64,000 nucleotides of DNA from positions 62,001 to 126,000 of the forward strand of contig DATJAY010000027.1 of NCBI GenBank assembly GCA_035515795.1. Reading direction: 5' to 3'. This document shows, piece by piece, positions 1 to 64,000 of this stretch. The DNA comes from Candidatus Acidiferrales bacterium (GTDB taxonomy: Bacteria > Bacteroidota > Ignavibacteria > Kryptoniales > JAKASW01). A model generated the notes under the pieces. The model did no database searches, had not been told where the DNA came from, and saw only the letters and a list, made by a program, of their open reading frames with translations. Each line of letters opens with the position of its first letter. Position 1 is the stretch's first letter. The position numbers and the translations under genes are program-made.

Positions 1-2
1 TG

Positions 3-776
3 GTACATTTAAAAAATGTTTCCATTGGTATGAAAGAACTTGTCCTCATGGCAGGTCCATGTTCGGTTGAGAGCAGATCTCAGATCAACGAGATTGCAGA
101 ATTCGTGAAGTCGCAAGGCGTTCAGGTGCTTCGCGGCGGCGCGTATAAGCCGCGGACCTCCCCTTACTCGTTCCAAGGTTTGAAAGAGGAAGGGCTGAAA
201 TACCTGCGTGAAGCCGCCGACCGATATGGGCTGAGCGTTGTTACCGAAGTGAAGGATACCGAGACTCTTCCTCTGGTCAGCGATTACTCAGACCTGCTTC
301 AAATCGGCGCCCGCAATATGCACAACTTCTCGCTGCTTGAAGCGGTGGGACGCTTGAAAAAGCCGGTTCTCCTCAAACGCGGACTTGCAGCTACAATAGA
401 AGAGTGGATGATGGCAGCTGAGTATATTGCATCACAAGGAAACTACGACATCGTTTTATGTGAACGTGGGATCAGAACATTCGAGACTTACACGAGAAAT
501 ACGCTCGACCTGAACGCGGTCCCGCTCGTCAAGCATCTCTCTCACCTTCCCATCGTTGTCGATCCAAGTCACGGCACGGGAAGCTGGGAGCTGGTTGAAC
601 CTATGGCACTTGCGGCAGTCGCAGCGGGCGCAGATGGGCTGATGATCGAGGTACATCCTCATCCTGAAAAAGCTCTCTCCGACGGAAGACAGTCGCTTAG
701 GCCCGAAAAGTTCATAGAGTTGACCGAAAAACTCAGAAAAATTTCCTCGGCATTTAATAAAGATTTTCCCAAATGA
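3..776 (+). CDS. aroF: 3-deoxy-7-phosphoheptulonate (DAHP) synthase, 5'-truncated by window edge
   Basis: This is the catalytic TIM-barrel part of a type I-beta DAHP synthase, which condenses phosphoenolpyruvate and erythrose 4-phosphate in the first step of the shikimate pathway. Visible family motifs are GPCSVES, the [16 protein letters not shown] active-site segment, the DPSHGTG segment and [16 protein letters not shown] near the end. The frame is open to the left edge, and an in-frame ATG at 30 lies only a few residues before GPCSVES. Relatives such as the Thermotoga enzyme are about 340 aa with an N-terminal ferredoxin-like regulatory domain, so I infer that the N-terminus lies outside the window and that ATG 30 is internal. 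The next gene overlaps its stop codon by 4 bp, suggesting translational coupling. Confidence 0.93.
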
Positions 777-1216
777 AGAAAATCCTGACAAAAGATGAGC
801 TCCAGAATCTGGCTGAACAGATAGGAGAAATCGAGAAAAAGACCGCCGCAGAAATTCGCGTCGTGGTACACCACAAGAAGCACTGGAGCGAAAGAAAACT
901 TTCGGCGCGCCAGGTTGCCGAGCGCGAATTTGGAGTACTCAACATGGCGAAGACCAAAAAAGGAACCGGCATCCTGGTATTCATTCTGGTGAGTGAAAGA
1001 CAATTTGAACTTCTGGCCGACCACGGGGTAATCGCCGTGCTTCCGGAGGAGTTTTGGACGAATGCGGCGCAAAAATTGTCCGGACATTTTTCGAGAAATA
1101 ATTTTTATGACGGTTTGAAAGCGGCACTGGCGGAAATCGGGGAAGTGCTCGAAACTAAATTGCCTCCAATAGCCGGGGAGCAAAGCGAGCTCCCGAACGA
1201 TGTCGTAGAGGATTGA
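773..1216 (+). CDS. TPM-domain protein
   Basis: A 147-aa protein matching the TPM (DUF477) fold. The N-terminal part contains the typical AEIRVVVH strand, followed by [22 protein letters not shown], and then the helical part around residues 90-120. TPM domains occur in proteins linked to photosystem II repair and to poorly defined phosphatase or chaperone roles; the substrate here is unknown. There is no signal peptide and no C-terminal membrane anchor, so it is probably the cytosolic stand-alone form. Its ATG overlaps the stop of the DAHP synthase gene in an ATGA arrangement, and the nitrilase gene follows 3 bp later, so the three are probably co-transcribed. Family assignment is fairly firm; function is not. 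Confidence 0.75.
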
Positions 1217-1219
1217 AAG

Positions 1220-2062
1220 TTGGAGAAATTCAGTCTCGCGATCGGACAGATCAAGCCAAAACTCGGGGATCTGAAATGTAATCTAGACCGCCATCTTGAA
1301 ATAGCCGTGCAGGCACAAGAAAAAGGCGCGGCTCTAATGCTCTTTCCGGAACTTGGATTGACCGGTTATTCAGTCCGAGATCTAAATTCCGAGCTCGCGA
1401 TGAGTGCGGACGATAAGTTCTTTCAACCCCTGCTGTCTCTAAGCAAGAAAATTTCTATCGTGGCGGGCACCATAATCCGAGATGAGAACGGCGGCATTCG
1501 CAACAGCCTGATCTATTTTGAAGATGCTACGGTCAAGCACATCCATTATAAAGTCTATTTGCCCACGTACGGACTTTTTGAAGAGCAGAGATATTTTCTT
1601 CCCGGAAGAGAGGTCAAAGCCTTCGACACGAAATTCGGGAAGATCGGTCTCTTGATTTGTGAGGATTTATGGCACATCTCCCTTCCTTACATTCTGGCAC
1701 TTCAAGGAGCAAAGCTCATTCTTTCATCTGCGGCAAGCCCAACTCGTCTCTCCGGCGACAGCGAAGAACATTCGGGCTACCAGATCAACAGTGAACAGCA
1801 CCGGAGTATTTCTCGTCTGCTGAGTATCTATCTTGCCTTTGCCCATCGAGTCGGTTTCGAAGACGGGGTGAGTTTTTGGGGAGGTTCGGAAGTCGTTTCG
1901 CCTCACGGTGCCGTCGTCGCTGCAGGAAAACTTTATGACGAAGATACCATTTTGTCTGAAATAGATTTGGCCGAGGTGGATCGCGCGAGATTGTTTTCGC
2001 GGCATTTCCTTGATGAAAATCCTGGGCTGCTTGTCTCACATCTTAAGGCGTTGGGGTTCTGA
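1220..2062 (+). CDS. Carbon-nitrogen hydrolase (nitrilase superfamily, NAD synthetase glutaminase-like)
   Basis: A 280-aa nitrilase-fold amidase. The Glu-Lys-Cys triad is visible: E44 in FPELGLTGY, K111 in HYKVYLPTYG and C147 in LLICEDLW. The KVYLPTYGLFEEQRYF segment and the SSAASPTR segment resemble the glutaminase domain of glutamine-dependent NAD synthetase, but no synthetase domain is fused here. It could therefore supply ammonia to a separate NadE or act as an independent amidase; the sequence does not decide. The start is a TTG at 1220, three bases after the previous stop, and no better start lies nearby. It is likely in the same transcript as the TPM gene. Confidence 0.85.
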   Translation: MEKFSLAIGQIKPKLGDLKCNLDRHLEIAVQAQEKGAALMLFPELGLTGYSVRDLNSELAMSADDKFFQPLLSLSKKISIVAGTIIRDENGGIRNSLIYFEDATVKHIHYKVYLPTYGLFEEQRYFLPGREVKAFDTKFGKIGLLICEDLWHISLPYILALQGAKLILSSAASPTRLSGDSEEHSGYQINSEQHRSISRLLSIYLAFAHRVGFEDGVSFWGGSEVVSPHGAVVAAGKLYDEDTILSEIDLAEVDRARLFSRHFLDENPGLLVSHLKALGF

Positions 2063-2189
2063 GCAGAAATATTTTTACCCTCTAAGATAACAACCTGCAC
2101 GCGCGTCAACGCCGCGTTGGGCATCTGCCTTGCCTTGCAAGTCCATAGTTCGCTTGATAAATTATTTTACAAAAGGAGAATGAGTACAG

Positions 2190-3047
2190 ATGAAGAATAC
2201 TCTAAAAACAGTGTTCTTTATGACTTTGATGATGGTTCTGTTCCTCTTTATCGGGAACATAATCGGCGGTAAAACGGGGTTAACATACGCTTTCTTGTTC
2301 AGTCTTGTCATGAATTTCTTTGCTTACTGGTTCTCTGACAAGATGGTACTAATGAGTTATCACGCAAGAGAAGTCAGGGAGGCAGAGGCACCGAGACTTC
2401 ACACCATGGTACACCGGCTGGCCACCCGCGCCGGTATTCCCATGCCGAAGCTTTATATGATTCCTACAGAGACACCAAACGCCTTCGCGACCGGCAGGAG
2501 TCCGCAACATGCTGCGGTCGCCGTGACAGAGGGGGTAATGAGAATTTTAAACGATGAGGAATTGGAGGCCGTTATCGGACACGAGCTTTCGCACGTTCTT
2601 CACCGCGATATTTTGACTTCCACGATTGTAGCGACATTCGCTGGAACGATAACGTATCTTGCCCAGATGCTGAGCTGGTCATTGTTCTTTTTCGGAGGAC
2701 GCGGAAGGGACAATGATTCGTCAGGCATCGGCGAACTATTCGTGATTATCGTTGCACCTATTGCGGCGATGTTGATACAATTGGCAGTTTCCCGTTCGCG
2801 GGAATACAAAGCGGACGAAGGAGGAGCCGAACTATCTAAGAAGCCTCTGTCGCTTGCGAACGCATTGCAGAAACTGCAGGTCAGTGCCCAGCAGATTCCC
2901 ATGCAGGCACAGCCTTCCACGGCGCACCTCTTCATAATAAACCCATTAAGCGCGCGATCCTTTGCGAGACTTTTCAGCACGCATCCTCCAACAGAGGAGC
3001 GAATAGCAAAACTTGAAGCATTAGCAGCAGGAAGAAACCTCTACTAA
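2190..3047 (+). CDS. htpX: HtpX-type membrane zinc metalloprotease
   Basis: A 285-aa M48B protease that degrades misfolded membrane proteins. Two N-terminal membrane segments (about residues 8-25 and 30-50) are followed by the HELSH zinc motif at residues 131-135, two further hydrophobic segments (about 145-165 and 185-200), and the SREYKADEGGAEL segment that carries the third zinc ligand. The length is normal for HtpX. The start is preceded by a good AAAAGGAGAA ribosome-binding site. The gene sits 15 bp before glutamate dehydrogenase; the 127-bp gap upstream suggests that it opens its own transcription unit. Confidence 0.95.
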   Translation: MKNTLKTVFFMTLMMVLFLFIGNIIGGKTGLTYAFLFSLVMNFFAYWFSDKMVLMSYHAREVREAEAPRLHTMVHRLATRAGIPMPKLYMIPTETPNAFATGRSPQHAAVAVTEGVMRILNDEELEAVIGHELSHVLHRDILTSTIVATFAGTITYLAQMLSWSLFFFGGRGRDNDSSGIGELFVIIVAPIAAMLIQLAVSRSREYKADEGGAELSKKPLSLANALQKLQVSAQQIPMQAQPSTAHLFIINPLSARSFARLFSTHPPTEERIAKLEALAAGRNLY

Positions 3048-3062
3048 AAACTTAGGAGACCT

Positions 3063-4340
3063 ATGGATTCTTACAAAGAGCCCGCCCCAATTGTCGATTG
3101 GGAAAATCCGTTTGAATCGATGATGGAGAGATTCGATGTCGCGGCCGAGATGCTTGAGCTCGAACGCGGTGTTTACGAATATCTGAAGACACCCGTCAAG
3201 CAAATCATCGTTTCAATCCCGATACAGATGGACAACGCTGAGATCGAAGTGTTTGAAGGATATCGTGTAATCCACAACGATGCCCTGGGTCCATCGAAGG
3301 GTGGAATCCGCTATGCGCCGGACATAACTCTGGATGAGATTAAAGCCCTCGCAGCATGGATGACGTGGAAATGCTCGATCGCCAATATCCCGTTCGGAGG
3401 AGCGAAGGGTGGAGTAAAATGTGATCCATCGAAGCTGACCCCGGTTGAGCTTGAAAAAATTACACGGCGATTTACTGCAAACATGCTCGACGTCTTTGGA
3501 CCCGACAAAGATATTCCCGCGCCGGACATGAATACGAACGAACAAATCATGGCATGGATCATGGACACGTACAGCATGCATGTTCGCCGGACGGAGAATG
3601 CCGTAGTCACAGGTAAACCTCTGATAATCGGCGGCTCGCTCGGCAGACGAGAAGCAACCGGAAGAGGAGTCATGGTAGCAGCATTTGCAGCAATGGCGAA
3701 GGTCGGCCTGAATCCGAAACAGACAAGTTGTGCAGTCCAGGGGTTCGGCAACGTCGGCTCGGTATCTGCGAAACTTTTGAGTGAGCAGGGATTAAGGGTT
3801 GTTGCGGTCAGCGATATAAGCGGCGGATACTATAACAAGCGCGGGATAGATGTGAACAAAGCTATTGAATGGGTGCAGAAGACCAGATCACTGGAAGGAA
3901 GCGGAATCGGCGACCAGGTCACCAACGAGGATCTCCTTGAACTGGACGTTGACGTTCTCGTCCCTGCGGCGAAAGAAGATCAAATTACTTCGCACAACGC
4001 TTCCAAGATTAAGGCAAAAATAATTGTTGAAGGAGCAAATGGGCCGACTGTTGCGAAAGCTGATCCGATTCTGGACGAGAAAGGAATTCTCGTTGTCCCG
4101 GACATCCTCGCAAATTCCGGCGGCGTGACGGTCAGCTATTTTGAATGGGTTCAGGATCGTCAGGGATTCTTCTGGACTCTCGACAGGGTCAATCGTCGTC
4201 TCGAACGGATGATGCACGACGCATTCAATAATGTTTTTCAAACTGCGGAGAAGTACAAAGTTTCGATGCGCCTCGGCGCATATATTCTGGCAATTGACAA
4301 GGTTGCAAAGACTCTTAAGATCCGCGGAATCTATGCGTAA
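3063..4340 (+). CDS. gdhA: Glutamate dehydrogenase, hexameric type
   Basis: A 425-aa enzyme that interconverts glutamate and 2-oxoglutarate plus ammonia with NAD(P)+. The substrate-binding and catalytic region contains GPSKGGIRYAP and IPFGGAKGGVKCDPS, the latter holding the active-site lysine, followed by the PAPDMNT segment. The Rossmann cofactor domain begins around residue 220 with VQGFGNVGS. The protein has the length of the roughly 420-aa GudB/RocG-like class rather than the longer 450-aa class. Cofactor preference cannot be read with certainty. A ribosome-binding site (AGGAG) precedes the ATG. The next gene starts at the last base of its stop (TAATG overlap). Confidence 0.95.
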   Translation: MDSYKEPAPIVDWENPFESMMERFDVAAEMLELERGVYEYLKTPVKQIIVSIPIQMDNAEIEVFEGYRVIHNDALGPSKGGIRYAPDITLDEIKALAAWMTWKCSIANIPFGGAKGGVKCDPSKLTPVELEKITRRFTANMLDVFGPDKDIPAPDMNTNEQIMAWIMDTYSMHVRRTENAVVTGKPLIIGGSLGRREATGRGVMVAAFAAMAKVGLNPKQTSCAVQGFGNVGSVSAKLLSEQGLRVVAVSDISGGYYNKRGIDVNKAIEWVQKTRSLEGSGIGDQVTNEDLLELDVDVLVPAAKEDQITSHNASKIKAKIIVEGANGPTVAKADPILDEKGILVVPDILANSGGVTVSYFEWVQDRQGFFWTLDRVNRRLERMMHDAFNNVFQTAEKYKVSMRLGAYILAIDKVAKTLKIRGIYA

Positions 4341-4945
4341 TGAGATATTCACCATTCGTAGGGCTTCTATTACTGTTCGGATTGTTAGTTTCAAGCAGTG
4401 AGTCAGCGGACAAAAAATTCACCAACTACGAGATTTTTCGCGCGCAGGTTGATACTCTTTCAGGAACAGTCGTCAAGATTTTGTTGAGCCGGCAGATCGG
4501 ATCAATCAGCTATCGAGCTAAACCTGGTGAGATAGAGACATTCGTGCGTCAAAAAATGGAAGAACGTTTGTTGGAAAATAATTTGCGACTCGTATCGGAT
4601 TCAACATCACAATTGAGAATGAGTGTACCGTTGTTTCAAGTTTCTTACTCTCCTCCCGTGGCGTCCCATATCTTTGCATCTCCCGATGTTGAGCGGATGG
4701 TGCAATCTGCCTATGATGTTGAGATCTCCGACAGCGGAGAAGTGAAGATCGCAAAGTCGTTTTCCTTTGCTTTTTCCGATACTGTCAACGAGAGCGATAT
4801 TCCAAATTTAGAAACCGGTTCATACGGATTTCTCCGCGGGAAAATTGATCCCGGAGGATTCTTGGACACGATATTGCAGCCTATTTTGTTCCTCGCTTCC
4901 GCCGCAGTGCTGGTATATCTTTTCTTCACATTAAGAGGTTCCTGA
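4340..4945 (+). CDS. Uncharacterised envelope protein with signal sequence and C-terminal membrane anchor
   Basis: A 201-aa protein with no family I recognise. It has an N-terminal hydrophobic stretch (residues 5-20, RYSPFVGLLLLFGLLVSSS) typical of a signal peptide, a polar middle part rich in beta-strand-like segments, and a C-terminal hydrophobic segment (about 178-196) that would anchor it in a membrane. Its ATG overlaps the glutamate dehydrogenase stop by one base, and it ends one base before the BamD-like lipoprotein gene starts. It may therefore be an envelope protein functionally tied to the lipoprotein rather than to glutamate metabolism. A role beyond the cell envelope cannot be proposed from the sequence. 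Confidence 0.7.
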   Translation: MRYSPFVGLLLLFGLLVSSSESADKKFTNYEIFRAQVDTLSGTVVKILLSRQIGSISYRAKPGEIETFVRQKMEERLLENNLRLVSDSTSQLRMSVPLFQVSYSPPVASHIFASPDVERMVQSAYDVEISDSGEVKIAKSFSFAFSDTVNESDIPNLETGSYGFLRGKIDPGGFLDTILQPILFLASAAVLVYLFFTLRGS

Positions 4946-5743
4946 ATGAAATTTACAGTAAACACCCGTTCATTAGCTACTATCTATCTGACGTTCGCCG
5001 GTCTGGCAATCATTCTTGCCTCGTGCTCGTCTACTCAAGAATTAATTGTCCAGAGCGCGGGGGAAACTTACCGACAAGGGATGCTTCTGATGCAGGATAA
5101 AGATTATACGAAGGCGCGGGATAAATTCGATATAGTGGTTAAACAATATCCCGCAAGCGCTTATGCGGACAGCGCGCAATTCTATCTCGCCGAGACTTAC
5201 TACGATCAGGAGGAATACATCACCTCCGCATTCGAATACGAAAATGTTTACAGAAGCTACCCGTCGTCTAAGTTGTCACCGGACGCGAGGTTTATGATTG
5301 CAAAATGTTACATGGCTCAGGCACCGAGGGTTCAACTCGATCAGCAGAGTACGACGAAGGCAATCGAGGCATTCCAAAGTTTTATAGACTATTACCCCCA
5401 AAGTCCGCTCGTGCCTCAGGCAGAGAAGGAAATTATGGATCTTCGAAGCCGTGTCGCTGAAAAATATTACGACACCGCAGAGCTGTACACAGCGATGGGG
5501 TACTACAAGGCTGCTGTCGTTTATTATGATCTGATTCTTGATCAGTACCATGATTCAAATTTTGCCGACAAGGCTGCCCTGGGAAAAGTTAAGGTGCTGA
5601 TGAAACGTCACAAGGACAGCGATGCAAAGTCGGCACTCGAAAAATTTTACATTTCATTTCCAAATTCGAAATTAAGGGAAGAAGCAAACCAACTTGCGCA
5701 TACTTTGAACATCGCCACCGGCAAGCAGCCAGACGCAAATTAA
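4946..5743 (+). CDS. bamD: BamD-like outer-membrane assembly lipoprotein
   Basis: A 265-aa TPR lipoprotein resembling BamD/YfiO, a component of the machinery that inserts beta-barrel proteins into the outer membrane. A signal peptide ends in a lipobox with the cysteine in LASCSS (about residue 27), followed by TPR-type repeats: GMLLMQDKDYTKARDKFDIV, AQFYLAETYYDQEEYITSAF and MGYYKAAVVYYDLILDQY. Total length matches the 240-280 aa usual for BamD. Related TPR lipoproteins (CpoB, YbgF) are an alternative, but the repeat layout fits BamD better. It follows the previous gene immediately. Confidence 0.82.
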   Translation: MKFTVNTRSLATIYLTFAGLAIILASCSSTQELIVQSAGETYRQGMLLMQDKDYTKARDKFDIVVKQYPASAYADSAQFYLAETYYDQEEYITSAFEYENVYRSYPSSKLSPDARFMIAKCYMAQAPRVQLDQQSTTKAIEAFQSFIDYYPQSPLVPQAEKEIMDLRSRVAEKYYDTAELYTAMGYYKAAVVYYDLILDQYHDSNFADKAALGKVKVLMKRHKDSDAKSALEKFYISFPNSKLREEANQLAHTLNIATGKQPDAN

Positions 5744-5775
5744 CCCGATATGGAGGGAAGGATAGAAAGTAAATT

Positions 5776-6303
5776 GTGACTGAAGGCAAACGAGATCCGC
5801 AGGATAAACGGGTGCAGGAATCCAATGTAGAAATGGTTGAGCTTGTCCTGCCAAACGATACAAATCAGCTCGGCAATTTGCTAGGCGGCAGACTGATGCA
5901 TTGGATAGATATAGTCGCTGCCATGGCTGCGACAAGACATTCCAACCATGTCTGCGTAACCGCCGCGGTGGACGAGCTGAGTTTTCTCCATCCGATCAAG
6001 CTCGGTGAGCTCGTCACCTTGAAGTCAAGCGTCAACAGGGTATTTAATACTTCAATGGAAGTCGGTGTGAAAGTATTTTCAGAGAATCCGCTCACGGGAG
6101 AAAGGAAGCATTCAAACTCCGCTTACTTGACATTCGTAAGCATCGACCGATCGAGTCAGCCGATCAAATCTGTTTCCGTCGTGCCTGAGTCTTTGGAAGA
6201 GAAGCGCCGATATGAACAGGCTCAGGTTAGACGAGAACAGAGACTTAAACACAGGGAAGAAACGAAAAGAATCTGGCAGGAGCGCACCGGTGAACAGGGG
6301 TGA
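5776..6303 (+). CDS. Acyl-CoA thioesterase (hotdog fold, YciA/BFIT type)
   Basis: A 175-aa hotdog thioesterase that hydrolyses acyl-CoA esters. The family core is visible in ELVLPNDTNQLGNLLGGRLMHWIDIVAAMAA, in which the N-x-x-G-x-x-x-GG segment and the following acidic residue form the active site, and in the strand VTAAVDELSFLHPIKLGELVTL. The C-terminal 30 residues are a highly charged helix (EKRRYEQAQVRREQRLKHRE) longer than in minimal family members. The GTG start at 5776 is chosen because a strong GGAGGGAAGGA ribosome-binding site precedes it; no ATG lies before the conserved core. Natural substrate chain length is unknown. Confidence 0.88.
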   Translation: MTEGKRDPQDKRVQESNVEMVELVLPNDTNQLGNLLGGRLMHWIDIVAAMAATRHSNHVCVTAAVDELSFLHPIKLGELVTLKSSVNRVFNTSMEVGVKVFSENPLTGERKHSNSAYLTFVSIDRSSQPIKSVSVVPESLEEKRRYEQAQVRREQRLKHREETKRIWQERTGEQG

Positions 6304-8454
6304 TTGAAAAGGATGAACGACATTGCTGAGATCAGGCCGGTCATAATATTCAGACACCTGATCATTCAAATGGTATTTGTCGTAAACATTGTGCGAGTTG
6401 CGGAGGCGCAAGTTTACACTCCTGTCTTCAGGGCAGTAGAGATGCAAGCGACAATAGCTCCATTGGGCGAGATGGTTGCGGGGAATTTCTCTGGACATAA
6501 TAGCGTGGCTGCGCTGTGCAGGGTGGAAAAAGCGATATACTTCTTCGAACCCGACTCGATGGAAAATCTCATCCTTGCGAATGTCGTAACACTTCCGGAC
6601 ACTCCAATTGCGATTTCGAAGGGTCAAGAAATTTTCATAGATACAAGCAACCATGAAAGACATTTCGACAAGCTCGCAGTTCTGGAGAGCGGCCATTCCG
6701 TGATGCTCGTATCGTTTGGAAAAGACGGCCGTCCCATTGTATCACAATTATCCCATGCTGATGCTTATGCGACCGATGTCAGGACGACCGATCTTGAAGC
6801 CAGAGGAAAACTCGACATAATCACTTTTGGAAAATTCTGCCCGGGGGTTTTCGTCGCAGGGAAAGCGAGAACCGACAGCATCCAAGATGCCCAAGCCATG
6901 CAAACTCCGCTCGAGGGTATTCCGTTCAGCTCAATCGCTTTCACAGATTTCAACGGCGACCTCGTCCCTGATATGGCAGCCCTCGACTGGGTGAACCATA
7001 GGCTTCTTATTTTCTACGGCAGAGGAGATGGCACATTTGCACAGCCGGTCTCGTTCCAGCTTAGGGCTGAGCCGTCAACTCTTGCTGTTGCTGATTTGAC
7101 CGGTGACGGCTATCCTGACATTCTGATCGGTTACAACGGCCTCGATCAGATCGATCTATACGGAGGCGACGGCGTCGGACGATTCCTCCTCAGGCAAACA
7201 TTAAAAACCGCGGGCTCGATCTCAAAATTCGCGCTGGCAGATTTCACCGGGAACGGAGCGAAGGATATCGCCGCGTTGAGCTCCAGCGAAAAACAGATAA
7301 CGCTTTTTTCGTACGACGTGTCATCAAAGGATTTCAAATACTCGGGGACGGTGGGCGTCGGTGAGAATTACGACGACATCATCCCGTTTTACTTTCCAAA
7401 CCGTCTCCGCGCCGATCTCGTCGCCTCGAGCTTAAGCGAGAAATATGTCAAAGTATTCAAGACCTCCGTTATATTTAACAAATACCCCGACGTGCTTTTG
7501 CCCGTAAGTGAAGGTTCTTGCCAGCTATCTGTCTTTGGAAATGACACCTCCAATTGCATGGTTGCCGCGGACACATCGGGAAGAATCACGCTTGTGCACT
7601 ATAACGGAACAATTATAACAGGCGAGGACACTGCCTTTGAATTTCGATCGGAAGAAAATCTTGCATTCATGAAATTAGTCATTTCCGACCAGTTTCATCT
7701 TCTCTCATTTTACACTGATACCAACACGGTCAGCATGTACGATGTGCTGACAAAAGACGAAAATGGCAGGAAGGTCATGACAGCCCGAATTCCATTTTTG
7801 GTCGATGGAACAATACATGGAGATTCCGCAATCATGGCCACCGCTTATACGGTAAAGTCAGACAGCGGAGTCGGCATTTCATATTTCACATCGTACGCGC
7901 AGGAAGATTTCATTGAGAAAGACTATTATCTTAACGAGGCGAAAAATTACGTTTCATCTGCCCTTACTCTTCTGGATAGGGATCCCGCATTCTTTAGAAT
8001 TTCGGAAAAGGGAATCGACACCATGTCGTTTGTCTGCACCCGTCTGAGGTGGCGAAGAACCGTTTCAAATGTAATCCAGGGTTCTAAAGCGAAACTTGCC
8101 GCACTGAATGAACAACAATACCTGTTTGTTGAGTATGATGACACGCTCACGATGTTCAAAATCTCATTGGAGAAACCAATGATACTCACGCTGCATCAAA
8201 CATGTGCGATGCCTTTCGATAGCTCTGAGTTTAGCAGTGTTCGCGTTTCAATTGCTGATTCAGTTTTTTATGTGGCTTTCTTCGACAGCGCACAGAGCTC
8301 CGTATCACTTTTCTCAGCTGCGGCTTCGCAGTCAAAGTTGATCAGATCGTGGCGCACTGAAGACAGACCGGAAGATATCGCCGTTTTGCCTGTGATGAGA
8401 AGAATATATTTCTTGAATCGACCTGAGTCCTATGTCTCTGTCCACAATTTTTGA
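6304..8454 (+). CDS. Secreted FG-GAP/VCBS-repeat protein
   Basis: A 716-aa exported protein. A signal peptide occupies residues 1-36 and ends in VAEAQ. Residues about 200-330 contain at least three FG-GAP/VCBS-like repeats, recognised by FTDFNGDLVPDMAALD, VADLTGDGYPDILIGYNG and LADFTGNGAKDIAALSS, in which the DxNxDxxxD loops probably bind calcium in beta-propeller blades. The second half also looks beta-rich but has lost the signature. The start is a TTG at 6304; an in-frame ATG at 6313 is an alternative. Such proteins in this branch are usually surface-associated. Its end overlaps the metalloprotease gene by 23 bp, so the pair is probably expressed together. Confidence 0.8.
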   Translation: MKRMNDIAEIRPVIIFRHLIIQMVFVVNIVRVAEAQVYTPVFRAVEMQATIAPLGEMVAGNFSGHNSVAALCRVEKAIYFFEPDSMENLILANVVTLPDTPIAISKGQEIFIDTSNHERHFDKLAVLESGHSVMLVSFGKDGRPIVSQLSHADAYATDVRTTDLEARGKLDIITFGKFCPGVFVAGKARTDSIQDAQAMQTPLEGIPFSSIAFTDFNGDLVPDMAALDWVNHRLLIFYGRGDGTFAQPVSFQLRAEPSTLAVADLTGDGYPDILIGYNGLDQIDLYGGDGVGRFLLRQTLKTAGSISKFALADFTGNGAKDIAALSSSEKQITLFSYDVSSKDFKYSGTVGVGENYDDIIPFYFPNRLRADLVASSLSEKYVKVFKTSVIFNKYPDVLLPVSEGSCQLSVFGNDTSNCMVAADTSGRITLVHYNGTIITGEDTAFEFRSEENLAFMKLVISDQFHLLSFYTDTNTVSMYDVLTKDENGRKVMTARIPFLVDGTIHGDSAIMATAYTVKSDSGVGISYFTSYAQEDFIEKDYYLNEAKNYVSSALTLLDRDPAFFRISEKGIDTMSFVCTRLRWRRTVSNVIQGSKAKLAALNEQQYLFVEYDDTLTMFKISLEKPMILTLHQTCAMPFDSSEFSSVRVSIADSVFYVAFFDSAQSSVSLFSAAASQSKLIRSWRTEDRPEDIAVLPVMRRIYFLNRPESYVSVHNF

Positions 8455-10102
8455 AATGTTTGTTCTGTCAAATATGCTGTTTGGGGAAATGTTGCTGGGC
8501 TCCGATCATCAGGGAGCGATTAATAGATTTTTTGAAGCATACAATGTCAGGTCGTACAACAAATGCGGGTTCCATATCATTGCGAATTATTATGGCACAC
8601 CTGCTGACGAATTTAACGTCAAAGGCGTTTTGCAGGTCAGACCTCCTAATGATACCTTTGTGGTAAGTCCCTCCGGAAAATTCAGAATTCACTTCGACAC
8701 TACCGACATTAACGGAAACCAGCCGTTCCTTTATGATCCTGACGGAAACATAATACCAAATAGTACTTACGCTTTTATTGATTCAGTAGAAAATACTTGT
8801 GATTATGTATATCACGTTGAAGTAGATTCGCTTGGATTTCCTCCTCCACCCTCCGACAGCGGCGCGGGCGGCGGGAACGAATACGATATCTACGTACAGT
8901 CTTTGCCTGCGGGCGAATACGGTTACACGGACTACAATCCATCTCAGCCCCTAATTAACCGCATCAACCCGACTTACGCGGCGTGGAGTGTCATAAGAAA
9001 TGAATTCCAATCTACTTACACAAAGGGAATACCTGCCATGGAAGTCACGATTGCTCACGAATTTCATCACGGAATACAGGTGGGCAATTACGGTTTGTGG
9101 CAGCAGAAAGATTTGTGGTTCTATGAGCTCACATCAACGTGGATGGAGCAGGTCGTATATCCGGAGGTGAAAGATTATTACCAGTACCTCATTTATTTCT
9201 TCGACAATGTCGACAGACCATTCGACGATTACCAACAGTACAATTACGCCGGTTATGAACGATGCATCTTTGGAATCTTCGTTCAGTATGAATACGGCAC
9301 CTCCATGATGAAAAAAATTTGGGAAAAGATGGCACACGAGCCTCCGATCCCGGCTATCGAAGACGCGTTCACTGCGGCAGGGGACGATCCATCCTCGGTG
9401 TTTCAATTATTTGCCCAGCTGAATTATTTCACGAATTACAGAACTCAGATCGCGAGCCAATTCAACATCACGCCATATCCTCTCGGAGAAGACTATCCGT
9501 TGGTCAAGATCAGCATGTCAGATACTCTCTCAGGTAGCGGTGTTAGTTTCCCTGATTCCGCAATGAGACTGACGGAGCACTTTTATCAAATTTACTATAA
9601 CTCTGATACCTTCGGACTAACAGTGGTCAACAACAATTTTTCTGCAGCAATAAATGACGACAAGGAAAGCTTTCCATTTTTGGCAGGTATTTCTTTTGGC
9701 GGTCAAAATTGCGTAGAACAATTGGCCAACGGCTATTGTCTATTTTTTGCGGCTGCAAATCATAACGACTGGGGAATCATTCCGTTTATTTCGAATCAAG
9801 CTTTCGCGGAAAAAAACAACGGCGCATATCCGCAACCATTTAATCCATTACTATTTCTGCAACCATTAAAAATACCATATCCATTTTCTGATACGAATGA
9901 TGTAACCCTTTCTATTTTTAGCATATCAGGGACTCTAGTTAGAACGGAAAATAGTGCGCCGCTCTCTTTTCTTCGCGGCAGATGCGTCACGTGGGACGGG
10001 AAGGACAGCCGCGGAAAGATCGTCTCGACTGGAATTTATATCTACGTTTTGACTAATCGTTCAAAAACTGTTCTTGGAAAAATTGCCGTGGTGAAAAATT
10101 AG
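8432..10102 (+). CDS. Putative secreted zinc metalloprotease with FlgD-like C-terminal domain
   Basis: A 556-aa protein. The motif HEFHH in VTIAHEFHHGIQVGNYG (about residues 208-220) gives an HExxH zinc site, followed by WFYELTSTWMEQ, whose glutamate could be the third ligand; this is the arrangement of the MXAN_6640-like putative metalloproteases. The last 70 residues form a domain of the FlgD Ig-like/sorting-tag type, with the characteristic TWDGKDSRGKIVSTGIYIYVL. In Bacteroidota-related bacteria such tails often accompany secretion and surface attachment. The N-terminal signal sequence is weak from this start, so an alternative start inside the upstream overlap (in-frame ATG at 8453 or nearby) is possible. 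The overlap with the FG-GAP gene argues for joint function. Confidence 0.78.
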   Translation: MSLSTIFEMFVLSNMLFGEMLLGSDHQGAINRFFEAYNVRSYNKCGFHIIANYYGTPADEFNVKGVLQVRPPNDTFVVSPSGKFRIHFDTTDINGNQPFLYDPDGNIIPNSTYAFIDSVENTCDYVYHVEVDSLGFPPPPSDSGAGGGNEYDIYVQSLPAGEYGYTDYNPSQPLINRINPTYAAWSVIRNEFQSTYTKGIPAMEVTIAHEFHHGIQVGNYGLWQQKDLWFYELTSTWMEQVVYPEVKDYYQYLIYFFDNVDRPFDDYQQYNYAGYERCIFGIFVQYEYGTSMMKKIWEKMAHEPPIPAIEDAFTAAGDDPSSVFQLFAQLNYFTNYRTQIASQFNITPYPLGEDYPLVKISMSDTLSGSGVSFPDSAMRLTEHFYQIYYNSDTFGLTVVNNNFSAAINDDKESFPFLAGISFGGQNCVEQLANGYCLFFAAANHNDWGIIPFISNQAFAEKNNGAYPQPFNPLLFLQPLKIPYPFSDTNDVTLSIFSISGTLVRTENSAPLSFLRGRCVTWDGKDSRGKIVSTGIYIYVLTNRSKTVLGKIAVVKN

Positions 10103-10744
10103 ATGCTGCTGAAAGCAAAAGAACTCAAGAAAGTTTTCAACAGGAGGGTCGTCTTCGAGAATATTTCTTTCGAAGTAAAGACCGGTGAAGTCCTTTCGAT
10201 AACCGGACCCAACGGCAGCGGCAAGTCGACCATATCAAAAATTGTTTGCGGACTCCTGACACCAACGGCTGGCGAGATAAATCTCATCAACGACGGAAAA
10301 AATATCGGCCGGGATGAAATACATGAACATGTAGGATTTGTAGCACCTTATCTCGAACTCTATGGCGAATTCACAGCACTTGAAAACCTCGAGATAGAAG
10401 CCAAGGCTCGCGGATTGAAAAGGAGAGGAAACGACAGGCTTTCTGAAATTCTTGACCTTGTAGGATTGTTGAATAGAAGGAACGACGGACTCAGAAATTT
10501 TTCATCAGGAATGAAGCAGAGATTGAAATACGCCGCAGCACTCATGCATGAGCCCGAAGTGGTCGTTCTCGATGAGCCCACCGCAAACCTCGATGTAGCG
10601 GGGACTGAAATGGTATTTTCCCTCATAGAGAAACTGAGGAACGACAAGATAGTTGTGGTTGCAACCAACGATGAAAAGGAAGCCGCCCTCGGAGATGTGA
10701 AGGTCGTGCTCAAAAAGGATTTGAGAGCCGAAAATGACAGATGA
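10103..10744 (+). CDS. ABC transporter ATP-binding protein, CcmA-like
   Basis: A 213-aa ATPase subunit. It contains Walker [10 protein letters not shown] (about residues 34-42), the signature FSSGMKQRL, Walker B VVVLDEP and a following ATNDEKE segment in place of the usual H-loop. Its short length and signature region are closest to CcmA, the ATPase of the haem exporter used in cytochrome c maturation, but no CcmB/CcmC permease is adjacent. It begins directly after the metalloprotease stop and its end overlaps the copper ATPase start by 11 bp. Either the permease is encoded elsewhere or the subunit serves another exporter. Confidence 0.8.
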
Positions 10745-13079
10745 TTCAGTAGACATGATGGAGCAGACCAGGAATAAGATAAAACTGACATTCCCTGTTG
10801 AAGGAATGACATGTGCTAGCTGCGTGCTGCGGGTTGAAAAAGCATTGAAAGGAGTCACGGGCGTCGCGGACGCAGTCGTTAATCTTGCAACCGAATCCGC
10901 GACCGTTGAAATAGAACCGGCAAAGGTCTCCGTTGACATTCTCAAGAAGGCCGTCACGGATGCCGGTTATAAAATTATCGACACTGCCGATGAAGTTGAC
11001 CCCGTGAGGGCAGAGACCGAATTACGGGAACGGGAATACAGAAATCTCCGGCGAAGATTTATCTTCGGCGCGATCCTGTCTTTGATTGTGATGGTTGGGA
11101 GTATGCCTGAACTCTTTCAATTTGTGAAAGTTGTTCCTCTGGAAATAAGAAATGTCACCCTGATGTTGCTCACCATTCCCGTCATGTTTTACGTCGGCGG
11201 CAAGTTTTTTAAAGGCTTTTGGACCGCCGCGAAGCATCGTACCACGGATATGAACACCCTCATCTCCATTGGAACTTTATCGGCGTTTATTTATAGCGCT
11301 GTAGCGACAATATGGCCAAACCTGTTTGTCTCTGCGGGCAAACCTGCCGACGTTTACTTCGATACGAGTGCAGTCATTATCACCTTAATCCTGTTGGGAA
11401 AAATTCTCGAAGCAAGGGCAAAATTGAAATCTTCAGAAGCAGTCAGAAAGCTGATCGCTCTTCAACCTGTGACTGCCCACCTTGCTGCCGACGGCGGAGA
11501 GATCGATGTTCCACTAAGCATAGTCCAGGTGGGCAACGTACTGAGGGTGAAGCCGGGAGAAAAAATTCCGGTCGATGGCAAAATCTTGAATGGTTTCGCC
11601 ACGGTAGATGAATCCATGTTGACCGGAGAAAGTGTTCCGGTGGAACGAACCGTAGGAGCAACGCTTCTCGGTGGCACAGTCTGTCTTGACGGCACGATAT
11701 TGATTCAGGCAGAGAAGGTGGGAAAGGAAAGTTTTGTTGCTCGTGTCGCGAAACTTGTTGAAGAAGCCCAGACATCCAAGCCGCACGTGCAGAGGCTTGT
11801 CGATAGAGTTGCATCTGTATTCGTTCCTGTCGTCATTGTCGTGGCGGTCATCTCTGCCGCTGCCTGGGCTATTTTCGGTCCGCCGCCCGTTCATGCGCTG
11901 ATGGCTTTTGTTGCGGTATTGATCGTCGCATGTCCCTGTGCACTCGGTTTAGCGACGCCGACTGCTATCATGGTCGGCACGGGCCGAGGCGCAGAAATGG
12001 GGACACTCATCAGGGACAGCGACACGCTGGAACAGGCGCGCAAGATTACCAGCGTCATATTTGACAAGACCGGCACACTTACCGTAGGAGAAATGAAAGT
12101 CGTTGAGATAATTCCGTTTGTCGGGGACCCCGAAGCTGGGAACAAAATATCTGAAGACGATTTGCTTAGACTGTCGGCTGTTGCGGAAGCTCACTCGACT
12201 CATCCGCTCGGGAAAGCAGTCGTCGAAGAAGCCCGACGACGCGGCTTGAATCACGCTCTGCTGGAAAATAACTCCACCGAAAATACGTCCTTCAAATCAT
12301 TTACAGGAAAAGGGGTTGAGAAAATTACGCGGGAAGATGCCGGCCAAAGAGTTCTCCGCGTCGGGAAACTTTATTTTGTATTCCCGGGCGAAATGCCAAA
12401 TTCGAAATTCCAGGAAAAGGTCTTGCAGCGAATGCAGGAGTTGACGGCATCAGTTCTCTATGTCTCAAGTCGATGCGCACCTTCCGACAAGCCGGAAATT
12501 CTCGGCGCAGTCCTGGTAAGCGATTATGTAAGAGATGATGCGGCATCGACAGTTAACAGAGTGAAGCGGCTCGGATTGAAAACATATTTGCTTACCGGAG
12601 ACGGAGAAGGAGCGGCGAAGAGAATCGCCGAGCTTGTCGATGTAGACGGTTACTTTGCCAACGTCTCGCCGGAAGGAAAACTGAATAAAATAAAAGAGCT
12701 GCAAAGCAGCGGGGAAGTCGTCGCGTTCGTCGGGGATGGGATCAACGATGCGCCGGCGTTGACGCAGGCAGATATTGGCATCGCGATGGCGAACGGGACT
12801 GACATCGCCGTCGAATCCTCGGATGTCACACTCGTGAGGAATGAACTCAGCCTCGTACCACGATCCATTCTTTTGTCGAGAAAGACTATTAAAGTAATTA
12901 AACAAAATTTGTTCTGGGCGTTTTTCTACAATATCTTATTGATACCGCTTGCCGCAGGGGTTTTCTATCCGCTCACGGGCTGGCAGCTGAATCCGATGTT
13001 CGCTTCGGTCGCCATGGCGCTGAGTTCCGTCAGCGTTGTAAGCAACTCGCTGCGGCTGAAGAGAATAAAAATCACATAA
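10734..13079 (+). CDS. copA: Copper-translocating P1B-type ATPase
   Basis: A 781-aa heavy-metal pump. An N-terminal HMA domain carries the GMTCASC copper site (about residues 24-30). The membrane domain has eight predicted segments with the CPC metal motif near residue 400 ([13 protein letters not shown]). The phosphorylation motif DKTGTLT lies near residue 443, the SxHPL nucleotide-binding motif is present as THPLGKA, and the hinge motif is [10 protein letters not shown]. The CPC plus the GMTCxxC domain mark it as Cu+-exporting. The ATG start is fixed by the conserved N-terminus and lies inside the end of the CcmA-like gene. A small copper chaperone gene follows 20 bp later, forming an export pair. 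Confidence 0.95.
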
Positions 13080-13099
13080 TCGCCAAATACAAGGAGACG

Positions 13100-13324
13100 T
13101 TGATGTTTGGTTTTGTAAAGAAGAAGAAAGTTTTGAACGTAGAAGGAATGACATGTCATCACTGCGAGATGACCGTCGAAAAAGCTCTGCTCGAAGTTGC
13201 GGGCGTCAAAAGCGCGAAGGCAGACCATGCTGCCAAGAGTGTTGAGGTGGAGTATAAGAATGAACTCGATCTAAATAAAGTAAGAGAGAAAATCGCGAAG
13301 GCGGGCTATAGATTAGCCGGATGA
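13100..13324 (+). CDS. copZ: Copper chaperone (CopZ-like HMA protein)
   Basis: A 74-aa single-domain HMA protein. It has the metal-binding motif GMTCHHC at residues 15-21 and the beta-alpha-beta-beta-alpha-beta pattern, ending in IAKAGYRLAG. Such proteins deliver Cu+ to the N-terminal domain of CopA, encoded just upstream, here with a very similar GMTCASC site. An AAGGAGA ribosome-binding site precedes the ATG. The N-terminal residues MFGFVKKKK add a short basic extension. No copper-responsive repressor gene is visible nearby. Confidence 0.92.
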   Translation: MMFGFVKKKKVLNVEGMTCHHCEMTVEKALLEVAGVKSAKADHAAKSVEVEYKNELDLNKVREKIAKAGYRLAG

Positions 13325-13525
13325 TAAAATATTTTTCGCAAAAACGAACCAGGGGAGCTGATTTGCTGTAGTGGTTTGGGGATCCCGTCCTTCCGTCGAA
13401 TCTTGTCGCCGCAAAAGTGGCTCGTAGTAATTCAAGAAGTTTCAACAGGCTGAATCGCCGGACGATTCCCTCACAGAGTAATATCACCTCCGCTCGATGC
13501 GCTAACTGACCTGCGGGTCGCAGAA

Positions 13526-13792
13526 AATTCTCCGCTTGTTTCGCAGAATGGCCCGCTGATTGTGCAGAGTCTTCCGCTTGTTGTGAAAAATGGCCCGCTG
13601 GCTGCATGGAATTGCCCGCTGGTTGTGAAAAATGGCCCGCTGATCGCGCAAAGTCTTCCGCTCGCTGCGCCGAATCCTCCGCTGGTTATGCCGAACTCTC
13701 CGCTGGAAACGCTGAATCAATTGTTGGTTGCGAAAAGGCTTCCGACGGAGCTGCAGGCTTGTCCGCCGGCTCCGCAAGGCTCTCTGCCTTAA
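13526..13792. repeat. Degenerate 21-bp tandem repeat (about 12.7 units)
   Basis: Twelve consecutive 21-bp units plus a partial one begin at 13526, 13547, 13568, 13589, 13610, 13631, 13652, 13673, 13694, 13715, 13736, 13757 and 13778. The common core is AATnnnCCGCTnGTTGTGnAA, with CCGCT the best conserved part. Units decay toward the right end. In the plus frame beginning with GTG at 13562 the array reads as heptapeptides of the pattern (N/S)-x-P-L-x-x-x and ends at a TAA at 13790-13792. Neither a ribosome-binding site nor a plausible start is seen, so I annotate it as a repeat rather than a gene. Confidence 0.85.
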
Positions 13793-13844
13793 AAGGGAAA
13801 GTCCTTTTTCATTGGGAGAGGACATATTTCGCCTGAGCTGGTAC

Positions 13845-13965
13845 TGGCTCAGTTTGATAGTTCCAAGCAAAATAACGATTGTCATGCCAGCGAAAGCTGG
13901 CATCCAGAACCAAAGAAATGGATTCCGGCTTCCGCCGGAATGACCCCGGGATCGAAACTGAGCCA
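13845..13965. repeat. REP-type palindromic element flanked by inverted repeats (MITE-like)
   Basis: Two hairpins with 8-bp perfect stems lie side by side: ATGCCAGC-GAAA-GCTGGCAT at 13884-13903 and ATTCCGGC-TTCC-GCCGGAAT at 13922-13941. They are bracketed by GTCAT (13881-13885) and ATGAC (13940-13944). This is the layout of dispersed REP/BIME-type intergenic repeats. Outside it, TGGCTCAGTTTGAT (13845-13858) and ATCGAAACTGAGCCA (13951-13965) form an inverted repeat with a single-base indel, so the whole 121 bp could be a mobile unit. No transposase gene is inside. Confidence 0.7.
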
Positions 13966-14190
13966 CTACCTCTGAGCTGCTAAGGTTGACTATGCGGTGG
14001 GGACAATTTATATTTTTAGCGGAATGAAAAGCGTCGTGTGGTACACTGGGGGAATGAATGGAGTTCCATAGGTTTCAGATTTAAAAAAAACGACACTATG
14101 TTTGGTTTTCCAATAGTTAGGCGAAAATGGCGGCTGCAAAAATCATTTTAACATCCATTACATTGAATCTCAATCAATGAAAGGAGACTC

Positions 14191-14508
14191 ATGAATACCA
14201 TCGATGATTTGCAAGTAACTTTGATACAGCTATTGGATTCCATAGGGAAGTACAAACTAGAACCAAAAAAGGGCTCCATTCACGTTCTTCGAGAACGAGC
14301 TTTTATTGCAATCCATCCCAAGAAGAGCTACCTGGGCGTGAATGTCGTCCTCGACCGTTCCAAAGCTGCTCCATCAGCGAGCAAGGTCGAAAAAGTCTCA
14401 GCGAACAGATTTCATCACTTCTACAAAATCACTGACAAGCGGGAGTTGAATAGCTCATTCGCTCGATTGCTAAAAGAGGCATTCGATCTCGCTCAACCGA
14501 AAAAGTAA
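14191..14508 (+). CDS. DUF5655-like small protein
   Basis: A 105-aa cytosolic protein. The alternation of KGSIHVLRERAFIAIHPKKSYLGVNVVL followed by KVEKVSANRFHHFYKITDKRELNSSFARLLKEAFDLA resembles DUF5655, a small domain of unknown function often found next to nucleic-acid-related or mobile genes. A clear AAAGGAGAC ribosome-binding site precedes the ATG. The gene is the first of two within the inverted-repeat-bounded unit. Family assignment is from pattern memory and needs a profile search; the function is unknown. Confidence 0.6.
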   Translation: MNTIDDLQVTLIQLLDSIGKYKLEPKKGSIHVLRERAFIAIHPKKSYLGVNVVLDRSKAAPSASKVEKVSANRFHHFYKITDKRELNSSFARLLKEAFDLAQPKK

Positions 14509-14520
14509 AGGATGGTTCAA

Positions 14521-14829
14521 ATGTCACGACTAAGAGTTGGTTCCATAGCAGGGTTGGCTTTTGGAATTATTGACATCATTCCAATGCTGTTTATGGATTT
14601 ACCGAATCGCAATGTTGCAATGGTTGGAGCTTTTACGAGCCGCTTTGCAATAGGTTTTCTAATTCCTAATACAACGCTTCCCTTTGCAGGATGGCTCAAT
14701 GGACTTCTCATCAGCTTATTGATTAGTATTCCTGATGCAATCATAACAGGTTCATTCGTGCCGATACTTGGTTTTGGAGCGGTAGGTGGAATCGTCATAG
14801 GTTTAATCGTCAACAGAAAGAAGCAGTGA
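14521..14829 (+). CDS. Small membrane protein, three predicted spans
   Basis: A 102-aa hydrophobic protein with membrane segments at about residues 8-28, 35-65 (broad, around FAIGFLIPNTTLPFAGWLNGLLISLLISI) and 75-95, ending in a basic NRKKQ tail that should lie in the cytoplasm. I choose ATG 14521 rather than ATG 14512 because the AAAGGA at 14507-14512 is correctly spaced for 14521. I do not recognise a family. It shares the inverted-repeat-bounded unit with the DUF5655-like gene, as is common for cassette-borne small membrane proteins. Confidence 0.65.
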   Translation: MSRLRVGSIAGLAFGIIDIIPMLFMDLPNRNVAMVGAFTSRFAIGFLIPNTTLPFAGWLNGLLISLLISIPDAIITGSFVPILGFGAVGGIVIGLIVNRKKQ

Positions 14830-14992
14830 TGGAGCCGCCACTTCGCCTAACATGTAGAAAAAAGACACTCAACATTTTCAGCGGATCGTGTTCGCTTAAT
14901 CCGCCAGAAAATAAAATGGCGGACTACTTGTTTCTGCGGGACGTTATCTGTCATGCGTGGCGACACTTCTTAAACACAACTCAAAGTCAGGT

Positions 14993-15160
14993 ATGCTTAT
15001 GAGATCCTTGGTTTTATTCTTGCTTATCACTGCGGGATGTGCTTCCCATTCCCCTCGGGTTCATACTCAGGGAACTGATTTTACCGTCCTTGATTCGACC
15101 TTTGCGGGTCAGATGGTCAGGCAGTGTTCAAGGTGGGCGCCGACAATAAAACGCACGTGA
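14993..15160 (+). CDS. Small putative lipoprotein
   Basis: A 55-aa ORF with a short signal sequence ending in a lipobox: MLMRSLVLFLLITAGCASH, cysteine at about residue 16. After lipidation fewer than 40 residues remain. I start it at ATG 14993 (ATG 14999 is equally possible) because the longer GTG frame at 14957 puts a charged stretch before the hydrophobic core. Its end overlaps the next gene by 4 bp (GTGA). It may be the intact small lipoprotein it appears to be, or the front part of a larger broken gene. Confidence 0.5.
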   Translation: MLMRSLVLFLLITAGCASHSPRVHTQGTDFTVLDSTFAGQMVRQCSRWAPTIKRT

Positions 15161-15621
15161 ACAAAGTTCAGGATTTATATAGGGCAGTTATCCTTTTGGC
15201 AGTTTGCTTGACTTCCGTGCAAGCGCAAGAGAAACCCCGCTCGACTTGTTTCAGCGCACGGCCGATCGATGGCTGGGACTCTCTTGTGGCTCGGATCAAG
15301 TATACTGAAATTTTTCTGCGCGCAGGAGCTCATGGCTCTGTCGGCGTGGGATTTCGCGTTGACACTTCAGGTACGATCGATGGCCCGATTTATGTGAAAA
15401 CAACTGAACACTACCTTGTCGATCTGGTCCGCGACGCGGTAAGAGCCACTCGCTGGCAACCCGCAATGAAAATGGGTGAGCGTGAAGTCAGCATAGTTTC
15501 ATTTCGCGTTGACTTCACATTGCTCCCGGACACGGTTCAAATAAGGAGCTATACTGGTAAAGACACTGTTCTGTGCAGGGACGTTCGTTCCAAAATTCAT
15601 ATAGAAATACGGCAATACTAA
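15157..15621 (+). CDS. Secreted TonB-C-terminal-domain-like protein
   Basis: A 154-aa protein. The GTG at 15157 overlaps the preceding stop and places a signal peptide at the N-terminus (YRAVILLAVCLTSVQAQ), which is why I prefer it to the GTG at 15124. The mature part, with GSVGVGFRVDTSGTIDGPIYVK and DLVRDAVRATRWQPAMKMGEREVSIVSFRVDF, has the strand-helix-strand pattern of the TonB C-terminal domain (energy-transducer type). Without a membrane anchor or Pro-rich linker it cannot act as a classical TonB; free-standing versions are common in Bacteroidota-like genomes and their role is unclear. Confidence 0.65.
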   Translation: MNKVQDLYRAVILLAVCLTSVQAQEKPRSTCFSARPIDGWDSLVARIKYTEIFLRAGAHGSVGVGFRVDTSGTIDGPIYVKTTEHYLVDLVRDAVRATRWQPAMKMGEREVSIVSFRVDFTLLPDTVQIRSYTGKDTVLCRDVRSKIHIEIRQY

Positions 15622-15810
15622 GTATGAAACTCATTCGGCCGTTTCACCGCCGTTGACGTTGGTTGCTCAAGTTCAAATGAAACCATCAAAGTGCCGATTG
15701 ATGAAAGTCGAGCCCTTCCGAGTACAGTCGCGACAAATGATCGTTATGTATTGTGCTAAAGAACACACCACCGGAACAAGAACGGGACAATTTTGTGTTA
15801 GAAGAACTGT

Positions 15811-16251
15811 ATGTCACTAAGTAGAAGAAGTTTCTTGAATCGAATACTCGCCGGGGGTGCAGCCATCTTCAGCGCGTACGTAATTTATCCCGTTATCAGA
15901 TTTCTTATTCCGCCTCCAGTGCCGCTCGATGCGCAAACGAGAGTCCAGGCGGCAACGATCGACGAGCTGAAACCGAACTCAGCAAAGTTTTTCAGGTTTC
16001 TAGATAAGCCGGCTGTTCTGGTTCACCTCCAAAACGGCAGTTACGAAGCGCTGTCTGCAAAATGCACTCACCTCGGATGCACCGTCGCATTCGAACAGGA
16101 CAAAGACATATTCTATTGCAACTGCCACGGGAGCCAGTTCAACATCGACGGAAAAGTCATCAAAGGACCTGCAGCGCTGCCGCTGACTCAGTATGCCGTC
16201 TCAGTTTCAGGAGACGATATTTTTGTGACCACTCAAAACCAGCAGGTGTAG
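15811..16251 (+). CDS. petC: Rieske iron-sulfur protein of a quinol oxidase (bc/b6f-like) complex
   Basis: A 146-aa Rieske protein that passes electrons from quinol to a downstream carrier. The N-terminus has a twin-arginine-like SRRSFL motif followed by a single membrane segment (residues 12-32) that anchors it. The 2Fe-2S ligands are visible in CTHLGC (about 85-90) and CNCHGS (about 103-108). An AGAAGA ribosome-binding site precedes the ATG. Cytochrome b follows 35 bp downstream, the petC-petB order also known from green sulfur bacteria. No cytochrome c1 or cytochrome f gene is present in the neighbourhood. Confidence 0.95.
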   Translation: MSLSRRSFLNRILAGGAAIFSAYVIYPVIRFLIPPPVPLDAQTRVQAATIDELKPNSAKFFRFLDKPAVLVHLQNGSYEALSAKCTHLGCTVAFEQDKDIFYCNCHGSQFNIDGKVIKGPAALPLTQYAVSVSGDDIFVTTQNQQV

Positions 16252-16286
16252 GAATTGAAAGAGCAAGCCAGCGGAATGATAGAGTA

Positions 16287-17324
16287 ATGGGCCGAATTAC
16301 CGACTTCTTCGACGAACGGTTCGATTTGTCTCCGATCCGGAGATGGGTGAGCGACAAAACAGTTCCACAGCACAAGCATTCGTTCTGGTATTACTTCGGG
16401 GGACTCGCTCTGTTCCTCCTTACGGTTCAGATAATCACCGGCATTCTTCTCGCATTTTATTATTCGCCCAACCCGGCAAATGCAAATGAGTCGGTACGTT
16501 ATATCATGGAACATGTGCAATACGGCTGGCTGATCAGATCGATACACTTCTGGGGCGCGAACTTTTTGATCGCTGTAGTTCTGGTTCACATGTTCTCGAC
16601 ATTCTTCATGAAAGCCTACCGCAAGCCGCGCGAGGTAATGTGGATCTTAGGCGTTCTCATTCTCGCATTGGTTCTCACGTTTTCGTTCACTGGTTATCTG
16701 CTCCCATGGACGACGCTCTCGTACTTTGCGACGAAGGTCGGCGTGAACACGCCCATGGTGATGCCGGTGATAGGAAATTTCATCTCGCAGATCATGCAGG
16801 GCGGGGAAGACGTCAGCGCTGCAACACTGACCAGAATGTTTACGCTTCATACTGTCATCCTGCCTCTGACTGCAGCAGGGCTCGTAACGTTTCATGTACT
16901 CCTCAGCCAGGTTCTTGGCACGAGTGTCCCGCTGTCCATAAAGAAACTCGATGGCGAGACGAAATTCTTTCCGCACTTTCTGATGCGCGATGCAGCCGTC
17001 TGGTCGGGTACGTTCGCAATTCTGCTCGCCTTCGCGTCGGTTTTTCCGGCGAATTTAGATCCGAAAGTAAATCCGATCTTGCCCGCTCCAGCCGGAATAA
17101 AGCCCGAATGGTATTTTCTTTTTATTTTTCAGACGCTCAGAACAATTCCAGAGATCGCTGCGGTAGGCCTCGTTACGCTCGGCGGAATCGTCTGGCTCAT
17201 GGTTCCTTTTCTCGATAGGAAACCTGTGAACGGAAAACCTTTCTTCACACTTTTCGGGATCGGCGTGATAGTTTATACGCTGACCATGACTATTTTCGCC
17301 TATATCACAACCGCCCAGCATTAA
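16287..17324 (+). CDS. petB: Cytochrome b of the Rieske/cytochrome b complex
   Basis: A 345-aa membrane protein that carries two b-type haems and the quinol-oxidation site. Two histidine pairs spaced by 13 residues are visible: RSIHFWGANFLIAVVLVHMF in helix B and FTLHTVILPLTAAGLVTFHV in helix D. The quinol-site motif appears as PEWY in GIKPEWYFLFIF. The b6-like and subunit-IV-like halves are fused in one chain, shorter than the roughly 425-aa green-sulfur protein. I start it at ATG 16287, where the amphipathic N-terminus typical of the family (MGRITDFFDERFDLSPIRRW) begins; the frame open further upstream is a shadow of the Rieske gene. Confidence 0.95.
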   Translation: MGRITDFFDERFDLSPIRRWVSDKTVPQHKHSFWYYFGGLALFLLTVQIITGILLAFYYSPNPANANESVRYIMEHVQYGWLIRSIHFWGANFLIAVVLVHMFSTFFMKAYRKPREVMWILGVLILALVLTFSFTGYLLPWTTLSYFATKVGVNTPMVMPVIGNFISQIMQGGEDVSAATLTRMFTLHTVILPLTAAGLVTFHVLLSQVLGTSVPLSIKKLDGETKFFPHFLMRDAAVWSGTFAILLAFASVFPANLDPKVNPILPAPAGIKPEWYFLFIFQTLRTIPEIAAVGLVTLGGIVWLMVPFLDRKPVNGKPFFTLFGIGVIVYTLTMTIFAYITTAQH

Positions 17325-17479
17325 TGACGGCTTTCCTCATTCAAGTTGCCGACACATTGTCGGCAAAGATTCCTTCCTTCACCGACAGATTCAATTTTAC
17401 ACTTCCTCTGATCGTCGTGCTTCTTATACTCATGTTCTTTATCCTTTTGAAGTCGTACGAATCCGAGAAGGGTCGATAG
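17324..17479 (+). CDS. 51-aa single-span membrane protein following cytochrome b
   Basis: The ATG overlaps the cytochrome b stop by one base (TAATG). The frame reads 51 codons to a TAG, with a polar N-terminus of about 25 residues, one hydrophobic segment (LPLIVVLLILMFFILL, about residues 27-42) and a charged tail KSYESEKGR. Size and topology resemble the small single-span subunits of cytochrome b6f (PetG/L/M/N) or CcoQ of cbb3 oxidase. No homology can be claimed at this length. The coupling and the clean membrane span make a real gene likely. Confidence 0.6.
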   Translation: MTAFLIQVADTLSAKIPSFTDRFNFTLPLIVVLLILMFFILLKSYESEKGR

Positions 17480-17565
17480 CCGATCCCTCTTAGTTCGCGC
17501 CGATTACCTTTGAGCTAACTCGTCCTTGAAAAATTTTACCTCTGCTTCTATATTAGATCAAAACA

Positions 17566-17943
17566 ATGGCAGAACAGTGCATTCGTCTGAGAAACGCTAC
17601 ATTCTATGCGTACCATGGTGTCCTCACCAATGAGCAGGCGTCCGGGGGAAAATTCGAAGTCGATATCGATATGTTCGGGGATTTTTCGACCGCCGCGAAG
17701 AGCGACCACTTGAAGGATGCGGTCGATTACGAAAAAGTTTATCAGTCAATCAAAAGGCTCGTCATCGACAAGAGGTTTTATCTGCTGGAATCGCTTGGCA
17801 CACAAATCGCGGACAATATTTTGGCGAATTTTTCCGAATTGGACCGCGTGATCGTCAAAGTGAGGAAACACTCGCCTCAAGTCGGCGGCGTAGTTGATTT
17901 CGTCGAGTTTGAAACGGAAAAGAGCCGCGTCCGGGGAACTTGA
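17566..17943 (+). CDS. folB: Dihydroneopterin aldolase
   Basis: A 125-aa enzyme of folate synthesis that cleaves 7,8-dihydroneopterin to 6-hydroxymethyl-dihydropterin and glycolaldehyde. Family features are the N-terminal RLRNATFYAYHGVLTNEQ, the GGKFEVDIDM strand, LKDAVDYEKVYQSIK and the catalytic-lysine region DRVIVKVRKHSPQVGG. Length is typical. TTGAAA (17525-17530) and TATATTAG (17547-17554) upstream have the spacing of a Bacteroidota-like promoter, a weak hint. Its end is coupled to folK, which begins in another frame two bases later. Confidence 0.93.
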   Translation: MAEQCIRLRNATFYAYHGVLTNEQASGGKFEVDIDMFGDFSTAAKSDHLKDAVDYEKVYQSIKRLVIDKRFYLLESLGTQIADNILANFSELDRVIVKVRKHSPQVGGVVDFVEFETEKSRVRGT

Positions 17944-17944
17944 C

Positions 17945-18457
17945 TTGGAAAACGCTGAATCTTATCTGTTGTTGGGCTCAAATCTCGAGGATCGATACGG
18001 ATCTCTGATGAATAGTTTAGATATGGTGGCACAACTGCAGGATGTGAAGGTAATAAACACATCGGGAATCTACGAAACCGAGCCGGTCGAATTTGTCGAT
18101 CAGCCATTATTTCTAAACATGGCTGCCCACATTTCTACTCCGATGACGTCGTTAAATTTGTTGAGAAAGCTTAAACAGATCGAAACAATGATCGGCAGGA
18201 AGCCGAGAGAGAGATGGCGCGAACGCGAGATCGACATCGACATAATATTTTACGGCAACGAGATTATCGAATCAGAAGAGCTGACTATTCCGCATCCCAG
18301 AGCTCACCTGCGAAGATTTGTCCTTCAGCCGATGAATGAAATTGCAGCCCATTATGTCCACCCGGTATTTAGCAAAACGGTGGCGCAGTTGTTGAGCGAA
18401 TGCAGAGACGAGTCCAGAGTGACACTGATTAGCGGGCCGACGCGCCCGGCAGACTGA
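17945..18457 (+). CDS. folK: 2-amino-4-hydroxy-6-hydroxymethyldihydropteridine pyrophosphokinase
   Basis: A 170-aa HPPK that transfers pyrophosphate from ATP to the pterin product of FolB. The motifs are YLLLGSNLEDR at the N-terminus, the W-R-E-R-x-I-D-I-D-I metal- and ATP-binding segment (RWREREIDIDIIFYG) and IPHPRAHLRRFVLQPMNEIA. I start it at TTG 17945, directly after the folB stop and 7 bases after GGGGA, because the family starts just before YLLLGSN; the frame extends upstream inside folB. Together with folB and the kinase that follows it forms a compact folate/nucleotide operon. Confidence 0.93.
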   Translation: MENAESYLLLGSNLEDRYGSLMNSLDMVAQLQDVKVINTSGIYETEPVEFVDQPLFLNMAAHISTPMTSLNLLRKLKQIETMIGRKPRERWREREIDIDIIFYGNEIIESEELTIPHPRAHLRRFVLQPMNEIAAHYVHPVFSKTVAQLLSECRDESRVTLISGPTRPAD

Positions 18458-18459
18458 AT

Positions 18460-19116
18460 ATGGAATCGACAAATCATATCACCGATTTAAGACAGATTGC
18501 CATAGAAGGAGTCATCGGCGCGGGGAAAACGAGTCTCGCAATTAAGCTGGCAAAGTTTCTCAACGCAAAAGCCGTGCTGGAGAAGTTTGAAGAAAACCCG
18601 TTCCTCGAAAAATTCTACGAGGACATAAGCCACTACGCGTTTCAAACTCAGATGTTTTTCCTGATGAGCAGGTACAGGCAGCAGCAGGAGCTTGCGCAGA
18701 CCGACATTTTCAACCAGACATTGGTCACCGATTATATGTTTGAGAAGGACAAAATATTCGCCTATTTGAATTTGCAGGATAATGAGCTGAAATTATACGA
18801 GACGGTGGTCAGTTTGCTTGAGAAAAGCATCCCGAAACCCGACCTGGTCGTCTATCTGCAGTGCAATGTCGACCATTTGATGGCAAATATCAAAAAGCGG
18901 GGAAGAAAGATCGAACGAAACATTTCGAAAGAATACCTTCAAAGCCTGAACGAAGCATACAATTATTTCTTCTTCAGATATAGGTCGTCGCCCCTTCTGA
19001 TCGTGAATGCGGACGAAATCGATTTTGTCAATAATGAAAGAGACTTTGATAAGCTCGCTTTCGAGATTTTAAAGCCGCGGAAGATCGCGGAATACTATAA
19101 CCCGATATTGAAGTGA
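18460..19116 (+). CDS. Deoxynucleoside kinase (dAK/dGK type)
   Basis: A 218-aa kinase that phosphorylates deoxynucleosides for salvage. Visible motifs: P-loop GVIGAGKT (about residues 18-25), the EKFEENPFLEKFYED and FQTQMFFLMSRYRQ substrate segments, the DRS/ERY-like position TDYMFEKDKIFA, and the lid region IKKRGRKIERNISKEYL. The pattern fits the dAK/dGK family found in Firmicutes and Bacteroidota. HPPK and this kinase are fused in some Bacteroidota; here they are separate genes two bases apart, which supports both calls. Base specificity is not readable. Confidence 0.9.
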   Translation: MESTNHITDLRQIAIEGVIGAGKTSLAIKLAKFLNAKAVLEKFEENPFLEKFYEDISHYAFQTQMFFLMSRYRQQQELAQTDIFNQTLVTDYMFEKDKIFAYLNLQDNELKLYETVVSLLEKSIPKPDLVVYLQCNVDHLMANIKKRGRKIERNISKEYLQSLNEAYNYFFFRYRSSPLLIVNADEIDFVNNERDFDKLAFEILKPRKIAEYYNPILK

Positions 19117-19310
19117 AAGTGACGATAGAATTTTTTCTCTGGATAATTTTTTTCATCGTGGTCTATCGAATCATCAAAAACACGATTCAGAACGCCGTCA
19201 ACAGAGGAATCAGAGATTACGAAGCACAAAAGGAAGCGCGGCGGAGAAAGGAAAAAGAAATCACGGTCGATCAGAAAAAAATTCAAGATGCGGATTTCAA
19301 GGACCTCTAA
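19113..19310 (+). CDS. DUF4834-like small membrane protein
   Basis: A 65-aa protein with one N-terminal membrane span (IEFFLWIIFFIVVYRII, residues 5-21) followed by a charged, helical cytoplasmic tail. This layout resembles the DUF4834 family of Bacteroidota. The GTG start overlaps the stop of the deoxynucleoside kinase gene by 4 bp (GTGA), which supports it as translated. Function unknown. Confidence 0.65.
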   Translation: MKVTIEFFLWIIFFIVVYRIIKNTIQNAVNRGIRDYEAQKEARRRKEKEITVDQKKIQDADFKDL

Positions 19311-19388
19311 GGGGCCCAGCACAAGCAACTACGGAGTTCCCACTTTGCATCTTACTGACTTCATGTTTTCCCGCACACCTTTGACGTC

Positions 19389-20510
19389 ATGCCGAACGGC
19401 TTAAGCAAAAGTCTCGAAAGAACCGCAAAGGGAGGCGCACGCCGGCTCCTCGCTTCTCTCGCTTCATGGCATCATCAGAGATGGCACGGATTCGGAAAAG
19501 CGGAAGACATCAAAAGAATAATTGTGATCAGGCAGCATAACCAATTCGGGGACGTGCTTTGCACCGTCCCGCTGCTTCGCGCACTGAAAACGAAATTTTG
19601 TCTCGATGAATTGGCGGTTGTCGTCTCTCCACAGAACATAGACGCCGTTCGCGGCTGCCGGTACGTCGACAAAATCATCAACTACGATAAGTTAGCCTTT
19701 TACAGGAAACCGTCTCTCTTCTTCAAATTTTTCAAAGAGCTTCGCAACGGTTACGATGTCTTACTCGTTCCATCGAACGTTTCCATGTCTCTCACGAACG
19801 ACATCATGTCCTTCTTCATAAAAGCGAAAGTGAAGATCGGTCCGAAATCTCTCGAAGACAAGCCGAACAAAACGCACGGGGTTTATGACATCGCCGTAGA
19901 TTTGCAATGGGACAATGGAATCACTCACCAGTCCTGCCGCAATATGCAAGTCGCGATTCCACTGGGCATCGATCCGGTCAAGCAAGACAAAGGATTGGAA
20001 TACGATGTCGATGAAAGATTGTCAGGTGAAGTCAGCGAACTCATGAAATCCGTCAAGAACGGTACTTCATTAAAAGTCGCGATTCATGCTGGGGCAGGCA
20101 AGGCGGCGAACCGGTGGAACGTATGGAATTTCGCCAAGCTTTCCGAGTTGCTTCATGACGAACTCGGGGCGGATTTGTACTTCACAGAAGGCTCGTTCGA
20201 TCACGAGATAGTAGAACACCTTACAAATCTGATAAAGATTCCATTTGTCCGGGTAAGAAACAGAACGATTCAATCCATAGCGGCTCTCCTCACACAGATG
20301 GACCTCACGATCACAAACGATACAGGTATCATGCACCTGTCGGCCGCGGTCGGTACATCGACACTTTCACTATTCGGTCCGACCGATCCTCTCCAGTGGG
20401 CGCCGGCGGGAAGCAATCATCGATTCATCCTCGGACGAAACAGTGACATTAACTCCATAGAAGTGAACAAAGTCTTTGACCTCGCCAAAAAGATGGCACT
20501 CAAGAATTAA
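19389..20510 (+). CDS. Glycosyltransferase family 9 (heptosyltransferase-like)
   Basis: A 373-aa GT-B enzyme of the ADP-heptose:LPS heptosyltransferase family. The N-terminal nucleotide-fold half contains IIVIRQHNQFGDVLCTVPLLRALK, and the C-terminal half the donor-binding segment TNDTGIMHLSAAVGTSTLSLFGPTDPLQWAP. There is no signal peptide or membrane segment, as expected for a cytoplasmic-face enzyme. The donor sugar cannot be read from sequence. It sits upstream of the large glycan locus, separated by the RNA methyltransferase, and similar GT9 domains recur at 24.0 and 47.6 kb. Confidence 0.88.
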   Translation: MPNGLSKSLERTAKGGARRLLASLASWHHQRWHGFGKAEDIKRIIVIRQHNQFGDVLCTVPLLRALKTKFCLDELAVVVSPQNIDAVRGCRYVDKIINYDKLAFYRKPSLFFKFFKELRNGYDVLLVPSNVSMSLTNDIMSFFIKAKVKIGPKSLEDKPNKTHGVYDIAVDLQWDNGITHQSCRNMQVAIPLGIDPVKQDKGLEYDVDERLSGEVSELMKSVKNGTSLKVAIHAGAGKAANRWNVWNFAKLSELLHDELGADLYFTEGSFDHEIVEHLTNLIKIPFVRVRNRTIQSIAALLTQMDLTITNDTGIMHLSAAVGTSTLSLFGPTDPLQWAPAGSNHRFILGRNSDINSIEVNKVFDLAKKMALKN

Positions 20511-20546
20511 GTGCAGATGAAAAAGAGTTGATAGTATATTTACACG

Positions 20547-21350
20547 ATGCTGACGAACGCCGACATAAAACGTATTAGCGAACTGAAAGAGAGAAGCGGA
20601 AGAGAAGAGCAGGCGAAATTCCTGATAGAGGGAAAACGTGCCGTTACGGAGGCACTAACAAATAATACAAGCATCGAGCGAATAATTGTAAACATTGCCG
20701 TTGACCCGTCTAAGTTTGCTGAAATTTTCTCTGTCGCAGAGGAGATCGGAATCGCACTCGATGAAGTACCCGCCGGAAAATTCTCCAGGCTGTCCTCGAC
20801 CGGAACGAGTCAAGGAATTATTGCAATTGCAAATATTCCGTCGATTTCGTTAGATGATATTCTTAATGAAGTCCGATCCAAAAGGAATGCTCTTGTCATA
20901 ATTCTTGAAAGGATTTCTGATCCTGGGAATTTCGGAACGATCCTTCGATCGGCGTCTTGGTTCGGTGTCGATGCAATCCTGACCGGGGAGGGAAGCGTCG
21001 ACGTCTATAATCCCAAAGTTGTCAGGTCGGCGCTGGCAGCCATCTCATGCCTCAAGGTTGTCCAGGAGATAAAACCATCGGATGAGATTTCCAAATTCAA
21101 ATCTATAGGATTCAAGATTATTGCATCAAGCCAGAATGGTAAAACGAACTATGCCGACTACACCTTTCCTCAAAAGTCGTGCTTGATTTTCGGTTCGGAG
21201 GCAGCTGGCATCGAGAGGAAGACACTCGATTTATGTGACGAATCCGTAATGATTCCGCGGGTTGGCAAAATGGAATCATTAAATGTTGGCGTTGCATCTG
21301 CGATTATCATGTCAGAAATGGTCCGACAGAAATCCGTTTTGAAAAAGTAG
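20547..21350 (+). CDS. TrmH/SpoU-family RNA 2'-O-methyltransferase
   Basis: A 267-aa SPOUT methyltransferase. An N-terminal substrate-binding domain (AKFLIEGKRAVTEAL) is followed by the knotted catalytic domain with motif 1 ISDPGNFGTILRSA, motif 2 LIFGSEAAGI and motif 3 IPRVGKMESLNVGVASAI. It 2'-O-methylates a ribose in rRNA or tRNA; RlmB-like 23S modification is the most likely, but the exact target is not readable. A TTGATAGTATATTTA stretch just upstream of the ATG may be a promoter. Confidence 0.9.
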   Translation: MLTNADIKRISELKERSGREEQAKFLIEGKRAVTEALTNNTSIERIIVNIAVDPSKFAEIFSVAEEIGIALDEVPAGKFSRLSSTGTSQGIIAIANIPSISLDDILNEVRSKRNALVIILERISDPGNFGTILRSASWFGVDAILTGEGSVDVYNPKVVRSALAAISCLKVVQEIKPSDEISKFKSIGFKIIASSQNGKTNYADYTFPQKSCLIFGSEAAGIERKTLDLCDESVMIPRVGKMESLNVGVASAIIMSEMVRQKSVLKK

Positions 21351-21808
21351 TTATTTCTCGCCAAGCAGTCTAATCCATCAACTCATTTGTTTCTACACCC
21401 CTTCAACGGAGAAGGTGGAGTCTATTCAGTGAAAAGAGTCGGTATGGTAAACCCCTTTCCTATGTACAAAGTTAGCCAGATGAACAATAATGTGCTCCCT
21501 GGAATGAAAATCGAGGAAAAGAAGACAATTTTGAGGGAAAACCATCGGCACATGTCTTGCTGAAGGTGTCACGAGCGTTAACGCGTACAGAATTCGAGAA
21601 GAGTACCGGTTGAGTGCCAAAGGTTTTTTAGCCGTAAGGATAATTGCTGATGAGCGGTTCTAATAAGTTCAAGAACATTTTGTCCCAAAGACAGCCCTTT
21701 GCGATGGTATACGTTGTCCTATCGTGGCCCGTCTCATCTCGATAATGTGATGATCGGATCGGCATGAGTTTGGTTCGCGAAAGGATTTGCACAAATAGGA
21801 GAACATGA
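21351..21808. other. 458-bp intergenic stretch upstream of the glycan locus
   Basis: Apart from the 44-codon ORF at 21429-21563 I see no gene, RNA or clear repeat. A 31-codon ATG frame at 21650 lacks a ribosome-binding site and any recognisable feature. The stretch is a plausible place for the promoter of the following 13-kb locus, but I cannot point to a definite site. Confidence 0.5.
21429..21563 (+). CDS. Possible 44-aa small protein
   Basis: A GTG-started frame of 44 codons, rich in Met and Asn (MVNPFPMYKV, QMNNNVLPGM) with a basic end. It is preceded by AAGGTGGAG at 21412-21420 with 8 bases to the GTG, one of the better ribosome-binding sites in the window. No signal peptide, membrane span or known domain. 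It could be a real small protein or an upstream leader for the glycan locus; there is no homology evidence. Confidence 0.35.
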   Translation: MKRVGMVNPFPMYKVSQMNNNVLPGMKIEEKKTILRENHRHMSC

Positions 21809-23989
21809 ATGGCAGAAGTATTTCAGAGTGAAGTCGACTCAGAAACAATGCAGAAAGATTTGTCGGAAGTAAGCGATGCTTCGCACTTTTCCCAGAGCAT
21901 CAGGAGAATAATAGAAGAACAGCGGCCCGAACGATTGCTTGAGACAGGGACATATCTCGGAAAAGGTTCTACCGCCGTCATCGCAGGAGCACTAAAACGA
22001 TCGGGTCTGGACAGATCCATTTTTTATTCGGTCGAATGCAATCCCGGCAACTTCGATCAGGCTGTTCATAACCTCCATCGGAATCGCCTTCTCAAATATG
22101 CCAGAGTTCTCCTGGGAATTTCCGTCCCGCGTTCAATGCTTCCGACTCCGGAAGAAATTACCATCCTGTCGGAAGAGATCATCGGCAACGACGAAATATT
22201 CATCGACTACCAGCCTGAAACCAGGGTAGAGTCTTATCTCAAAGAGACAGATTTCCCGGAGGAGCCGGATAACCTCCTTGAAAAAATACTGGAGGAGTTT
22301 GATTTCAAGCCCGACTTCGTACTTCTCGACAGCGCGGGCCACATGGGATTTGTGGAGTTTACGTATCTGGTCGATCGCCTTCAGGGAGAATGCTGCATTT
22401 GTTTGGATGACGTCTTCCATATAAAACATCATAAGAGCTACCTTCAAATTAAGTCCGACCCGCGGTTTGAAATCATCGAAACATCAAGGGAAAAATTCGG
22501 TTATTGCATAGCGAAGTTTACTCCTTCCAATCCTCGTCAAAGACAGCAACGGTTGGATAAAGCGAGACGAGAGAACAAGAAGGGAAGCAAAGAGAGGCAT
22601 TTACTTGAACTGCTCGACCGACAGGCGGAGATATATATCCAGGCGAACAAGTTTGAAATTGCCGAAGTAATCCTTCAATGCATTCTTTCAGATTCTCCGG
22701 AGGACTTAAACGCACTGAACGATTTTTCCGTTATTAAAATTCTTGAGAATAATTGGGAAGGTGCAATAAGTCTAATAGAAAAAGTCTTGCTCGTCGATTC
22801 GAATAACCAGGCGGCAAATTCCAATTTAGCATATATCAAGCAGCAATTCGAAACAAAGAAAAAGGTTCTCGAAGCAGAAAAGATGATCGAAGAGTCACGT
22901 TTCAATGAGGCAGACATCCAGTTGAGCAATATCCTGGCCGTGAATTCCAAAAACATTGAAGCTCTGAATGCGTATGCAAAGCTTCGGATCAGAAATTCTG
23001 ACTTTGCCGGCGCTAAAGAGACAATCCAAATAATGATCGAGACGGAACCCAACAGCTCCTGCATCTGGGACCGAAGCGACGAGTACGCAGATAGATTGAT
23101 TAACAAAATGGGAGAGTCTTCCTTCTATGAGATATTCGATTTTGTTCGGAGACTTATTTCAAGCGGCAAGGAAAATGAAGCGCACATGATACTCTGGAAA
23201 ATATTTTCCAGCGACCACGGCGTCCGACATGCAATAAGATTACTAAAAGACATCACCATACCCGAACATAAAAAAGAGACATACTCGGTCCTAGTTGAAT
23301 TACAGCGGCTACAGCGATTTTCTGCCAACCGCAGGAAGGGATATTCCCAGTGGGGTGAGGAGTCGATCATAAGAGAGTTCTTCGAAGGATATTCCGAAAC
23401 CTATTTGAAGTTTTTCGTCGACGCAGGCGCATTCAACGGAATCATGGGAAGCAACACGAGGGCTTTAGCTGAATCCGGCTGGGGTGGAATATTGATTGAA
23501 CCAAATCCTCTTGTTTTCGGAGGATTGAAAAGAGATTACGAGAAATTCTCGAGCTGTGTTTGCCTCCAGAATGCCCTGTCAAATTATTCCGCGGACAACG
23601 TCGAAATGTTTATTGCGATGGGTCCGGAGGGAACACCCGAAGGCAAACAGTGGGAATATGCTCAGGTAAGTACGCTTAACAGAAATTTCGCCGACACTTA
23701 CATCAAAGAGCATGACTTCCGATACAAGCCATACAGAGTCAACGTCAGAACTCTCACGGAGATTCTCACTGCCAATGGCTGCCCGCATGATTTCGGATTC
23801 ATCAGCATCGACTGCGAAGCCGAAGACCTAAACGTTTTGAAAGGACTAGATCTTTCGATATTTAGGCCGAAACTAATCTGCATAGAAAGCGATAAAGAAG
23901 TACGGAGCGGCACGTTCAAGACACACTTAGAAAAATGGGGTTATAAGTTTCACGCCGAGATCTGTGGGAACACTTTCTTCTCGCTATGA
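21809..23989 (+). CDS. Two-methyltransferase fusion: class I methyltransferase + TPR + FkbM
   Basis: A 726-aa protein. Residues 1-235 form a SAM-methyltransferase-like domain (LLETGTYLGKGSTAVIAGAL, FYSVECNPGNFDQAV, DFVLLDSAGHMGFVEF). Residues about 265-480 are helical TPR-like repeats. Residues about 505-720 are an FkbM-family methyltransferase (FVDAGAFNGIMGSNTRAL, GWGGILIEPNPLVF, FISIDCEAEDLNVLKGLDL). FkbM domains methylate hydroxyls on sugars and polyketides. An AGGAGAAC ribosome-binding site precedes the ATG. Position before three glycan enzymes suggests O-methylation of the same glycan. TPR-methyltransferase combinations also occur in flagellin and surface-protein modification loci. Confidence 0.82.
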   Translation: MAEVFQSEVDSETMQKDLSEVSDASHFSQSIRRIIEEQRPERLLETGTYLGKGSTAVIAGALKRSGLDRSIFYSVECNPGNFDQAVHNLHRNRLLKYARVLLGISVPRSMLPTPEEITILSEEIIGNDEIFIDYQPETRVESYLKETDFPEEPDNLLEKILEEFDFKPDFVLLDSAGHMGFVEFTYLVDRLQGECCICLDDVFHIKHHKSYLQIKSDPRFEIIETSREKFGYCIAKFTPSNPRQRQQRLDKARRENKKGSKERHLLELLDRQAEIYIQANKFEIAEVILQCILSDSPEDLNALNDFSVIKILENNWEGAISLIEKVLLVDSNNQAANSNLAYIKQQFETKKKVLEAEKMIEESRFNEADIQLSNILAVNSKNIEALNAYAKLRIRNSDFAGAKETIQIMIETEPNSSCIWDRSDEYADRLINKMGESSFYEIFDFVRRLISSGKENEAHMILWKIFSSDHGVRHAIRLLKDITIPEHKKETYSVLVELQRLQRFSANRRKGYSQWGEESIIREFFEGYSETYLKFFVDAGAFNGIMGSNTRALAESGWGGILIEPNPLVFGGLKRDYEKFSSCVCLQNALSNYSADNVEMFIAMGPEGTPEGKQWEYAQVSTLNRNFADTYIKEHDFRYKPYRVNVRTLTEILTANGCPHDFGFISIDCEAEDLNVLKGLDLSIFRPKLICIESDKEVRSGTFKTHLEKWGYKFHAEICGNTFFSL

Positions 23990-24043
23990 CAGATAATTCC
24001 TTTCTCTTTTTCATACTTCTCAAAGAATAAAAGGAACTAGCAA

Positions 24044-27000
24044 ATGGAAAAGGATTCCAGCAAGAAAACAATCGGAATCGGTCTGGTAGAACACATGGGT
24101 GATATCGTCGCGTGCGAGCCTGTTTCGCGTTACCTCCGCGGAGAATTTCCTGAGGCGCATATAGTATGGGTGGTGCGAAAGGAGTACAGGGAGTTGATAG
24201 ATACAAACCCAAATATCGACGAGACCCTCGTCGTAGGTTGCCTGACCGAATGGATACTTCTTTCCAAGACCGGAGTGTTTGATGAAATCTTTGATCTTCA
24301 TATTAACAAGAGAGTTTGCCCGACTTGCATGGTTCCACTGGAAAAAACGAGAGGAGAGTTAGACGTCGCGGAACTGACTTATTTTAACTATGGGAGTCTT
24401 CTTCAGGCATTTTCAATCGGGGCAGGATTGCCCGCGCTCGATGATCCCCCGAAGGTTTACATTCCTGACGCTGTCGTGTCGCGAGTCGATCAGCTCAATC
24501 TTCCCGCCGACTGTGTCGTGGTACATACTCTTACAAACGAAAGCGTCAAAGACTGGCAGGAAGCAAAATGGATTCAGCTCGCTTCCGAGATAACTCATAG
24601 CTTCGGCTTGGCCGTTGTGGAAGTGGGCATCAAACCTACCTTAGCAAATGGCGGACTCAAAAGCTACATCAATCTGTGCGGTAAACTTTCCATCCTTGAA
24701 ACGGCGGAAGTAATTCGCAGGAGCACAATTTTTATAGGAGTCGACAGCGGTCCCGCGCATCTCGCAAATGCCGTCGGAACCTTTGGAATAATATTATTGG
24801 GCAAATACAAAGTCTACGAGACTTATAATCCGTTCAGCGGGGACTACGGAAGCGGCATTAACTCTCACCTGGTCTTTTCGAAAGACGGCGTCTCAGAAAT
24901 AAAAACATTGGAAGTATTTAAAGTCTTCGGGCAATGCTTGACGCACGTGCTGAGAGGAAAACGGTTCAAAGGAATAATAAGAAACTACAGTTCCGAGATT
25001 CGGAAGGATATGGCAGCGAAGGAAGCAGGAGTGGGAAGACAGATAAGGGCAATTGCATTTCACCTGCCTCAGTTTCATCCGATTCCGGAAAATGACCGCT
25101 GGTGGGGAAAGGGGTTCACCGACTGGACAAATGCTTCAAAAGTGAAGCCGCTTTATCCAGGACATTACCAGCCACATATTCCCTCCGAGTTGGGTTTCTA
25201 CGACTTGCGTCTGAAGGAGGCAAGAAATTCGCAGGCCGAACTGGCGAAAGAACACGGGATAGAAGGGTTTTGCTACTGGCACTATTGGTTCGGCGGGAAA
25301 CAATTATTGCAGAGACCTGTGGATGAAATCATTTCAACCGGCGAACCAGATTTCAAATTCTGTCTCGCATGGGCAAATGAAAGCTGGAGCCGCCGATGGG
25401 ACGGCGAGAGCAAAGAAGTGTTGCAGGAGCAAGTCTACGGCGGTGAACCCGACGACACGAATCATTTCAACTATCTACGACATGCATTTCAAGATAAACG
25501 ATACATGACCGTCGAAGGAAAACCGCTCTTTCTGATTTACAGGCCAGCAGAACTGCCCGATCCTAAACGGACGCTCTCGCTCTGGAGAAAGCTGGCACAA
25601 GAGAACGGATTCAAAGGCCTGTACATCCTGGCCCTGAAGACGAAGTTCAGTAAACTGGAAACCGACTGGACTGATTTCGGATTCGACGGAGAGGTGATCC
25701 ATCATCCTAATTTTGACCCTCTGTTCGAAATAATGAACTACCAGCGTGCATTCTTAATGGAACGGAAATACATACCGCCAGGTTTGCCGAGAGAAAAGGA
25801 ATCATACCCGCTTAAGTTCGATTACGAAAACGCGGCGCCATTGTTGAAATTACACAACGATCGTCACCTCAAAAACGACCATGTCTATCCCACCGTGATG
25901 TGCTCGTGGGATCATAGTCCCAGAGTCGGGAAAAGGGCCGTCGTACTTACATCGCCTTCTCCGGAAGCGTATGGAAAATGGTTATCGTTAGAGGCTGAAA
26001 GACTTTCAAGCAGGGACCACGAGCATCGACTACTCTTCATCAATGCATGGAACGAATGGGCAGAAGGTATGTACCTCGAACCCGACTTGAGATTCGGAAG
26101 GGAATTCCTTGAATCAACAAAGGGAGCATTGACCGGACAACTCCATGAAGGAAATCGAAAATCGAAAGATCAGGAAATATTCGGCGACGTTGGAGCCGAC
26201 GACAAGAAAAATTCCATCGAGGTGCACATCAAGAAAGCAAGGGCGAGCAAAACAAACAAGGAATTTTCGAATGCTGAAAAAGAATATATCATGGCCCTCG
26301 TACAGGCTTCGATTGCGATCGGGCAGCTCATACACCTGTCCGCTTCGCAGAAAGAGAGCAAAATGTTCAAGACTCGCCTGCAAAACATGAAGGCCGTATC
26401 TGCCCAGCTCAATGGAGAGCTTGCGGAAATTTATTCCATGAAGGGCAGATTTGAAAAAGCCAACGCGGTTTTCCTCGAAGGGATCGACCTTGAACCGACG
26501 GCAGTGATCGCATCTTTCGAGACTGCCGAAGAAATGGTCAGGAGAGGTTATTTCTTAAGCAGCCTGCATCTTTTCCTTAACCTGCACGACAAAGCCCCAC
26601 GCGACGTGAAAGTCCTTCTTGCCTTGGGCTTTATTCTGTCGAAGATCGGAAAGGCTGACAAGGCGATAGAGGCATACGAAACGGTGCTGCTGTTGCAAAG
26701 AGATAACGCACAGGCCAAGCAGGCATTGGTTCGGTTGAAAACAATCAAACATAAAACTTTTGATGATGTGACTGCCGAACTTCCAAAATCTAGCGTACCA
26801 CCATCTATCTCAAAAAAGAGTGAGCTTCCGAATCAACCATTCAAAGAAGGTCACCTTGCAGACCGACTTCCTTCGATGCCAAGTACTGAGTTGGAGGGTA
26901 CGTTCTTTACCCATGATTCCGCGTCTCTAATAAATCGGCAGCTGGCTGACTTACTGATGAAACAGAACATAAAGGTTAAGCTGAAACCACTGGAGCCAGT

Positions 27001-28447
27001 GGACATTGCCATCAAAGCAAACGGGCTAAATCGTTACCGGCACTTAGTCAAAAGTACCAATCCGAGAGGCGAAAAGGCAGACGTTCATATTCGCAATAGT
27101 TGGCCGCCAAATCTAGATCCCCCGGATGACGGTCACTGGGTGATAATTCAACCGTGGGAGTTTGGCAGTCTGCCAAAAGACTGGGTGAGCGTTTTCTCCA
27201 ATGAGGTTGATGAAATTTGGGTCCCAAGCAATTACGTTCGCAAAGTCTATGTCGACAGCGGAGTCCCGAGCGAAAAGGTCATAGTAGTTCCGAATGGGAT
27301 TGATCCGAATATTTTCCGGCCTGACGCGAGACCGTTCCGTTTACAATCGAAGAAGCAGTTCAAATTCCTGTTTGTCGGAGGCACGATTCTTAGAAAAGGG
27401 ATCGACATTTTGCTTGATTCATACACCTCAACTTTCAATTCCTCAGACGATGTCTGCCTTGTAATCAAAGATTTTTGTGTAGACTCGTTTTACGAGGGAA
27501 TGACTTTCAGAGATAATGTGAACGAACTGAAACGAAAACCCGATTCTCCTGAAATCGAATACCTGGACAGAAACTTGACAGAAGAAGAGATCGCAGGACT
27601 TTATGTCTCGTGCGATGTATTAGTTCACCCGTATCGCGGAGAAGGGTTCGGATTGCCAATACTCGAATCCATGGCCTGCGGCACACCTCCGATGGTTACC
27701 AACGGAGGAGCCGCGCTGGATTTTTGCGACAATACAAACAGTATACTCGTGGATGCTTCCATCAAGCGGCTTCCCGGAAAGGAAATCGGCGGTAGAACCA
27801 CTGTCGACTACCCTTGGATCTATGAGATCGAGACGCGTGAACTGTCTTCCAAAATGCAGTGGGCTTTCGAACACAGGGAAGAGCTGAAGAAGCTGGGAGA
27901 AACCGCAAGCAAAACTATCAGGACAAACTGGTCTTGGGAGAAGGCAGCTGCGGTGGCAGCCGGCAGAATTATGAAATTGATTTCAAAACCCGTTGTTCGA
28001 TTGAAGCCGGCTACATCAACGAGCAGTTTCAAGGAGAGTTACGAGCATGCGCGAAACCTTGCGATCAACGGAAAGATTTCAGAATCGATGGAAATATTTG
28101 AGGAACTGTTAAGCGTGAATCCTGAACATGCCGGAGTGCTAAACGACCTTGGCGCACTTTACTTTCAGAAAGGTGACAAGGAAAAGGCAGTTCAATCATT
28201 TGAAAGAGCAGTTAAGTCGGATCCTCAGAACATCAGCGCACTGAAGAACCTTGCCGATCTTTACTTAGATGTCGGACGTGTCGCGGAGGCGACAAAAACC
28301 TATAAAGACATTTTGGCGATTACACCAAATGATTTTGAAGTAATACGACGAATTGCGTATGTCTGCTCTCTGCTCGGAAAAAACGAAGAGGCTGCATTTT
28401 TTTACTCGATGGCTGAACAAAAGAGTCAACCCGTGGACCACAAATGA
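24044..28447 (+). CDS. Giant glycan-assembly protein: GT9 + WbsX/GH99-like + TPR + GT4 + TPR
   Basis: A 1467-aa fusion. Residues 1-300 form a GT9 domain, ending with the donor-site segment FIGVDSGPAHLANAVGT. About 335-690 is a WbsX/GH99-like domain (IAFHLPQFHPIPENDRWWG, GFCYWHYWFGG, INAWNEWAEGMYLEPD), common in O-antigen loci. About 720-900 holds TPR repeats, about 960-1320 a GT4 domain (EVDEIWVPSNYV, VIVVPNGID, VHPYRGEGFGLPILESMACG), and 1345-1460 more TPR. No signal peptide, so it should act on the cytoplasmic side. The frame is continuous with no sign of an assembly-made fusion. UDP-galactopyranose mutase follows. Confidence 0.85.
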   Translation: MEKDSSKKTIGIGLVEHMGDIVACEPVSRYLRGEFPEAHIVWVVRKEYRELIDTNPNIDETLVVGCLTEWILLSKTGVFDEIFDLHINKRVCPTCMVPLEKTRGELDVAELTYFNYGSLLQAFSIGAGLPALDDPPKVYIPDAVVSRVDQLNLPADCVVVHTLTNESVKDWQEAKWIQLASEITHSFGLAVVEVGIKPTLANGGLKSYINLCGKLSILETAEVIRRSTIFIGVDSGPAHLANAVGTFGIILLGKYKVYETYNPFSGDYGSGINSHLVFSKDGVSEIKTLEVFKVFGQCLTHVLRGKRFKGIIRNYSSEIRKDMAAKEAGVGRQIRAIAFHLPQFHPIPENDRWWGKGFTDWTNASKVKPLYPGHYQPHIPSELGFYDLRLKEARNSQAELAKEHGIEGFCYWHYWFGGKQLLQRPVDEIISTGEPDFKFCLAWANESWSRRWDGESKEVLQEQVYGGEPDDTNHFNYLRHAFQDKRYMTVEGKPLFLIYRPAELPDPKRTLSLWRKLAQENGFKGLYILALKTKFSKLETDWTDFGFDGEVIHHPNFDPLFEIMNYQRAFLMERKYIPPGLPREKESYPLKFDYENAAPLLKLHNDRHLKNDHVYPTVMCSWDHSPRVGKRAVVLTSPSPEAYGKWLSLEAERLSSRDHEHRLLFINAWNEWAEGMYLEPDLRFGREFLESTKGALTGQLHEGNRKSKDQEIFGDVGADDKKNSIEVHIKKARASKTNKEFSNAEKEYIMALVQASIAIGQLIHLSASQKESKMFKTRLQNMKAVSAQLNGELAEIYSMKGRFEKANAVFLEGIDLEPTAVIASFETAEEMVRRGYFLSSLHLFLNLHDKAPRDVKVLLALGFILSKIGKADKAIEAYETVLLLQRDNAQAKQALVRLKTIKHKTFDDVTAELPKSSVPPSISKKSELPNQPFKEGHLADRLPSMPSTELEGTFFTHDSASLINRQLADLLMKQNIKVKLKPLEPVDIAIKANGLNRYRHLVKSTNPRGEKADVHIRNSWPPNLDPPDDGHWVIIQPWEFGSLPKDWVSVFSNEVDEIWVPSNYVRKVYVDSGVPSEKVIVVPNGIDPNIFRPDARPFRLQSKKQFKFLFVGGTILRKGIDILLDSYTSTFNSSDDVCLVIKDFCVDSFYEGMTFRDNVNELKRKPDSPEIEYLDRNLTEEEIAGLYVSCDVLVHPYRGEGFGLPILESMACGTPPMVTNGGAALDFCDNTNSILVDASIKRLPGKEIGGRTTVDYPWIYEIETRELSSKMQWAFEHREELKKLGETASKTIRTNWSWEKAAAVAAGRIMKLISKPVVRLKPATSTSSFKESYEHARNLAINGKISESMEIFEELLSVNPEHAGVLNDLGALYFQKGDKEKAVQSFERAVKSDPQNISALKNLADLYLDVGRVAEATKTYKDILAITPNDFEVIRRIAYVCSLLGKNEEAAFFYSMAEQKSQPVDHK

Positions 28448-28483
28448 TAAACGCTCTCATCAGAAACGAATCTACCATGACGA

Positions 28484-29644
28484 ATGATTTCAAATAGCTC
28501 TACATATGGCTGGATGATCGTCGGCTGCGGACTCACCGGCGCCACGCTAGCTGAGAGGATTGCCTCTCAATTGAACGAGCGTGTATTAATCATAGATAGA
28601 CGAAATCACATTGCAGGAAACGCTTACGATTTTTACGATGACTCGGGAATACTTGCAAGCAAATATGGCGCTCACATATTTCATACTCAGTCGAGGCAAG
28701 TCTGGAATTATGTGAATCGCTTTGCCAGGTTCAATAACTATGTACATTTTGTCGATGCCTTAGTGGATGGCAAATACTATTCGATTCCCGTCAATCTCGA
28801 CACCATCAACTCTTTTTATGAAATCGACCTTTCGGAGGAACAACTCCCGGCATTCATCGCACAGAAACGAGTACCGATTGACCATCCGAAAAATGCTGAG
28901 GAGGCCGTGATAAATAAGATTGGGTGGGAACTATACGAAGCTTTTTACAAGAACTACACAATAAAGCAATGGGGCCTCAATCCAACCGACTTAGATCCTG
29001 GAGTTACGCTAAGACTCCCCGTCAGAATGAATCGAGACAAACGGTATTTCTCCGACCCATGGCAGGGAATCCCAGTCGGCGGATACACGAAGATGGTCGA
29101 GGCAATGCTCCGCCATGAGAATATAGACGTAATACTTGATGTGGATTATCGCCAGATCTCCGAGCTTGTCAAATTCAAAAGAATGATTTTTACGGGAAGC
29201 ATCGACGAGTTCTTTAACTACGGGCTGGGAAAGCTCCCCTACCGCAGTCTCAGATTCGAATTTGAGACTCACGATCGTGAGCACTTTCAGCACATCGGGG
29301 TCGTCAATTATCCAAATAATTTCGACTACACAAGAATAGTCGAATATAAATTCTTGAATGAGCAGAGTGCTCCAAAGACCACAATCAGTTATGAATACCC
29401 GTGCTGGAACGACGCGGAGCCATACTACCCTGTTCCATCAAGTGACAGCCGATCGCTGTTTTCCAAGTACGGAGAAGCTGCTGACAAACTCAGCGCCATT
29501 TTCTTTTGCGGAAGACTCGGCACATATAATTATTACAACATGGATCAATGTATAGGTCAAGCTCTTCACTTATTCTCGACGCAGATAGCAAAAAAAGAAA
29601 AGTTGCACGTATCAACCAACAAATTGGTAAAGTTCGATGGATAA
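28484..29644 (+). CDS. glf: UDP-galactopyranose mutase
   Basis: A 386-aa flavoenzyme that converts UDP-galactopyranose to UDP-galactofuranose. The N-terminal FAD-binding motif reads MIVGCGLTGATLAERIA, followed by DRRNHIAGNAYDFYDDSGI and GAHIFHT; FYKNYTIKQWGLNP and RLPVRMNRDKRYFSDPWQG belong to the substrate pocket, and CGRLGTYNYYNMDQCIGQAL closes the FAD site. Length is normal. The next gene starts 8 bp before its stop, so it is embedded in the glycan operon and tells us that the glycan contains galactofuranose or a derivative. Confidence 0.95.
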   Translation: MISNSSTYGWMIVGCGLTGATLAERIASQLNERVLIIDRRNHIAGNAYDFYDDSGILASKYGAHIFHTQSRQVWNYVNRFARFNNYVHFVDALVDGKYYSIPVNLDTINSFYEIDLSEEQLPAFIAQKRVPIDHPKNAEEAVINKIGWELYEAFYKNYTIKQWGLNPTDLDPGVTLRLPVRMNRDKRYFSDPWQGIPVGGYTKMVEAMLRHENIDVILDVDYRQISELVKFKRMIFTGSIDEFFNYGLGKLPYRSLRFEFETHDREHFQHIGVVNYPNNFDYTRIVEYKFLNEQSAPKTTISYEYPCWNDAEPYYPVPSSDSRSLFSKYGEAADKLSAIFFCGRLGTYNYYNMDQCIGQALHLFSTQIAKKEKLHVSTNKLVKFDG

Positions 29645-32600
29645 CAGTATTCTAAGCCGAGACATCCCCGATCTTCACAGCTACATACGATGGAATTCGA
29701 TTTCTAAATACATCGACGACTCAATTTTGACGCTGGACGTTGGATGCAACGTCGGCACAATGTCGATCGAGATGGCTAAACGCTGCTCGGGGAAAGTCGT
29801 GGGAATAGATGTAGACCCGAAAGTCATCGCAAAGGCACAACAGAGGGCGGCGTCTTTTGGACTGTCCAATTGCGAATTTATGCCTGCCAGCGCAACTGAA
29901 TTGCCTTTTGCCAACGCGACGTTCGACAGGATTCTTCTAGCGGATGTTCTTGAGCACGTAATTGACGATCTCGGAATCATAAAGGAATGTTTCAGAGTCA
30001 TGAAGCCGGGAGGCAAGCTGATAATCAATGCTCCCCGGCCGAATTACTCTACGCTATTCAATAAAGCGTGGATCAGGAGCATCGGGCACGTTCGGGACGG
30101 ATATGAACTCGACGATATAAAGGGACTGACCTCGGGTCTATTCGACGTTGTTGAATTTGATTTCAATTCGCGAGCAAAGGAAGAGTTTGATGCATTCTAC
30201 AACAAAGGTTTTCAAAAAATAACTGACGAGCGCGTCCAAAAGACGATCGAACTCGAAAGCGATCTCTCTCGTGAGCCGTACGGATTAAGCGTTATGCTGA
30301 TTCGAAAAAACGATGCCGCACCCGTGACTCGGAAAATTCGCGTCCTGCATGTTGCGTGGGGACATCCTCCGAACATGGCGGCGGGTCCAATATACTATCT
30401 GCACCATCTCAGTCTCAGACAGAAAGCGAACGGACTGGACGTAGCGTGCTTCGTTGCGGGTCAGGCACCGCAGAAATCCGGTCAACCACCTTACATCGAC
30501 GATGATATCATAGATGGCCTTAAGTACTTCAAAGTGGAAAACAGACCGGCTCACTATTTCGACTGGTCAAATCCGAGGCGGGAGACTGAAAACAAAGAAA
30601 TCGAAAACTTATTTCAAAATGTCCTTCAAAAATGGCAGCCAGACATTGTTCACTTTCACAATCTCGTCGGACTGTCCATGTCTCTTCCCATAATTGCAAA
30701 GAAGTTCGACGCGGCAACTGTTCTCTCTGCACACAATTATTGGATGATGTGCTCAAGAGACGATTTGTTTGCCACCAATGAGTCTTCATGCCAAGGCCCC
30801 GGAGATGGGTCGCCATGCGCAAGTTGCATCGGGAACCCTGATGCCGTTGATGACTTGATGTATAGAACATCAAAGTCGAAAGAAATTCTGAATAACCATG
30901 TGGATCTGGTTCTCGCAGTTTCCGAGCGCGTTCGCGAGTTGTTTATTGAATTCGGCATGCCTGCAAACAAAATTGTGACCCAGCATATTGGTTCGATTGC
31001 CGCAGAAGTGAATTGGAACAATCTAGGTAAAAATAATAAGCATAGGTCAAAACCGAATACTCCTGTGAGGCTTGCATACTTCGGTACACTTTCATTGAGG
31101 AAAGGGGTACACCTGATCCTCGAAGCGGCAAAGCATCTGAAGGAATACGAAGGGCAGTTCATAATAGAGATATATGGAGGAGGCATAAATGAAAGTTACA
31201 GGGCAAGACTTGAAAACATCTTAAGATCAGAGCCGTTCCTGAATAGGGTAATTATTTTCAAAGGTGGTTATACCCAGCAGAACTTGCCTGCGTTGATGTG
31301 CGATATCGATGCAGTGATAATCCCGCCGTTGTGGGAAGACAACGGGCCTCAAACGGTGATGGAGACTCTAGGAGCCGGGATTCCAATAATTGGAGCCAGA
31401 ATGGGGGGCATTCCAGATTTTGTTACCGATGGAGAAAATGGTTTGCTCTTTCGCGGAGGCGACCCACTCGATCTGGCCGCCGCAATAAAGAAGATACTTG
31501 GCGATCCAGCAGTGCTCGCCAAATTCCGAAATGGAATTCATGCACCGTTGCCAATGGAGCAACATGTCTACGACCTTCACGAGAAATACCTCGAGCTGTT
31601 GAAAGGCAAGGCTCCGCGAGTGATCGATTCCGAAGAGCACAGGGAACTATACAATGCGGCCAGGACAATGATCGAAAGTGGAAATGCGCCGAAAGCCTTT
31701 GAGATTTTAAGAAAATTATTGCAGACTTCACCGGAGCATGCTGCAGGGCATAACGACATCGGCGTTTTGTATTTTCAAAGAGGTGAAATACAACCTGCAA
31801 AAAGACATCTCCAACGTTCCATCTCAGTGGCGCCGAATTACATAATCGCACAGAAGAATCTGGCAGAAGTATACGCAGCGGAAGGAAATTTCCAAACAGC
31901 CTTGGCACTCCTTCAGAAGATCTTTTCGGAAAACTCTCAGGATACCGAACCACTCATTTCTATCGCAAACATCTGTTTGAGAATTGGCAAAAAGGAAGAA
32001 GCCGTTTTTTTCTATAATAAAGTCCTTGGTATGTCGTCGAAGCCTGAGATCAAGAAGGAAATACTGCAAATCTTGGGTGCGCTCGATGCTAATGCGGATC
32101 GGTCGAAAGCTGGGGAGATGAAACATCGACCAAACGCTGAAACTCCGGCAGCATCGGTCTCTGTCATTGTCCTGGCGTACAACAAATTGGAATTCACGGG
32201 AAGATGCATACAATCCATTTTGTCCCGGGTACATTATGGAAACTATGAGATAATCGTCGTGGACAACGCATCGACCGATGGTACGCGAGAGTTCATGCTT
32301 AATCTCTCACGAAAAGTCGGGAACCTCAAGTATGTGCGGAACGAAACCAATGTCGGCTTTGTCGGCGGATGCAATGTCGGTGTTGAACACGCTTCAGGAG
32401 AGTACGTCCTCCTCCTCAACAACGACACAGTCGTTACCGAAGGTTGGCTGGAGTCTCTCATCGAATTTGCCATAAAGACACCGGATTGTGGAGCCGTTGG
32501 TTCGAAACTCATCTACCCGGACGGAAGATTACAGGAGGCAGGCGGAATAATTTTTTCCGACGGCAACGGCTGGAACTATGGAAAAGGAATGGACCCGACT

Positions 32601-34907
32601 CATCCGAAGTTCAACTTCGTCAGGGAAGTGGACTACGTCTCCGGCGCTTCCCTTATGGTGAGAAGAGACTTATGGAATAAGATAGGCGGCCTGGACAAAT
32701 TATTTTATCCTGCATACTTCGAAGATTCAGATTTATGTTTTGAAATTCGAAAGCGAGGCTACAAAGTATATTATGAACCTCATAGCGTGGCTATTCATTA
32801 TGAGGGCACCACGGCCGGAACCGATCTCAATGCAGGCGTGAAACAATTTCAACTTATCAACAAGCCAAAGTTTATCGAGAAGTGGAAGAGCGAACTAAGA
32901 GAACAATTTCCGTATGAGATACGGAACGTGGAAAATGCTTCTTCGAGAGGAATCGAAAAAAGAATTCTCGTTATCGATCCGTATCTACCGCTGTTCGATA
33001 GAGCCGCAGGGTCGCTGCATCTGTTCAATATTCTGAAAATTCTCAGGAAGATGAACTATCATATCACCTTCATTTCCGCAAATGGCGATTTGAAGGCTCG
33101 TTATCTGCCAATTCTTGAGGAAATGGGAATTGAAACCTTTGCCGGCGATCCCGACCTGACGGGGAACACCCGCGATAGAAAAATAGACTACCAGAAACTT
33201 TTTCAAGAAAGACAATTCGATTTCGCATTGATCGACTTCTGGTACCTCGCCGAGTATTACCTCCCTATGATAAAAAAGTTCTCGCCGCTCACGACCGTGA
33301 TAATCGACACCGAAGATGTACATTTTGTTCGCGAGATGCGGGAGGCTGAGTTAAAGAACGACATTGAGCTTAAGAAAACCGCCGTTGAAAATAAAAAGCG
33401 TGAGTTGGCGGTTTACAGCAAAACTGATAAGCTGTGGGTGGTGACGGAAGAAGACAAACGAGCTCTCGCGCAGGAATTGAGCAACAAGCCGATCGAAATC
33501 CGTCCCGTGATACATGAAATGCGGGAGGTGCAGAAGGGTTTCGAGAATAGAAGCGGAATTCTTTTTGTCGGCAACTTCAACCATACCCCTAATGCTGACG
33601 CCGTTGAATTTTTCTTGAAGGAAATCTTCCCGCTAGTGCTGAATTCCCTCCCGGATGTCCAATTGTACGTCGTTGGGAATAATTCCCGCAAAATATTTCG
33701 TTCATTGAACTCAAACAACGTTACGATTGTGGACTATGTGGAAGATCTTTCGGAATATTATGAAAAATGCAGAATATCGATCGCACCATTGAGATATGGA
33801 GCTGGCCTTAAAGGCAAAATCATAGAGTCGCTTTCATACGGAGTTCCCGTGGTCACCACTTCGATCGGTGCAGAGGGTACAGAACTGCAGGGTGGCCGGG
33901 AAATCATCATTGCCGACGATCCAACCGAAATGGCCGGGAAAATAGTGAGGGTGCTTTCGGATGGAGAATTCTGGGAAATGCTGTCGAAAAATGGATTGAA
34001 GAGAATGCAAGAAAGATGGTCCTTCACGGCAGGAGAAAGGAGGCTGAGAGAAATATTATCGCCTCCTCCAAAACATGAAAAGAGCCAGACGGACAAATCG
34101 ACGTCGATAATAATTCTCACCTACAATCAGCTGAAGTACACAAAGATCACTTTGGATAGCATAAGAAAGCACACGAAGGTCCCTTATGAAATAATCGTCG
34201 TCGATAACGCGTCATCAGATGGGACGGTCGAGTACTTGAAAACTCAAAGAGATTTACAAATTATTCTTAATGAAGAAAATCTTGGTTTTCCTGCTGGCTG
34301 CAATCAGGGAATCGAGAGAGCAAACGGCGATTACATTGTCCTCTTGAACAATGATGTAGTCGTGCCGAATAATTGGCTGGAGGGTCTTGTCGAGTGCGCG
34401 GAGAGCGACCCGAAGACCGGCGTCGTCGGTCCGATGAGCAATTGGATCAGCGGTTATCAGCTTGAGAAAAACTTCACTTACAAGAGGGTCAGCCAGCTGG
34501 ATGAATTCGCTGCCGATTACCGACGGCGAAATCGAAAGCGATGGATCGAGGTTCCAAGGATCGCCGGGTTTTGTATGCTTATCAAAAAGGACGTGATCGA
34601 CAAAATCGGCGGACTCGATACTGCCTATGGTATGGGTAACTGCGAGGACGACGATTTTTGCGTCCGTTCAAACTTGGCAGGGTTTAGGAATTTCATTGCG
34701 GGAGATGTTTTCGTCCATCACTTCGGCAGCAAGAGTTTTATGAATGACGGATTTGAAAAGTTTCAAGAGGTTCTTGAAGAAAAGAAGGCCGTCTTCCAGG
34801 ATAAGTGGGGAATTACACCATCTGAGCGTTGGATGGAAAAAAAAGAAATCCAAAAACGCTCAAGTGTATATGTACCTTTGAGGATGAAGGAAACGACTTT
34901 GGTTTGA
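29637..34907 (+). CDS. Giant glycan-assembly protein: methyltransferase + GT4 + TPR + GT2 + GT4-like + GT2
   Basis: A 1756-aa fusion with five catalytic-type domains. Residues 1-215: class I methyltransferase (LTLDVGCNVGTMSIEMA, ILLADVLEHV). About 235-650: GT4 (IRVLHVAWGHPP, YFGTLSLRKGVHLILEA). About 660-830: TPR. About 840-1090: GT2 (VSVIVLAYNKLEFTGRCI, IIVVDNASTDGT, LLLNNDTVV). About 1105-1475: a second GT4-like domain (GILFVGNFNHTPNADAV, APLRYGAGLKGKIIESL). About 1490-1740: a second GT2 (SIIILTYNQLKYTKITL, VLLNNDVVVPNNW). Both GT2 domains keep the D-x-D-like acidic pair and are probably active. It overlaps glf by 8 bp. Confidence 0.88.
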   Translation: MDNSILSRDIPDLHSYIRWNSISKYIDDSILTLDVGCNVGTMSIEMAKRCSGKVVGIDVDPKVIAKAQQRAASFGLSNCEFMPASATELPFANATFDRILLADVLEHVIDDLGIIKECFRVMKPGGKLIINAPRPNYSTLFNKAWIRSIGHVRDGYELDDIKGLTSGLFDVVEFDFNSRAKEEFDAFYNKGFQKITDERVQKTIELESDLSREPYGLSVMLIRKNDAAPVTRKIRVLHVAWGHPPNMAAGPIYYLHHLSLRQKANGLDVACFVAGQAPQKSGQPPYIDDDIIDGLKYFKVENRPAHYFDWSNPRRETENKEIENLFQNVLQKWQPDIVHFHNLVGLSMSLPIIAKKFDAATVLSAHNYWMMCSRDDLFATNESSCQGPGDGSPCASCIGNPDAVDDLMYRTSKSKEILNNHVDLVLAVSERVRELFIEFGMPANKIVTQHIGSIAAEVNWNNLGKNNKHRSKPNTPVRLAYFGTLSLRKGVHLILEAAKHLKEYEGQFIIEIYGGGINESYRARLENILRSEPFLNRVIIFKGGYTQQNLPALMCDIDAVIIPPLWEDNGPQTVMETLGAGIPIIGARMGGIPDFVTDGENGLLFRGGDPLDLAAAIKKILGDPAVLAKFRNGIHAPLPMEQHVYDLHEKYLELLKGKAPRVIDSEEHRELYNAARTMIESGNAPKAFEILRKLLQTSPEHAAGHNDIGVLYFQRGEIQPAKRHLQRSISVAPNYIIAQKNLAEVYAAEGNFQTALALLQKIFSENSQDTEPLISIANICLRIGKKEEAVFFYNKVLGMSSKPEIKKEILQILGALDANADRSKAGEMKHRPNAETPAASVSVIVLAYNKLEFTGRCIQSILSRVHYGNYEIIVVDNASTDGTREFMLNLSRKVGNLKYVRNETNVGFVGGCNVGVEHASGEYVLLLNNDTVVTEGWLESLIEFAIKTPDCGAVGSKLIYPDGRLQEAGGIIFSDGNGWNYGKGMDPTHPKFNFVREVDYVSGASLMVRRDLWNKIGGLDKLFYPAYFEDSDLCFEIRKRGYKVYYEPHSVAIHYEGTTAGTDLNAGVKQFQLINKPKFIEKWKSELREQFPYEIRNVENASSRGIEKRILVIDPYLPLFDRAAGSLHLFNILKILRKMNYHITFISANGDLKARYLPILEEMGIETFAGDPDLTGNTRDRKIDYQKLFQERQFDFALIDFWYLAEYYLPMIKKFSPLTTVIIDTEDVHFVREMREAELKNDIELKKTAVENKKRELAVYSKTDKLWVVTEEDKRALAQELSNKPIEIRPVIHEMREVQKGFENRSGILFVGNFNHTPNADAVEFFLKEIFPLVLNSLPDVQLYVVGNNSRKIFRSLNSNNVTIVDYVEDLSEYYEKCRISIAPLRYGAGLKGKIIESLSYGVPVVTTSIGAEGTELQGGREIIIADDPTEMAGKIVRVLSDGEFWEMLSKNGLKRMQERWSFTAGERRLREILSPPPKHEKSQTDKSTSIIILTYNQLKYTKITLDSIRKHTKVPYEIIVVDNASSDGTVEYLKTQRDLQIILNEENLGFPAGCNQGIERANGDYIVLLNNDVVVPNNWLEGLVECAESDPKTGVVGPMSNWISGYQLEKNFTYKRVSQLDEFAADYRRRNRKRWIEVPRIAGFCMLIKKDVIDKIGGLDTAYGMGNCEDDDFCVRSNLAGFRNFIAGDVFVHHFGSKSFMNDGFEKFQEVLEEKKAVFQDKWGITPSERWMEKKEIQKRSSVYVPLRMKETTLV

Positions 34908-34975
34908 TCGATACTCAAATCGCTCATTGTCTATCTGCGAGTCATTCTTTAAATTGTGTTTAAAAAGGTACAATA

Positions 34976-36116
34976 ATGTTTGAACCGCAGAAGCAAAAAT
35001 CCTCCGATCTAAAGACAAGAATCGAAAATCTACGGAGGTATCTTTGACGTTGACGGCAAACGCGAAGAGATAGAAAAACTCCACCAAAAAACTCAAGGAC
35101 CGAATTTCTGGGATGACAATAGGGCAGCCCAGCAGGTCATGGCACAGTTGAACGACACGAAGGCGTGGGTGGACGAATGGGAGAAGGCAGCAAGGTATAC
35201 GGAGGATGCTTCGGCTTTCATTGAGCTTGCTGAAGAGTCCGGCGATGAAAGCCACATGAAGGATGTGGATGACGAACTCATTCGGGCTGAAAAACACGTC
35301 TCGAGCTTGGAATTCAGAAAAATGCTCGGCAGCGAGGACGACGACAAGAATGCGATCTTGACAATTCATTCGGGAGCTGGCGGGACTGAAGCGCAAGACT
35401 GGTCACAGATGCTGATGAGGATGTACATTCGCTGGGGCGAACGGAGCGGTTTCAAGATGGATATCGCAGACATTCTCGAGGGGGAGGGTGCCGGAATTAA
35501 GAGTGCTACTATAGAAGTTATCGGGAAATATGCGTACGGTTATCTCAAAGCCGAAAACGGCGTTCACAGGCTCGTTAGAATTTCTCCGTTCGACTCGAAC
35601 GCCCGGCGCCACACGAGTTTTGCTTCTGTCTTCATTTATCCTGAAATAGAAGCCGATGTCGAAATCGAACTCGATCCTAAAGACATAAAGTTTGAAACAT
35701 ATCGTTCGGGCGGTCATGGCGGCCAGAATGTGAACAAGGTCGAAACGGCAGTGAGATTGATTCATATCCCTTCTGGAATCATCGTCGCGTGCCAACAGGA
35801 GAGGTCACAGTTTCAAAACAGGGAACGCGCCATGAAGATGCTTCGCTCGCGGCTGTACCAGGTTCGAAAAGAGGAAGAGGAAGCTAAGAGAAACGCAATT
35901 GAAGGAACGAAGAAAAAAATTGAATGGGGAAGCCAGATCAGGTCTTATGTTTTTCATCCTTATAATATGGTTAAGGATCACCGCACCGGCGTCGAGACGA
36001 GCGACGTCTACGGTGTCATGGACGGCGACCTCGACGAATTTATTCGGGGCTATTTGATTGAGTTTGGGCTTGTTCCAACAGGAGGCAATCGGACGGGTGG
36101 TGAGGGCGAAAAATAA
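34976..36116 (+). CDS. prfB: Peptide chain release factor 2, expressed through a programmed +1 frameshift
   Basis: RF2 recognises UAA and UGA and releases the finished protein. The first 23 codons start at ATG 34976 and stop at TGA 35045-35047; skipping the T at 35045 continues in the +1 frame (GAC at 35046) to 36116, about 379 aa in total. The shift site is the canonical one: CTT TGA C at 35042-35048 preceded by an internal Shine-Dalgarno GGAGG at 35034-35038. The RF2 anticodon-like tripeptide SPF ([12 protein letters not shown]) and the peptidyl-hydrolysis motif GGQ ([12 protein letters not shown]) are both present. Low RF2 favours the shift, giving autoregulation. Confidence 0.96.
35034..35048 (+). 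promoter_or_regulatory. Programmed +1 ribosomal frameshift site of prfB
   Basis: GGAGG-TAT-CTT-TGA-C: an internal Shine-Dalgarno lies three bases before the CTT slippery codon, followed by the in-frame UGA and a C that weakens termination. Position and spacing match the classical bacterial RF2 autoregulatory site. Confidence 0.95.
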
Positions 36117-36119
36117 GGA

Positions 36120-37352
36120 ATGAAATATAGTTACTTCGTTGCGAGGCGCTTGATGCGTTCACGCTCGCACAACCGCTTCGTCTCCTTTCTCACTTTTTTC
36201 GCGACTGCGGGGCTCGCAATAGGAATCATGGCCCTCATCATTGCAGTCTCCATCCTAAACGGGTTCGAGAAAAAGATTTCCGACAATGTCTCAAATTTTA
36301 CATCGAATATCGAGATCCAGGGATTTGAACGTGTTCCGCTCCCGAACTATGTCGAGGTGCTTCACAAAATAGCTTCTCAGCACAACGTGAAATCAGTATC
36401 TCCATTCGTTGAGCACGAAGCCATGATACGAGCCAAGAGGCTGGGCAAACAGTCTGCGACCGAAGGAATTCTTCTGAAGGGAATTTTGCCCGAGTACGAC
36501 AACAGCAGCTTGAGAAACGAAATCAAGTCCGGCAAGTACGGGTTTACCCGAACCGGAACGATGGATCCGCTGCTTCTCGGCTCGAAATTGGCTCGGCGGT
36601 TAGACATTTCTGCAGGGGATACCGTTTTTGTTTTTGGCGTCGAGGGAATTCCATCGCCGCTTAACCCACCGAGAGTAGCTTCTTTTGTCGTGGTCGGCAT
36701 TTATGAAACAGGCATGTCTGAATATGATGATGTGTACAGCTACACCAACATTAGCGCAGCCTCCTATCTTTTCAATATTCCACCCTCGAATGTTTCGGGC
36801 TTTGACGTCATGGTACATGACTTGAATCAAGTAGGAATCACGGCAGACACACTTCAAGAAATTCTAGGCTACCCCTATTATCCGAGAACAATGTACCAGA
36901 TGTACCGAAATCTATTTGCGTGGATCGAGCTTCAAAAAGAACCGATACCTATTATTATTGCACTTATAATTTTAGTGGCGACACTCAACGTCATAGGAAC
37001 CATCCTTATGATCGTCCTGGAGAAAATAAACGAAGTCGGTGTGTTGAAAACCATCGGTGCAAATCGCCGGTCGATCTCGAGAATCTTCCTCATGCAGGGG
37101 GCCTTTATCGGCGCCGTCGGAACCATAGCGGGCGCTGGAATTGCCTATGTACTGTTAGAAATACAGAAAAGATACAGTCTCATTCATATCCCTGGCGATA
37201 TTTATTTCATGAATACTGTGCCGGTATCCACCAGGGTATCGGACTTCTTAATTATAGGAAGTGTCGGTTTTGTTCTATCCTTGCTTGCTTCATATTTGCC
37301 CGCCCGTGCGGCTTCCTCGTTCGATCCGCTGGAGTCTATCAGATTTCATTGA
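36120..37352 (+). CDS. LolC/LolE-type ABC permease
   Basis: A 410-aa permease of the MacB/FtsX family. One N-terminal membrane segment (about 25-48, FATAGLAIGIMALIIAVSILNGFEKKI) is followed by a roughly 230-residue extracytoplasmic domain and three C-terminal segments (about 275-300, 325-350 and 375-395), ending in the family signature ASYLPARAASSFDPLESIRFH. In the Lol system two such subunits and one ATPase extract lipoproteins from the inner membrane. The gene starts 3 bp after prfB and is followed by a second permease and an ATPase. Confidence 0.88.
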   Translation: MKYSYFVARRLMRSRSHNRFVSFLTFFATAGLAIGIMALIIAVSILNGFEKKISDNVSNFTSNIEIQGFERVPLPNYVEVLHKIASQHNVKSVSPFVEHEAMIRAKRLGKQSATEGILLKGILPEYDNSSLRNEIKSGKYGFTRTGTMDPLLLGSKLARRLDISAGDTVFVFGVEGIPSPLNPPRVASFVVVGIYETGMSEYDDVYSYTNISAASYLFNIPPSNVSGFDVMVHDLNQVGITADTLQEILGYPYYPRTMYQMYRNLFAWIELQKEPIPIIIALIILVATLNVIGTILMIVLEKINEVGVLKTIGANRRSISRIFLMQGAFIGAVGTIAGAGIAYVLLEIQKRYSLIHIPGDIYFMNTVPVSTRVSDFLIIGSVGFVLSLLASYLPARAASSFDPLESIRFH

Positions 37353-37371
37353 CTTTTCGTATAAAGGGAAA

Positions 37372-38613
37372 ATGATGTCATATTCGACGTTTATCGCTTT
37401 CCGATACCTGAAATCAAAACGTAAAATCGCTTCCGTTTCAATAATTTCTTTTATCTCACTAGTCGGAGTCATCGTTGGAACTGCCGCGCTCGTCGTCGTC
37501 ATTTCAGTCTTCAACGGTTTTCAAGGACTGGTCACGAACATTCTCGTAAACTTCGATCCGCACATCAGGATCACCGCACAGGCCGGGGAATATATATCTG
37601 AGCCTGAAAAAGTATTGGCGCAAGTCGAATCGATTCACGAGGTAAAATCCGCGACTATGTTCCTAAGCGGCAAAGCCATGGCCGTCTCGGGCGGAATCAA
37701 CAGAGCCGTAAACATCACGGGAATCGTTCCGCCGTCAAACGCAGAGATATCAAGTCTTTCCAGTTCTGTTGTCCTCGGACAGTTCCTAGATCCTAACCGC
37801 AACAATCAAATTCTGATCGGCATCTCATTGGCTGACGCGCTCGATTCAGTTGTAGGAGACACTATCGCGATCATCAGCCCGGCTGGGATTGAACGAAGTC
37901 TCACACAGTTTTACCAGCCGAAGGTTGCGAAATTTGTCGTATCAGGAATTTACCAGTCCAAGAATAAAGACTACGACGGGTATTATGCGTTCATCAATCT
38001 TCCTGCTGCTCAAGACCTCTTTACCGCGCCGGGAGAAAGACTATCTACTTCGATGGTTAATGGGATTGATATCAGGTTGTGGAATATTGAAAATTCAAAT
38101 GAAATAAAAAAGAGACTGGAACAAATGCTTTCGGATGTGCGAATTGATACATGGTATGATCTTCACAAAGACTTGTATCAAATGATGACCATGGAACGTA
38201 TCGTGGCTTATATTGTTTTATCGTTAATCATAATCGTGGCCGCGTTCAACATACTTGGTTCTTTAACGATGACCGTAATTGAGAAGCGGCGTGAGATTGG
38301 TGCGCTTAAATCAATGGGTGCAACGCAACGGGGAATAATGGGAATTTACCTGATCGAAGGTACTTGCATCGGGTTGTTTGGAAGCGCGATAGGACTTTTT
38401 CTTGGATTCCTTGTTGACGAAGCGCAGATTAGATATCATCTTTTCAAGCTCGATACTTCGGTTTACATCATCCCTGCGTTGCCGGTTTCAATGCACACCG
38501 CTGATTTCATAATAGTTGGTCTCATAGCGATCGTTATTTCATCGGTTGCGGCACTTTATCCCGCGAAGCGAGCCGCGAAGATAAATCCTGCCGAAGCAGT
38601 GAGATGGGAGTAA
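37372..38613 (+). CDS. LolC/LolE-type ABC permease (second subunit)
   Basis: A 413-aa relative of the preceding permease with the same topology: N-terminal membrane span in SIISFISLVGVIVGTAALVVVISVFNGFQG, a long periplasmic domain, and three C-terminal spans ending in AALYPAKRAAKINPAEAVRWE. I start it at ATG 37372 (ATG 37375 is equally possible), because the longer frame from 37261 lies inside the previous gene. The two permeases could form a heterodimer with the downstream ATPase. Assignment to LolC versus LolE is not possible by eye. Confidence 0.87.
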   Translation: MMSYSTFIAFRYLKSKRKIASVSIISFISLVGVIVGTAALVVVISVFNGFQGLVTNILVNFDPHIRITAQAGEYISEPEKVLAQVESIHEVKSATMFLSGKAMAVSGGINRAVNITGIVPPSNAEISSLSSSVVLGQFLDPNRNNQILIGISLADALDSVVGDTIAIISPAGIERSLTQFYQPKVAKFVVSGIYQSKNKDYDGYYAFINLPAAQDLFTAPGERLSTSMVNGIDIRLWNIENSNEIKKRLEQMLSDVRIDTWYDLHKDLYQMMTMERIVAYIVLSLIIIVAAFNILGSLTMTVIEKRREIGALKSMGATQRGIMGIYLIEGTCIGLFGSAIGLFLGFLVDEAQIRYHLFKLDTSVYIIPALPVSMHTADFIIVGLIAIVISSVAALYPAKRAAKINPAEAVRWE

Positions 38614-38619
38614 AACCTG

Positions 38620-39300
38620 TTGAAAAAAATCATTGAAGCATCCCGTATTTACAAAAATTATTCCATTGGTAATAATGAACTGCACGTGCTTAAAGGAATC
38701 GATATCGGCATCACTGCTGGCGAAATCGTCGCCGTTATTGGCGCTTCCGGAGCAGGAAAGAGCACGCTCCTCCACATCCTCGGAACGCTCGATAAACCAA
38801 CGAGTGGTTCCGTCCTATATGATGGTACAGACGTCTTCATGCTTCCTGATAATAAATTGGCTGAGTTCAGAAATCTGCAGGTCGGATTCGTCTTCCAGTT
38901 TCATCACCTGCTTCCCGAATTTTCAGCCCTGGAAAACGTTGCGATGCCCGCATTGATTGCAGGGAAAAGAATGCCGCAGGTCAAATCAGCGGCAGCGAAA
39001 CTCCTGGCAGAGGTTGGTCTGGCCGACCGCGCCGACCACCGCCCATCCGAATTAAGCGGAGGCGAACAACAGAGGGTTGCAGTCGCGCGGGCGCTGATAA
39101 ACAATCCTAAAGTTGTCCTTGCGGACGAGCCTTCCGGAAATCTAGATTCTGTGACCGCAAAGTCGCTGCACGAATTGATTCTCGATCTTGCCAAAAACCG
39201 TCAAACGACTTTTGCTATCGCAACGCACAATAACCATCTGGCAGGATTAGCTTATAGAATTTTGAAGATTCAAGATGGAGTTGTTTCTGACTCAATGTAA
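38620..39300 (+). CDS. lolD: LolD-type ABC transporter ATP-binding protein
   Basis: A 226-aa ATPase of the MacB/LolD/FtsE class. Walker A GASGAGKST (about residues 42-50), the family-typical QFHHLLPEFSALENV Q-loop region, signature LSGGEQQRVAVARAL, Walker B VVLADEPSGNLD and an ATHN H-loop. The start is TTG at 38620, six bases after the permease stop; no ATG is available before the conserved start. With the two permeases it makes a complete lipoprotein-sorting or MacB-like exporter. Confidence 0.9.
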   Translation: MKKIIEASRIYKNYSIGNNELHVLKGIDIGITAGEIVAVIGASGAGKSTLLHILGTLDKPTSGSVLYDGTDVFMLPDNKLAEFRNLQVGFVFQFHHLLPEFSALENVAMPALIAGKRMPQVKSAAAKLLAEVGLADRADHRPSELSGGEQQRVAVARALINNPKVVLADEPSGNLDSVTAKSLHELILDLAKNRQTTFAIATHNNHLAGLAYRILKIQDGVVSDSM

Positions 39301-39373
39301 ACTAGCTGTTTTCAGAAACGTAGCATGACTCCCAATTTGTAACTTCACAATCCTATACTTAAATTCTATCAAT

Positions 39374-39447
<74 letters not shown>

Positions 39448-39630
39448 CTTTTCAAGGTCATGTTGTAAACATAAATAGGTTTGTTGCTTTTTTTTCGGTG
39501 GAGCGTCTGTCAGGAGGGATGGTGCAAATTCTAGAGCAAATGTCAGGTTTGTGAACTTGATCACTTGATAGCTTCGAAGCTCCGATGAACCTTTTGCTTT
39601 TAAGCTTAATACATTCTTAATTAGGTAGGT

Positions 39631-39909
39631 ATGAGCGTCAAAAAGATGAGAAAATGTCCTGACTGTTTATCGGTCGTAAAACTACATAAGGATTATCCGT
39701 CTTCATTTTGGGAATCACTTCTGAAATCTCTCCGGATCATAAAGGTAAATCGTTGTCCCAACTGCAACGCCGCAATTTTTGTAGTACTTGGTCTGTATGC
39801 AACATCGCGGAAGAGACTCAGGATAATTCGTGAACGCGCCTTCTGGCTTCTGTTCGTTGCGATGATACTAGCAGTCGGGTACATAGCCTTCGTGGCTATG
39901 ATGGGCTAA
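39631..39909 (+). CDS. Small zinc-ribbon membrane protein
   Basis: A 92-aa protein with two Cys pairs, CPDC (about residues 9-12) and CPNC (about 43-46), that could bind one zinc in a split ribbon, followed by a membrane segment (about 68-90, FWLLFVAMILAVGYIAFVAMM). No family is recognised. The ATG is preceded by TTAGGTAGGT, a weak ribosome-binding site. It stands alone between tRNA-Arg and the patatin gene. Confidence 0.6.
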   Translation: MSVKKMRKCPDCLSVVKLHKDYPSSFWESLLKSLRIIKVNRCPNCNAAIFVVLGLYATSRKRLRIIRERAFWLLFVAMILAVGYIAFVAMMG

Positions 39910-40048
39910 AAGATAAGAGACCGGGCCAACCTCTCGAGTTCTTCCACGAGATCAAACGAGCCGTATTTATCCGCCTTTTCTCGCCGCCTCTACTTTTGTA
40001 TATTTTCACAGCAACTTTATCTTATTATCAATTGTCCGTATTGGTGTA

Positions 40049-42634
40049 ATGCGCACTTCAGTAAGATTTATCCGCACCATCCATGGAATGCTTTCGCTGA
40101 TCCTGCTACTAGCGAGCGCATCACATGCCCAACAGACCTCATTGCGGGTCGCCGGTAGGTTTTTTCATTATTTTGAAAAGGATAGACCGAAGGTCGCGTT
40201 AGTACTTTCCGGCGGCGGGTCAAGGGGAATTTCTCAAATCGGCGTCCTTCAAGGACTAGAAGAAGCACACATTCCCGTAGACATGATAATTGGAACAAGC
40301 ATGGGAAGCATCATCGGGGGACTTTATGCATCAGGGTACACCGCATCGCAGCTCGATTCAATTGCTGAAACACAAGACTGGAATCAGCTGTTGGCCCTCT
40401 CTGACGCCGTGAACCGCAGCGAATTATTCTTGCAACAGAAGGAGAGTGAAGCACAGAGCTTTTTTGTGATAAGGTTGAACGGACTAACGCCAATTCTTCC
40501 ATCTGCGATCGCCGGCGGTCAGAGACTCACTACCATCTTAACCCAGCTCGTGTTGAATGCGCCATATCGTGTTGTCCGCTCATTTGACGATCTCAAGATA
40601 CCGTTTCGTGCAGTGGCGACAGACATGGTCTCTGGAAAAAGGGTAGTTATCTCAAGGGGAGACCTCGCTCAGGCGATGAGAGCGAGTTCCACAGTGCCCG
40701 TTGCATTTTCTCCGATAATTTCCGACACATTGCAGCTCGTTGACGGAGGCCTCATATCGAACGTTCCCGTTGACGTAGCAAGGGATTTAGGAGCAGACAT
40801 CGTCATCGCAGTCAATACAACCAGCCCACTACGGAATGAGGCGAGCATCGAAACTCCGTGGGACGCACTTGACCAAGCAACGAGCATTATGATGCAACTC
40901 TCAAACAAACTCCAGCTGGAAAAGGCGGACATAGTAGTTACTCCTAGATTAGAAGGTCACCTCGCGTCTGACTTTACGAACCTGGATTCCATAATTCTCG
41001 ACGGAAAAATTGCTGTAGGGAGGGAAGTCCAGAAGATCGATTCAGCAGCTTACAGGGCGCATCGTCCTGCCGAAGTTTCCTCCGGGCGGATAGCCAATGA
41101 TTCGACCCCGGCATCGCAAACAGATGACGTTACTATTTCAAAAATTCCCTATTACGAAAACTCTTTGCTGTTAGTTGCCGGGATAAAATTCTCAGGTAAC
41201 AGAAAACTATCGGATTCTCTCCTGGCAGGGCCGTTCAGTGAATTACTTGATCATTACGTCACGCCAAAGCAGATCGATCAGTCATGTGAAAAATTGATAT
41301 GGCTATATAGAAATGCGGATTTTGGAATGGCCAGGTTAGACAATGTGATTTATGATTCTACCAGCGCCACTTTAGACTTGAACATCGATGAGGGAAATAT
41401 TTCAAACGTTTCCTTACGAGGGAATGAAGTTGCCAAGTCTTTCCTAATAAAGAGAGAATTTCCCCTGGATTCTGCGGACATTTTCACTACGACAAAAGCT
41501 GTCGAAGGAATCAAAAACATTTACAGCACCGGATTGTTCAGTCAGGTACTTCTGTCGACGCATTTCGACCCGGCTCCGGACCTGACTATTGATGTTTCGG
41601 AAAAAAGTTCACGCCTTTTAAGTTTGGGATTCCGCGTGGACAACGAAAGAAACGGACAGCTTTACACTTCGGTCTCAGATGAAGACCTGTTCGGCAGTGG
41701 CACCGAGGCAATTCTCTCGTTCTCCGGCGGAGTAAGAAATAGGTTGGTCGAAGCCGACGTAGGCACTACGCGGATTCTTAATACCGATCTCACTTACAAT
41801 CTGCGTGCGTTCACGGGCTTCGCGGATGTCTTTACGTACGCTGAGAAAAACGACAGCGGGGCTGCAAATGAGTGGAACATATTTTCGAATGGCGATTATC
41901 GGATCATAAGATATGGCTTCAAGTTTTCGATCGGAACTTTGTTGGCGAGGTTCGGTATGGTCAGTGCATCGCTCGAATATGGCTGGGACAAATTGAAACC
42001 GCTGCAGAATTATTCTGGCAGTTATTCGAGCCGAGTTGTGGCTCTCAAGATCGGCTCAAACGTCGACACGCGAGACAACGCCGGGTTTCCGACTAACGGG
42101 ATATTAAGCAATGTCTATTTCGAGACATCATTACCAAGTCTTAACACGGAAATGCCTTTCACAAAAATTCTGTTCGACTATGCGACTTACCATAGTCTGT
42201 TTCACGAAGTCACTTTCGGACAGCATTATGAATTCGGATTTGGAAATGTGCTCCTTCCTATCTCCCGACAATTCAGCCTCGGCGGACAGAACTTGTTTTA
42301 CGGCCTGCGCGAAGATGTGCTGGTCGGGAGACAAGTATTCCTCGCAAGCTGGGAGCTGAGAATCAAATCGCCGGTCAAACTTTTTTTCGGCACATTTCTA
42401 TCGGCGCGCTTCGACATCGGTGACGTCTGGGCAACCCAACAAAACATAATCCTCAAAACTTTGAAGCAAGGTATTGGAGGCTCGCTCGGTTTCGACACCC
42501 CAATCGGACCGGTAGAATTCAGCGCAGGGAAGGCATTCAATCCCGGGAAGAGTACAAATTTAAGGACTATCTCCACACCCTGGACATTTTACTTCCGTGT
42601 CGGCGTGAAAATACCCAAGGTCACATCTTATTGA
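40049..42634 (+). CDS. Patatin-like phospholipase fused to POTRA and BamA-type barrel
   Basis: An 861-aa outer-membrane protein. A signal peptide (to about SHAQ, residue 28) is followed by a patatin domain: oxyanion motif GGGSRG (about 55-60), nucleophile S84 in GTSMG and D232 in VDGGLISNVP, the full Ser-Asp dyad. Residues about 380-520 contain POTRA-like repeats (GNRKLSDSLLAG, LRGNEVAKSFLIKREF), and the C-terminal 330 residues a 16-strand BamA-type barrel (FGLREDV-like loop, GGSLGFDTPIGPVEFSAGKAF). This is the PlpD-like type V secretion architecture, in which the barrel exports its own lipase. The gene stands alone. Confidence 0.9.
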   Translation: MRTSVRFIRTIHGMLSLILLLASASHAQQTSLRVAGRFFHYFEKDRPKVALVLSGGGSRGISQIGVLQGLEEAHIPVDMIIGTSMGSIIGGLYASGYTASQLDSIAETQDWNQLLALSDAVNRSELFLQQKESEAQSFFVIRLNGLTPILPSAIAGGQRLTTILTQLVLNAPYRVVRSFDDLKIPFRAVATDMVSGKRVVISRGDLAQAMRASSTVPVAFSPIISDTLQLVDGGLISNVPVDVARDLGADIVIAVNTTSPLRNEASIETPWDALDQATSIMMQLSNKLQLEKADIVVTPRLEGHLASDFTNLDSIILDGKIAVGREVQKIDSAAYRAHRPAEVSSGRIANDSTPASQTDDVTISKIPYYENSLLLVAGIKFSGNRKLSDSLLAGPFSELLDHYVTPKQIDQSCEKLIWLYRNADFGMARLDNVIYDSTSATLDLNIDEGNISNVSLRGNEVAKSFLIKREFPLDSADIFTTTKAVEGIKNIYSTGLFSQVLLSTHFDPAPDLTIDVSEKSSRLLSLGFRVDNERNGQLYTSVSDEDLFGSGTEAILSFSGGVRNRLVEADVGTTRILNTDLTYNLRAFTGFADVFTYAEKNDSGAANEWNIFSNGDYRIIRYGFKFSIGTLLARFGMVSASLEYGWDKLKPLQNYSGSYSSRVVALKIGSNVDTRDNAGFPTNGILSNVYFETSLPSLNTEMPFTKILFDYATYHSLFHEVTFGQHYEFGFGNVLLPISRQFSLGGQNLFYGLREDVLVGRQVFLASWELRIKSPVKLFFGTFLSARFDIGDVWATQQNIILKTLKQGIGGSLGFDTPIGPVEFSAGKAFNPGKSTNLRTISTPWTFYFRVGVKIPKVTSY

Positions 42635-42726
42635 CAGGTGTTATCCTTGTCACACCGGATGCTGTTTTAGATAAAAACGACGGCTGACGGGAACTTCGAC
42701 TTATTCTCCTCAAGTTATTGCTTCTG

Positions 42727-43620
42727 ATGAATTTCAAAAACAATGTTTACGCCACTCTTCTGTACTTCGATCTTTTCGATCACCCGCTTTCGCGAGACGA
42801 GATCTATGCTTTTTTCCCGCAGAAGCTGGATAGGGCTGAATTCGATCGAATGTTTTCCGAATACGACTTCCGCTCGGTGGACGGATTCGTTCATCTTCGC
42901 GACAATGACGAGGTGGTTACAATCAGAAAGCATAGGGAAAAGAAAGCGAAGAGGATGTTGCTCGCGACAGGGATAATTGGAAAGTTTCTCAGATATTTCC
43001 CGTTTGTAAGAGCAGTCTTCCTGTCGGGCTCACTGAGCAAAGGAGTAAACGATGGCGATGCCGATATTGACTTGTTCATAATATCCGCCGAGGAGAGACT
43101 ATGGATTTGCCGATCTTTCTTGACTCTCTTTAAAAAGATGTTCCTCTTAAATAGCAAAAAGTTTCTTTGCCCGAACTATTTCGTGACCGAGAAACACCTC
43201 GAAATCCCGGAAAAAAATATCTTCACCGCGACAGAACTAGTTACACTTCGTCCTCTTTTTAACCGGAACATGTTATTTGAACTTCTTGAGGCCAATCGGT
43301 GGATCCTGAGATTTTTTCCGAACTTCCGCATTGATAGCCCCGGAAGGAAACCAACCTTCTCTACTGTCCAGCGGCTTCTTGAGTTGCCGATGAGTGACGG
43401 GTACACTGCGAAGTGGGACGCTCAACTGATGCGTCGATTCAGGGAGATCTGGGCAACAAGATATCCGGAATACACTCAATCCGAGAGGGAGTTCCAGTTT
43501 CGCTCTACACCGTATTCTTCAAAGATCCATCCCAATGATTTTCAGAGAAAGGTCTTAAGTGCTTACGAAAACAGATTGCGAGATGAAAGAATAGAAAGGT
43601 TGATCAAAATAGGTGACTGA
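42727..43620 (+). CDS. Nucleotidyltransferase with N-terminal winged-helix domain
   Basis: A 297-aa protein. Residues 1-75 look like a winged-helix (YFDLFDHPLSRDEIYAFFPQ, FVHLRDNDEVV). Residues about 95-130 carry the Pol-beta-type nucleotidyltransferase motif LSGSLSKGVNDGDADIDLFII, with the GS...D-x-D metal residues intact. Substrate unknown; such proteins modify RNA, proteins or small molecules. I start at ATG 42727 rather than TTG 42718. It overlaps the downstream radical SAM gene by 8 bp and opens the 42.7-50.3 kb cluster. Confidence 0.8.
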   Translation: MNFKNNVYATLLYFDLFDHPLSRDEIYAFFPQKLDRAEFDRMFSEYDFRSVDGFVHLRDNDEVVTIRKHREKKAKRMLLATGIIGKFLRYFPFVRAVFLSGSLSKGVNDGDADIDLFIISAEERLWICRSFLTLFKKMFLLNSKKFLCPNYFVTEKHLEIPEKNIFTATELVTLRPLFNRNMLFELLEANRWILRFFPNFRIDSPGRKPTFSTVQRLLELPMSDGYTAKWDAQLMRRFREIWATRYPEYTQSEREFQFRSTPYSSKIHPNDFQRKVLSAYENRLRDERIERLIKIGD

Positions 43621-45088
43621 CGTACTCCTAACGCACTCTTACTTTACCCGGTTTGATAAGAAACAATGGCGTACCATGCAGCCTTACCCGCCTTTGGGGA
43701 CTTTGTATGCGGCCAGTGTTCTGCGAAATGCCGGCATCTCTGTCTCCCTTTTTGATTCGATGCTGGCAGAATCTGAATTTGAGATGGAAGGTTATATACG
43801 AAAGTATTCTCCCAGAATTGTCGCTATCTACGACGACAGTTTCAATTATTTGACGAAGATGTGCCTCGAGCGAATGCGAATCGCAGCTTTTAGAATGATT
43901 GAAATTGCCAAGAGGAAAAAATGTATCGTAGTCGTCTCAAGTTCCGATTCAGCCGATCACGCAGTGGAATATCTGTCGCGCGGGGCAGATTTTGTTATCA
44001 AGGGGGAAGGGGAAATAACATTACTCGAACTCTGCACAAATATTCTTAGATCACCCGACGACAAATTCCGCGAGATCGACGGTTTATCCTTTATCGAGGA
44101 TGGTCGTGTGGTTGATACCATTGCGAGGAAGCCAATCAAAGATTTGGATAGTTTACCTCTTCCGGCATGGGACCTTATCGACGTCGAGAATTATAGAAAG
44201 CATTGGTTTTCTGCAAATGGATATTTCTCAATGAACATAGTCACCACGCGGGGTTGTCCGTTTGGGTGCAATTGGTGTGCGAAGCCGATCTATGGAAGAG
44301 GTTACAATGTTAGATCGCCGAAGCATGTTGTTGAAGAGATGCTTTTTTTAAAAATACATTACAACCCCGATCACATCTGGTTTTGCGATGATATTTTTGG
44401 TCTGAGACCTGGCTGGCTAAGTGAATTCCAAAGGGAGGTGGAACATTCCGGTCTCAAGGTTAGATATAAATGTCTTTCGCGTCCGGATTTACTCATCAAG
44501 GAGAATAGTTTTTCTATGCTCGCCGGATCAGGCTGCGAAACAGTCTGGATGGGAGCGGAGAGCGGTGAACAGAAAATTTTGGACGCAATGGATAAAGGAA
44601 CAACCATAGAGCAAATTCGTTCCGCGACGAAAACATTGAGAGAACAAGGGATTAGGATAGGTTATTTCTTACAATTCGGATATCCTGGTGAATCATACAA
44701 CGATATCTTAAAAACTTTCAATCTGGTAAAAGAGGAGATGCCTGATGAAATTGGAATGTCAGTCTCGTACCCGTTGCCGAATACAAAGTTTTACAAGATA
44801 GTCGAACAGACATTAGGAAAGAAAAGAAACTGGCGTGATAGTAACGACTTAGCGCTTCTCTTTCCGGGCGAATTCAAGCCGCGTTTTTATAAAACACTTC
44901 ATAAAGTTCTTCATCGGCTTCACAGGATATTACGTATCACCAAAGGCGGCGAAAGAATAACTCCTCGAACCGTTGCCGTTCTTATCTATAGCTCGATAAC
45001 TCTCGTTGTTTACCATGTACTTCTCCAGCTTGCCAGACTTCCGAATCCCAACCGTCTGACTCTCAGCGAAAGAATTCCGACCACATGA
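43613..45088 (+). CDS. B12-binding radical SAM protein
   Basis: A 491-aa enzyme. The N-terminal half is a cobalamin-binding Rossmann domain (TLYAASVLRNAGISVSLFDS), the middle is a radical SAM core with CxxxCxxC at about residues 214-221 (TTRGCPFGCNWCAKP). IWFCDDIFGLRPGWL, YKCLSRPDLL and WMGAESGEQKILDAMDKGT follow in barrel order. The C-terminal part has a membrane-prone stretch (about 455-480). Class B-type enzymes of this layout perform methylations or ring rearrangements on unactivated carbons. GTG start overlapping the nucleotidyltransferase by 8 bp. No specific function is implied. Confidence 0.9.
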   Translation: MTDVLLTHSYFTRFDKKQWRTMQPYPPLGTLYAASVLRNAGISVSLFDSMLAESEFEMEGYIRKYSPRIVAIYDDSFNYLTKMCLERMRIAAFRMIEIAKRKKCIVVVSSSDSADHAVEYLSRGADFVIKGEGEITLLELCTNILRSPDDKFREIDGLSFIEDGRVVDTIARKPIKDLDSLPLPAWDLIDVENYRKHWFSANGYFSMNIVTTRGCPFGCNWCAKPIYGRGYNVRSPKHVVEEMLFLKIHYNPDHIWFCDDIFGLRPGWLSEFQREVEHSGLKVRYKCLSRPDLLIKENSFSMLAGSGCETVWMGAESGEQKILDAMDKGTTIEQIRSATKTLREQGIRIGYFLQFGYPGESYNDILKTFNLVKEEMPDEIGMSVSYPLPNTKFYKIVEQTLGKKRNWRDSNDLALLFPGEFKPRFYKTLHKVLHRLHRILRITKGGERITPRTVAVLIYSSITLVVYHVLLQLARLPNPNRLTLSERIPTT

Positions 45089-45894
45089 TAGACCAGGATA
45101 CAGTAGCGATTATTGCCGATGCTTTTGACAGGCAGGCCGACTCCTTCGATGAGTACGAGGAAGGTAATCGAATCCTTTTGTGGATGCGGTCGGTAATTCA
45201 TAAGCACATGTTAAGCTATGTGAGACGTGGGGACCATCTTTTGGAACTAAACGCAGGCACCGGGATTGATGCAATCTTCTTCGCGCAGAACGGTGTCAGT
45301 GTGCATGCTATAGATATTTCTAGAAAAATGTTGGAACGGCTCAAAGGGAAAATTCGGGAGAATGGATTGAGCGAACTTGTTTACGCTGAGCAGAGATCGT
45401 TTAGGAACCTAGAAGGGTTTCGCCCTCACACTTTCAATCATATTTTCTCGGACTTTGGTGGATTAAACTGCACTTCGCAGCCTGATTTTGTTATTCGACA
45501 GTTTAGACGCCTGCTCAAGCCGGGAGGAACGGTAACCCTGGTTATGATGCCTCCCGTCTGTCCTTGGGAAATTCTTTTTGCATTAAAAGGAAACTTCCAG
45601 TTGGCATTCCGCAGACTTCAGAAGCACGGGACAAGGTCGCATGTCGAGGGCGTTATCTTTAGATCGTATTACTTCACGCCGCGCCGGCTCATCGGTTTCT
45701 TTGGCGATGAGTACAGTCTGCTCGATCTGCGCGGGCTCGGAAGTCTGGTTCCGCCGCCGTACCTTGATCGATTCCCGACAAGATACCCACGATTATTCGA
45801 ATTATTATCGCATTTAGATGTGAGACTCTCAAAGAGATTTCCATTTCACTCATGGGCCGACCACTTTATTCTCACGATGCGATACGAACCATGA
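45085..45894 (+). CDS. SAM-dependent methyltransferase
   Basis: A 269-aa class I methyltransferase. The SAM-binding motif is HLLELNAGTGIDAIFFAQNG (about residues 52-70), followed by VHAIDISRKML and the post-motif RRLLKPGGTVTLVMMPP. It overlaps the radical SAM gene by 4 bp (ATGA) and the membrane protein gene by 4 bp, so it belongs to one translation-coupled string. The acceptor is unknown. Confidence 0.85.
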   Translation: MIDQDTVAIIADAFDRQADSFDEYEEGNRILLWMRSVIHKHMLSYVRRGDHLLELNAGTGIDAIFFAQNGVSVHAIDISRKMLERLKGKIRENGLSELVYAEQRSFRNLEGFRPHTFNHIFSDFGGLNCTSQPDFVIRQFRRLLKPGGTVTLVMMPPVCPWEILFALKGNFQLAFRRLQKHGTRSHVEGVIFRSYYFTPRRLIGFFGDEYSLLDLRGLGSLVPPPYLDRFPTRYPRLFELLSHLDVRLSKRFPFHSWADHFILTMRYEP

Positions 45895-47630
45895 AGGACA
45901 TTGACTTCTCGACCGATTATCCAACATGGCTGACAGGGAGGATTCTTGGGAAACTAGTCCTGGCTCTACTGATAGGTTTACTCCTTTTCAACTGCTATAG
46001 AGCGGTCAAATCACCTGCTGGCGACTTCGCAAACTACTACACGGCTTCGCGGCTCGCCATCACTGACAGTCTCAATGATGTCCGACTTTACGATCACTTT
46101 GAGTTTCAGAAACAGATCGAGAGGTATTTCCATGGCACGCTGGGGTCATTCATTCCATTTCCGCCGTCTACCGCACTTCTTATGATTCCTCTGGCATGGC
46201 TTCCGCCGAACTCAGCCCGAGATATTTTTATCCTTGTCAACATGTTAGTCCTTTGTACCATGATAGTTGTTTTGGGGAGGTTTACCGGGATCTCACTGAT
46301 GCCGTTAAGTATTTTGGTGCTCCTCGACGGATTCAGTCTATGGAGCAATTTCCGCGAGGGTCAGGTCTATCTGATACTCACTTTGTTGATTTTACTTGCC
46401 TTCGCAGCAGAAAAAAAGGGAAGACATCTTTTGGCGGGAGTATTGTTCGGCGTCGTTCTGCCGATCAAGTACATCACCTTCCTGTATGTAGCATATTTTT
46501 TTCTGCGGCGAAGGTATCGAATCGTTATGGGAGCTGCTCTCTCTGCGCTTTCAATCTTTCTCGCCGGTTTCTTTCTTACAGGCCTGAAGCTTAATGAGTT
46601 CTACCTGACCAACATTTTGCCTCGGCATCTTGCGGGTGAAATCCAAAATCCGTTTGCCGTGAATTTTCAATCATTTAATTCATTACTAAATCGACTGCTG
46701 GTTAATAATGCATCCCTGAATCCACACCCGATTTTCAACAGCCCCCTTTTGGCATTATGGCTCACATCATTCATCTCCCTGATATTTCTCTCCTTGGTCA
46801 TCAGCGGAAGCCGTTCGGTTGCCTGGCGGAGTGAACATAACCGCGTTCTGTATGACTGCTCGCTTATCACGCTATTTGGGCTTGTAACATCTCCAGCATC
46901 GGCAAGCTACCATCTTGTGTTATTGATCATCCCTATGGCATTCGTAACTTCGCTTATTCTGTCAAAGGAAAACCGAGAAGGAAAAGATTACTTGAGAAAG
47001 CGTTTTGCATTGTTAGCAGCGACGTACATCGCTATTAATTTGGTCCCTTTTCAATGGCTTTATGGACTCCCGATCTTGCAACTTTTCGCATATGCGAAAC
47101 TATTTCTGCTCGTTATTTTTTTTACAACAATGATTCCACCGCAAACACTGCGGTCCAAATCTTTTCCGGTAGCCCTAACTGCTTCATTGGCATTGAGTCT
47201 GCTGATAGTGGCGGTACGCTCCACCAGGGAAAAAGAGACCGATGGGGCCATATGGGCAGGCTTTGATGGTTTGATCATCGCTGATCTATCGTACCACGAT
47301 GGTGCAATATACTATTTCCGGGAGACTCCAACTGGATTTATATCCATGAGAAACGGAGCAAGGACTTACGACGATCCTCCGGTACCGGAGCGGACTTCAG
47401 AAGAGGGCATTTTCACCGCATTTGATTCGGCCTTAACTAACTCCACTGAAGTCTTCGTGCGAAATAATTCCACCGGCACGGTGCGTCAAATGACGGAGGC
47501 GTCCGGAGTAAATTGCGAACCCGTATGGTCAAGAGATGCGAAGCAACTCTATTTTCTTTCCGACCGGGGGCGTGGCATTGATTGCACAACGATTTTCTAC
47601 CTGCCAATTAGTCGGGACGAACTGCCGTGA
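45891..47630 (+). CDS. GT87-like membrane glycosyltransferase with beta-propeller-like C-terminal tail
   Basis: A 579-aa protein with about ten membrane segments. The N-terminal loop AGDFANYYTASRLA resembles the GT87/DUF2029 acidic active-site loop of polyprenyl-phosphate-dependent mannosyltransferases. The last 130 residues after about 450 are outside the membrane and include PD40/TolB-like repeat text (VNCEPVWSRDAKQLYFLSDRG), unusual for a GT87 enzyme. I start at ATG 45891 (ATGA overlap with the methyltransferase stop); the longer frame from 45852 is a shadow. It probably transfers a sugar from a lipid-linked donor on the outer face. Confidence 0.75.
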   Translation: MKDIDFSTDYPTWLTGRILGKLVLALLIGLLLFNCYRAVKSPAGDFANYYTASRLAITDSLNDVRLYDHFEFQKQIERYFHGTLGSFIPFPPSTALLMIPLAWLPPNSARDIFILVNMLVLCTMIVVLGRFTGISLMPLSILVLLDGFSLWSNFREGQVYLILTLLILLAFAAEKKGRHLLAGVLFGVVLPIKYITFLYVAYFFLRRRYRIVMGAALSALSIFLAGFFLTGLKLNEFYLTNILPRHLAGEIQNPFAVNFQSFNSLLNRLLVNNASLNPHPIFNSPLLALWLTSFISLIFLSLVISGSRSVAWRSEHNRVLYDCSLITLFGLVTSPASASYHLVLLIIPMAFVTSLILSKENREGKDYLRKRFALLAATYIAINLVPFQWLYGLPILQLFAYAKLFLLVIFFTTMIPPQTLRSKSFPVALTASLALSLLIVAVRSTREKETDGAIWAGFDGLIIADLSYHDGAIYYFRETPTGFISMRNGARTYDDPPVPERTSEEGIFTAFDSALTNSTEVFVRNNSTGTVRQMTEASGVNCEPVWSRDAKQLYFLSDRGRGIDCTTIFYLPISRDELP

Positions 47631-48805
47631 CGATCCGATTCATGAAATTCATGGATGAATACATTGGAACCGCAATTGTATTTCTGTTGGCAATCCTGTC
47701 CGTAGGTCGAAAGAGAAAGCGTGAGAAAAAAACACGGAACATACTGGTCATCAAATTCTGGGGTATGGGTAGCGTGACACTATCGATGCCGTTGTTAGCG
47801 CATCTAAAGAGGAGTTTACCAGGGGCGAAGCTGCATTATCTTACGCTTGCAGGCAACTCCGAACTTTGTTCGATGATCGGGGAAATAGACTTCATCCACA
47901 CGATTTCGCTTACCTCTGCAACATCCTTTCTTCTATCGACCTTTAAGGCAGTGACATCGCTTCGCCGCCACAACTTCGAGATGGTTTTTGACCTTGAATT
48001 CTTCACAAATATCTCCGCAATTATCTGCAGAGTTGTCCGCGCTCGTGATCGCATCGGGTTTCAAAACAGTCGAAGCAGAACAAACGCGAGAAGCAAGCTG
48101 TACACTGACACTAAGCCGTTCCATGATAATGAGCATGTCGCTGTCAATTTCCTGAGGCTTGCTGACAAAACAAGCGATATTTTATTTCCACATTTCAAGG
48201 TCGACAAAATAAACGATCCTGAGCCAATGTACCATCACATGCCAGTCGCATTCAATATTAACGCGAGCCCTCTGGCATACGAGCGAAGATGGAGTCCGGA
48301 GGAATTCGGGCTGCTCGCAGACTTTCTTGCCGCGGAATTTGGAGCCCATATTATGTTGACCGGCTCACAGGAGGAACGCGAATACGTAGAGAAGTTCTCG
48401 GCAACTCTTACGGATCCAAGCTGCTTCACAAATGTTTGCGGAGAACTGACAGTCGGAGGGCTCATCGGACTTCTGCAGTCCTGTCAATTGATTGTAACAA
48501 ACGACTCCGGGCCTTTGCATCTCGCCTCGGCTTTGAATATTCCCACAATTTCTTTTTTTGGCCCCGAATCGCCGGTACGATACGGAAGTCTCTCATCCAG
48601 CCAGCTTACCTTTTATAAAAGATTATGGTGCAGTCCATGTATGACTGTGAGTAACTTGAAGACAGTCAACTGCATCAATAATCGGCAGTGCATGAAGCAA
48701 ATTCATTTTGTTGACATAAAAGAATCGATCCGGAAATTCGTGACTTCCATATTGGAGGGGAACCAGGACTCGAAGTTCGAGAAGATCCTCGCAGAAAGAT
48801 TATGA
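47627..48805 (+). CDS. Glycosyltransferase family 9 protein
   Basis: A 392-aa GT-B enzyme of the heptosyltransferase family. A hydrophobic N-terminal segment (about residues 13-27) is followed by ILVIKFWGMGSVTLSMPLLAHLK and the donor-site segment VTNDSGPLHLASALNIPTISFFGPE. The C-terminus has clustered cysteines (LWCSPCMTVSN, VNCINNRQCM) that could bind metal. GTG start overlapping the membrane glycosyltransferase by 4 bp; end overlapping the next radical SAM gene by 4 bp. Confidence 0.87.
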   Translation: MTIRFMKFMDEYIGTAIVFLLAILSVGRKRKREKKTRNILVIKFWGMGSVTLSMPLLAHLKRSLPGAKLHYLTLAGNSELCSMIGEIDFIHTISLTSATSFLLSTFKAVTSLRRHNFEMVFDLEFFTNISAIICRVVRARDRIGFQNSRSRTNARSKLYTDTKPFHDNEHVAVNFLRLADKTSDILFPHFKVDKINDPEPMYHHMPVAFNINASPLAYERRWSPEEFGLLADFLAAEFGAHIMLTGSQEEREYVEKFSATLTDPSCFTNVCGELTVGGLIGLLQSCQLIVTNDSGPLHLASALNIPTISFFGPESPVRYGSLSSSQLTFYKRLWCSPCMTVSNLKTVNCINNRQCMKQIHFVDIKESIRKFVTSILEGNQDSKFEKILAERL

Positions 48806-50283
48806 TTCTACTTTTCAATCCGCGCAGCTGTAACTCGAAATACCGTTTGCCCAATTCGTTGCTCTCACTCGGTTCCGTAATCGAAGGCAGGTATGACTAT
48901 GAAATCGTCGATGGAAATCTCGTCGACGATGCCTTCTCGTCGTTATGTCACGTTATTTCCGAAAAGAGAGTCGAGCTGATCGGCATGACGGTGATGCCTG
49001 GGCCGCAACTCCAGGAAGCGATTCCATTGAGCAAGAGATTGAAACAAAAATTTCCTTCGCTCAAAGTTGTCTGGGGCGGGTACTTCCCGTCAAACCACAC
49101 GGAAGTCTGCGTGAAATCGCCTTATGTGGATTTTGTCGTTCGCGGGCAGGGAGAACGAGCATTCCCGATTCTATTGGATGCATTATATGACAAGAATACC
49201 AGCCTATGTTCTGTACCCAACGTCTCTTACCAGGTCGACGGCAAACTGGCCCACAATGATTCGGTCCCCTTGATTCATCCTGACGACCTTCCGCCGTTAC
49301 CTTATCATAGGCTCGATGTTCAGAGATATGTCGGCAAAACCTACCTTGGATCGCGAACACTTTCATATCATTCTTCCTATGGCTGTGCATTTGAATGCGG
49401 TTTTTGCGCGGTAGTTCCTATTTATAAGGCTCGTTGGCTCGGGAGAAGTGCCGGTAAAATGGCTGAGGACATCGAAAAACTTATTAAAGATTATAGCGCG
49501 AACGCCATTGAGTTTCACGATAATAATTTTTTCACTTCAGAAAAAAGGGTTAAAGAATTTTCAGAGGAGATCCTGCGAAGAGGACTAAAATTCGGGTGGT
49601 GGGGAGAGGGGCGGCCGGATACTTTGTTGAAATATTCCGACGAAACATTTTCTTTGATGAAGCAGGCTGGATTGAAAATGATATTCATGGGAGCTGAGTC
49701 GGGCGACAACGATACACTCCTATCCATGAACAAAGGCGGTACTCAAACAGGGGAGACGATCGTGAAAGTTGTCGAAAAGTTCAAGCGGCATGGCATTATT
49801 CCCGAGTGTTCGTTTGTGTTCGGTGCCCTGTCAAAAAATATTGGTGCATCTATAGAACGTGACATCAATTTCATTAACCTATTGAAACGAAAGAATCCTG
49901 AAGCGGAGATCGTCATTTACATTTATTCGCCGATTCCTCTGGATGTCGCCTCTCTATATCAGCAGGTCACGGAAAGCGGATTCCGCTATCCTGAAATTTT
50001 AGAAGATTGGCTCACGCCCGAATGGGCGATTTTCGATTTGCGGCGAAATCCTATGACGCCATGGATAACCGACCGTCATCTTCGACGCGTAAAAAATTTT
50101 GAAAGGGTCTTAAACGCGATGTTTCCCACAAACTCCGATATCAAGCTGAAGCCGTTTCAGCGGTCGGTACTGAAAATTGCAGGTTCTTGGCGTTATGCAA
50201 CTCACATGTACCGGTTTCCATATGAAATTCAATTGTTGCAGCGGCTGTTCAGATATCGCCAGCCTGAAATAGAAGGGATGTGA
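48802..50283 (+). CDS. B12-binding radical SAM protein (second)
   Basis: A 493-aa enzyme with an N-terminal cobalamin-binding domain (LLFNPRSCNSKYRLPNSLLSLGSV, VELIGMTVMPGPQLQEAIPL, VWGGYFPSNH). The radical SAM core has CxxxCxxC at about residues 195-202 (YGCAFECGFCAVVP), and IEFHDNNFF and GAESGDNDTLLSMNKGG follow. Unlike the first radical SAM protein it lacks the C-terminal hydrophobic stretch. It is the last gene of the plus-strand cluster and faces the minus-strand amidohydrolase, with only 12 bp between the stops. Confidence 0.9.
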   Translation: MILLFNPRSCNSKYRLPNSLLSLGSVIEGRYDYEIVDGNLVDDAFSSLCHVISEKRVELIGMTVMPGPQLQEAIPLSKRLKQKFPSLKVVWGGYFPSNHTEVCVKSPYVDFVVRGQGERAFPILLDALYDKNTSLCSVPNVSYQVDGKLAHNDSVPLIHPDDLPPLPYHRLDVQRYVGKTYLGSRTLSYHSSYGCAFECGFCAVVPIYKARWLGRSAGKMAEDIEKLIKDYSANAIEFHDNNFFTSEKRVKEFSEEILRRGLKFGWWGEGRPDTLLKYSDETFSLMKQAGLKMIFMGAESGDNDTLLSMNKGGTQTGETIVKVVEKFKRHGIIPECSFVFGALSKNIGASIERDINFINLLKRKNPEAEIVIYIYSPIPLDVASLYQQVTESGFRYPEILEDWLTPEWAIFDLRRNPMTPWITDRHLRRVKNFERVLNAMFPTNSDIKLKPFQRSVLKIAGSWRYATHMYRFPYEIQLLQRLFRYRQPEIEGM

Positions 50284-50295
50284 GTGACTCGGCTT

Positions 50296-51426
50296 CTAGC
50301 CAAAGTGTTCAAATCCGGAAATCAACTCATTAGAATTTCCACGTACAAATTTGCTTGTATCGTCAAATGCCAGTTTGCTAAAGTGTGATAAATCCTCACC
50401 CGAAGATTCCATCTGGGTTAACAAAGTTGGATCAAAAAGAATTATCTTCCCATTTTTTATGACCATTAAAATATTACCAGGATTAAGAGCGTAAAAGGAG
50501 TTGAAAAAATCTTCCGATTTTTTTTCTGCAATTACGATATCCGCTTTACAACCGGGGGAAAGAGAACCACTGCCGATAAGATTCCATATCTTTGCGGCGG
50601 TCGAAGTTAAGGCATCGTATAATTCCCGGTCGTCGAGCTGCGAACTGCCTCTTGCCAGTCTTAGATGGTCCCAAAGATTCCAGTCCGCGCTGACATTTGA
50701 GTCTGTGCCGAAAAGTATCGCGGTGTGGTGTTTAATTTTCTCTACGCGAGGCGTGGATCCGTAAAGAAAATAATTGGAGGCAGGACACCAGACAAGCGCC
50801 TCAAAATGTTCTGCCTGCCTTTCATCCATCATAATTCCATGAATGCCGATGACTCTTCTTTTGAAAAAGTTGAAGTGAATGAGCTCCTCAATTTCCCGAT
50901 ATGACTCTAGATTTGTTCCCTCGCCGATATGAATTAAAAAGGGAAGAAGGTTAGGCGTAAGGTTTAGTTTCAACTTCCAGTGTCTTTCAAGTCTCACCGA
51001 ATGCAAGTAATTATAATTCGAGTACACATCAATGAGATCATTGTTATCGATAGGGAAGTTCCCGTGGTGAACAACCGTAGTAATTCCATTCAGCAGGTTC
51101 TTATAGATTCCGTACCGCACTCTTGTGCGCAACGGAATGTGTTTTATCTTCTCAATATCGCCGCTGTTTGTTTTGTGAATATCTTCTCCCCACTCAACGA
51201 AATCGTTATACTTTCTGTTGCCGAGTTTTGGGAAAAGATTGAATTCAAGATGGTCGTGGGAATTGATTAAGCCGGGGAATGCAATTGCATTGTCGAATCC
51301 AAATTTTATAGAGTCATTCCGCGCAACAGAGCCGTTCAACGCATCGATCGCGTGAATCTTGTCTTTTCTGATCTCTATCCACTGGTGATCGTCTTTTTGC
51401 AGGGTATGCAGATTTAATAAAAACAC
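50296..51426 (-). CDS. Amidohydrolase-superfamily protein (deaminase/chlorohydrolase-like)
   Basis: A 376-aa metal-dependent hydrolase. Visible ligands: the HxH motif NSHDHLEFN, then HHGNF, then IHGIMMDE and the Asp of FGTDSNVSADWNLWDHL, as in cytosine-deaminase/S-adenosylhomocysteine-deaminase relatives. N-terminal and C-terminal flanks form the small beta-sandwich. Substrate unknown. A GTG start at 51426 is supported by GAGGAAG with good spacing; it begins one base after the stop of the upstream methyltransferase, so both are one operon convergent with the plus-strand cluster. Confidence 0.82.
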   Translation of the reverse strand: MFLLNLHTLQKDDHQWIEIRKDKIHAIDALNGSVARNDSIKFGFDNAIAFPGLINSHDHLEFNLFPKLGNRKYNDFVEWGEDIHKTNSGDIEKIKHIPLRTRVRYGIYKNLLNGITTVVHHGNFPIDNNDLIDVYSNYNYLHSVRLERHWKLKLNLTPNLLPFLIHIGEGTNLESYREIEELIHFNFFKRRVIGIHGIMMDERQAEHFEALVWCPASNYFLYGSTPRVEKIKHHTAILFGTDSNVSADWNLWDHLRLARGSSQLDDRELYDALTSTAAKIWNLIGSGSLSPGCKADIVIAEKKSEDFFNSFYALNPGNILMVIKNGKIILFDPTLLTQMESSGEDLSHFSKLAFDDTSKFVRGNSNELISGFEHFG

Positions 51427-51427
51427 G

Positions 51428-52156
51428 TTACTTCCTCATCAACATTCCGTACACCAAAGGCAAACCGAAGAACCTATCATAAACATGTAAAGCGTTCTTA
51501 CTTTCATAAAAATCTTTCAGCTCTTCGTTAATATATTTCTCATCTATTTCTATGAGGTTGAGACGAAAAAGCGAGCAAAAATTTCTTAATTGGTCGAGAG
51601 AGTGGACATAGTTTCGGATTTCATAAATCTTTTTGCTTTTTTCGAAGGTTCTCTTACCGCCGGATGCCAAAATTTGCGGATGCAGATCGGTAATAAGGAG
51701 AAATCCTCCCGGCTTCAGCCAATTATACCACGATTCGAAAATGGGCCTAAGATTCTTGATGTGTCCGATAACCAACGTGGAAAAAATTAGGTCAAATGAC
51801 TCATGTTGAAAAGGCAAAACCGACTTTTGATCCGTCCAATACGTTTTAGAACCGGGATATCTCATCCTTAGTTGCGCCAGCATTTCCCGTGAAATGTCGC
51901 AGCCTATTATTTCTTGTGGTTTTTTGTCGAGAAGTCTTTGCCAGTTTCTTCCCGTGCCGCATCCGAAATCAAGAACTACTTTCCCGTTTAAATCTGTTTC
52001 CTTTAAGAGAGAATCAAGAATTTTGCCCTCAAGCATGAACACCAGATTGTTTTCCTTCGAGTCATAGATGTCAGCCCATATATCGTATCCTTTTTCGGGT
52101 TCCAAAGGAGGATTAAGGAGCTTGGAGAAATAGGATCTAATTTCCCAAAAGTTCAT
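51428..52156 (-). CDS. SAM-dependent methyltransferase (second)
   Basis: A 242-aa class I methyltransferase with VVLDFGCGTGRNWQRLLD (motif I), IIGCDISREMLAQLR and the WLKPGGFLLITDLHP segment. I start at ATG 52156 (MNFWEIRSYF); a GTG at 52183 gives nine further residues and cannot be excluded, as neither has a good ribosome-binding site. It heads the two-gene minus-strand operon with the amidohydrolase. The acceptor is unknown. Confidence 0.83.
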   Translation of the reverse strand: MNFWEIRSYFSKLLNPPLEPEKGYDIWADIYDSKENNLVFMLEGKILDSLLKETDLNGKVVLDFGCGTGRNWQRLLDKKPQEIIGCDISREMLAQLRMRYPGSKTYWTDQKSVLPFQHESFDLIFSTLVIGHIKNLRPIFESWYNWLKPGGFLLITDLHPQILASGGKRTFEKSKKIYEIRNYVHSLDQLRNFCSLFRLNLIEIDEKYINEELKDFYESKNALHVYDRFFGLPLVYGMLMRK

Positions 52157-52557
52157 TTTGGGTACAATGTTTGCGGTATACACGCCGTAGCAGTGTGGTG
52201 GCGGTCCATCAATTTATTTTCCAAAAGTATACCAGGAGATCTCGACAATGAAGGATAGGGCAAAAGCCATGTTGGTATCGGCATTTAATAGGATGGAAGC
52301 ATATGTCTAATAGAAAGCATTGCCTTATGAGCCATTGCAATAAAAGATAAAATTCGTGGCCAATTGCTTCATGCGGGATGCCGAAAAACGAAATGTGCCG
52401 TCAATCTCTCCCTTAGCGCCGTCCCGCTCGCCAGCTAAAATAAATTATGGAGCGGTTAGACGAGCGTGACCATGGTTGCAGGATTCAACCAGCAAAACAA
52501 AACTCCGCCAGAATGCATATATTTATCATAAGTGATATGGCAGAAAAAGGACATCTT
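52157..52557. other. Intergenic stretch between two minus-strand units
   Basis: No gene of useful length. The only ORF with a decent ribosome-binding site (AGGAGA) is a 20-codon plus-strand frame at 52248-52310, which I do not call. The stretch should contain the promoter of the methyltransferase-amidohydrolase pair and the 3' end of the RND operon transcript; no clean hairpin with a T run is visible. Confidence 0.5.
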
Positions 52558-55500
52558 TTATTCCTCTGCCTTTAACTCACGCTTGAATCTCTCTTCGAAA
52601 ATTGTATAAAGGGTTGGGACAAAAATCAGAGTCAGGAAAGTAGATGCCGTTAGACCGCCGATAACGGCGATGGCTAGAGGTGCTTGTGATCGTTCGCCGC
52701 CGACCCCTATCGCCATGGGAATCAATCCAAAGATCGTTGCCAATGAGGTCATCAATATCGGGCGCAGCCTCGTTCTTCCGCCGGTCATCACCGCCTCGTG
52801 CAATTCCATTCCTCTCTTACGCAGACGATTGATGTAGTCGATCAACAAGATTCCGTTGGAGACCACGATACCAACCATAACGATTACACCCTCAAAAGAA
52901 GTGACTGAAAGAGTAGTGTTCGTGAGGAACAATGCCCACACGACTCCTGCGATTCCGAGCGGTATCGTGAACATTATGATAAACGGATCGACGAGCGATT
53001 GGAACTGAGAAGCCATGACCATATAAACCATTATGATAGCAAGTATGAGAGCAAGTCCCAAAGACTTGAACGTACTGTTCTGCTGCTCGATGTTTCCGCC
53101 TTGAACGACTTGGAATCCGGATGGCACAACAATCGTGTTGAGTTTCTTCTGGATATCGGCTGAGACGCTTCCCAAGTCCCTGCCTGCAACGTTTGCAGTG
53201 ACGTCGATTATCCGCTGTTGATACTTTCTGTCTATCTCGACAGGAGAATTCGACATCACTACGTCCGCAATATTACCCAGGGTCACTAGCTGCCCCGAGG
53301 TGCTGTTCACGGCGAGGCGACGAACATCGTCTATCCTGTCGCGGTCGCTTTCGTTAAGACGGACGAGAATATTATAACTGTTTCCATTCTGGGGATCCTG
53401 GAAAAGTGAGGCAACCGAGCCGTCAATCGCTGTTGACACCGTGTTTGCCACATCGGCGACGTTTACTCCAAGAGCGCCCGCCTTGTCTCTGTCTACAATC
53501 ACCCGCAGCTGTGGCAAATTCGGATCTCGACTTATTTGAACGTCTACCGCTCCGGGTGTCGAGCGTACAAAATTGTAAACTTGCTGTGCGAGGCGGGACC
53601 CAGTTTCAATATCGAATCCCATAACCTCGACGTCGATTGGCGCAGCGGAGCCAAAGTTCAACAAAAAGTGCAGGAAACCGCCAGGGGTGACATAGATTCT
53701 TGCTCCCGGCATCGACATTAATTTTGGTCTGATTGCGTTGATGACATCAGCCTCGGATCGTTGCCTCTGGCTGGGGTCTACAAGTTGAACTTGAACGTTT
53801 GCGGCATACGTTCCAGGATTCGAGCCGAAGAGGTTTCCGCTCTTCTGATTAGGAATACCAATATCTGAGATTATTGCTCTTGCTTCCGGAACATTTTGTC
53901 TAATAACACCTTCGACTTTTTGGATGTACTTTTCTGTCTCTTCTATGCGAGTACCCACCGGAAGCTTAACAGAAAGACTGAACTGGCTCTCGTCGCTGTC
54001 GGGAAAAAATTCCGTACCTACGAACTTAAAAAGAATAAATGAAAGAAGTGCGAATCCCGACACACCGAACACCACGTAGCGTTTATGCTTCAGGATGTAT
54101 CCAATGGTTTTCTGGTAGTTGCTATCGATACTTTCGAAAAAATTCTTTGAGCTCAATATCAACCTGTCAAAATACCTGGGAGAATTCGGGTCGATTTCTT
54201 TTTCTGGCTGTATGATCCTATAGCAGAGAAGCGGTGTGACGGTCCTCGAGACAAAAAATGAGCCGAACAGCGCTACTGTAATGGTCAATACGAGCGGCAA
54301 GAAAAGCAGCTTTGCAACACCGGTCAGGAAGATGACTGGAAGGAAAACTATTACAGTCGTCAAAGTGGAGATAAAAATAGGGCCCGCAACTTCAAGCGCG
54401 GCATCGAGCGTGGCTTGCATCCTGCTTACCTTTTGGGCACCCATCAAATTGTAATGGCGCGTTATGTTTTCAAGTTCAACGATCGAGTCGTCCACAAGTC
54501 TTCCTACGCCGAGTGCCAGGCCGCCAAGCGTCATGATGTTTAAAGTGGTTCCACTAAACCTGAAATATATAAACGTAACTAGAATCGAAAGGGGTATTGC
54601 AACAAAAATGACAAGTGCACTTCTCAAATTTCGGAGGAAAAGCAGGATTACAATTACGGCGAGCAAAGCACCCATCGCGGCCTCTCGCTGGAGACTGCTT
54701 ATCGAATCTCTTATATACGAACTCTGGTCGAACGCCAATGACGACTTGACCGACGGCGGAATACCTTGAAGATTGGGGAGAGCCTTCACCACTTCGTCAA
54801 CGACGTCGACCGTGTTCGCGTCGGGAGACTTCAGCACTCTTAGAACGACGCCGTGCTGCCCGTTGACTCTGACTATTTCGGTTTGTTCCTGGAACGAATC
54901 CTCAACATAACCTATGTCCTTAATACGAATTGGAACTCCGTTGATAACCTTCACCACCATGTTTTCCATCGGCTGGACAACGTTGTACTGGCTTTCGGTC
55001 GCAAGGGAATAGTCGAAAACCCCGGTCTTCAAATCTCCGGATGGAATGATTAAGTTCGATTGCGCAACTGCGTTCGTAACATCCTGGAGCGGTAGATTAA
55101 GTGCCTCTATTTTGCTTCTATCGAGAACTACGTGAACCTCCCGGATTCTTCCGCCGGTGACTGCGGCCGAAGCAACTCCATCCAGATGCTCTATCTGCGG
55201 CTCGATAACGTTATACGCGAGGTCATACAGACTTCGCTCGTCCATGTCACTATTCAACACAATGGTACACACGGGAAGATTTGATATGTCGAATCGCAAC
55301 GCGATCGGTTGAGACACGCCCGTGGGGAGCAAACTGAAGGTCCTGTTTACCTTCTGAATAACATCCACGAGTCCGACGTTTGTATTTGCATCCCAATTGA
55401 AATAGACAAAAACCCGGCATATCCCTTCACGAGTCTGCGATTGAACATAATTGACGTCATTTGTGCTGCTGACGGAGCGTTCAATCGGAACGGTAACCGA

Positions 55501-55683
55501 TTGTTCCATATCGCTCGGTGCAGCCCCATTGTAGAATGTAATCACAGAGACAACCGGTATTTGTATATTCGGAAGCATGTCGATGGGAAGCTGGAGAAAC
55601 GATACTAACCCCAACACAAAAATGGCAATAGATCCCATCAGCGTCGAGATGGGATATCTTAAAGCGAGTCGCGTTAACCACAT
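52558..55683 (-). CDS. RND efflux transporter, inner-membrane pump (HAE1/AcrB-like)
   Basis: A 1041-aa RND pump driven by the proton gradient. The N-terminal membrane helix (LRYPISTLMGSIAIFVLGLVSF) and the large porter domains are typical. Transmembrane helix 4 carries the proton-relay signature ALGVGRLVDDSIVELENI with paired aspartates, and the second half repeats the helix pattern (TSFEGVIVMVGIVVSNGILLID, MTGGRTRLRPILMTSLATIFGLIPMA). Length is normal. It is the last gene of a five-gene minus-strand unit headed by a sigma factor. No TolC-type outer-membrane channel gene is next to it. Substrates are unknown. Confidence 0.93.
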   Translation of the reverse strand: MWLTRLALRYPISTLMGSIAIFVLGLVSFLQLPIDMLPNIQIPVVSVITFYNGAAPSDMEQSVTVPIERSVSSTNDVNYVQSQTREGICRVFVYFNWDANTNVGLVDVIQKVNRTFSLLPTGVSQPIALRFDISNLPVCTIVLNSDMDERSLYDLAYNVIEPQIEHLDGVASAAVTGGRIREVHVVLDRSKIEALNLPLQDVTNAVAQSNLIIPSGDLKTGVFDYSLATESQYNVVQPMENMVVKVINGVPIRIKDIGYVEDSFQEQTEIVRVNGQHGVVLRVLKSPDANTVDVVDEVVKALPNLQGIPPSVKSSLAFDQSSYIRDSISSLQREAAMGALLAVIVILLFLRNLRSALVIFVAIPLSILVTFIYFRFSGTTLNIMTLGGLALGVGRLVDDSIVELENITRHYNLMGAQKVSRMQATLDAALEVAGPIFISTLTTVIVFLPVIFLTGVAKLLFLPLVLTITVALFGSFFVSRTVTPLLCYRIIQPEKEIDPNSPRYFDRLILSSKNFFESIDSNYQKTIGYILKHKRYVVFGVSGFALLSFILFKFVGTEFFPDSDESQFSLSVKLPVGTRIEETEKYIQKVEGVIRQNVPEARAIISDIGIPNQKSGNLFGSNPGTYAANVQVQLVDPSQRQRSEADVINAIRPKLMSMPGARIYVTPGGFLHFLLNFGSAAPIDVEVMGFDIETGSRLAQQVYNFVRSTPGAVDVQISRDPNLPQLRVIVDRDKAGALGVNVADVANTVSTAIDGSVASLFQDPQNGNSYNILVRLNESDRDRIDDVRRLAVNSTSGQLVTLGNIADVVMSNSPVEIDRKYQQRIIDVTANVAGRDLGSVSADIQKKLNTIVVPSGFQVVQGGNIEQQNSTFKSLGLALILAIIMVYMVMASQFQSLVDPFIIMFTIPLGIAGVVWALFLTNTTLSVTSFEGVIVMVGIVVSNGILLIDYINRLRKRGMELHEAVMTGGRTRLRPILMTSLATIFGLIPMAIGVGGERSQAPLAIAVIGGLTASTFLTLIFVPTLYTIFEERFKRELKAEE

Positions 55684-55874
55684 ATTTCTATCTACTCATC
55701 TTTAGTTTCGCACTAGAATTTTTCTAAATATTGAAACAACAAGAAGGGCAAGGATACAAAAGATAATCGTTATCGACCAAAATGCGAGACGAACCTTTCC
55801 GTTGACGGAAATCGAGGGTGTTATCTTGTGCTACTCTTTTCCTTTTCATCTCGGAAGATTCTCAACTTCCGTAT

Positions 55875-56990
55875 CTACTTCGCCACTCTCACTTTCATTC
55901 CATTATTCACCAGATCTTGTCCTACAGTCAGTATCCGGTCAGAATTGGTTATCCCTGAAAGTATTTCATTCCGGTTGTCTTGAGAGATTCCGATTTGTAC
56001 GTAAGCCTTTCTAACGGTACTGTCTTTTGAAAGGGTGTAGACATAACTTCCGGAATCATCTTTCAGGATGTCCTGAGTCGGAAGAATCAGGGCGTCATTT
56101 CTTTGTGAAAGGACAAGATTAATCGCTGCAAACATCCCGGGTTTTAGAAAGTGCTGCGCATTGTCCAGGTCAACTTCCACAGGCATCGTTCTTGTCGCGA
56201 GATCGAATTGCTGGCTTATTCTGGTAATCTTACCTTTGAAGACCTGATTAGGATACGCACCGACCATCACATCTGCGCTCGAGACATTTCTCAGATATTG
56301 AACATCGCTCTCAAGAACATTCACCATTATTTTTACCTTCTGTATTTCGGCGAGAGTAAACAAAGTCGATCCTTGTGCATTTGTTGATGCGGTCACGTAT
56401 ACTCCTGGATCGAAGTAGCGCCGCGTTATATATCCCGAGAAGGGAGCCACTATCTTGCAGTAGCTCAGCTGGGTAACGGCGTTTTTGTAGGTTGCCTCGG
56501 TCGCTTCTATTTGCGCTTGCGCCACCTTGTATGCGGTCTCCGAATTATCCAGATCCTGCTTCGCGATTAGGTTCTGGTCCAGGAGAGTCCTGTTGCGTTC
56601 ATAAGTTATCTTTGCGTTTGTCAGGGTCGCTTCGGCTTGCATATAAGTCCCTCTGGCCTGGCCGACATTCTGTGAATATATAGTTGTGTCGATCAGGGCA
56701 AGCAACTGGCCCCTCTGGACGTAATCTCCGATATTGACAAATTCTTCTTCGAGATTTCCGTTCACCTTCGGAAAGATGCTTGCCTCCTGATAGGCATCAA
56801 TGTTCCCGGTAAACGAAATCGTTTTTGAGATTGCGCCCCGCTGTACTGTCGAGACTTCAACGGCCGGAGTCGGCCTCGCATTCCTCACCGGATCATTGGC
56901 GTTCGCCCTGATTCGGAAATACGAAAAAAGGATGAGAAGAAGTATTACACCTGAAATGGAAAGAAATACGCGTTTTTTATTTTTATTCAT
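55875..56990 (-). CDS. RND adaptor (membrane fusion) protein
   Basis: A 371-aa periplasmic adaptor. An N-terminal membrane anchor (VFLSISGVILLLILFSYF) is followed by the lipoyl half (PKVNGNLEEEFVNIGDYVQRGQLLALID), a coiled-coil hairpin (about 95-170) and the second lipoyl half (APFSGYITRRYFDPGVYV), then beta-barrel and membrane-proximal domains. It links the RND pump to an outer-membrane channel. It lies 191 bp upstream of the pump gene and 12 bp downstream of the CpxP-like gene. Confidence 0.93.
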   Translation of the reverse strand: MNKNKKRVFLSISGVILLLILFSYFRIRANANDPVRNARPTPAVEVSTVQRGAISKTISFTGNIDAYQEASIFPKVNGNLEEEFVNIGDYVQRGQLLALIDTTIYSQNVGQARGTYMQAEATLTNAKITYERNRTLLDQNLIAKQDLDNSETAYKVAQAQIEATEATYKNAVTQLSYCKIVAPFSGYITRRYFDPGVYVTASTNAQGSTLFTLAEIQKVKIMVNVLESDVQYLRNVSSADVMVGAYPNQVFKGKITRISQQFDLATRTMPVEVDLDNAQHFLKPGMFAAINLVLSQRNDALILPTQDILKDDSGSYVYTLSKDSTVRKAYVQIGISQDNRNEILSGITNSDRILTVGQDLVNNGMKVRVAK

Positions 56991-57002
56991 TTATCTTACG
57001 TC

Positions 57003-57362
57003 CTAGTGGTTATCCGAATTGCTCTTCATTTGACCTAAGACCAACTGGAACTTGTTTTGCTGTTCGCTGCTCAGAATAGTATTGATCATTTTTCTCGTAG
57101 AATCCATCTGACTCTGTAAATCGGCATTGAATTTTTTCCTGATCGCCTGAAACTTAGGATGGGCATAACTAATTATCGAATCCAATTGCTTCTGCTGCGT
57201 TTGCGTCAGGCTGAGTTCCTTCGTCAAATAGTTAATGTACCTCCTCTTGCCGAAATGTGAATCGTCATTCCGCATTCCGTATTTGTCGATTGCAAACCCT
57301 GCCACTCCGCCGACGATCATGGAAACAATTATCGACACCCAAAGAATTCTTTTCGTAACCAT
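57003..57362 (-). CDS. CpxP/Spy-like periplasmic protein
   Basis: A 119-aa protein with an N-terminal membrane anchor or signal (LWVSIIVSMIVGGVAGFAI) and an all-helical mature part containing an LTxxQ motif (LSLTQTQQKQLDSII), the mark of CpxP/Spy-type chaperone or stress-sensing proteins. Family members bind misfolded proteins or metals in the periplasm. It starts one base after the anti-sigma factor stop, so it is probably part of the regulatory circuit controlling the RND genes. Confidence 0.78.
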   Translation of the reverse strand: MVTKRILWVSIIVSMIVGGVAGFAIDKYGMRNDDSHFGKRRYINYLTKELSLTQTQQKQLDSIISYAHPKFQAIRKKFNADLQSQMDSTRKMINTILSSEQQNKFQLVLGQMKSNSDNH

Positions 57363-57363
57363 G

Positions 57364-57810
57364 TCATTTGCTCCTCACAACCAGTTCGAGCACTTGATCA
57401 TTCGAGAGAGTCTCTTGGTCCACCGAGCTCCTTTCGATATTAGTGAGGGAGCCCACCATTTCCACCGGTGAAATTGTCGGCCGTTCGAACATCTGCAGGC
57501 CGAGAATGACTATAACAAGCAGCGTGGCAAGACTGATGACTATGTCCTCTAAGGCGATGCGTAATTCTTTTCCTTCGCTGACACTCCTTTGCTGACGAAT
57601 GGAACTTACTACCGAATAATTAAACCTCTCATCAAGATGAAAAGAATGTGCAGCATTCAGCGTCCCTGCAAGCCGGTGAAGATGTTCCACCTCGCTGCGG
57701 CATTCGTCGCAAGTTTCGAGATGGAGCTTAAACTCATCCTGTTCACTTTGATCGAGCTCTCCGTGAACAAAATCGTCCGCCCGAAAAACATTGTAACATT
57801 TACTCTTCAT
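57364..57810 (-). CDS. Anti-sigma factor with zinc-finger N-terminus
   Basis: A 148-aa membrane protein. The N-terminal part has the zf-HC2 type H-x3-C-x2-C pattern (HLETCDECRSEVEHL), which binds the sigma factor. One membrane span follows (about 91-112, EDIVISLATLLVIVILGLQMF) and a short extracytoplasmic tail. It starts 11 bp inside the end of the ECF sigma gene, the usual order for a sigma/anti-sigma pair. Confidence 0.85.
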   Translation of the reverse strand: MKSKCYNVFRADDFVHGELDQSEQDEFKLHLETCDECRSEVEHLHRLAGTLNAAHSFHLDERFNYSVVSSIRQQRSVSEGKELRIALEDIVISLATLLVIVILGLQMFERPTISPVEMVGSLTNIERSSVDQETLSNDQVLELVVRSK

Positions 57811-58456
57811 AATTCAGCCTTTCACTTAGTTTACTTCTCAATACCTGCCTTGCACGGAATACTCGCGTCTTGGCAGTTCCGACACTGACCTTCAGGAGCT
57901 TCGCTATCTCATTGTAACTCAACTCATCAATCTCGCGAAGGGTAACGGCCTCCCTGAGCACCGAAGTCAAGTTCTGCATCTCTTCTCTAACTATTTCGAT
58001 CGTCTCGCTAGTATCGTATACTCTTGCGGGATCTGATGTAACATCGGATTTTATTTGCTCCTGTCCTGCGGAGAAACGCGAACTTTCGGAAGAATTGTTT
58101 TCACTTCTGCCGAATATCTCCGTGAAATTGAAAACGCGTCTTATCTTCTTCCGTCTTATTTCGTCGCGACATAAATTGACTGTTATTTTTACTAAGTAAG
58201 TATAAAATGACGAGTCGCTCCGGTACCTCTTGATCGAGTTGAAAGCTCGGATGAAAACTTCATGCGAAATCTCCTCGACGTAGTCTTTTCCAAGAATCGA
58301 ATAAACAGTTGCAGCGATCTTCCCCTTGTACAGAGAAATGATCTCGGAGTAAGCAACTTCGTCGCCTTCCAATGCCCTATCAATAAGTGCTTTTTCCTTG
58401 GCTCGTCTATCATTTAGCCTCGATTCATTAGACGAATCAGGCGGATCGTAGTTCAT
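57800..58456 (-). CDS. ECF-type RNA polymerase sigma factor
   Basis: A 218-aa sigma factor. Region 2 is seen in LIDRALEGDEVAYSEIISLYKGKIAATVYSIL and EEISHEVFIRAFNSIKRYRSDSSFYTYLVKI, region 4 in LREAVTLREIDELSYNEIAKLLKVSVGTAKTRVFRARQVL. The linker (about 105-150) is long and rich in serine. It probably directs its own operon, including the RND pump, when released from the anti-sigma factor. The start lies 73 bp from the divergent ABC ATPase start. Confidence 0.92.
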   Translation of the reverse strand: MNYDPPDSSNESRLNDRRAKEKALIDRALEGDEVAYSEIISLYKGKIAATVYSILGKDYVEEISHEVFIRAFNSIKRYRSDSSFYTYLVKITVNLCRDEIRRKKIRRVFNFTEIFGRSENNSSESSRFSAGQEQIKSDVTSDPARVYDTSETIEIVREEMQNLTSVLREAVTLREIDELSYNEIAKLLKVSVGTAKTRVFRARQVLRSKLSERLNYEE

Positions 58457-58529
58457 TTCCTTTATTGTTCCTTATTTATTCATTTTTCTATTGATAATTT
58501 TGCTCAATGGGGATAAATTTGCAACCGTT

Positions 58530-59480
58530 ATGAGCTTGAAAATAGCCGAAGTTAGCAGATATTTTGGAGCCGTCGCCGCCGTCGACGGGGTTTCATTCGA
58601 AATAAACGTTCCAAGCGTCGTCGGATTTCTCGGGCCAAACGGTGCAGGGAAGACAACCACGATGAGAATCATCACTGGCTTTCTTTCTCCTTCTCGAGGA
58701 AAAGTTTTCATAAACGGAAATGAAGTAAGTTCCGACGATTTCAAATCGAGATCGAAAATCGGGTACCTCCCGGAGAGCAATCCGCTGTATACCGAGCTCG
58801 AGGTTCATGAGTATCTGAAATTTACGGGAGAGTTGTCGGGACTCAACGCGGAAAGAACCGAGGACCGGCTCGATTATGTCGCGGATCGATGCGGCTTGGA
58901 AGAAGTACTCTATGAACCTATCGGTCATTTATCGAAGGGATACAAACAGCGCGTCGGCCTTGCTCAGGCGATCATCCATGATCCGGAGATTTTGATCTTG
59001 GACGAGCCGACGTCGGGCCTCGATCCAAATCAAGTAGTGGAGATCCGTAAGTTGATTTCAGAGCTGGCCCGGGAAAAATTCGTGATTCTCTCGACACACA
59101 TTCTTTCTGAAGTCCAGGCGTTGTGTAACCGTGTTCTGATAATCAACAAGGGCAAGCTTGTTCTTGACGCCACTTCGGAAGAATTGCAGCGTGACGGGCT
59201 CGGAGGTTTGTCTTTAAAGATCAAAACCGTGAAGCCCGTCGAAGAAGTGAGAACTAAAATTGGGAGTGCCGTCGAGGCGAAGAGAATTTCTGCGAATTTT
59301 GAATCGGGAGTGATCTCGCTGCGGCTCGCAATTGAAGACAGCGATGATGCGAGAGAAAAAATATTCGACGCATGTGTTGAAAACGGATTCAAACTTCTCG
59401 ACATCAACAACTCCGGTTCCGATCTCGAAAAGGTGTTTAGAGAACTAACAATGGGAGAAAATGAAACAGGAGAACGATAA
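58530..59480 (+). CDS. gldA: ABC transporter ATP-binding protein, GldA-like
   Basis: A 316-aa ATPase. Walker A GPNGAGKTT (about 34-42), Q-loop IGYLPESNPLYTEL, signature LSKGYKQRV, Walker B LILDEPTSGLDPNQ and H-loop LSTHIL, followed by a C-terminal regulatory domain typical of GldA/CcmA-type ATPases with ABC-2 permeases. I take ATG 58530 as the start; a TTG at 58491 adds 13 residues not found before the conserved strand. It is divergent from the sigma factor operon and heads the four-gene unit. Confidence 0.88.
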   Translation: MSLKIAEVSRYFGAVAAVDGVSFEINVPSVVGFLGPNGAGKTTTMRIITGFLSPSRGKVFINGNEVSSDDFKSRSKIGYLPESNPLYTELEVHEYLKFTGELSGLNAERTEDRLDYVADRCGLEEVLYEPIGHLSKGYKQRVGLAQAIIHDPEILILDEPTSGLDPNQVVEIRKLISELAREKFVILSTHILSEVQALCNRVLIINKGKLVLDATSEELQRDGLGGLSLKIKTVKPVEEVRTKIGSAVEAKRISANFESGVISLRLAIEDSDDAREKIFDACVENGFKLLDINNSGSDLEKVFRELTMGENETGER

Positions 59481-60180
59481 CCTCAGAGTTTTGGTCAAGA
59501 AAGAACTGTTAATTTCACTTAAGACTCCCGCTGCCTATGTAGTCATTATTGTGTTCCTCCTGATATCGGGGTACATGTTTGCCCAGAATCTTTTTCTGGC
59601 AAACGCGGCTACACTCAGACCGTTTTTTTCTTTGACAACCATTCTGTATCTGTTTTTTATTCCGGCCCTGACGATGCGCACCTTTTCGGAAGAGTTTCGC
59701 AGCGGTACAATTGAAATTATCGTGACTCACCCCGTCGGCAGGGGAAGGCTGGTGTTGGCGAAATTATTGTCGAGCATGATCACGGTCGTCGCAGCCCTTG
59801 TTCCGACGATAATATATTTTGTAATCATTGCCGGAATTGGAGAGATAGATAGTGGCACAGTCCTTGCGGGGTATCTCGGGCTTATATTTTTGTCGGCCGG
59901 GTACGTTTCGGCCGGAATTTTCGCGTCGAGCCTGACACAGAATCAGGTCGCTGCGTTCATTATCGCATTGTTCATTTTATTTATATTTTTCATTCTCGAT
60001 AAAGTTACGTCCCTTGCGACGGGCCAATTTGCTTATATCCTTCAATATGTGAGCTCGGATTTTCATCTGGAAAATTTCTATAAAGGCGTCATCGACCTCA
60101 GGGACGTAATCTATTTTTGCGGAGTCACCGTGTTCTTCTCAACCCTGACGATGAAATGGCTGGAGCTCAGATCTAAATGA
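59461..60180 (+). CDS. gldF: ABC-2 permease, GldF-like
   Basis: A 239-aa permease with six membrane segments and the ABC-2 motif SLTTILYLFFIPALTMRTFSEEFRSGTIEIIVTHPVGRGRLVLAKLL. It overlaps the ATPase gene by 20 bp. In Bacteroidota GldF pairs with GldA and GldG; that set is linked to gliding in flavobacteria but is present in many non-gliding species. Confidence 0.87.
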   Translation: MKQENDNLRVLVKKELLISLKTPAAYVVIIVFLLISGYMFAQNLFLANAATLRPFFSLTTILYLFFIPALTMRTFSEEFRSGTIEIIVTHPVGRGRLVLAKLLSSMITVVAALVPTIIYFVIIAGIGEIDSGTVLAGYLGLIFLSAGYVSAGIFASSLTQNQVAAFIIALFILFIFFILDKVTSLATGQFAYILQYVSSDFHLENFYKGVIDLRDVIYFCGVTVFFSTLTMKWLELRSK

Positions 60181-61757
60181 AGAAGTTAACTCGCGAACTT
60201 TTCCTTCAAATGCTGCTTTACCTCGCGGTGATCGTTCTGGTGAACGTCGTCGCATCAGGATGGTTCATCAGACTAGATTTGACCAAGGGCAGGATAAATA
60301 CATTGTCGCCTTCGACTGAAAACCTCCTTAAGACCCTGAAGGACCGTCTGATCGTGAAGGTCTATTTCAATTCCGACCTGCCGTCTCCATACAGCAATAA
60401 CCGCCGCGCACTCGTCGACATCCTTCAAGAACTAAGGAGCTTTTCGGGCGGAAAACTGGAATATGAAATCAACGACCCGACCACCGACGCCGACGTGAGC
60501 AAGGCAACTTCCGAAGGAGTTCCGCAAGTTCAAATCCAGGTTGTAAATAACGACAAACTCGAAGTGAAACGCGCATTCATGGGTTTGGTCCTCGAATATC
60601 GGGCGCAGAAACAAATCATTCCCGTTATTGAAGACCTTTCCGATTTCGAATATGACATCGCATCGCGAATCGATCGGATGATAAACCCTGGAAAAAAGAC
60701 TATCGCCATGGCACAGGGAAACGGCGAACCTTCCTTCGTGGATATTCAAAAGGCGCAGCAAGCATTATCGAGCAGATACAATGTCTTGCCCGTGGATTTT
60801 AAACGGCCTGTTCCTGATTCCGTCAGTGTGTTGATCATGATCCAGCCGGCAACAACTTTCTCGGATTCCCAGCTTTACAACTTAGATCAATTCATGATGA
60901 AACGGGGCAGAGCGGCATTCTTGATGAGCATGGTGAACGCAACGATGCAAAGCCAATTCGCGACCGATCTCAATCTTGACGCCTCTAGGGCCTTCAGCAG
61001 CTACGGGTTTGAAATAAAAAAGAATCTCGTCAGGGATGCTCAATGCGCATTGGTGAGCGTCATGCAGAGAGAAGCTGGACTCACATTTCAGACCGACATA
61101 CCACACCCGTATATTCCAAGGGTCAACAATCTCGCCAAATCCTTCGTCGTCACCCAAAATCTGCACGAGGTCGTGCTTCCGTTTACGAGCGAAGTCGATA
61201 CCACGTCGGCACATAACCTCCATCTCGGTGTGATCCCATTCGCAGTTTCGAGCCAGCAGAGCGGAACGCAGGCTGACTTCTACAACTTAGACCCAAGCGC
61301 CCAGTTCACGCGTGCAATGTTCAGTGAGCATTATCTTCTTCTTGGTGCGGCGATAAGCGGTAAGATAAAAACTGCTATTCCGGACTCCGACAAAGATGCA
61401 AGTCCATCAAGGAAGACGGAAGGCAATGAGAGAATAATCGTCATGGGCAACGGCAATTTTGTCCGGGACATGTTTCTGAGTAATCCTGAAAACCTCTCGA
61501 TCTTCCTGAACATCGTGGACTATTTGGTGGACGACGTAGGACTCATTTCAATCCGGTCGAAGTCTTTCCTGCCGGGTCCATTAAAACCTGTTTCCGATTC
61601 CTACCGCGTTATTACAAAAGACCTGATCATCGGACTGCCGTCGGTGCTCATTCTGGCGTTCGGGCTGATTTACTGGCAAAGAACTACCAACCGTCGAAAA
61701 GCTTATCGCGCAAGTCTATCGAACAGAGAGGAACCGCGCAGTGAAAAAGTCGACTAA
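60177..61757 (+). CDS. gldG: GldG-like ABC transporter auxiliary protein
   Basis: A 526-aa protein. An N-terminal membrane span (LYLAVIVLVNVVASGWFI) precedes a large extracytoplasmic domain of the ABC-type uncharacterised transport family (LDLTKGRINTLSPSTENLL, IVKVYFNSDLPSPY, FEYDIASRIDRM, LIMIQPATTFSDSQLYNLDQFMMKRG). A C-terminal membrane span follows (about 488-508). It overlaps the permease gene by 4 bp. The role is structural or ligand-binding within the exporter; the transported substrate is not known. Confidence 0.86.
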   Translation: MKKLTRELFLQMLLYLAVIVLVNVVASGWFIRLDLTKGRINTLSPSTENLLKTLKDRLIVKVYFNSDLPSPYSNNRRALVDILQELRSFSGGKLEYEINDPTTDADVSKATSEGVPQVQIQVVNNDKLEVKRAFMGLVLEYRAQKQIIPVIEDLSDFEYDIASRIDRMINPGKKTIAMAQGNGEPSFVDIQKAQQALSSRYNVLPVDFKRPVPDSVSVLIMIQPATTFSDSQLYNLDQFMMKRGRAAFLMSMVNATMQSQFATDLNLDASRAFSSYGFEIKKNLVRDAQCALVSVMQREAGLTFQTDIPHPYIPRVNNLAKSFVVTQNLHEVVLPFTSEVDTTSAHNLHLGVIPFAVSSQQSGTQADFYNLDPSAQFTRAMFSEHYLLLGAAISGKIKTAIPDSDKDASPSRKTEGNERIIVMGNGNFVRDMFLSNPENLSIFLNIVDYLVDDVGLISIRSKSFLPGPLKPVSDSYRVITKDLIIGLPSVLILAFGLIYWQRTTNRRKAYRASLSNREEPRSEKVD

Positions 61758-62655
61758 GATTTTAATCGGCTTGCTGGTGCTGCTGGGAATAGCATATGCG
61801 ATCCAGCGGCTGACCTTTTCCACATCGACAACGGAAAATTCTAATCCCTTTTCGAACATCGATACTTCAAAGGTCAATCAGATTTCGATTCTTTCGGACG
61901 GGAGGGAAATTGTCATCGTGCGCGAAAGTCGTGGATGGTTCCTTACAAACCCGCTACATTTTCCGGCAAATCTGACTGAAGTAAACCTTCTGCTTGATGC
62001 AGTTGCTGCAAATCCATCGGCTTCCGTAGTAGCGGACAATCTGACGGACAGTGTTGCCTACGGTTTGGGCGCGGGTGCCCCGACAATAAAAATATCTGAA
62101 AATATTCAAAAGGAAGTTTCGCTCCGTGTTGGGAATATCACTCCGGATTTCGACGGGTGCTATGTTGAAGTCAACGGGAATAAAAAAATCCTCGACTTGT
62201 CCAAGAACATCAGAACGTACGCGGGCGAGCAGGTTGCGAGCTGGCGCGACAAGAGAATCTTCGACTTCTCGCTTGACGAGATACAGGCGGCGGATTTCGC
62301 ACTCGGTGACACGCTTTACCATTTCTTTCACCGGGACACGCTGTGGCAGGTTAACGGCAACAACGTTCCCCTTGCAAAGATTCAGGACGTAGTTGGGAAT
62401 TTTGTTGGCACCATGGCGATAGATTTTGTCGACACCTCACTCACAGAAGAGAAGCCGTTGGTCGACTATGGATTTTCACTTTCGGATGGAACTCGCGTTG
62501 CGGGGAAGGTTACAAAATCGGGTGACCAGACTTACGCCTCCAACTCATCTCTTAACCAGAATTATATCATCGGCTCAACGATTTCCGAAAACCTCATAAG
62601 AGGACTTCGAGAAATCGGGCGGGATTACCTGCACAAAGAAACGCTCAAGAGGTAA
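61741..62655 (+). CDS. DUF4340 domain protein
   Basis: A 304-aa protein anchored by one N-terminal membrane span (ILIGLLVLLGIAYAI). The rest shows the DUF4340 repeat texture: VNQISILSDGREIVIVRESRGWFLTNPLHFPAN, then SVAYGLGAGAPTIKI and RDKRIFDFSLDEIQAADFAL. DUF4340 proteins accompany GldF/GldG-like ABC systems. GTG start, 17 bp overlap with the GldG-like gene. A minus-strand tRNA relic and tRNA genes begin four bases after its stop. Confidence 0.85.
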   Translation: MKKSTKILIGLLVLLGIAYAIQRLTFSTSTTENSNPFSNIDTSKVNQISILSDGREIVIVRESRGWFLTNPLHFPANLTEVNLLLDAVAANPSASVVADNLTDSVAYGLGAGAPTIKISENIQKEVSLRVGNITPDFDGCYVEVNGNKKILDLSKNIRTYAGEQVASWRDKRIFDFSLDEIQAADFALGDTLYHFFHRDTLWQVNGNNVPLAKIQDVVGNFVGTMAIDFVDTSLTEEKPLVDYGFSLSDGTRVAGKVTKSGDQTYASNSSLNQNYIIGSTISENLIRGLREIGRDYLHKETLKR

Positions 62656-62658
62656 GAT

Positions 62659-62692
62659 CTCGTGGGCAGTAGAGGATTTGAACCTCTGACCC
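62659..62692. repeat. 34-bp direct repeat, left copy (tRNA-Val 3' end)
   Basis: The 34 bp from CTCGTGGGCAGT to TCTGACCC are identical to 62984-63017. They comprise the acceptor 3' strand and T arm of tRNA-Val and 5 bp beyond it. The two copies bracket the GIY-YIG gene, the arrangement expected when an element inserts at a tRNA 3' end and leaves a duplicated end. Confidence 0.9.
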
Positions 62693-62744
62693 TCCCGACT
62701 TGATGGATCAAGTCGGGATGCCCTGAACCAACTGAGTTTTTCCC
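62664..62744 (-). pseudogene. Degenerate tRNA-Val-like relic with palindromic anticodon arm
   Basis: Read on the minus strand, the D-arm text (CTCAGTTGGTTCAGGGC), the T arm (AGAGG-TTCAAAT-CCTCT) and the 3' acceptor strand of tRNA-Val are kept. The 5' acceptor strand is mutated (GGGAAAA) and no longer pairs. The 17-nt anticodon arm is replaced by a 26-nt hairpin at 62693-62718 with 12-bp arms TCCCGACTTGAT/ATCAAGTCGGGA. It cannot be a normal tRNA. Its 5' half also encodes the end of the GIY-YIG protein. Confidence 0.75.
62693..62718. repeat. 26-bp palindrome, TCCCG/CGGGA family (copy 1)
   Basis: Arms TCCCGACTTGAT and ATCAAGTCGGGA pair perfectly over 12 bp with a two-base centre. It occupies the anticodon-arm position of the tRNA relic and contains the stop codon of the GIY-YIG gene. 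Confidence 0.9.
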
Positions 62745-62983
62745 TTCAATATTAATCTCTCAATGAAGTCTCTACTCTTTTGAGACTTGATCTCCATCTC
62801 CCTGGCAACTGCTTCCTTATGCGAAGAAAACTCTTCATAATAAACAATCTCCCATGGAATGCCCGGTTTTGTCGAAGAAGTCTTGCCTCTATTGTGCTCG
62901 CACAATCTTCCGTCCAAATTGGAAGTACTCCCCACGTAATATTTCCCCCTCTTCCGACTTCTAAGAATGTAAGTGTAAAACAA
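62708..62983 (-). CDS. GIY-YIG nuclease-family protein
   Basis: A 91-aa UPF0213/YhbQ-like GIY-YIG protein. The motif appears as YTYILRSRKRGKYYVGSTSNLDGRL, with the catalytic Arg region (LDGRLCEHNRGKTSSTKPG) and WEIVYYEEFSSHKEAVAREMEIKSQKSRDFIERL; the core looks intact. It starts with TTG directly after the tRNA-Val 3' end. The last residues, from GKTQLVQG onward, are the translated D arm of the tRNA relic, and the TGA stop is inside the palindrome. It lies between 34-bp direct repeats. It could be a homing-type or repair nuclease. Confidence 0.85.
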   Translation of the reverse strand: MFYTYILRSRKRGKYYVGSTSNLDGRLCEHNRGKTSSTKPGIPWEIVYYEEFSSHKEAVAREMEIKSQKSRDFIERLILKGKTQLVQGIPT

Positions 62984-63017
62984 CTCGTGGGCAGTAGAGG
63001 ATTTGAACCTCTGACCC
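62984..63017. repeat. 34-bp direct repeat, right copy (inside functional tRNA-Val)
   Basis: Identical to 62659-62692. This copy includes the 3' end of the intact tRNA-Val gene; together the two copies enclose 291 bp that consist almost entirely of the GIY-YIG gene and the relic's 5' half. Confidence 0.9.
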
Positions 63018-63062
63018 CGTGCTTGTAAGGCACGTGCTCTGAACCAACTGAGCTAACTGCCC
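62988..63062 (-). tRNA. tRNA-Val (anticodon TAC)
   Basis: A complete cloverleaf on the minus strand: acceptor GGGCAGT/ACTGCCC with discriminator A, D arm GCTC...GAGC, anticodon stem CGTGC/GCACG with loop CTTACAA giving TAC, T arm AGAGG-TTCAAAT-CCTCT. No encoded CCA. It is the intact parent of the tRNA fragments on both sides. Confidence 0.95.
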
Positions 63063-63254
63063 AACCAACTTGCTCCAAATCCAAAGGGACTGTTCACCTG
63101 TTCAGTTCTAGACCCTCCCGCCAAGGGGGATGCTCTGAACCAACTGAGCTAACTGCCCAACCAACTTGCTCCAAATCCAAAGGGACTGTTCACCTGTTCA
63201 GCTCTAGACCCTCCCGCCAAGCGGGATGCTCTGAACCAACTGAGCTAACTGCCC
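63063..63254. repeat. Two 96-bp tandem units carrying the tRNA-Val 5' half
   Basis: Units 63063-63158 and 63159-63254 differ at two positions only (63106/63202 region T/C, and 63126/63222 G/C). Each ends with the 28 bases TGCTCTGAACCAACTGAGCT... that equal the 5' half of tRNA-Val on the minus strand (acceptor and D arm). Each carries a TCCCGCCAAG(G/C)GGGA hairpin where the anticodon arm would begin, plus a 53-bp non-tRNA spacer beginning AACCAACTTGCTCC. Confidence 0.9.
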
Positions 63255-63286
63255 GATCAATTCGCGACGTAAGTCACAGCCTAAAG

Positions 63287-63358
<72 letters not shown>

Positions 63359-63395
63359 ATTAAAGAACCCGCTTCGCACATCTAAAGAATTCATT

Positions 63396-63452
63396 GTGGA
63401 AGCTGGCATTCGCACTTTATCCCGCGTCTAGCGGGAATTGAATTATTCACAC
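63396..63452 (-). pseudogene. tRNA-Gly 5'-half relic interrupted by a palindrome
   Basis: On the plus strand GGAAGCTGGCATTC (63398-63411) repeats the tRNA-Gly anticodon and D-arm side, and TTGAATTATTCACAC (63438-63452) corresponds to its TGAATTACTCGCGC acceptor side with changes. Between them sits TCCCGC-GTCTA-GCGGGA (63420-63436), a 6-bp hairpin of the TCCCG/CGGGA type, replacing part of the D arm. It cannot be a functional tRNA. Confidence 0.6.
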
Positions 63453-63519
63453 AACTTTCAAAAGTACGAATTTGGCGCGGCTCAAACAAGCCCGAGCTTC
63501 GGTGGCTCAGCTTCGATGA

Positions 63520-64000
63520 TTATGGAAGACAAATTTTTCCAAGTATCGTCGCCCTTGAAGCTCCGGTGACTTGCGGAAGGTTCGTGGCATTTCCGGAAAC
63601 CGTCTCGTTCGCGAGCACCGCAAAACAGATCGCCTCCTTTGCATCGGACGGGATTCCCAGACTCTCCGAATTCTCGACTCTAACTCCAGGGAAATGTGCT
63701 TTCAGAGAATCCATCATGTACCGGCTGTGTGCTCCACCTCCGCTCACGTAAAGTTCGTCAAGTCTTCCTTTTACGGACAAAAACATCCGGAAGTTTTCAT
63801 GAACGGCGGCTGGCGTAAATTCTGTTATCGTCGCAATAATGTCTTCCTTTGATTGATCGCCGAATTTATTAATAATATCTTCCACATATTTCTTCCCGTA
63901 CCGTTCCCGCCCCGTTGACTTCGGTGGTGAACTTGTCACGAACTCGTCTGTCATTAGATATGACAACATTTCTCTTTGGATATTCCCCGAAGATGCGACG
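63520..64000 (-). CDS. anmK: Anhydro-N-acetylmuramic acid kinase, C-terminal part (cut by right edge)
   Basis: The C-terminal 160 or so residues of AnmK, which phosphorylates and opens 1,6-anhydroMurNAc during peptidoglycan recycling. Visible segments: SSPPKSTGRERYG, LYVSGGGAHSRYMMDSLKAHFPG, and IPSDAKEAICFAVLANETVSG near the end. The frame is open through 64000 (upstream text reads VASSGNIQREML), so the gene continues beyond the window and the ATG at 63969 is internal. Length of the full protein would be about 370-400 aa. Confidence 0.92.
   Translation of the reverse strand, partial: VASSGNIQREMLSYLMTDEFVTSSPPKSTGRERYGKKYVEDIINKFGDQSKEDIIATITEFTPAAVHENFRMFLSVKGRLDELYVSGGGAHSRYMMDSLKAHFPGVRVENSESLGIPSDAKEAICFAVLANETVSGNATNLPQVTGASRATILGKICLP

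Follow-up and report, generated by a model that had tools for sequence, protein, structure and literature searches.

Structure of the tRNA-Val locus

What is a nuclease gene doing between two copies of the same piece of a tRNA gene, and does such an arrangement call for an integrase? In the window (the whole 64,000-nucleotide stretch of DNA that was analysed), a perfect 34-bp direct repeat, unassigned to either strand, has copies at 62659–62692 and 62984–63017 (39 nt at 95%). With tRNA sequence inside it, a repeat of this length is no chance match. Copy 1 (62984–63017) lies within and just beyond the single intact tRNA-Val gene that ARAGORN reported at this locus (anticodon TAC; 62987–63062, minus strand), the host gene of the unit described below, and copy 2 (62659–62692) comprises the T arm, the acceptor, and 3 nt. 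The only protein gene between the copies encodes a small single-domain GIY-YIG nuclease of 91 aa (62708–62983, minus strand), and no tyrosine or serine recombinase was found there. The match of this ORF to Pfam PF01541 (E = 9.9e-18) exceeds the gathering cut-off, and residues Y5, Y16, G18, R26, and E62, invariant in our A1 alignment, are the conserved GIY-YIG catalytic residues (Tyr/Tyr/Arg/Glu columns). Its inferred start codon, TTG, lies 3 nt past the tRNA-Val 3' end.

The first-pass annotation, made from sequence alone, had placed the repeat, the tRNA-Val, and the GIY-YIG ORF correctly, and had described the repeat as a duplicated tRNA-Val 3' end. The latter description held only in part: the downstream copy belongs to a nearly whole, hairpin-disabled pseudo-tRNA-Val (about 62662–62736, minus strand), of which it forms the 3' part. 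This pseudogene consists of D arm, palindrome, T arm, and acceptor 3' strand, and its palindrome TCCCGACTTGATCCATCAAGTCGGGA stands exactly in place of the 17-nt anticodon arm (feature 62693–62718, no strand assigned; TCCCGACTTGATGGATCAAGTCGGGA, 26 nt with 12-bp arms). The final codons of the nuclease ORF reach into the D arm, so that the 3' end of the gene overlaps the pseudo-tRNA. The two repeat copies are identical (34/34) and so give no hint of whether the carried tRNA part is of foreign origin.

Upstream of the intact tRNA-Val are two tandem 96-bp units without a nuclease gene (63063–63254, minus strand), each composed of the tRNA-Val 5' half (28 nt, 100%), a hairpin TCCC(G/C)CTTGGCGGGA, and ~48 nt. 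This hairpin is shorter than the pseudo-tRNA-Val palindrome and of TCCC..GGGA type; the two units could be deletion derivatives. A partial copy of the neighbouring tRNA-Gly, with a hairpin (GGAAGCTGGCATTC repeat plus TCCCGCGTCTAGCGGGA) and no nuclease gene, was also observed at 63365–63475.

Recurrence across genomes and phyla

The genome from which the window comes (G000, 4.08 Mb) has 11 PF01541 matches, of which 8 are small, and six of these eight genes sit at five tRNA loci: Val, Gln, Pro, Met, and Ser, the last with two copies. All five loci carry tRNA-fragment copies or remnants, either hairpin-bearing or broken. By simple arithmetic, the chance of tRNA adjacency is ~3e-4 per gene (~46 tRNAs, a number assumed rather than counted, × 60 bp / ~8 million strand-bases), and the association in this genome is therefore far above chance.

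Flanks retrieved from related genomes contained tRNA-linked units at Val, Gln, Pro, Met, Ser, Leu, Arg, Ala, Asp, Cys, and other tRNA genes. A scan of named genomes recovered the same arrangement in Bacteroidota (Pedobacter, Flavobacterium, Belliella, Draconibacterium, and others), as well as in Ignavibacteriota, Zixibacteria, Cloacimonadota, Myxococcota, Thermodesulfobacteriota, Chloroflexota, Acidobacteriota, Elusimicrobiota, and candidate phyla, so that it has now been seen in about a dozen bacterial phyla and with many kinds of tRNA. Full flanks were available for 165 GIY loci, of which 95 had a tRNA on the same strand within 250 bp and none had one on the opposite strand only; the best tRNA-fragment matches at GIY loci were likewise on the same strand (236 versus 2 opposite). 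These small GIY-YIG proteins were nearly absent from the virus collections that we searched.

These counts are not natural frequencies, since loci were picked by protein score, from an alignment scan and from the highest-scoring PF01541 samples, and are thus biased. The collection scan used a closer five-protein alignment, a first alignment of six proteins having been too diverse. Some loci from named genomes duplicate loci of the same genus (for example L148/L074, L159/L058, and L218/L025), and the counts are not fully independent. Contigs often stop at a tRNA/GIY unit (L141, L162, L163, L171, L173, L179, L187, and L192); these repeats likely break assemblies and hide further copies.

Unit lengths were ~310–450 bp in the cases that we read, and tandem arrays of two to five identical or near-identical units were present. 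The working tRNA lay upstream of the nuclease at 78 ARAGORN-supported loci and downstream of it at 23, and a further 8 had one on both sides. In the upstream layout the hairpin-bearing tRNA copy follows the nuclease, whose start codon is often no more than about 10 nt from the tRNA 3' end. In the downstream layout a hairpin-bearing tRNA 5' half precedes the nuclease, which often ends a few nt before the tRNA 5' end. Many units duplicate the 5' half of the tRNA rather than its 3' end.

The palindrome that replaces a tRNA arm is usually TCCCG...CGGGA. It could be placed between tRNA-matching flanks in 58 loci, at the anticodon arm in 34, the T arm in 12, the D arm in 8, and elsewhere in 4. Most anticodon-arm palindromes coincide precisely with the borders of the 17-nt arm (-7/+10). 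Native tRNA arms in the first hairpin set were mostly filtered out, but the 58 still include at least two that look native, L074 and L197. When palindrome site was mapped on the enzyme tree, 13 changes were required, against a mean of 19.0 (minimum 14 of 500) in within-isotype shuffles. Palindrome position thus tracks nuclease clade beyond isotype-preserving shuffles, and shared host ancestry could contribute to this pattern.

Evolution of the nuclease and its sites

Isotype labels on the GIY tree required 39 changes, compared with 78.7 (minimum 71) when labels were shuffled freely and 73.3 (minimum 65) when they were shuffled within host groups. Clades grouped by tRNA isotype include some that mix phyla, and GIY proteins without tRNA association mostly form a clade of their own (46 rows). 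The alignment has 75 columns and few deep forks were resolved.

Site occupancy within the genus (13 congeners) was patchy. At the tRNA-Val site, the gene is intact in 2 of the 13 (G000 and G007), degenerate in G003, and represented by hairpin scars without a gene in G005 and G011; the rest have no GIY gene there. The tRNA-Gln site is occupied in 8 of the 13, and G003 keeps only a remnant of the tRNA-Gln-linked unit. The sister species G009 and G012 (prs tree) differ by one tRNA-Gln unit between conserved flanks, a difference that is probably a loss because the G009 copy has an in-frame TAG and the pair's neighbours are occupied. On the prs tree, differences in tRNA-Gln occupancy need three changes. 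Several presence/absence cases are best read as losses, and the tRNA-Gln pattern is compatible with an ancestrally occupied site. The nuclease gene is under purifying selection, with dN/dS of ~0.05–0.14 among tRNA-Gln-linked genes where dS was unsaturated.

Interpretation and alternative explanations

We consider it likely that this locus represents a single copy of a minimal selfish unit residing on tRNA genes, made up of a single-domain GIY-YIG nuclease and a hairpin-disabled tRNA copy, whose cleavage activity and mobility are inferred. It is likewise probable that the unit is the chromosomal counterpart of phage SegB, a free-standing homing type in which the tRNA copy keeps the target functional; cleavage and preferential inheritance are again inferences. 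What the data show is the anatomy and how it recurs, the matching of enzymes to isotypes, the existence of unoccupied sites and of tandem copies, and selection on the protein. The cutting of tRNA DNA, copying by repair, palindrome immunity, and expression from the tRNA transcript are inferences. The first-pass annotation had suggested a minimal nuclease-driven mobile unit targeting tRNA genes, which our results support, with mobility inferred from distribution and no cleavage or transfer observed. It had further proposed to look for the gene beside other tRNA genes and for empty sites: the former was found at many isotypes in the same genome, the genus, and other phyla, and the latter in close relatives, as unoccupied tRNA-Val and tRNA-Gln sites. 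Its analogy with elements that integrate at tRNA 3' ends needs refinement, toward a homing-endonuclease-like unit in which part of the target is duplicated, instead of an integrative element; the direct repeats are explicable without any integrase.

In the proposed mechanism, the nuclease would cut unoccupied alleles of its cognate tRNA gene, and repair off an occupied template would bring in the nuclease together with the tRNA segment, rebuilding a functional tRNA. The displaced tRNA copy would stay behind as a pseudo-tRNA, in which the palindrome would mark the leftover and destroy the nuclease site. The nuclease may be expressed via the tRNA transcript, a suggestion based on the short distance that often separates its start codon from the tRNA 3' end. 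Spread would occur by homing-like recombination and by horizontal transfer among lineages.

Several objections to a homing unit can be raised. Cleavage, transposition, and homing are all unobserved; isotype matching may in part reflect old co-inheritance of tRNA and GIY genes; and strong purifying selection would be compatible with a host function as well. Under a domesticated host function, the enzyme would be kept to amplify or maintain tRNA genes or to cut something else, and the pseudo-tRNA would be a by-product. The strength of purifying selection, the existence of tandem arrays, and the amplification of tRNAs under selection by phage SegB (PMC13096335) speak for this reading. We nevertheless find it unlikely: in close relatives the sites are patchily occupied, and remnants, in-frame stops, and scars without a GIY gene suggest that the gene is dispensable. 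Less plausible still is that the unit descends from an integrative element or island that used tRNA att sites and has lost its integrase. Such elements classically leave a repeated tRNA 3' end as their scar, but no integrase is needed here, units of ~310–450 bp recur with this gene plus a complete pseudo-tRNA, and many duplicate the 5' half; we rejected the integrase-scar reading on recurrence and unoccupied sites. An old, static tandem tRNA duplication that trapped a nuclease gene would by itself fit the direct repeat, and is all but excluded: it was rejected on the presence of the same anatomy at many isotypes and in many phyla, and on unoccupied orthologous sites.

A bolder alternative, which we consider unlikely, is that this GIY-YIG family acts on hairpins in a REP/RAYT-like manner, tRNA arms being one of several targets at which TCCCG...CGGGA palindromes are swapped. 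In favour of it, TCCCG..CGGGA was compared with a reversed control in the window's own genome and 40 relatives, and was in strong excess in most members of the genus. The excess was ~20–40x in the own genome but only ~1.4–2.7x in the sister family, where GIY genes are few, and across genomes it correlates with the number of GIY genes (rho 0.62 over 41 genomes; more weakly, rho 0.44, p 0.09, with one genome per family). In addition, members of a second small-GIY clade are sometimes found among GTCATTGCGAG..GAAGCAATC repeats, and in G038 (L302, L304, and L305) the tips of the GTCATTGCGAG repeat bear a TCCCG..CGGGA palindrome, as in replaced tRNA arms. However, phylogeny confounds this correlation, the 30 palindrome loci retrieved from the window's genome all lacked a nearby tRNA, and several genomes, such as G026 and G031, have many palindromes but few GIY genes. 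To our knowledge, no mechanism for hairpin transposition by GIY-YIG enzymes has been described. An undescribed minimal mobile class, in which a catalytic-domain-only GIY-YIG enzyme would act together with exchangeable hairpins, swapping TCCCG...CGGGA palindromes into tRNA arms and other repeats and thereby also scattering them through the genomes of many phyla, is a reading to which we give little credence. The second small-GIY clade itself (L003, L004, and about 18 relatives) has no tRNA association, and its association with GTCATTGCGAG..GAAGCAATC repeats, found within 400 bp of the GIY gene in 6 of 20 cases, is weak.

If the homing-unit reading is correct, these would be among the smallest selfish DNA units known, with one protein of 80–95 aa and part of a tRNA, and would be widespread in bacterial chromosomes. 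They would illustrate how essential tRNA genes can be colonised by an element that brings a replacement copy along, and would provide a non-phage system in which isotype-specific tRNA-gene nucleases can be tested. They might also account for hairpin-disabled tRNA pseudogenes, and they coincide with assembly breaks at tRNA loci. We found no earlier description of bacterial chromosomal units in the open-access literature searched, which yielded phage and mitochondrial analogues only; novelty is not thereby proven.

Relation to known systems

Integrative elements at tRNA 3' ends share with the window unit a direct repeat of the tRNA 3' end and a restored tRNA. The unit differs from them in having no integrase, a size of only ~300 bp, a hairpin-bearing pseudo-tRNA, and versions that duplicate the 5' half. 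UPF0213/YhbQ proteins are equal in size and catalytic domain, and our A1 profile also hits the solved structures 1ywl and 1zg2; UPF0213-like rows, in contrast, fall in the separate 46-row clade that lacks tRNA association, and the window protein lies outside it.

SegB of phages T4 and T6 is also a free-standing GIY-YIG enzyme encoded among same-strand tRNA genes, in the T4 tRNA cluster. It cleaves inside tRNA genes, is found with tRNAs of many isotypes, and promotes their amplification in tandem (PMC13096335); its inheritance is preferential (PMC2988022). The cleavage motif reported for it, RAWTSGAAC, resembles in our own reading the T-loop complement. The window GIY-YIG gene, like that of a free-standing homing endonuclease, lies outside any intron or intein and adjoins its presumed target, the intact tRNA, and occupied and unoccupied alleles of one site exist for both tRNA-Val and tRNA-Gln. 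Unlike these proteins, which are chromosomal, ~80–95 aa long, isotype-matched by clade, and only weakly similar in sequence, SegB is phage-borne, has 221 aa with more than the catalytic domain, and has no described hairpin-disabled tRNA copy. The 91-aa window protein lacks the C-terminal DNA-binding region of T4 SegB (221 aa) and continues only a handful of residues past the domain. We regard SegB, by analogy, as the closest system in mode of action; given the missing region and the weak similarity, we do not claim membership.

Mobile ORFs of fungal mitochondria, known from Allomyces atp6 and from Glomus atp6, atp9, cox2, and nad3 (PMC3630166), place an endonuclease ORF in the 3' part of a gene together with a replacement copy, leaving the native end downstream. 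Those ORFs encode LAGLIDADG or GIY-YIG enzymes and occupy mitochondrial protein genes, whereas the units described here occupy bacterial tRNA genes and have a palindrome-replaced arm in the leftover. Their characteristic trait, a carried copy of the host gene plus its leftover, is matched by the pseudo-tRNAs found beside the nuclease at many loci.
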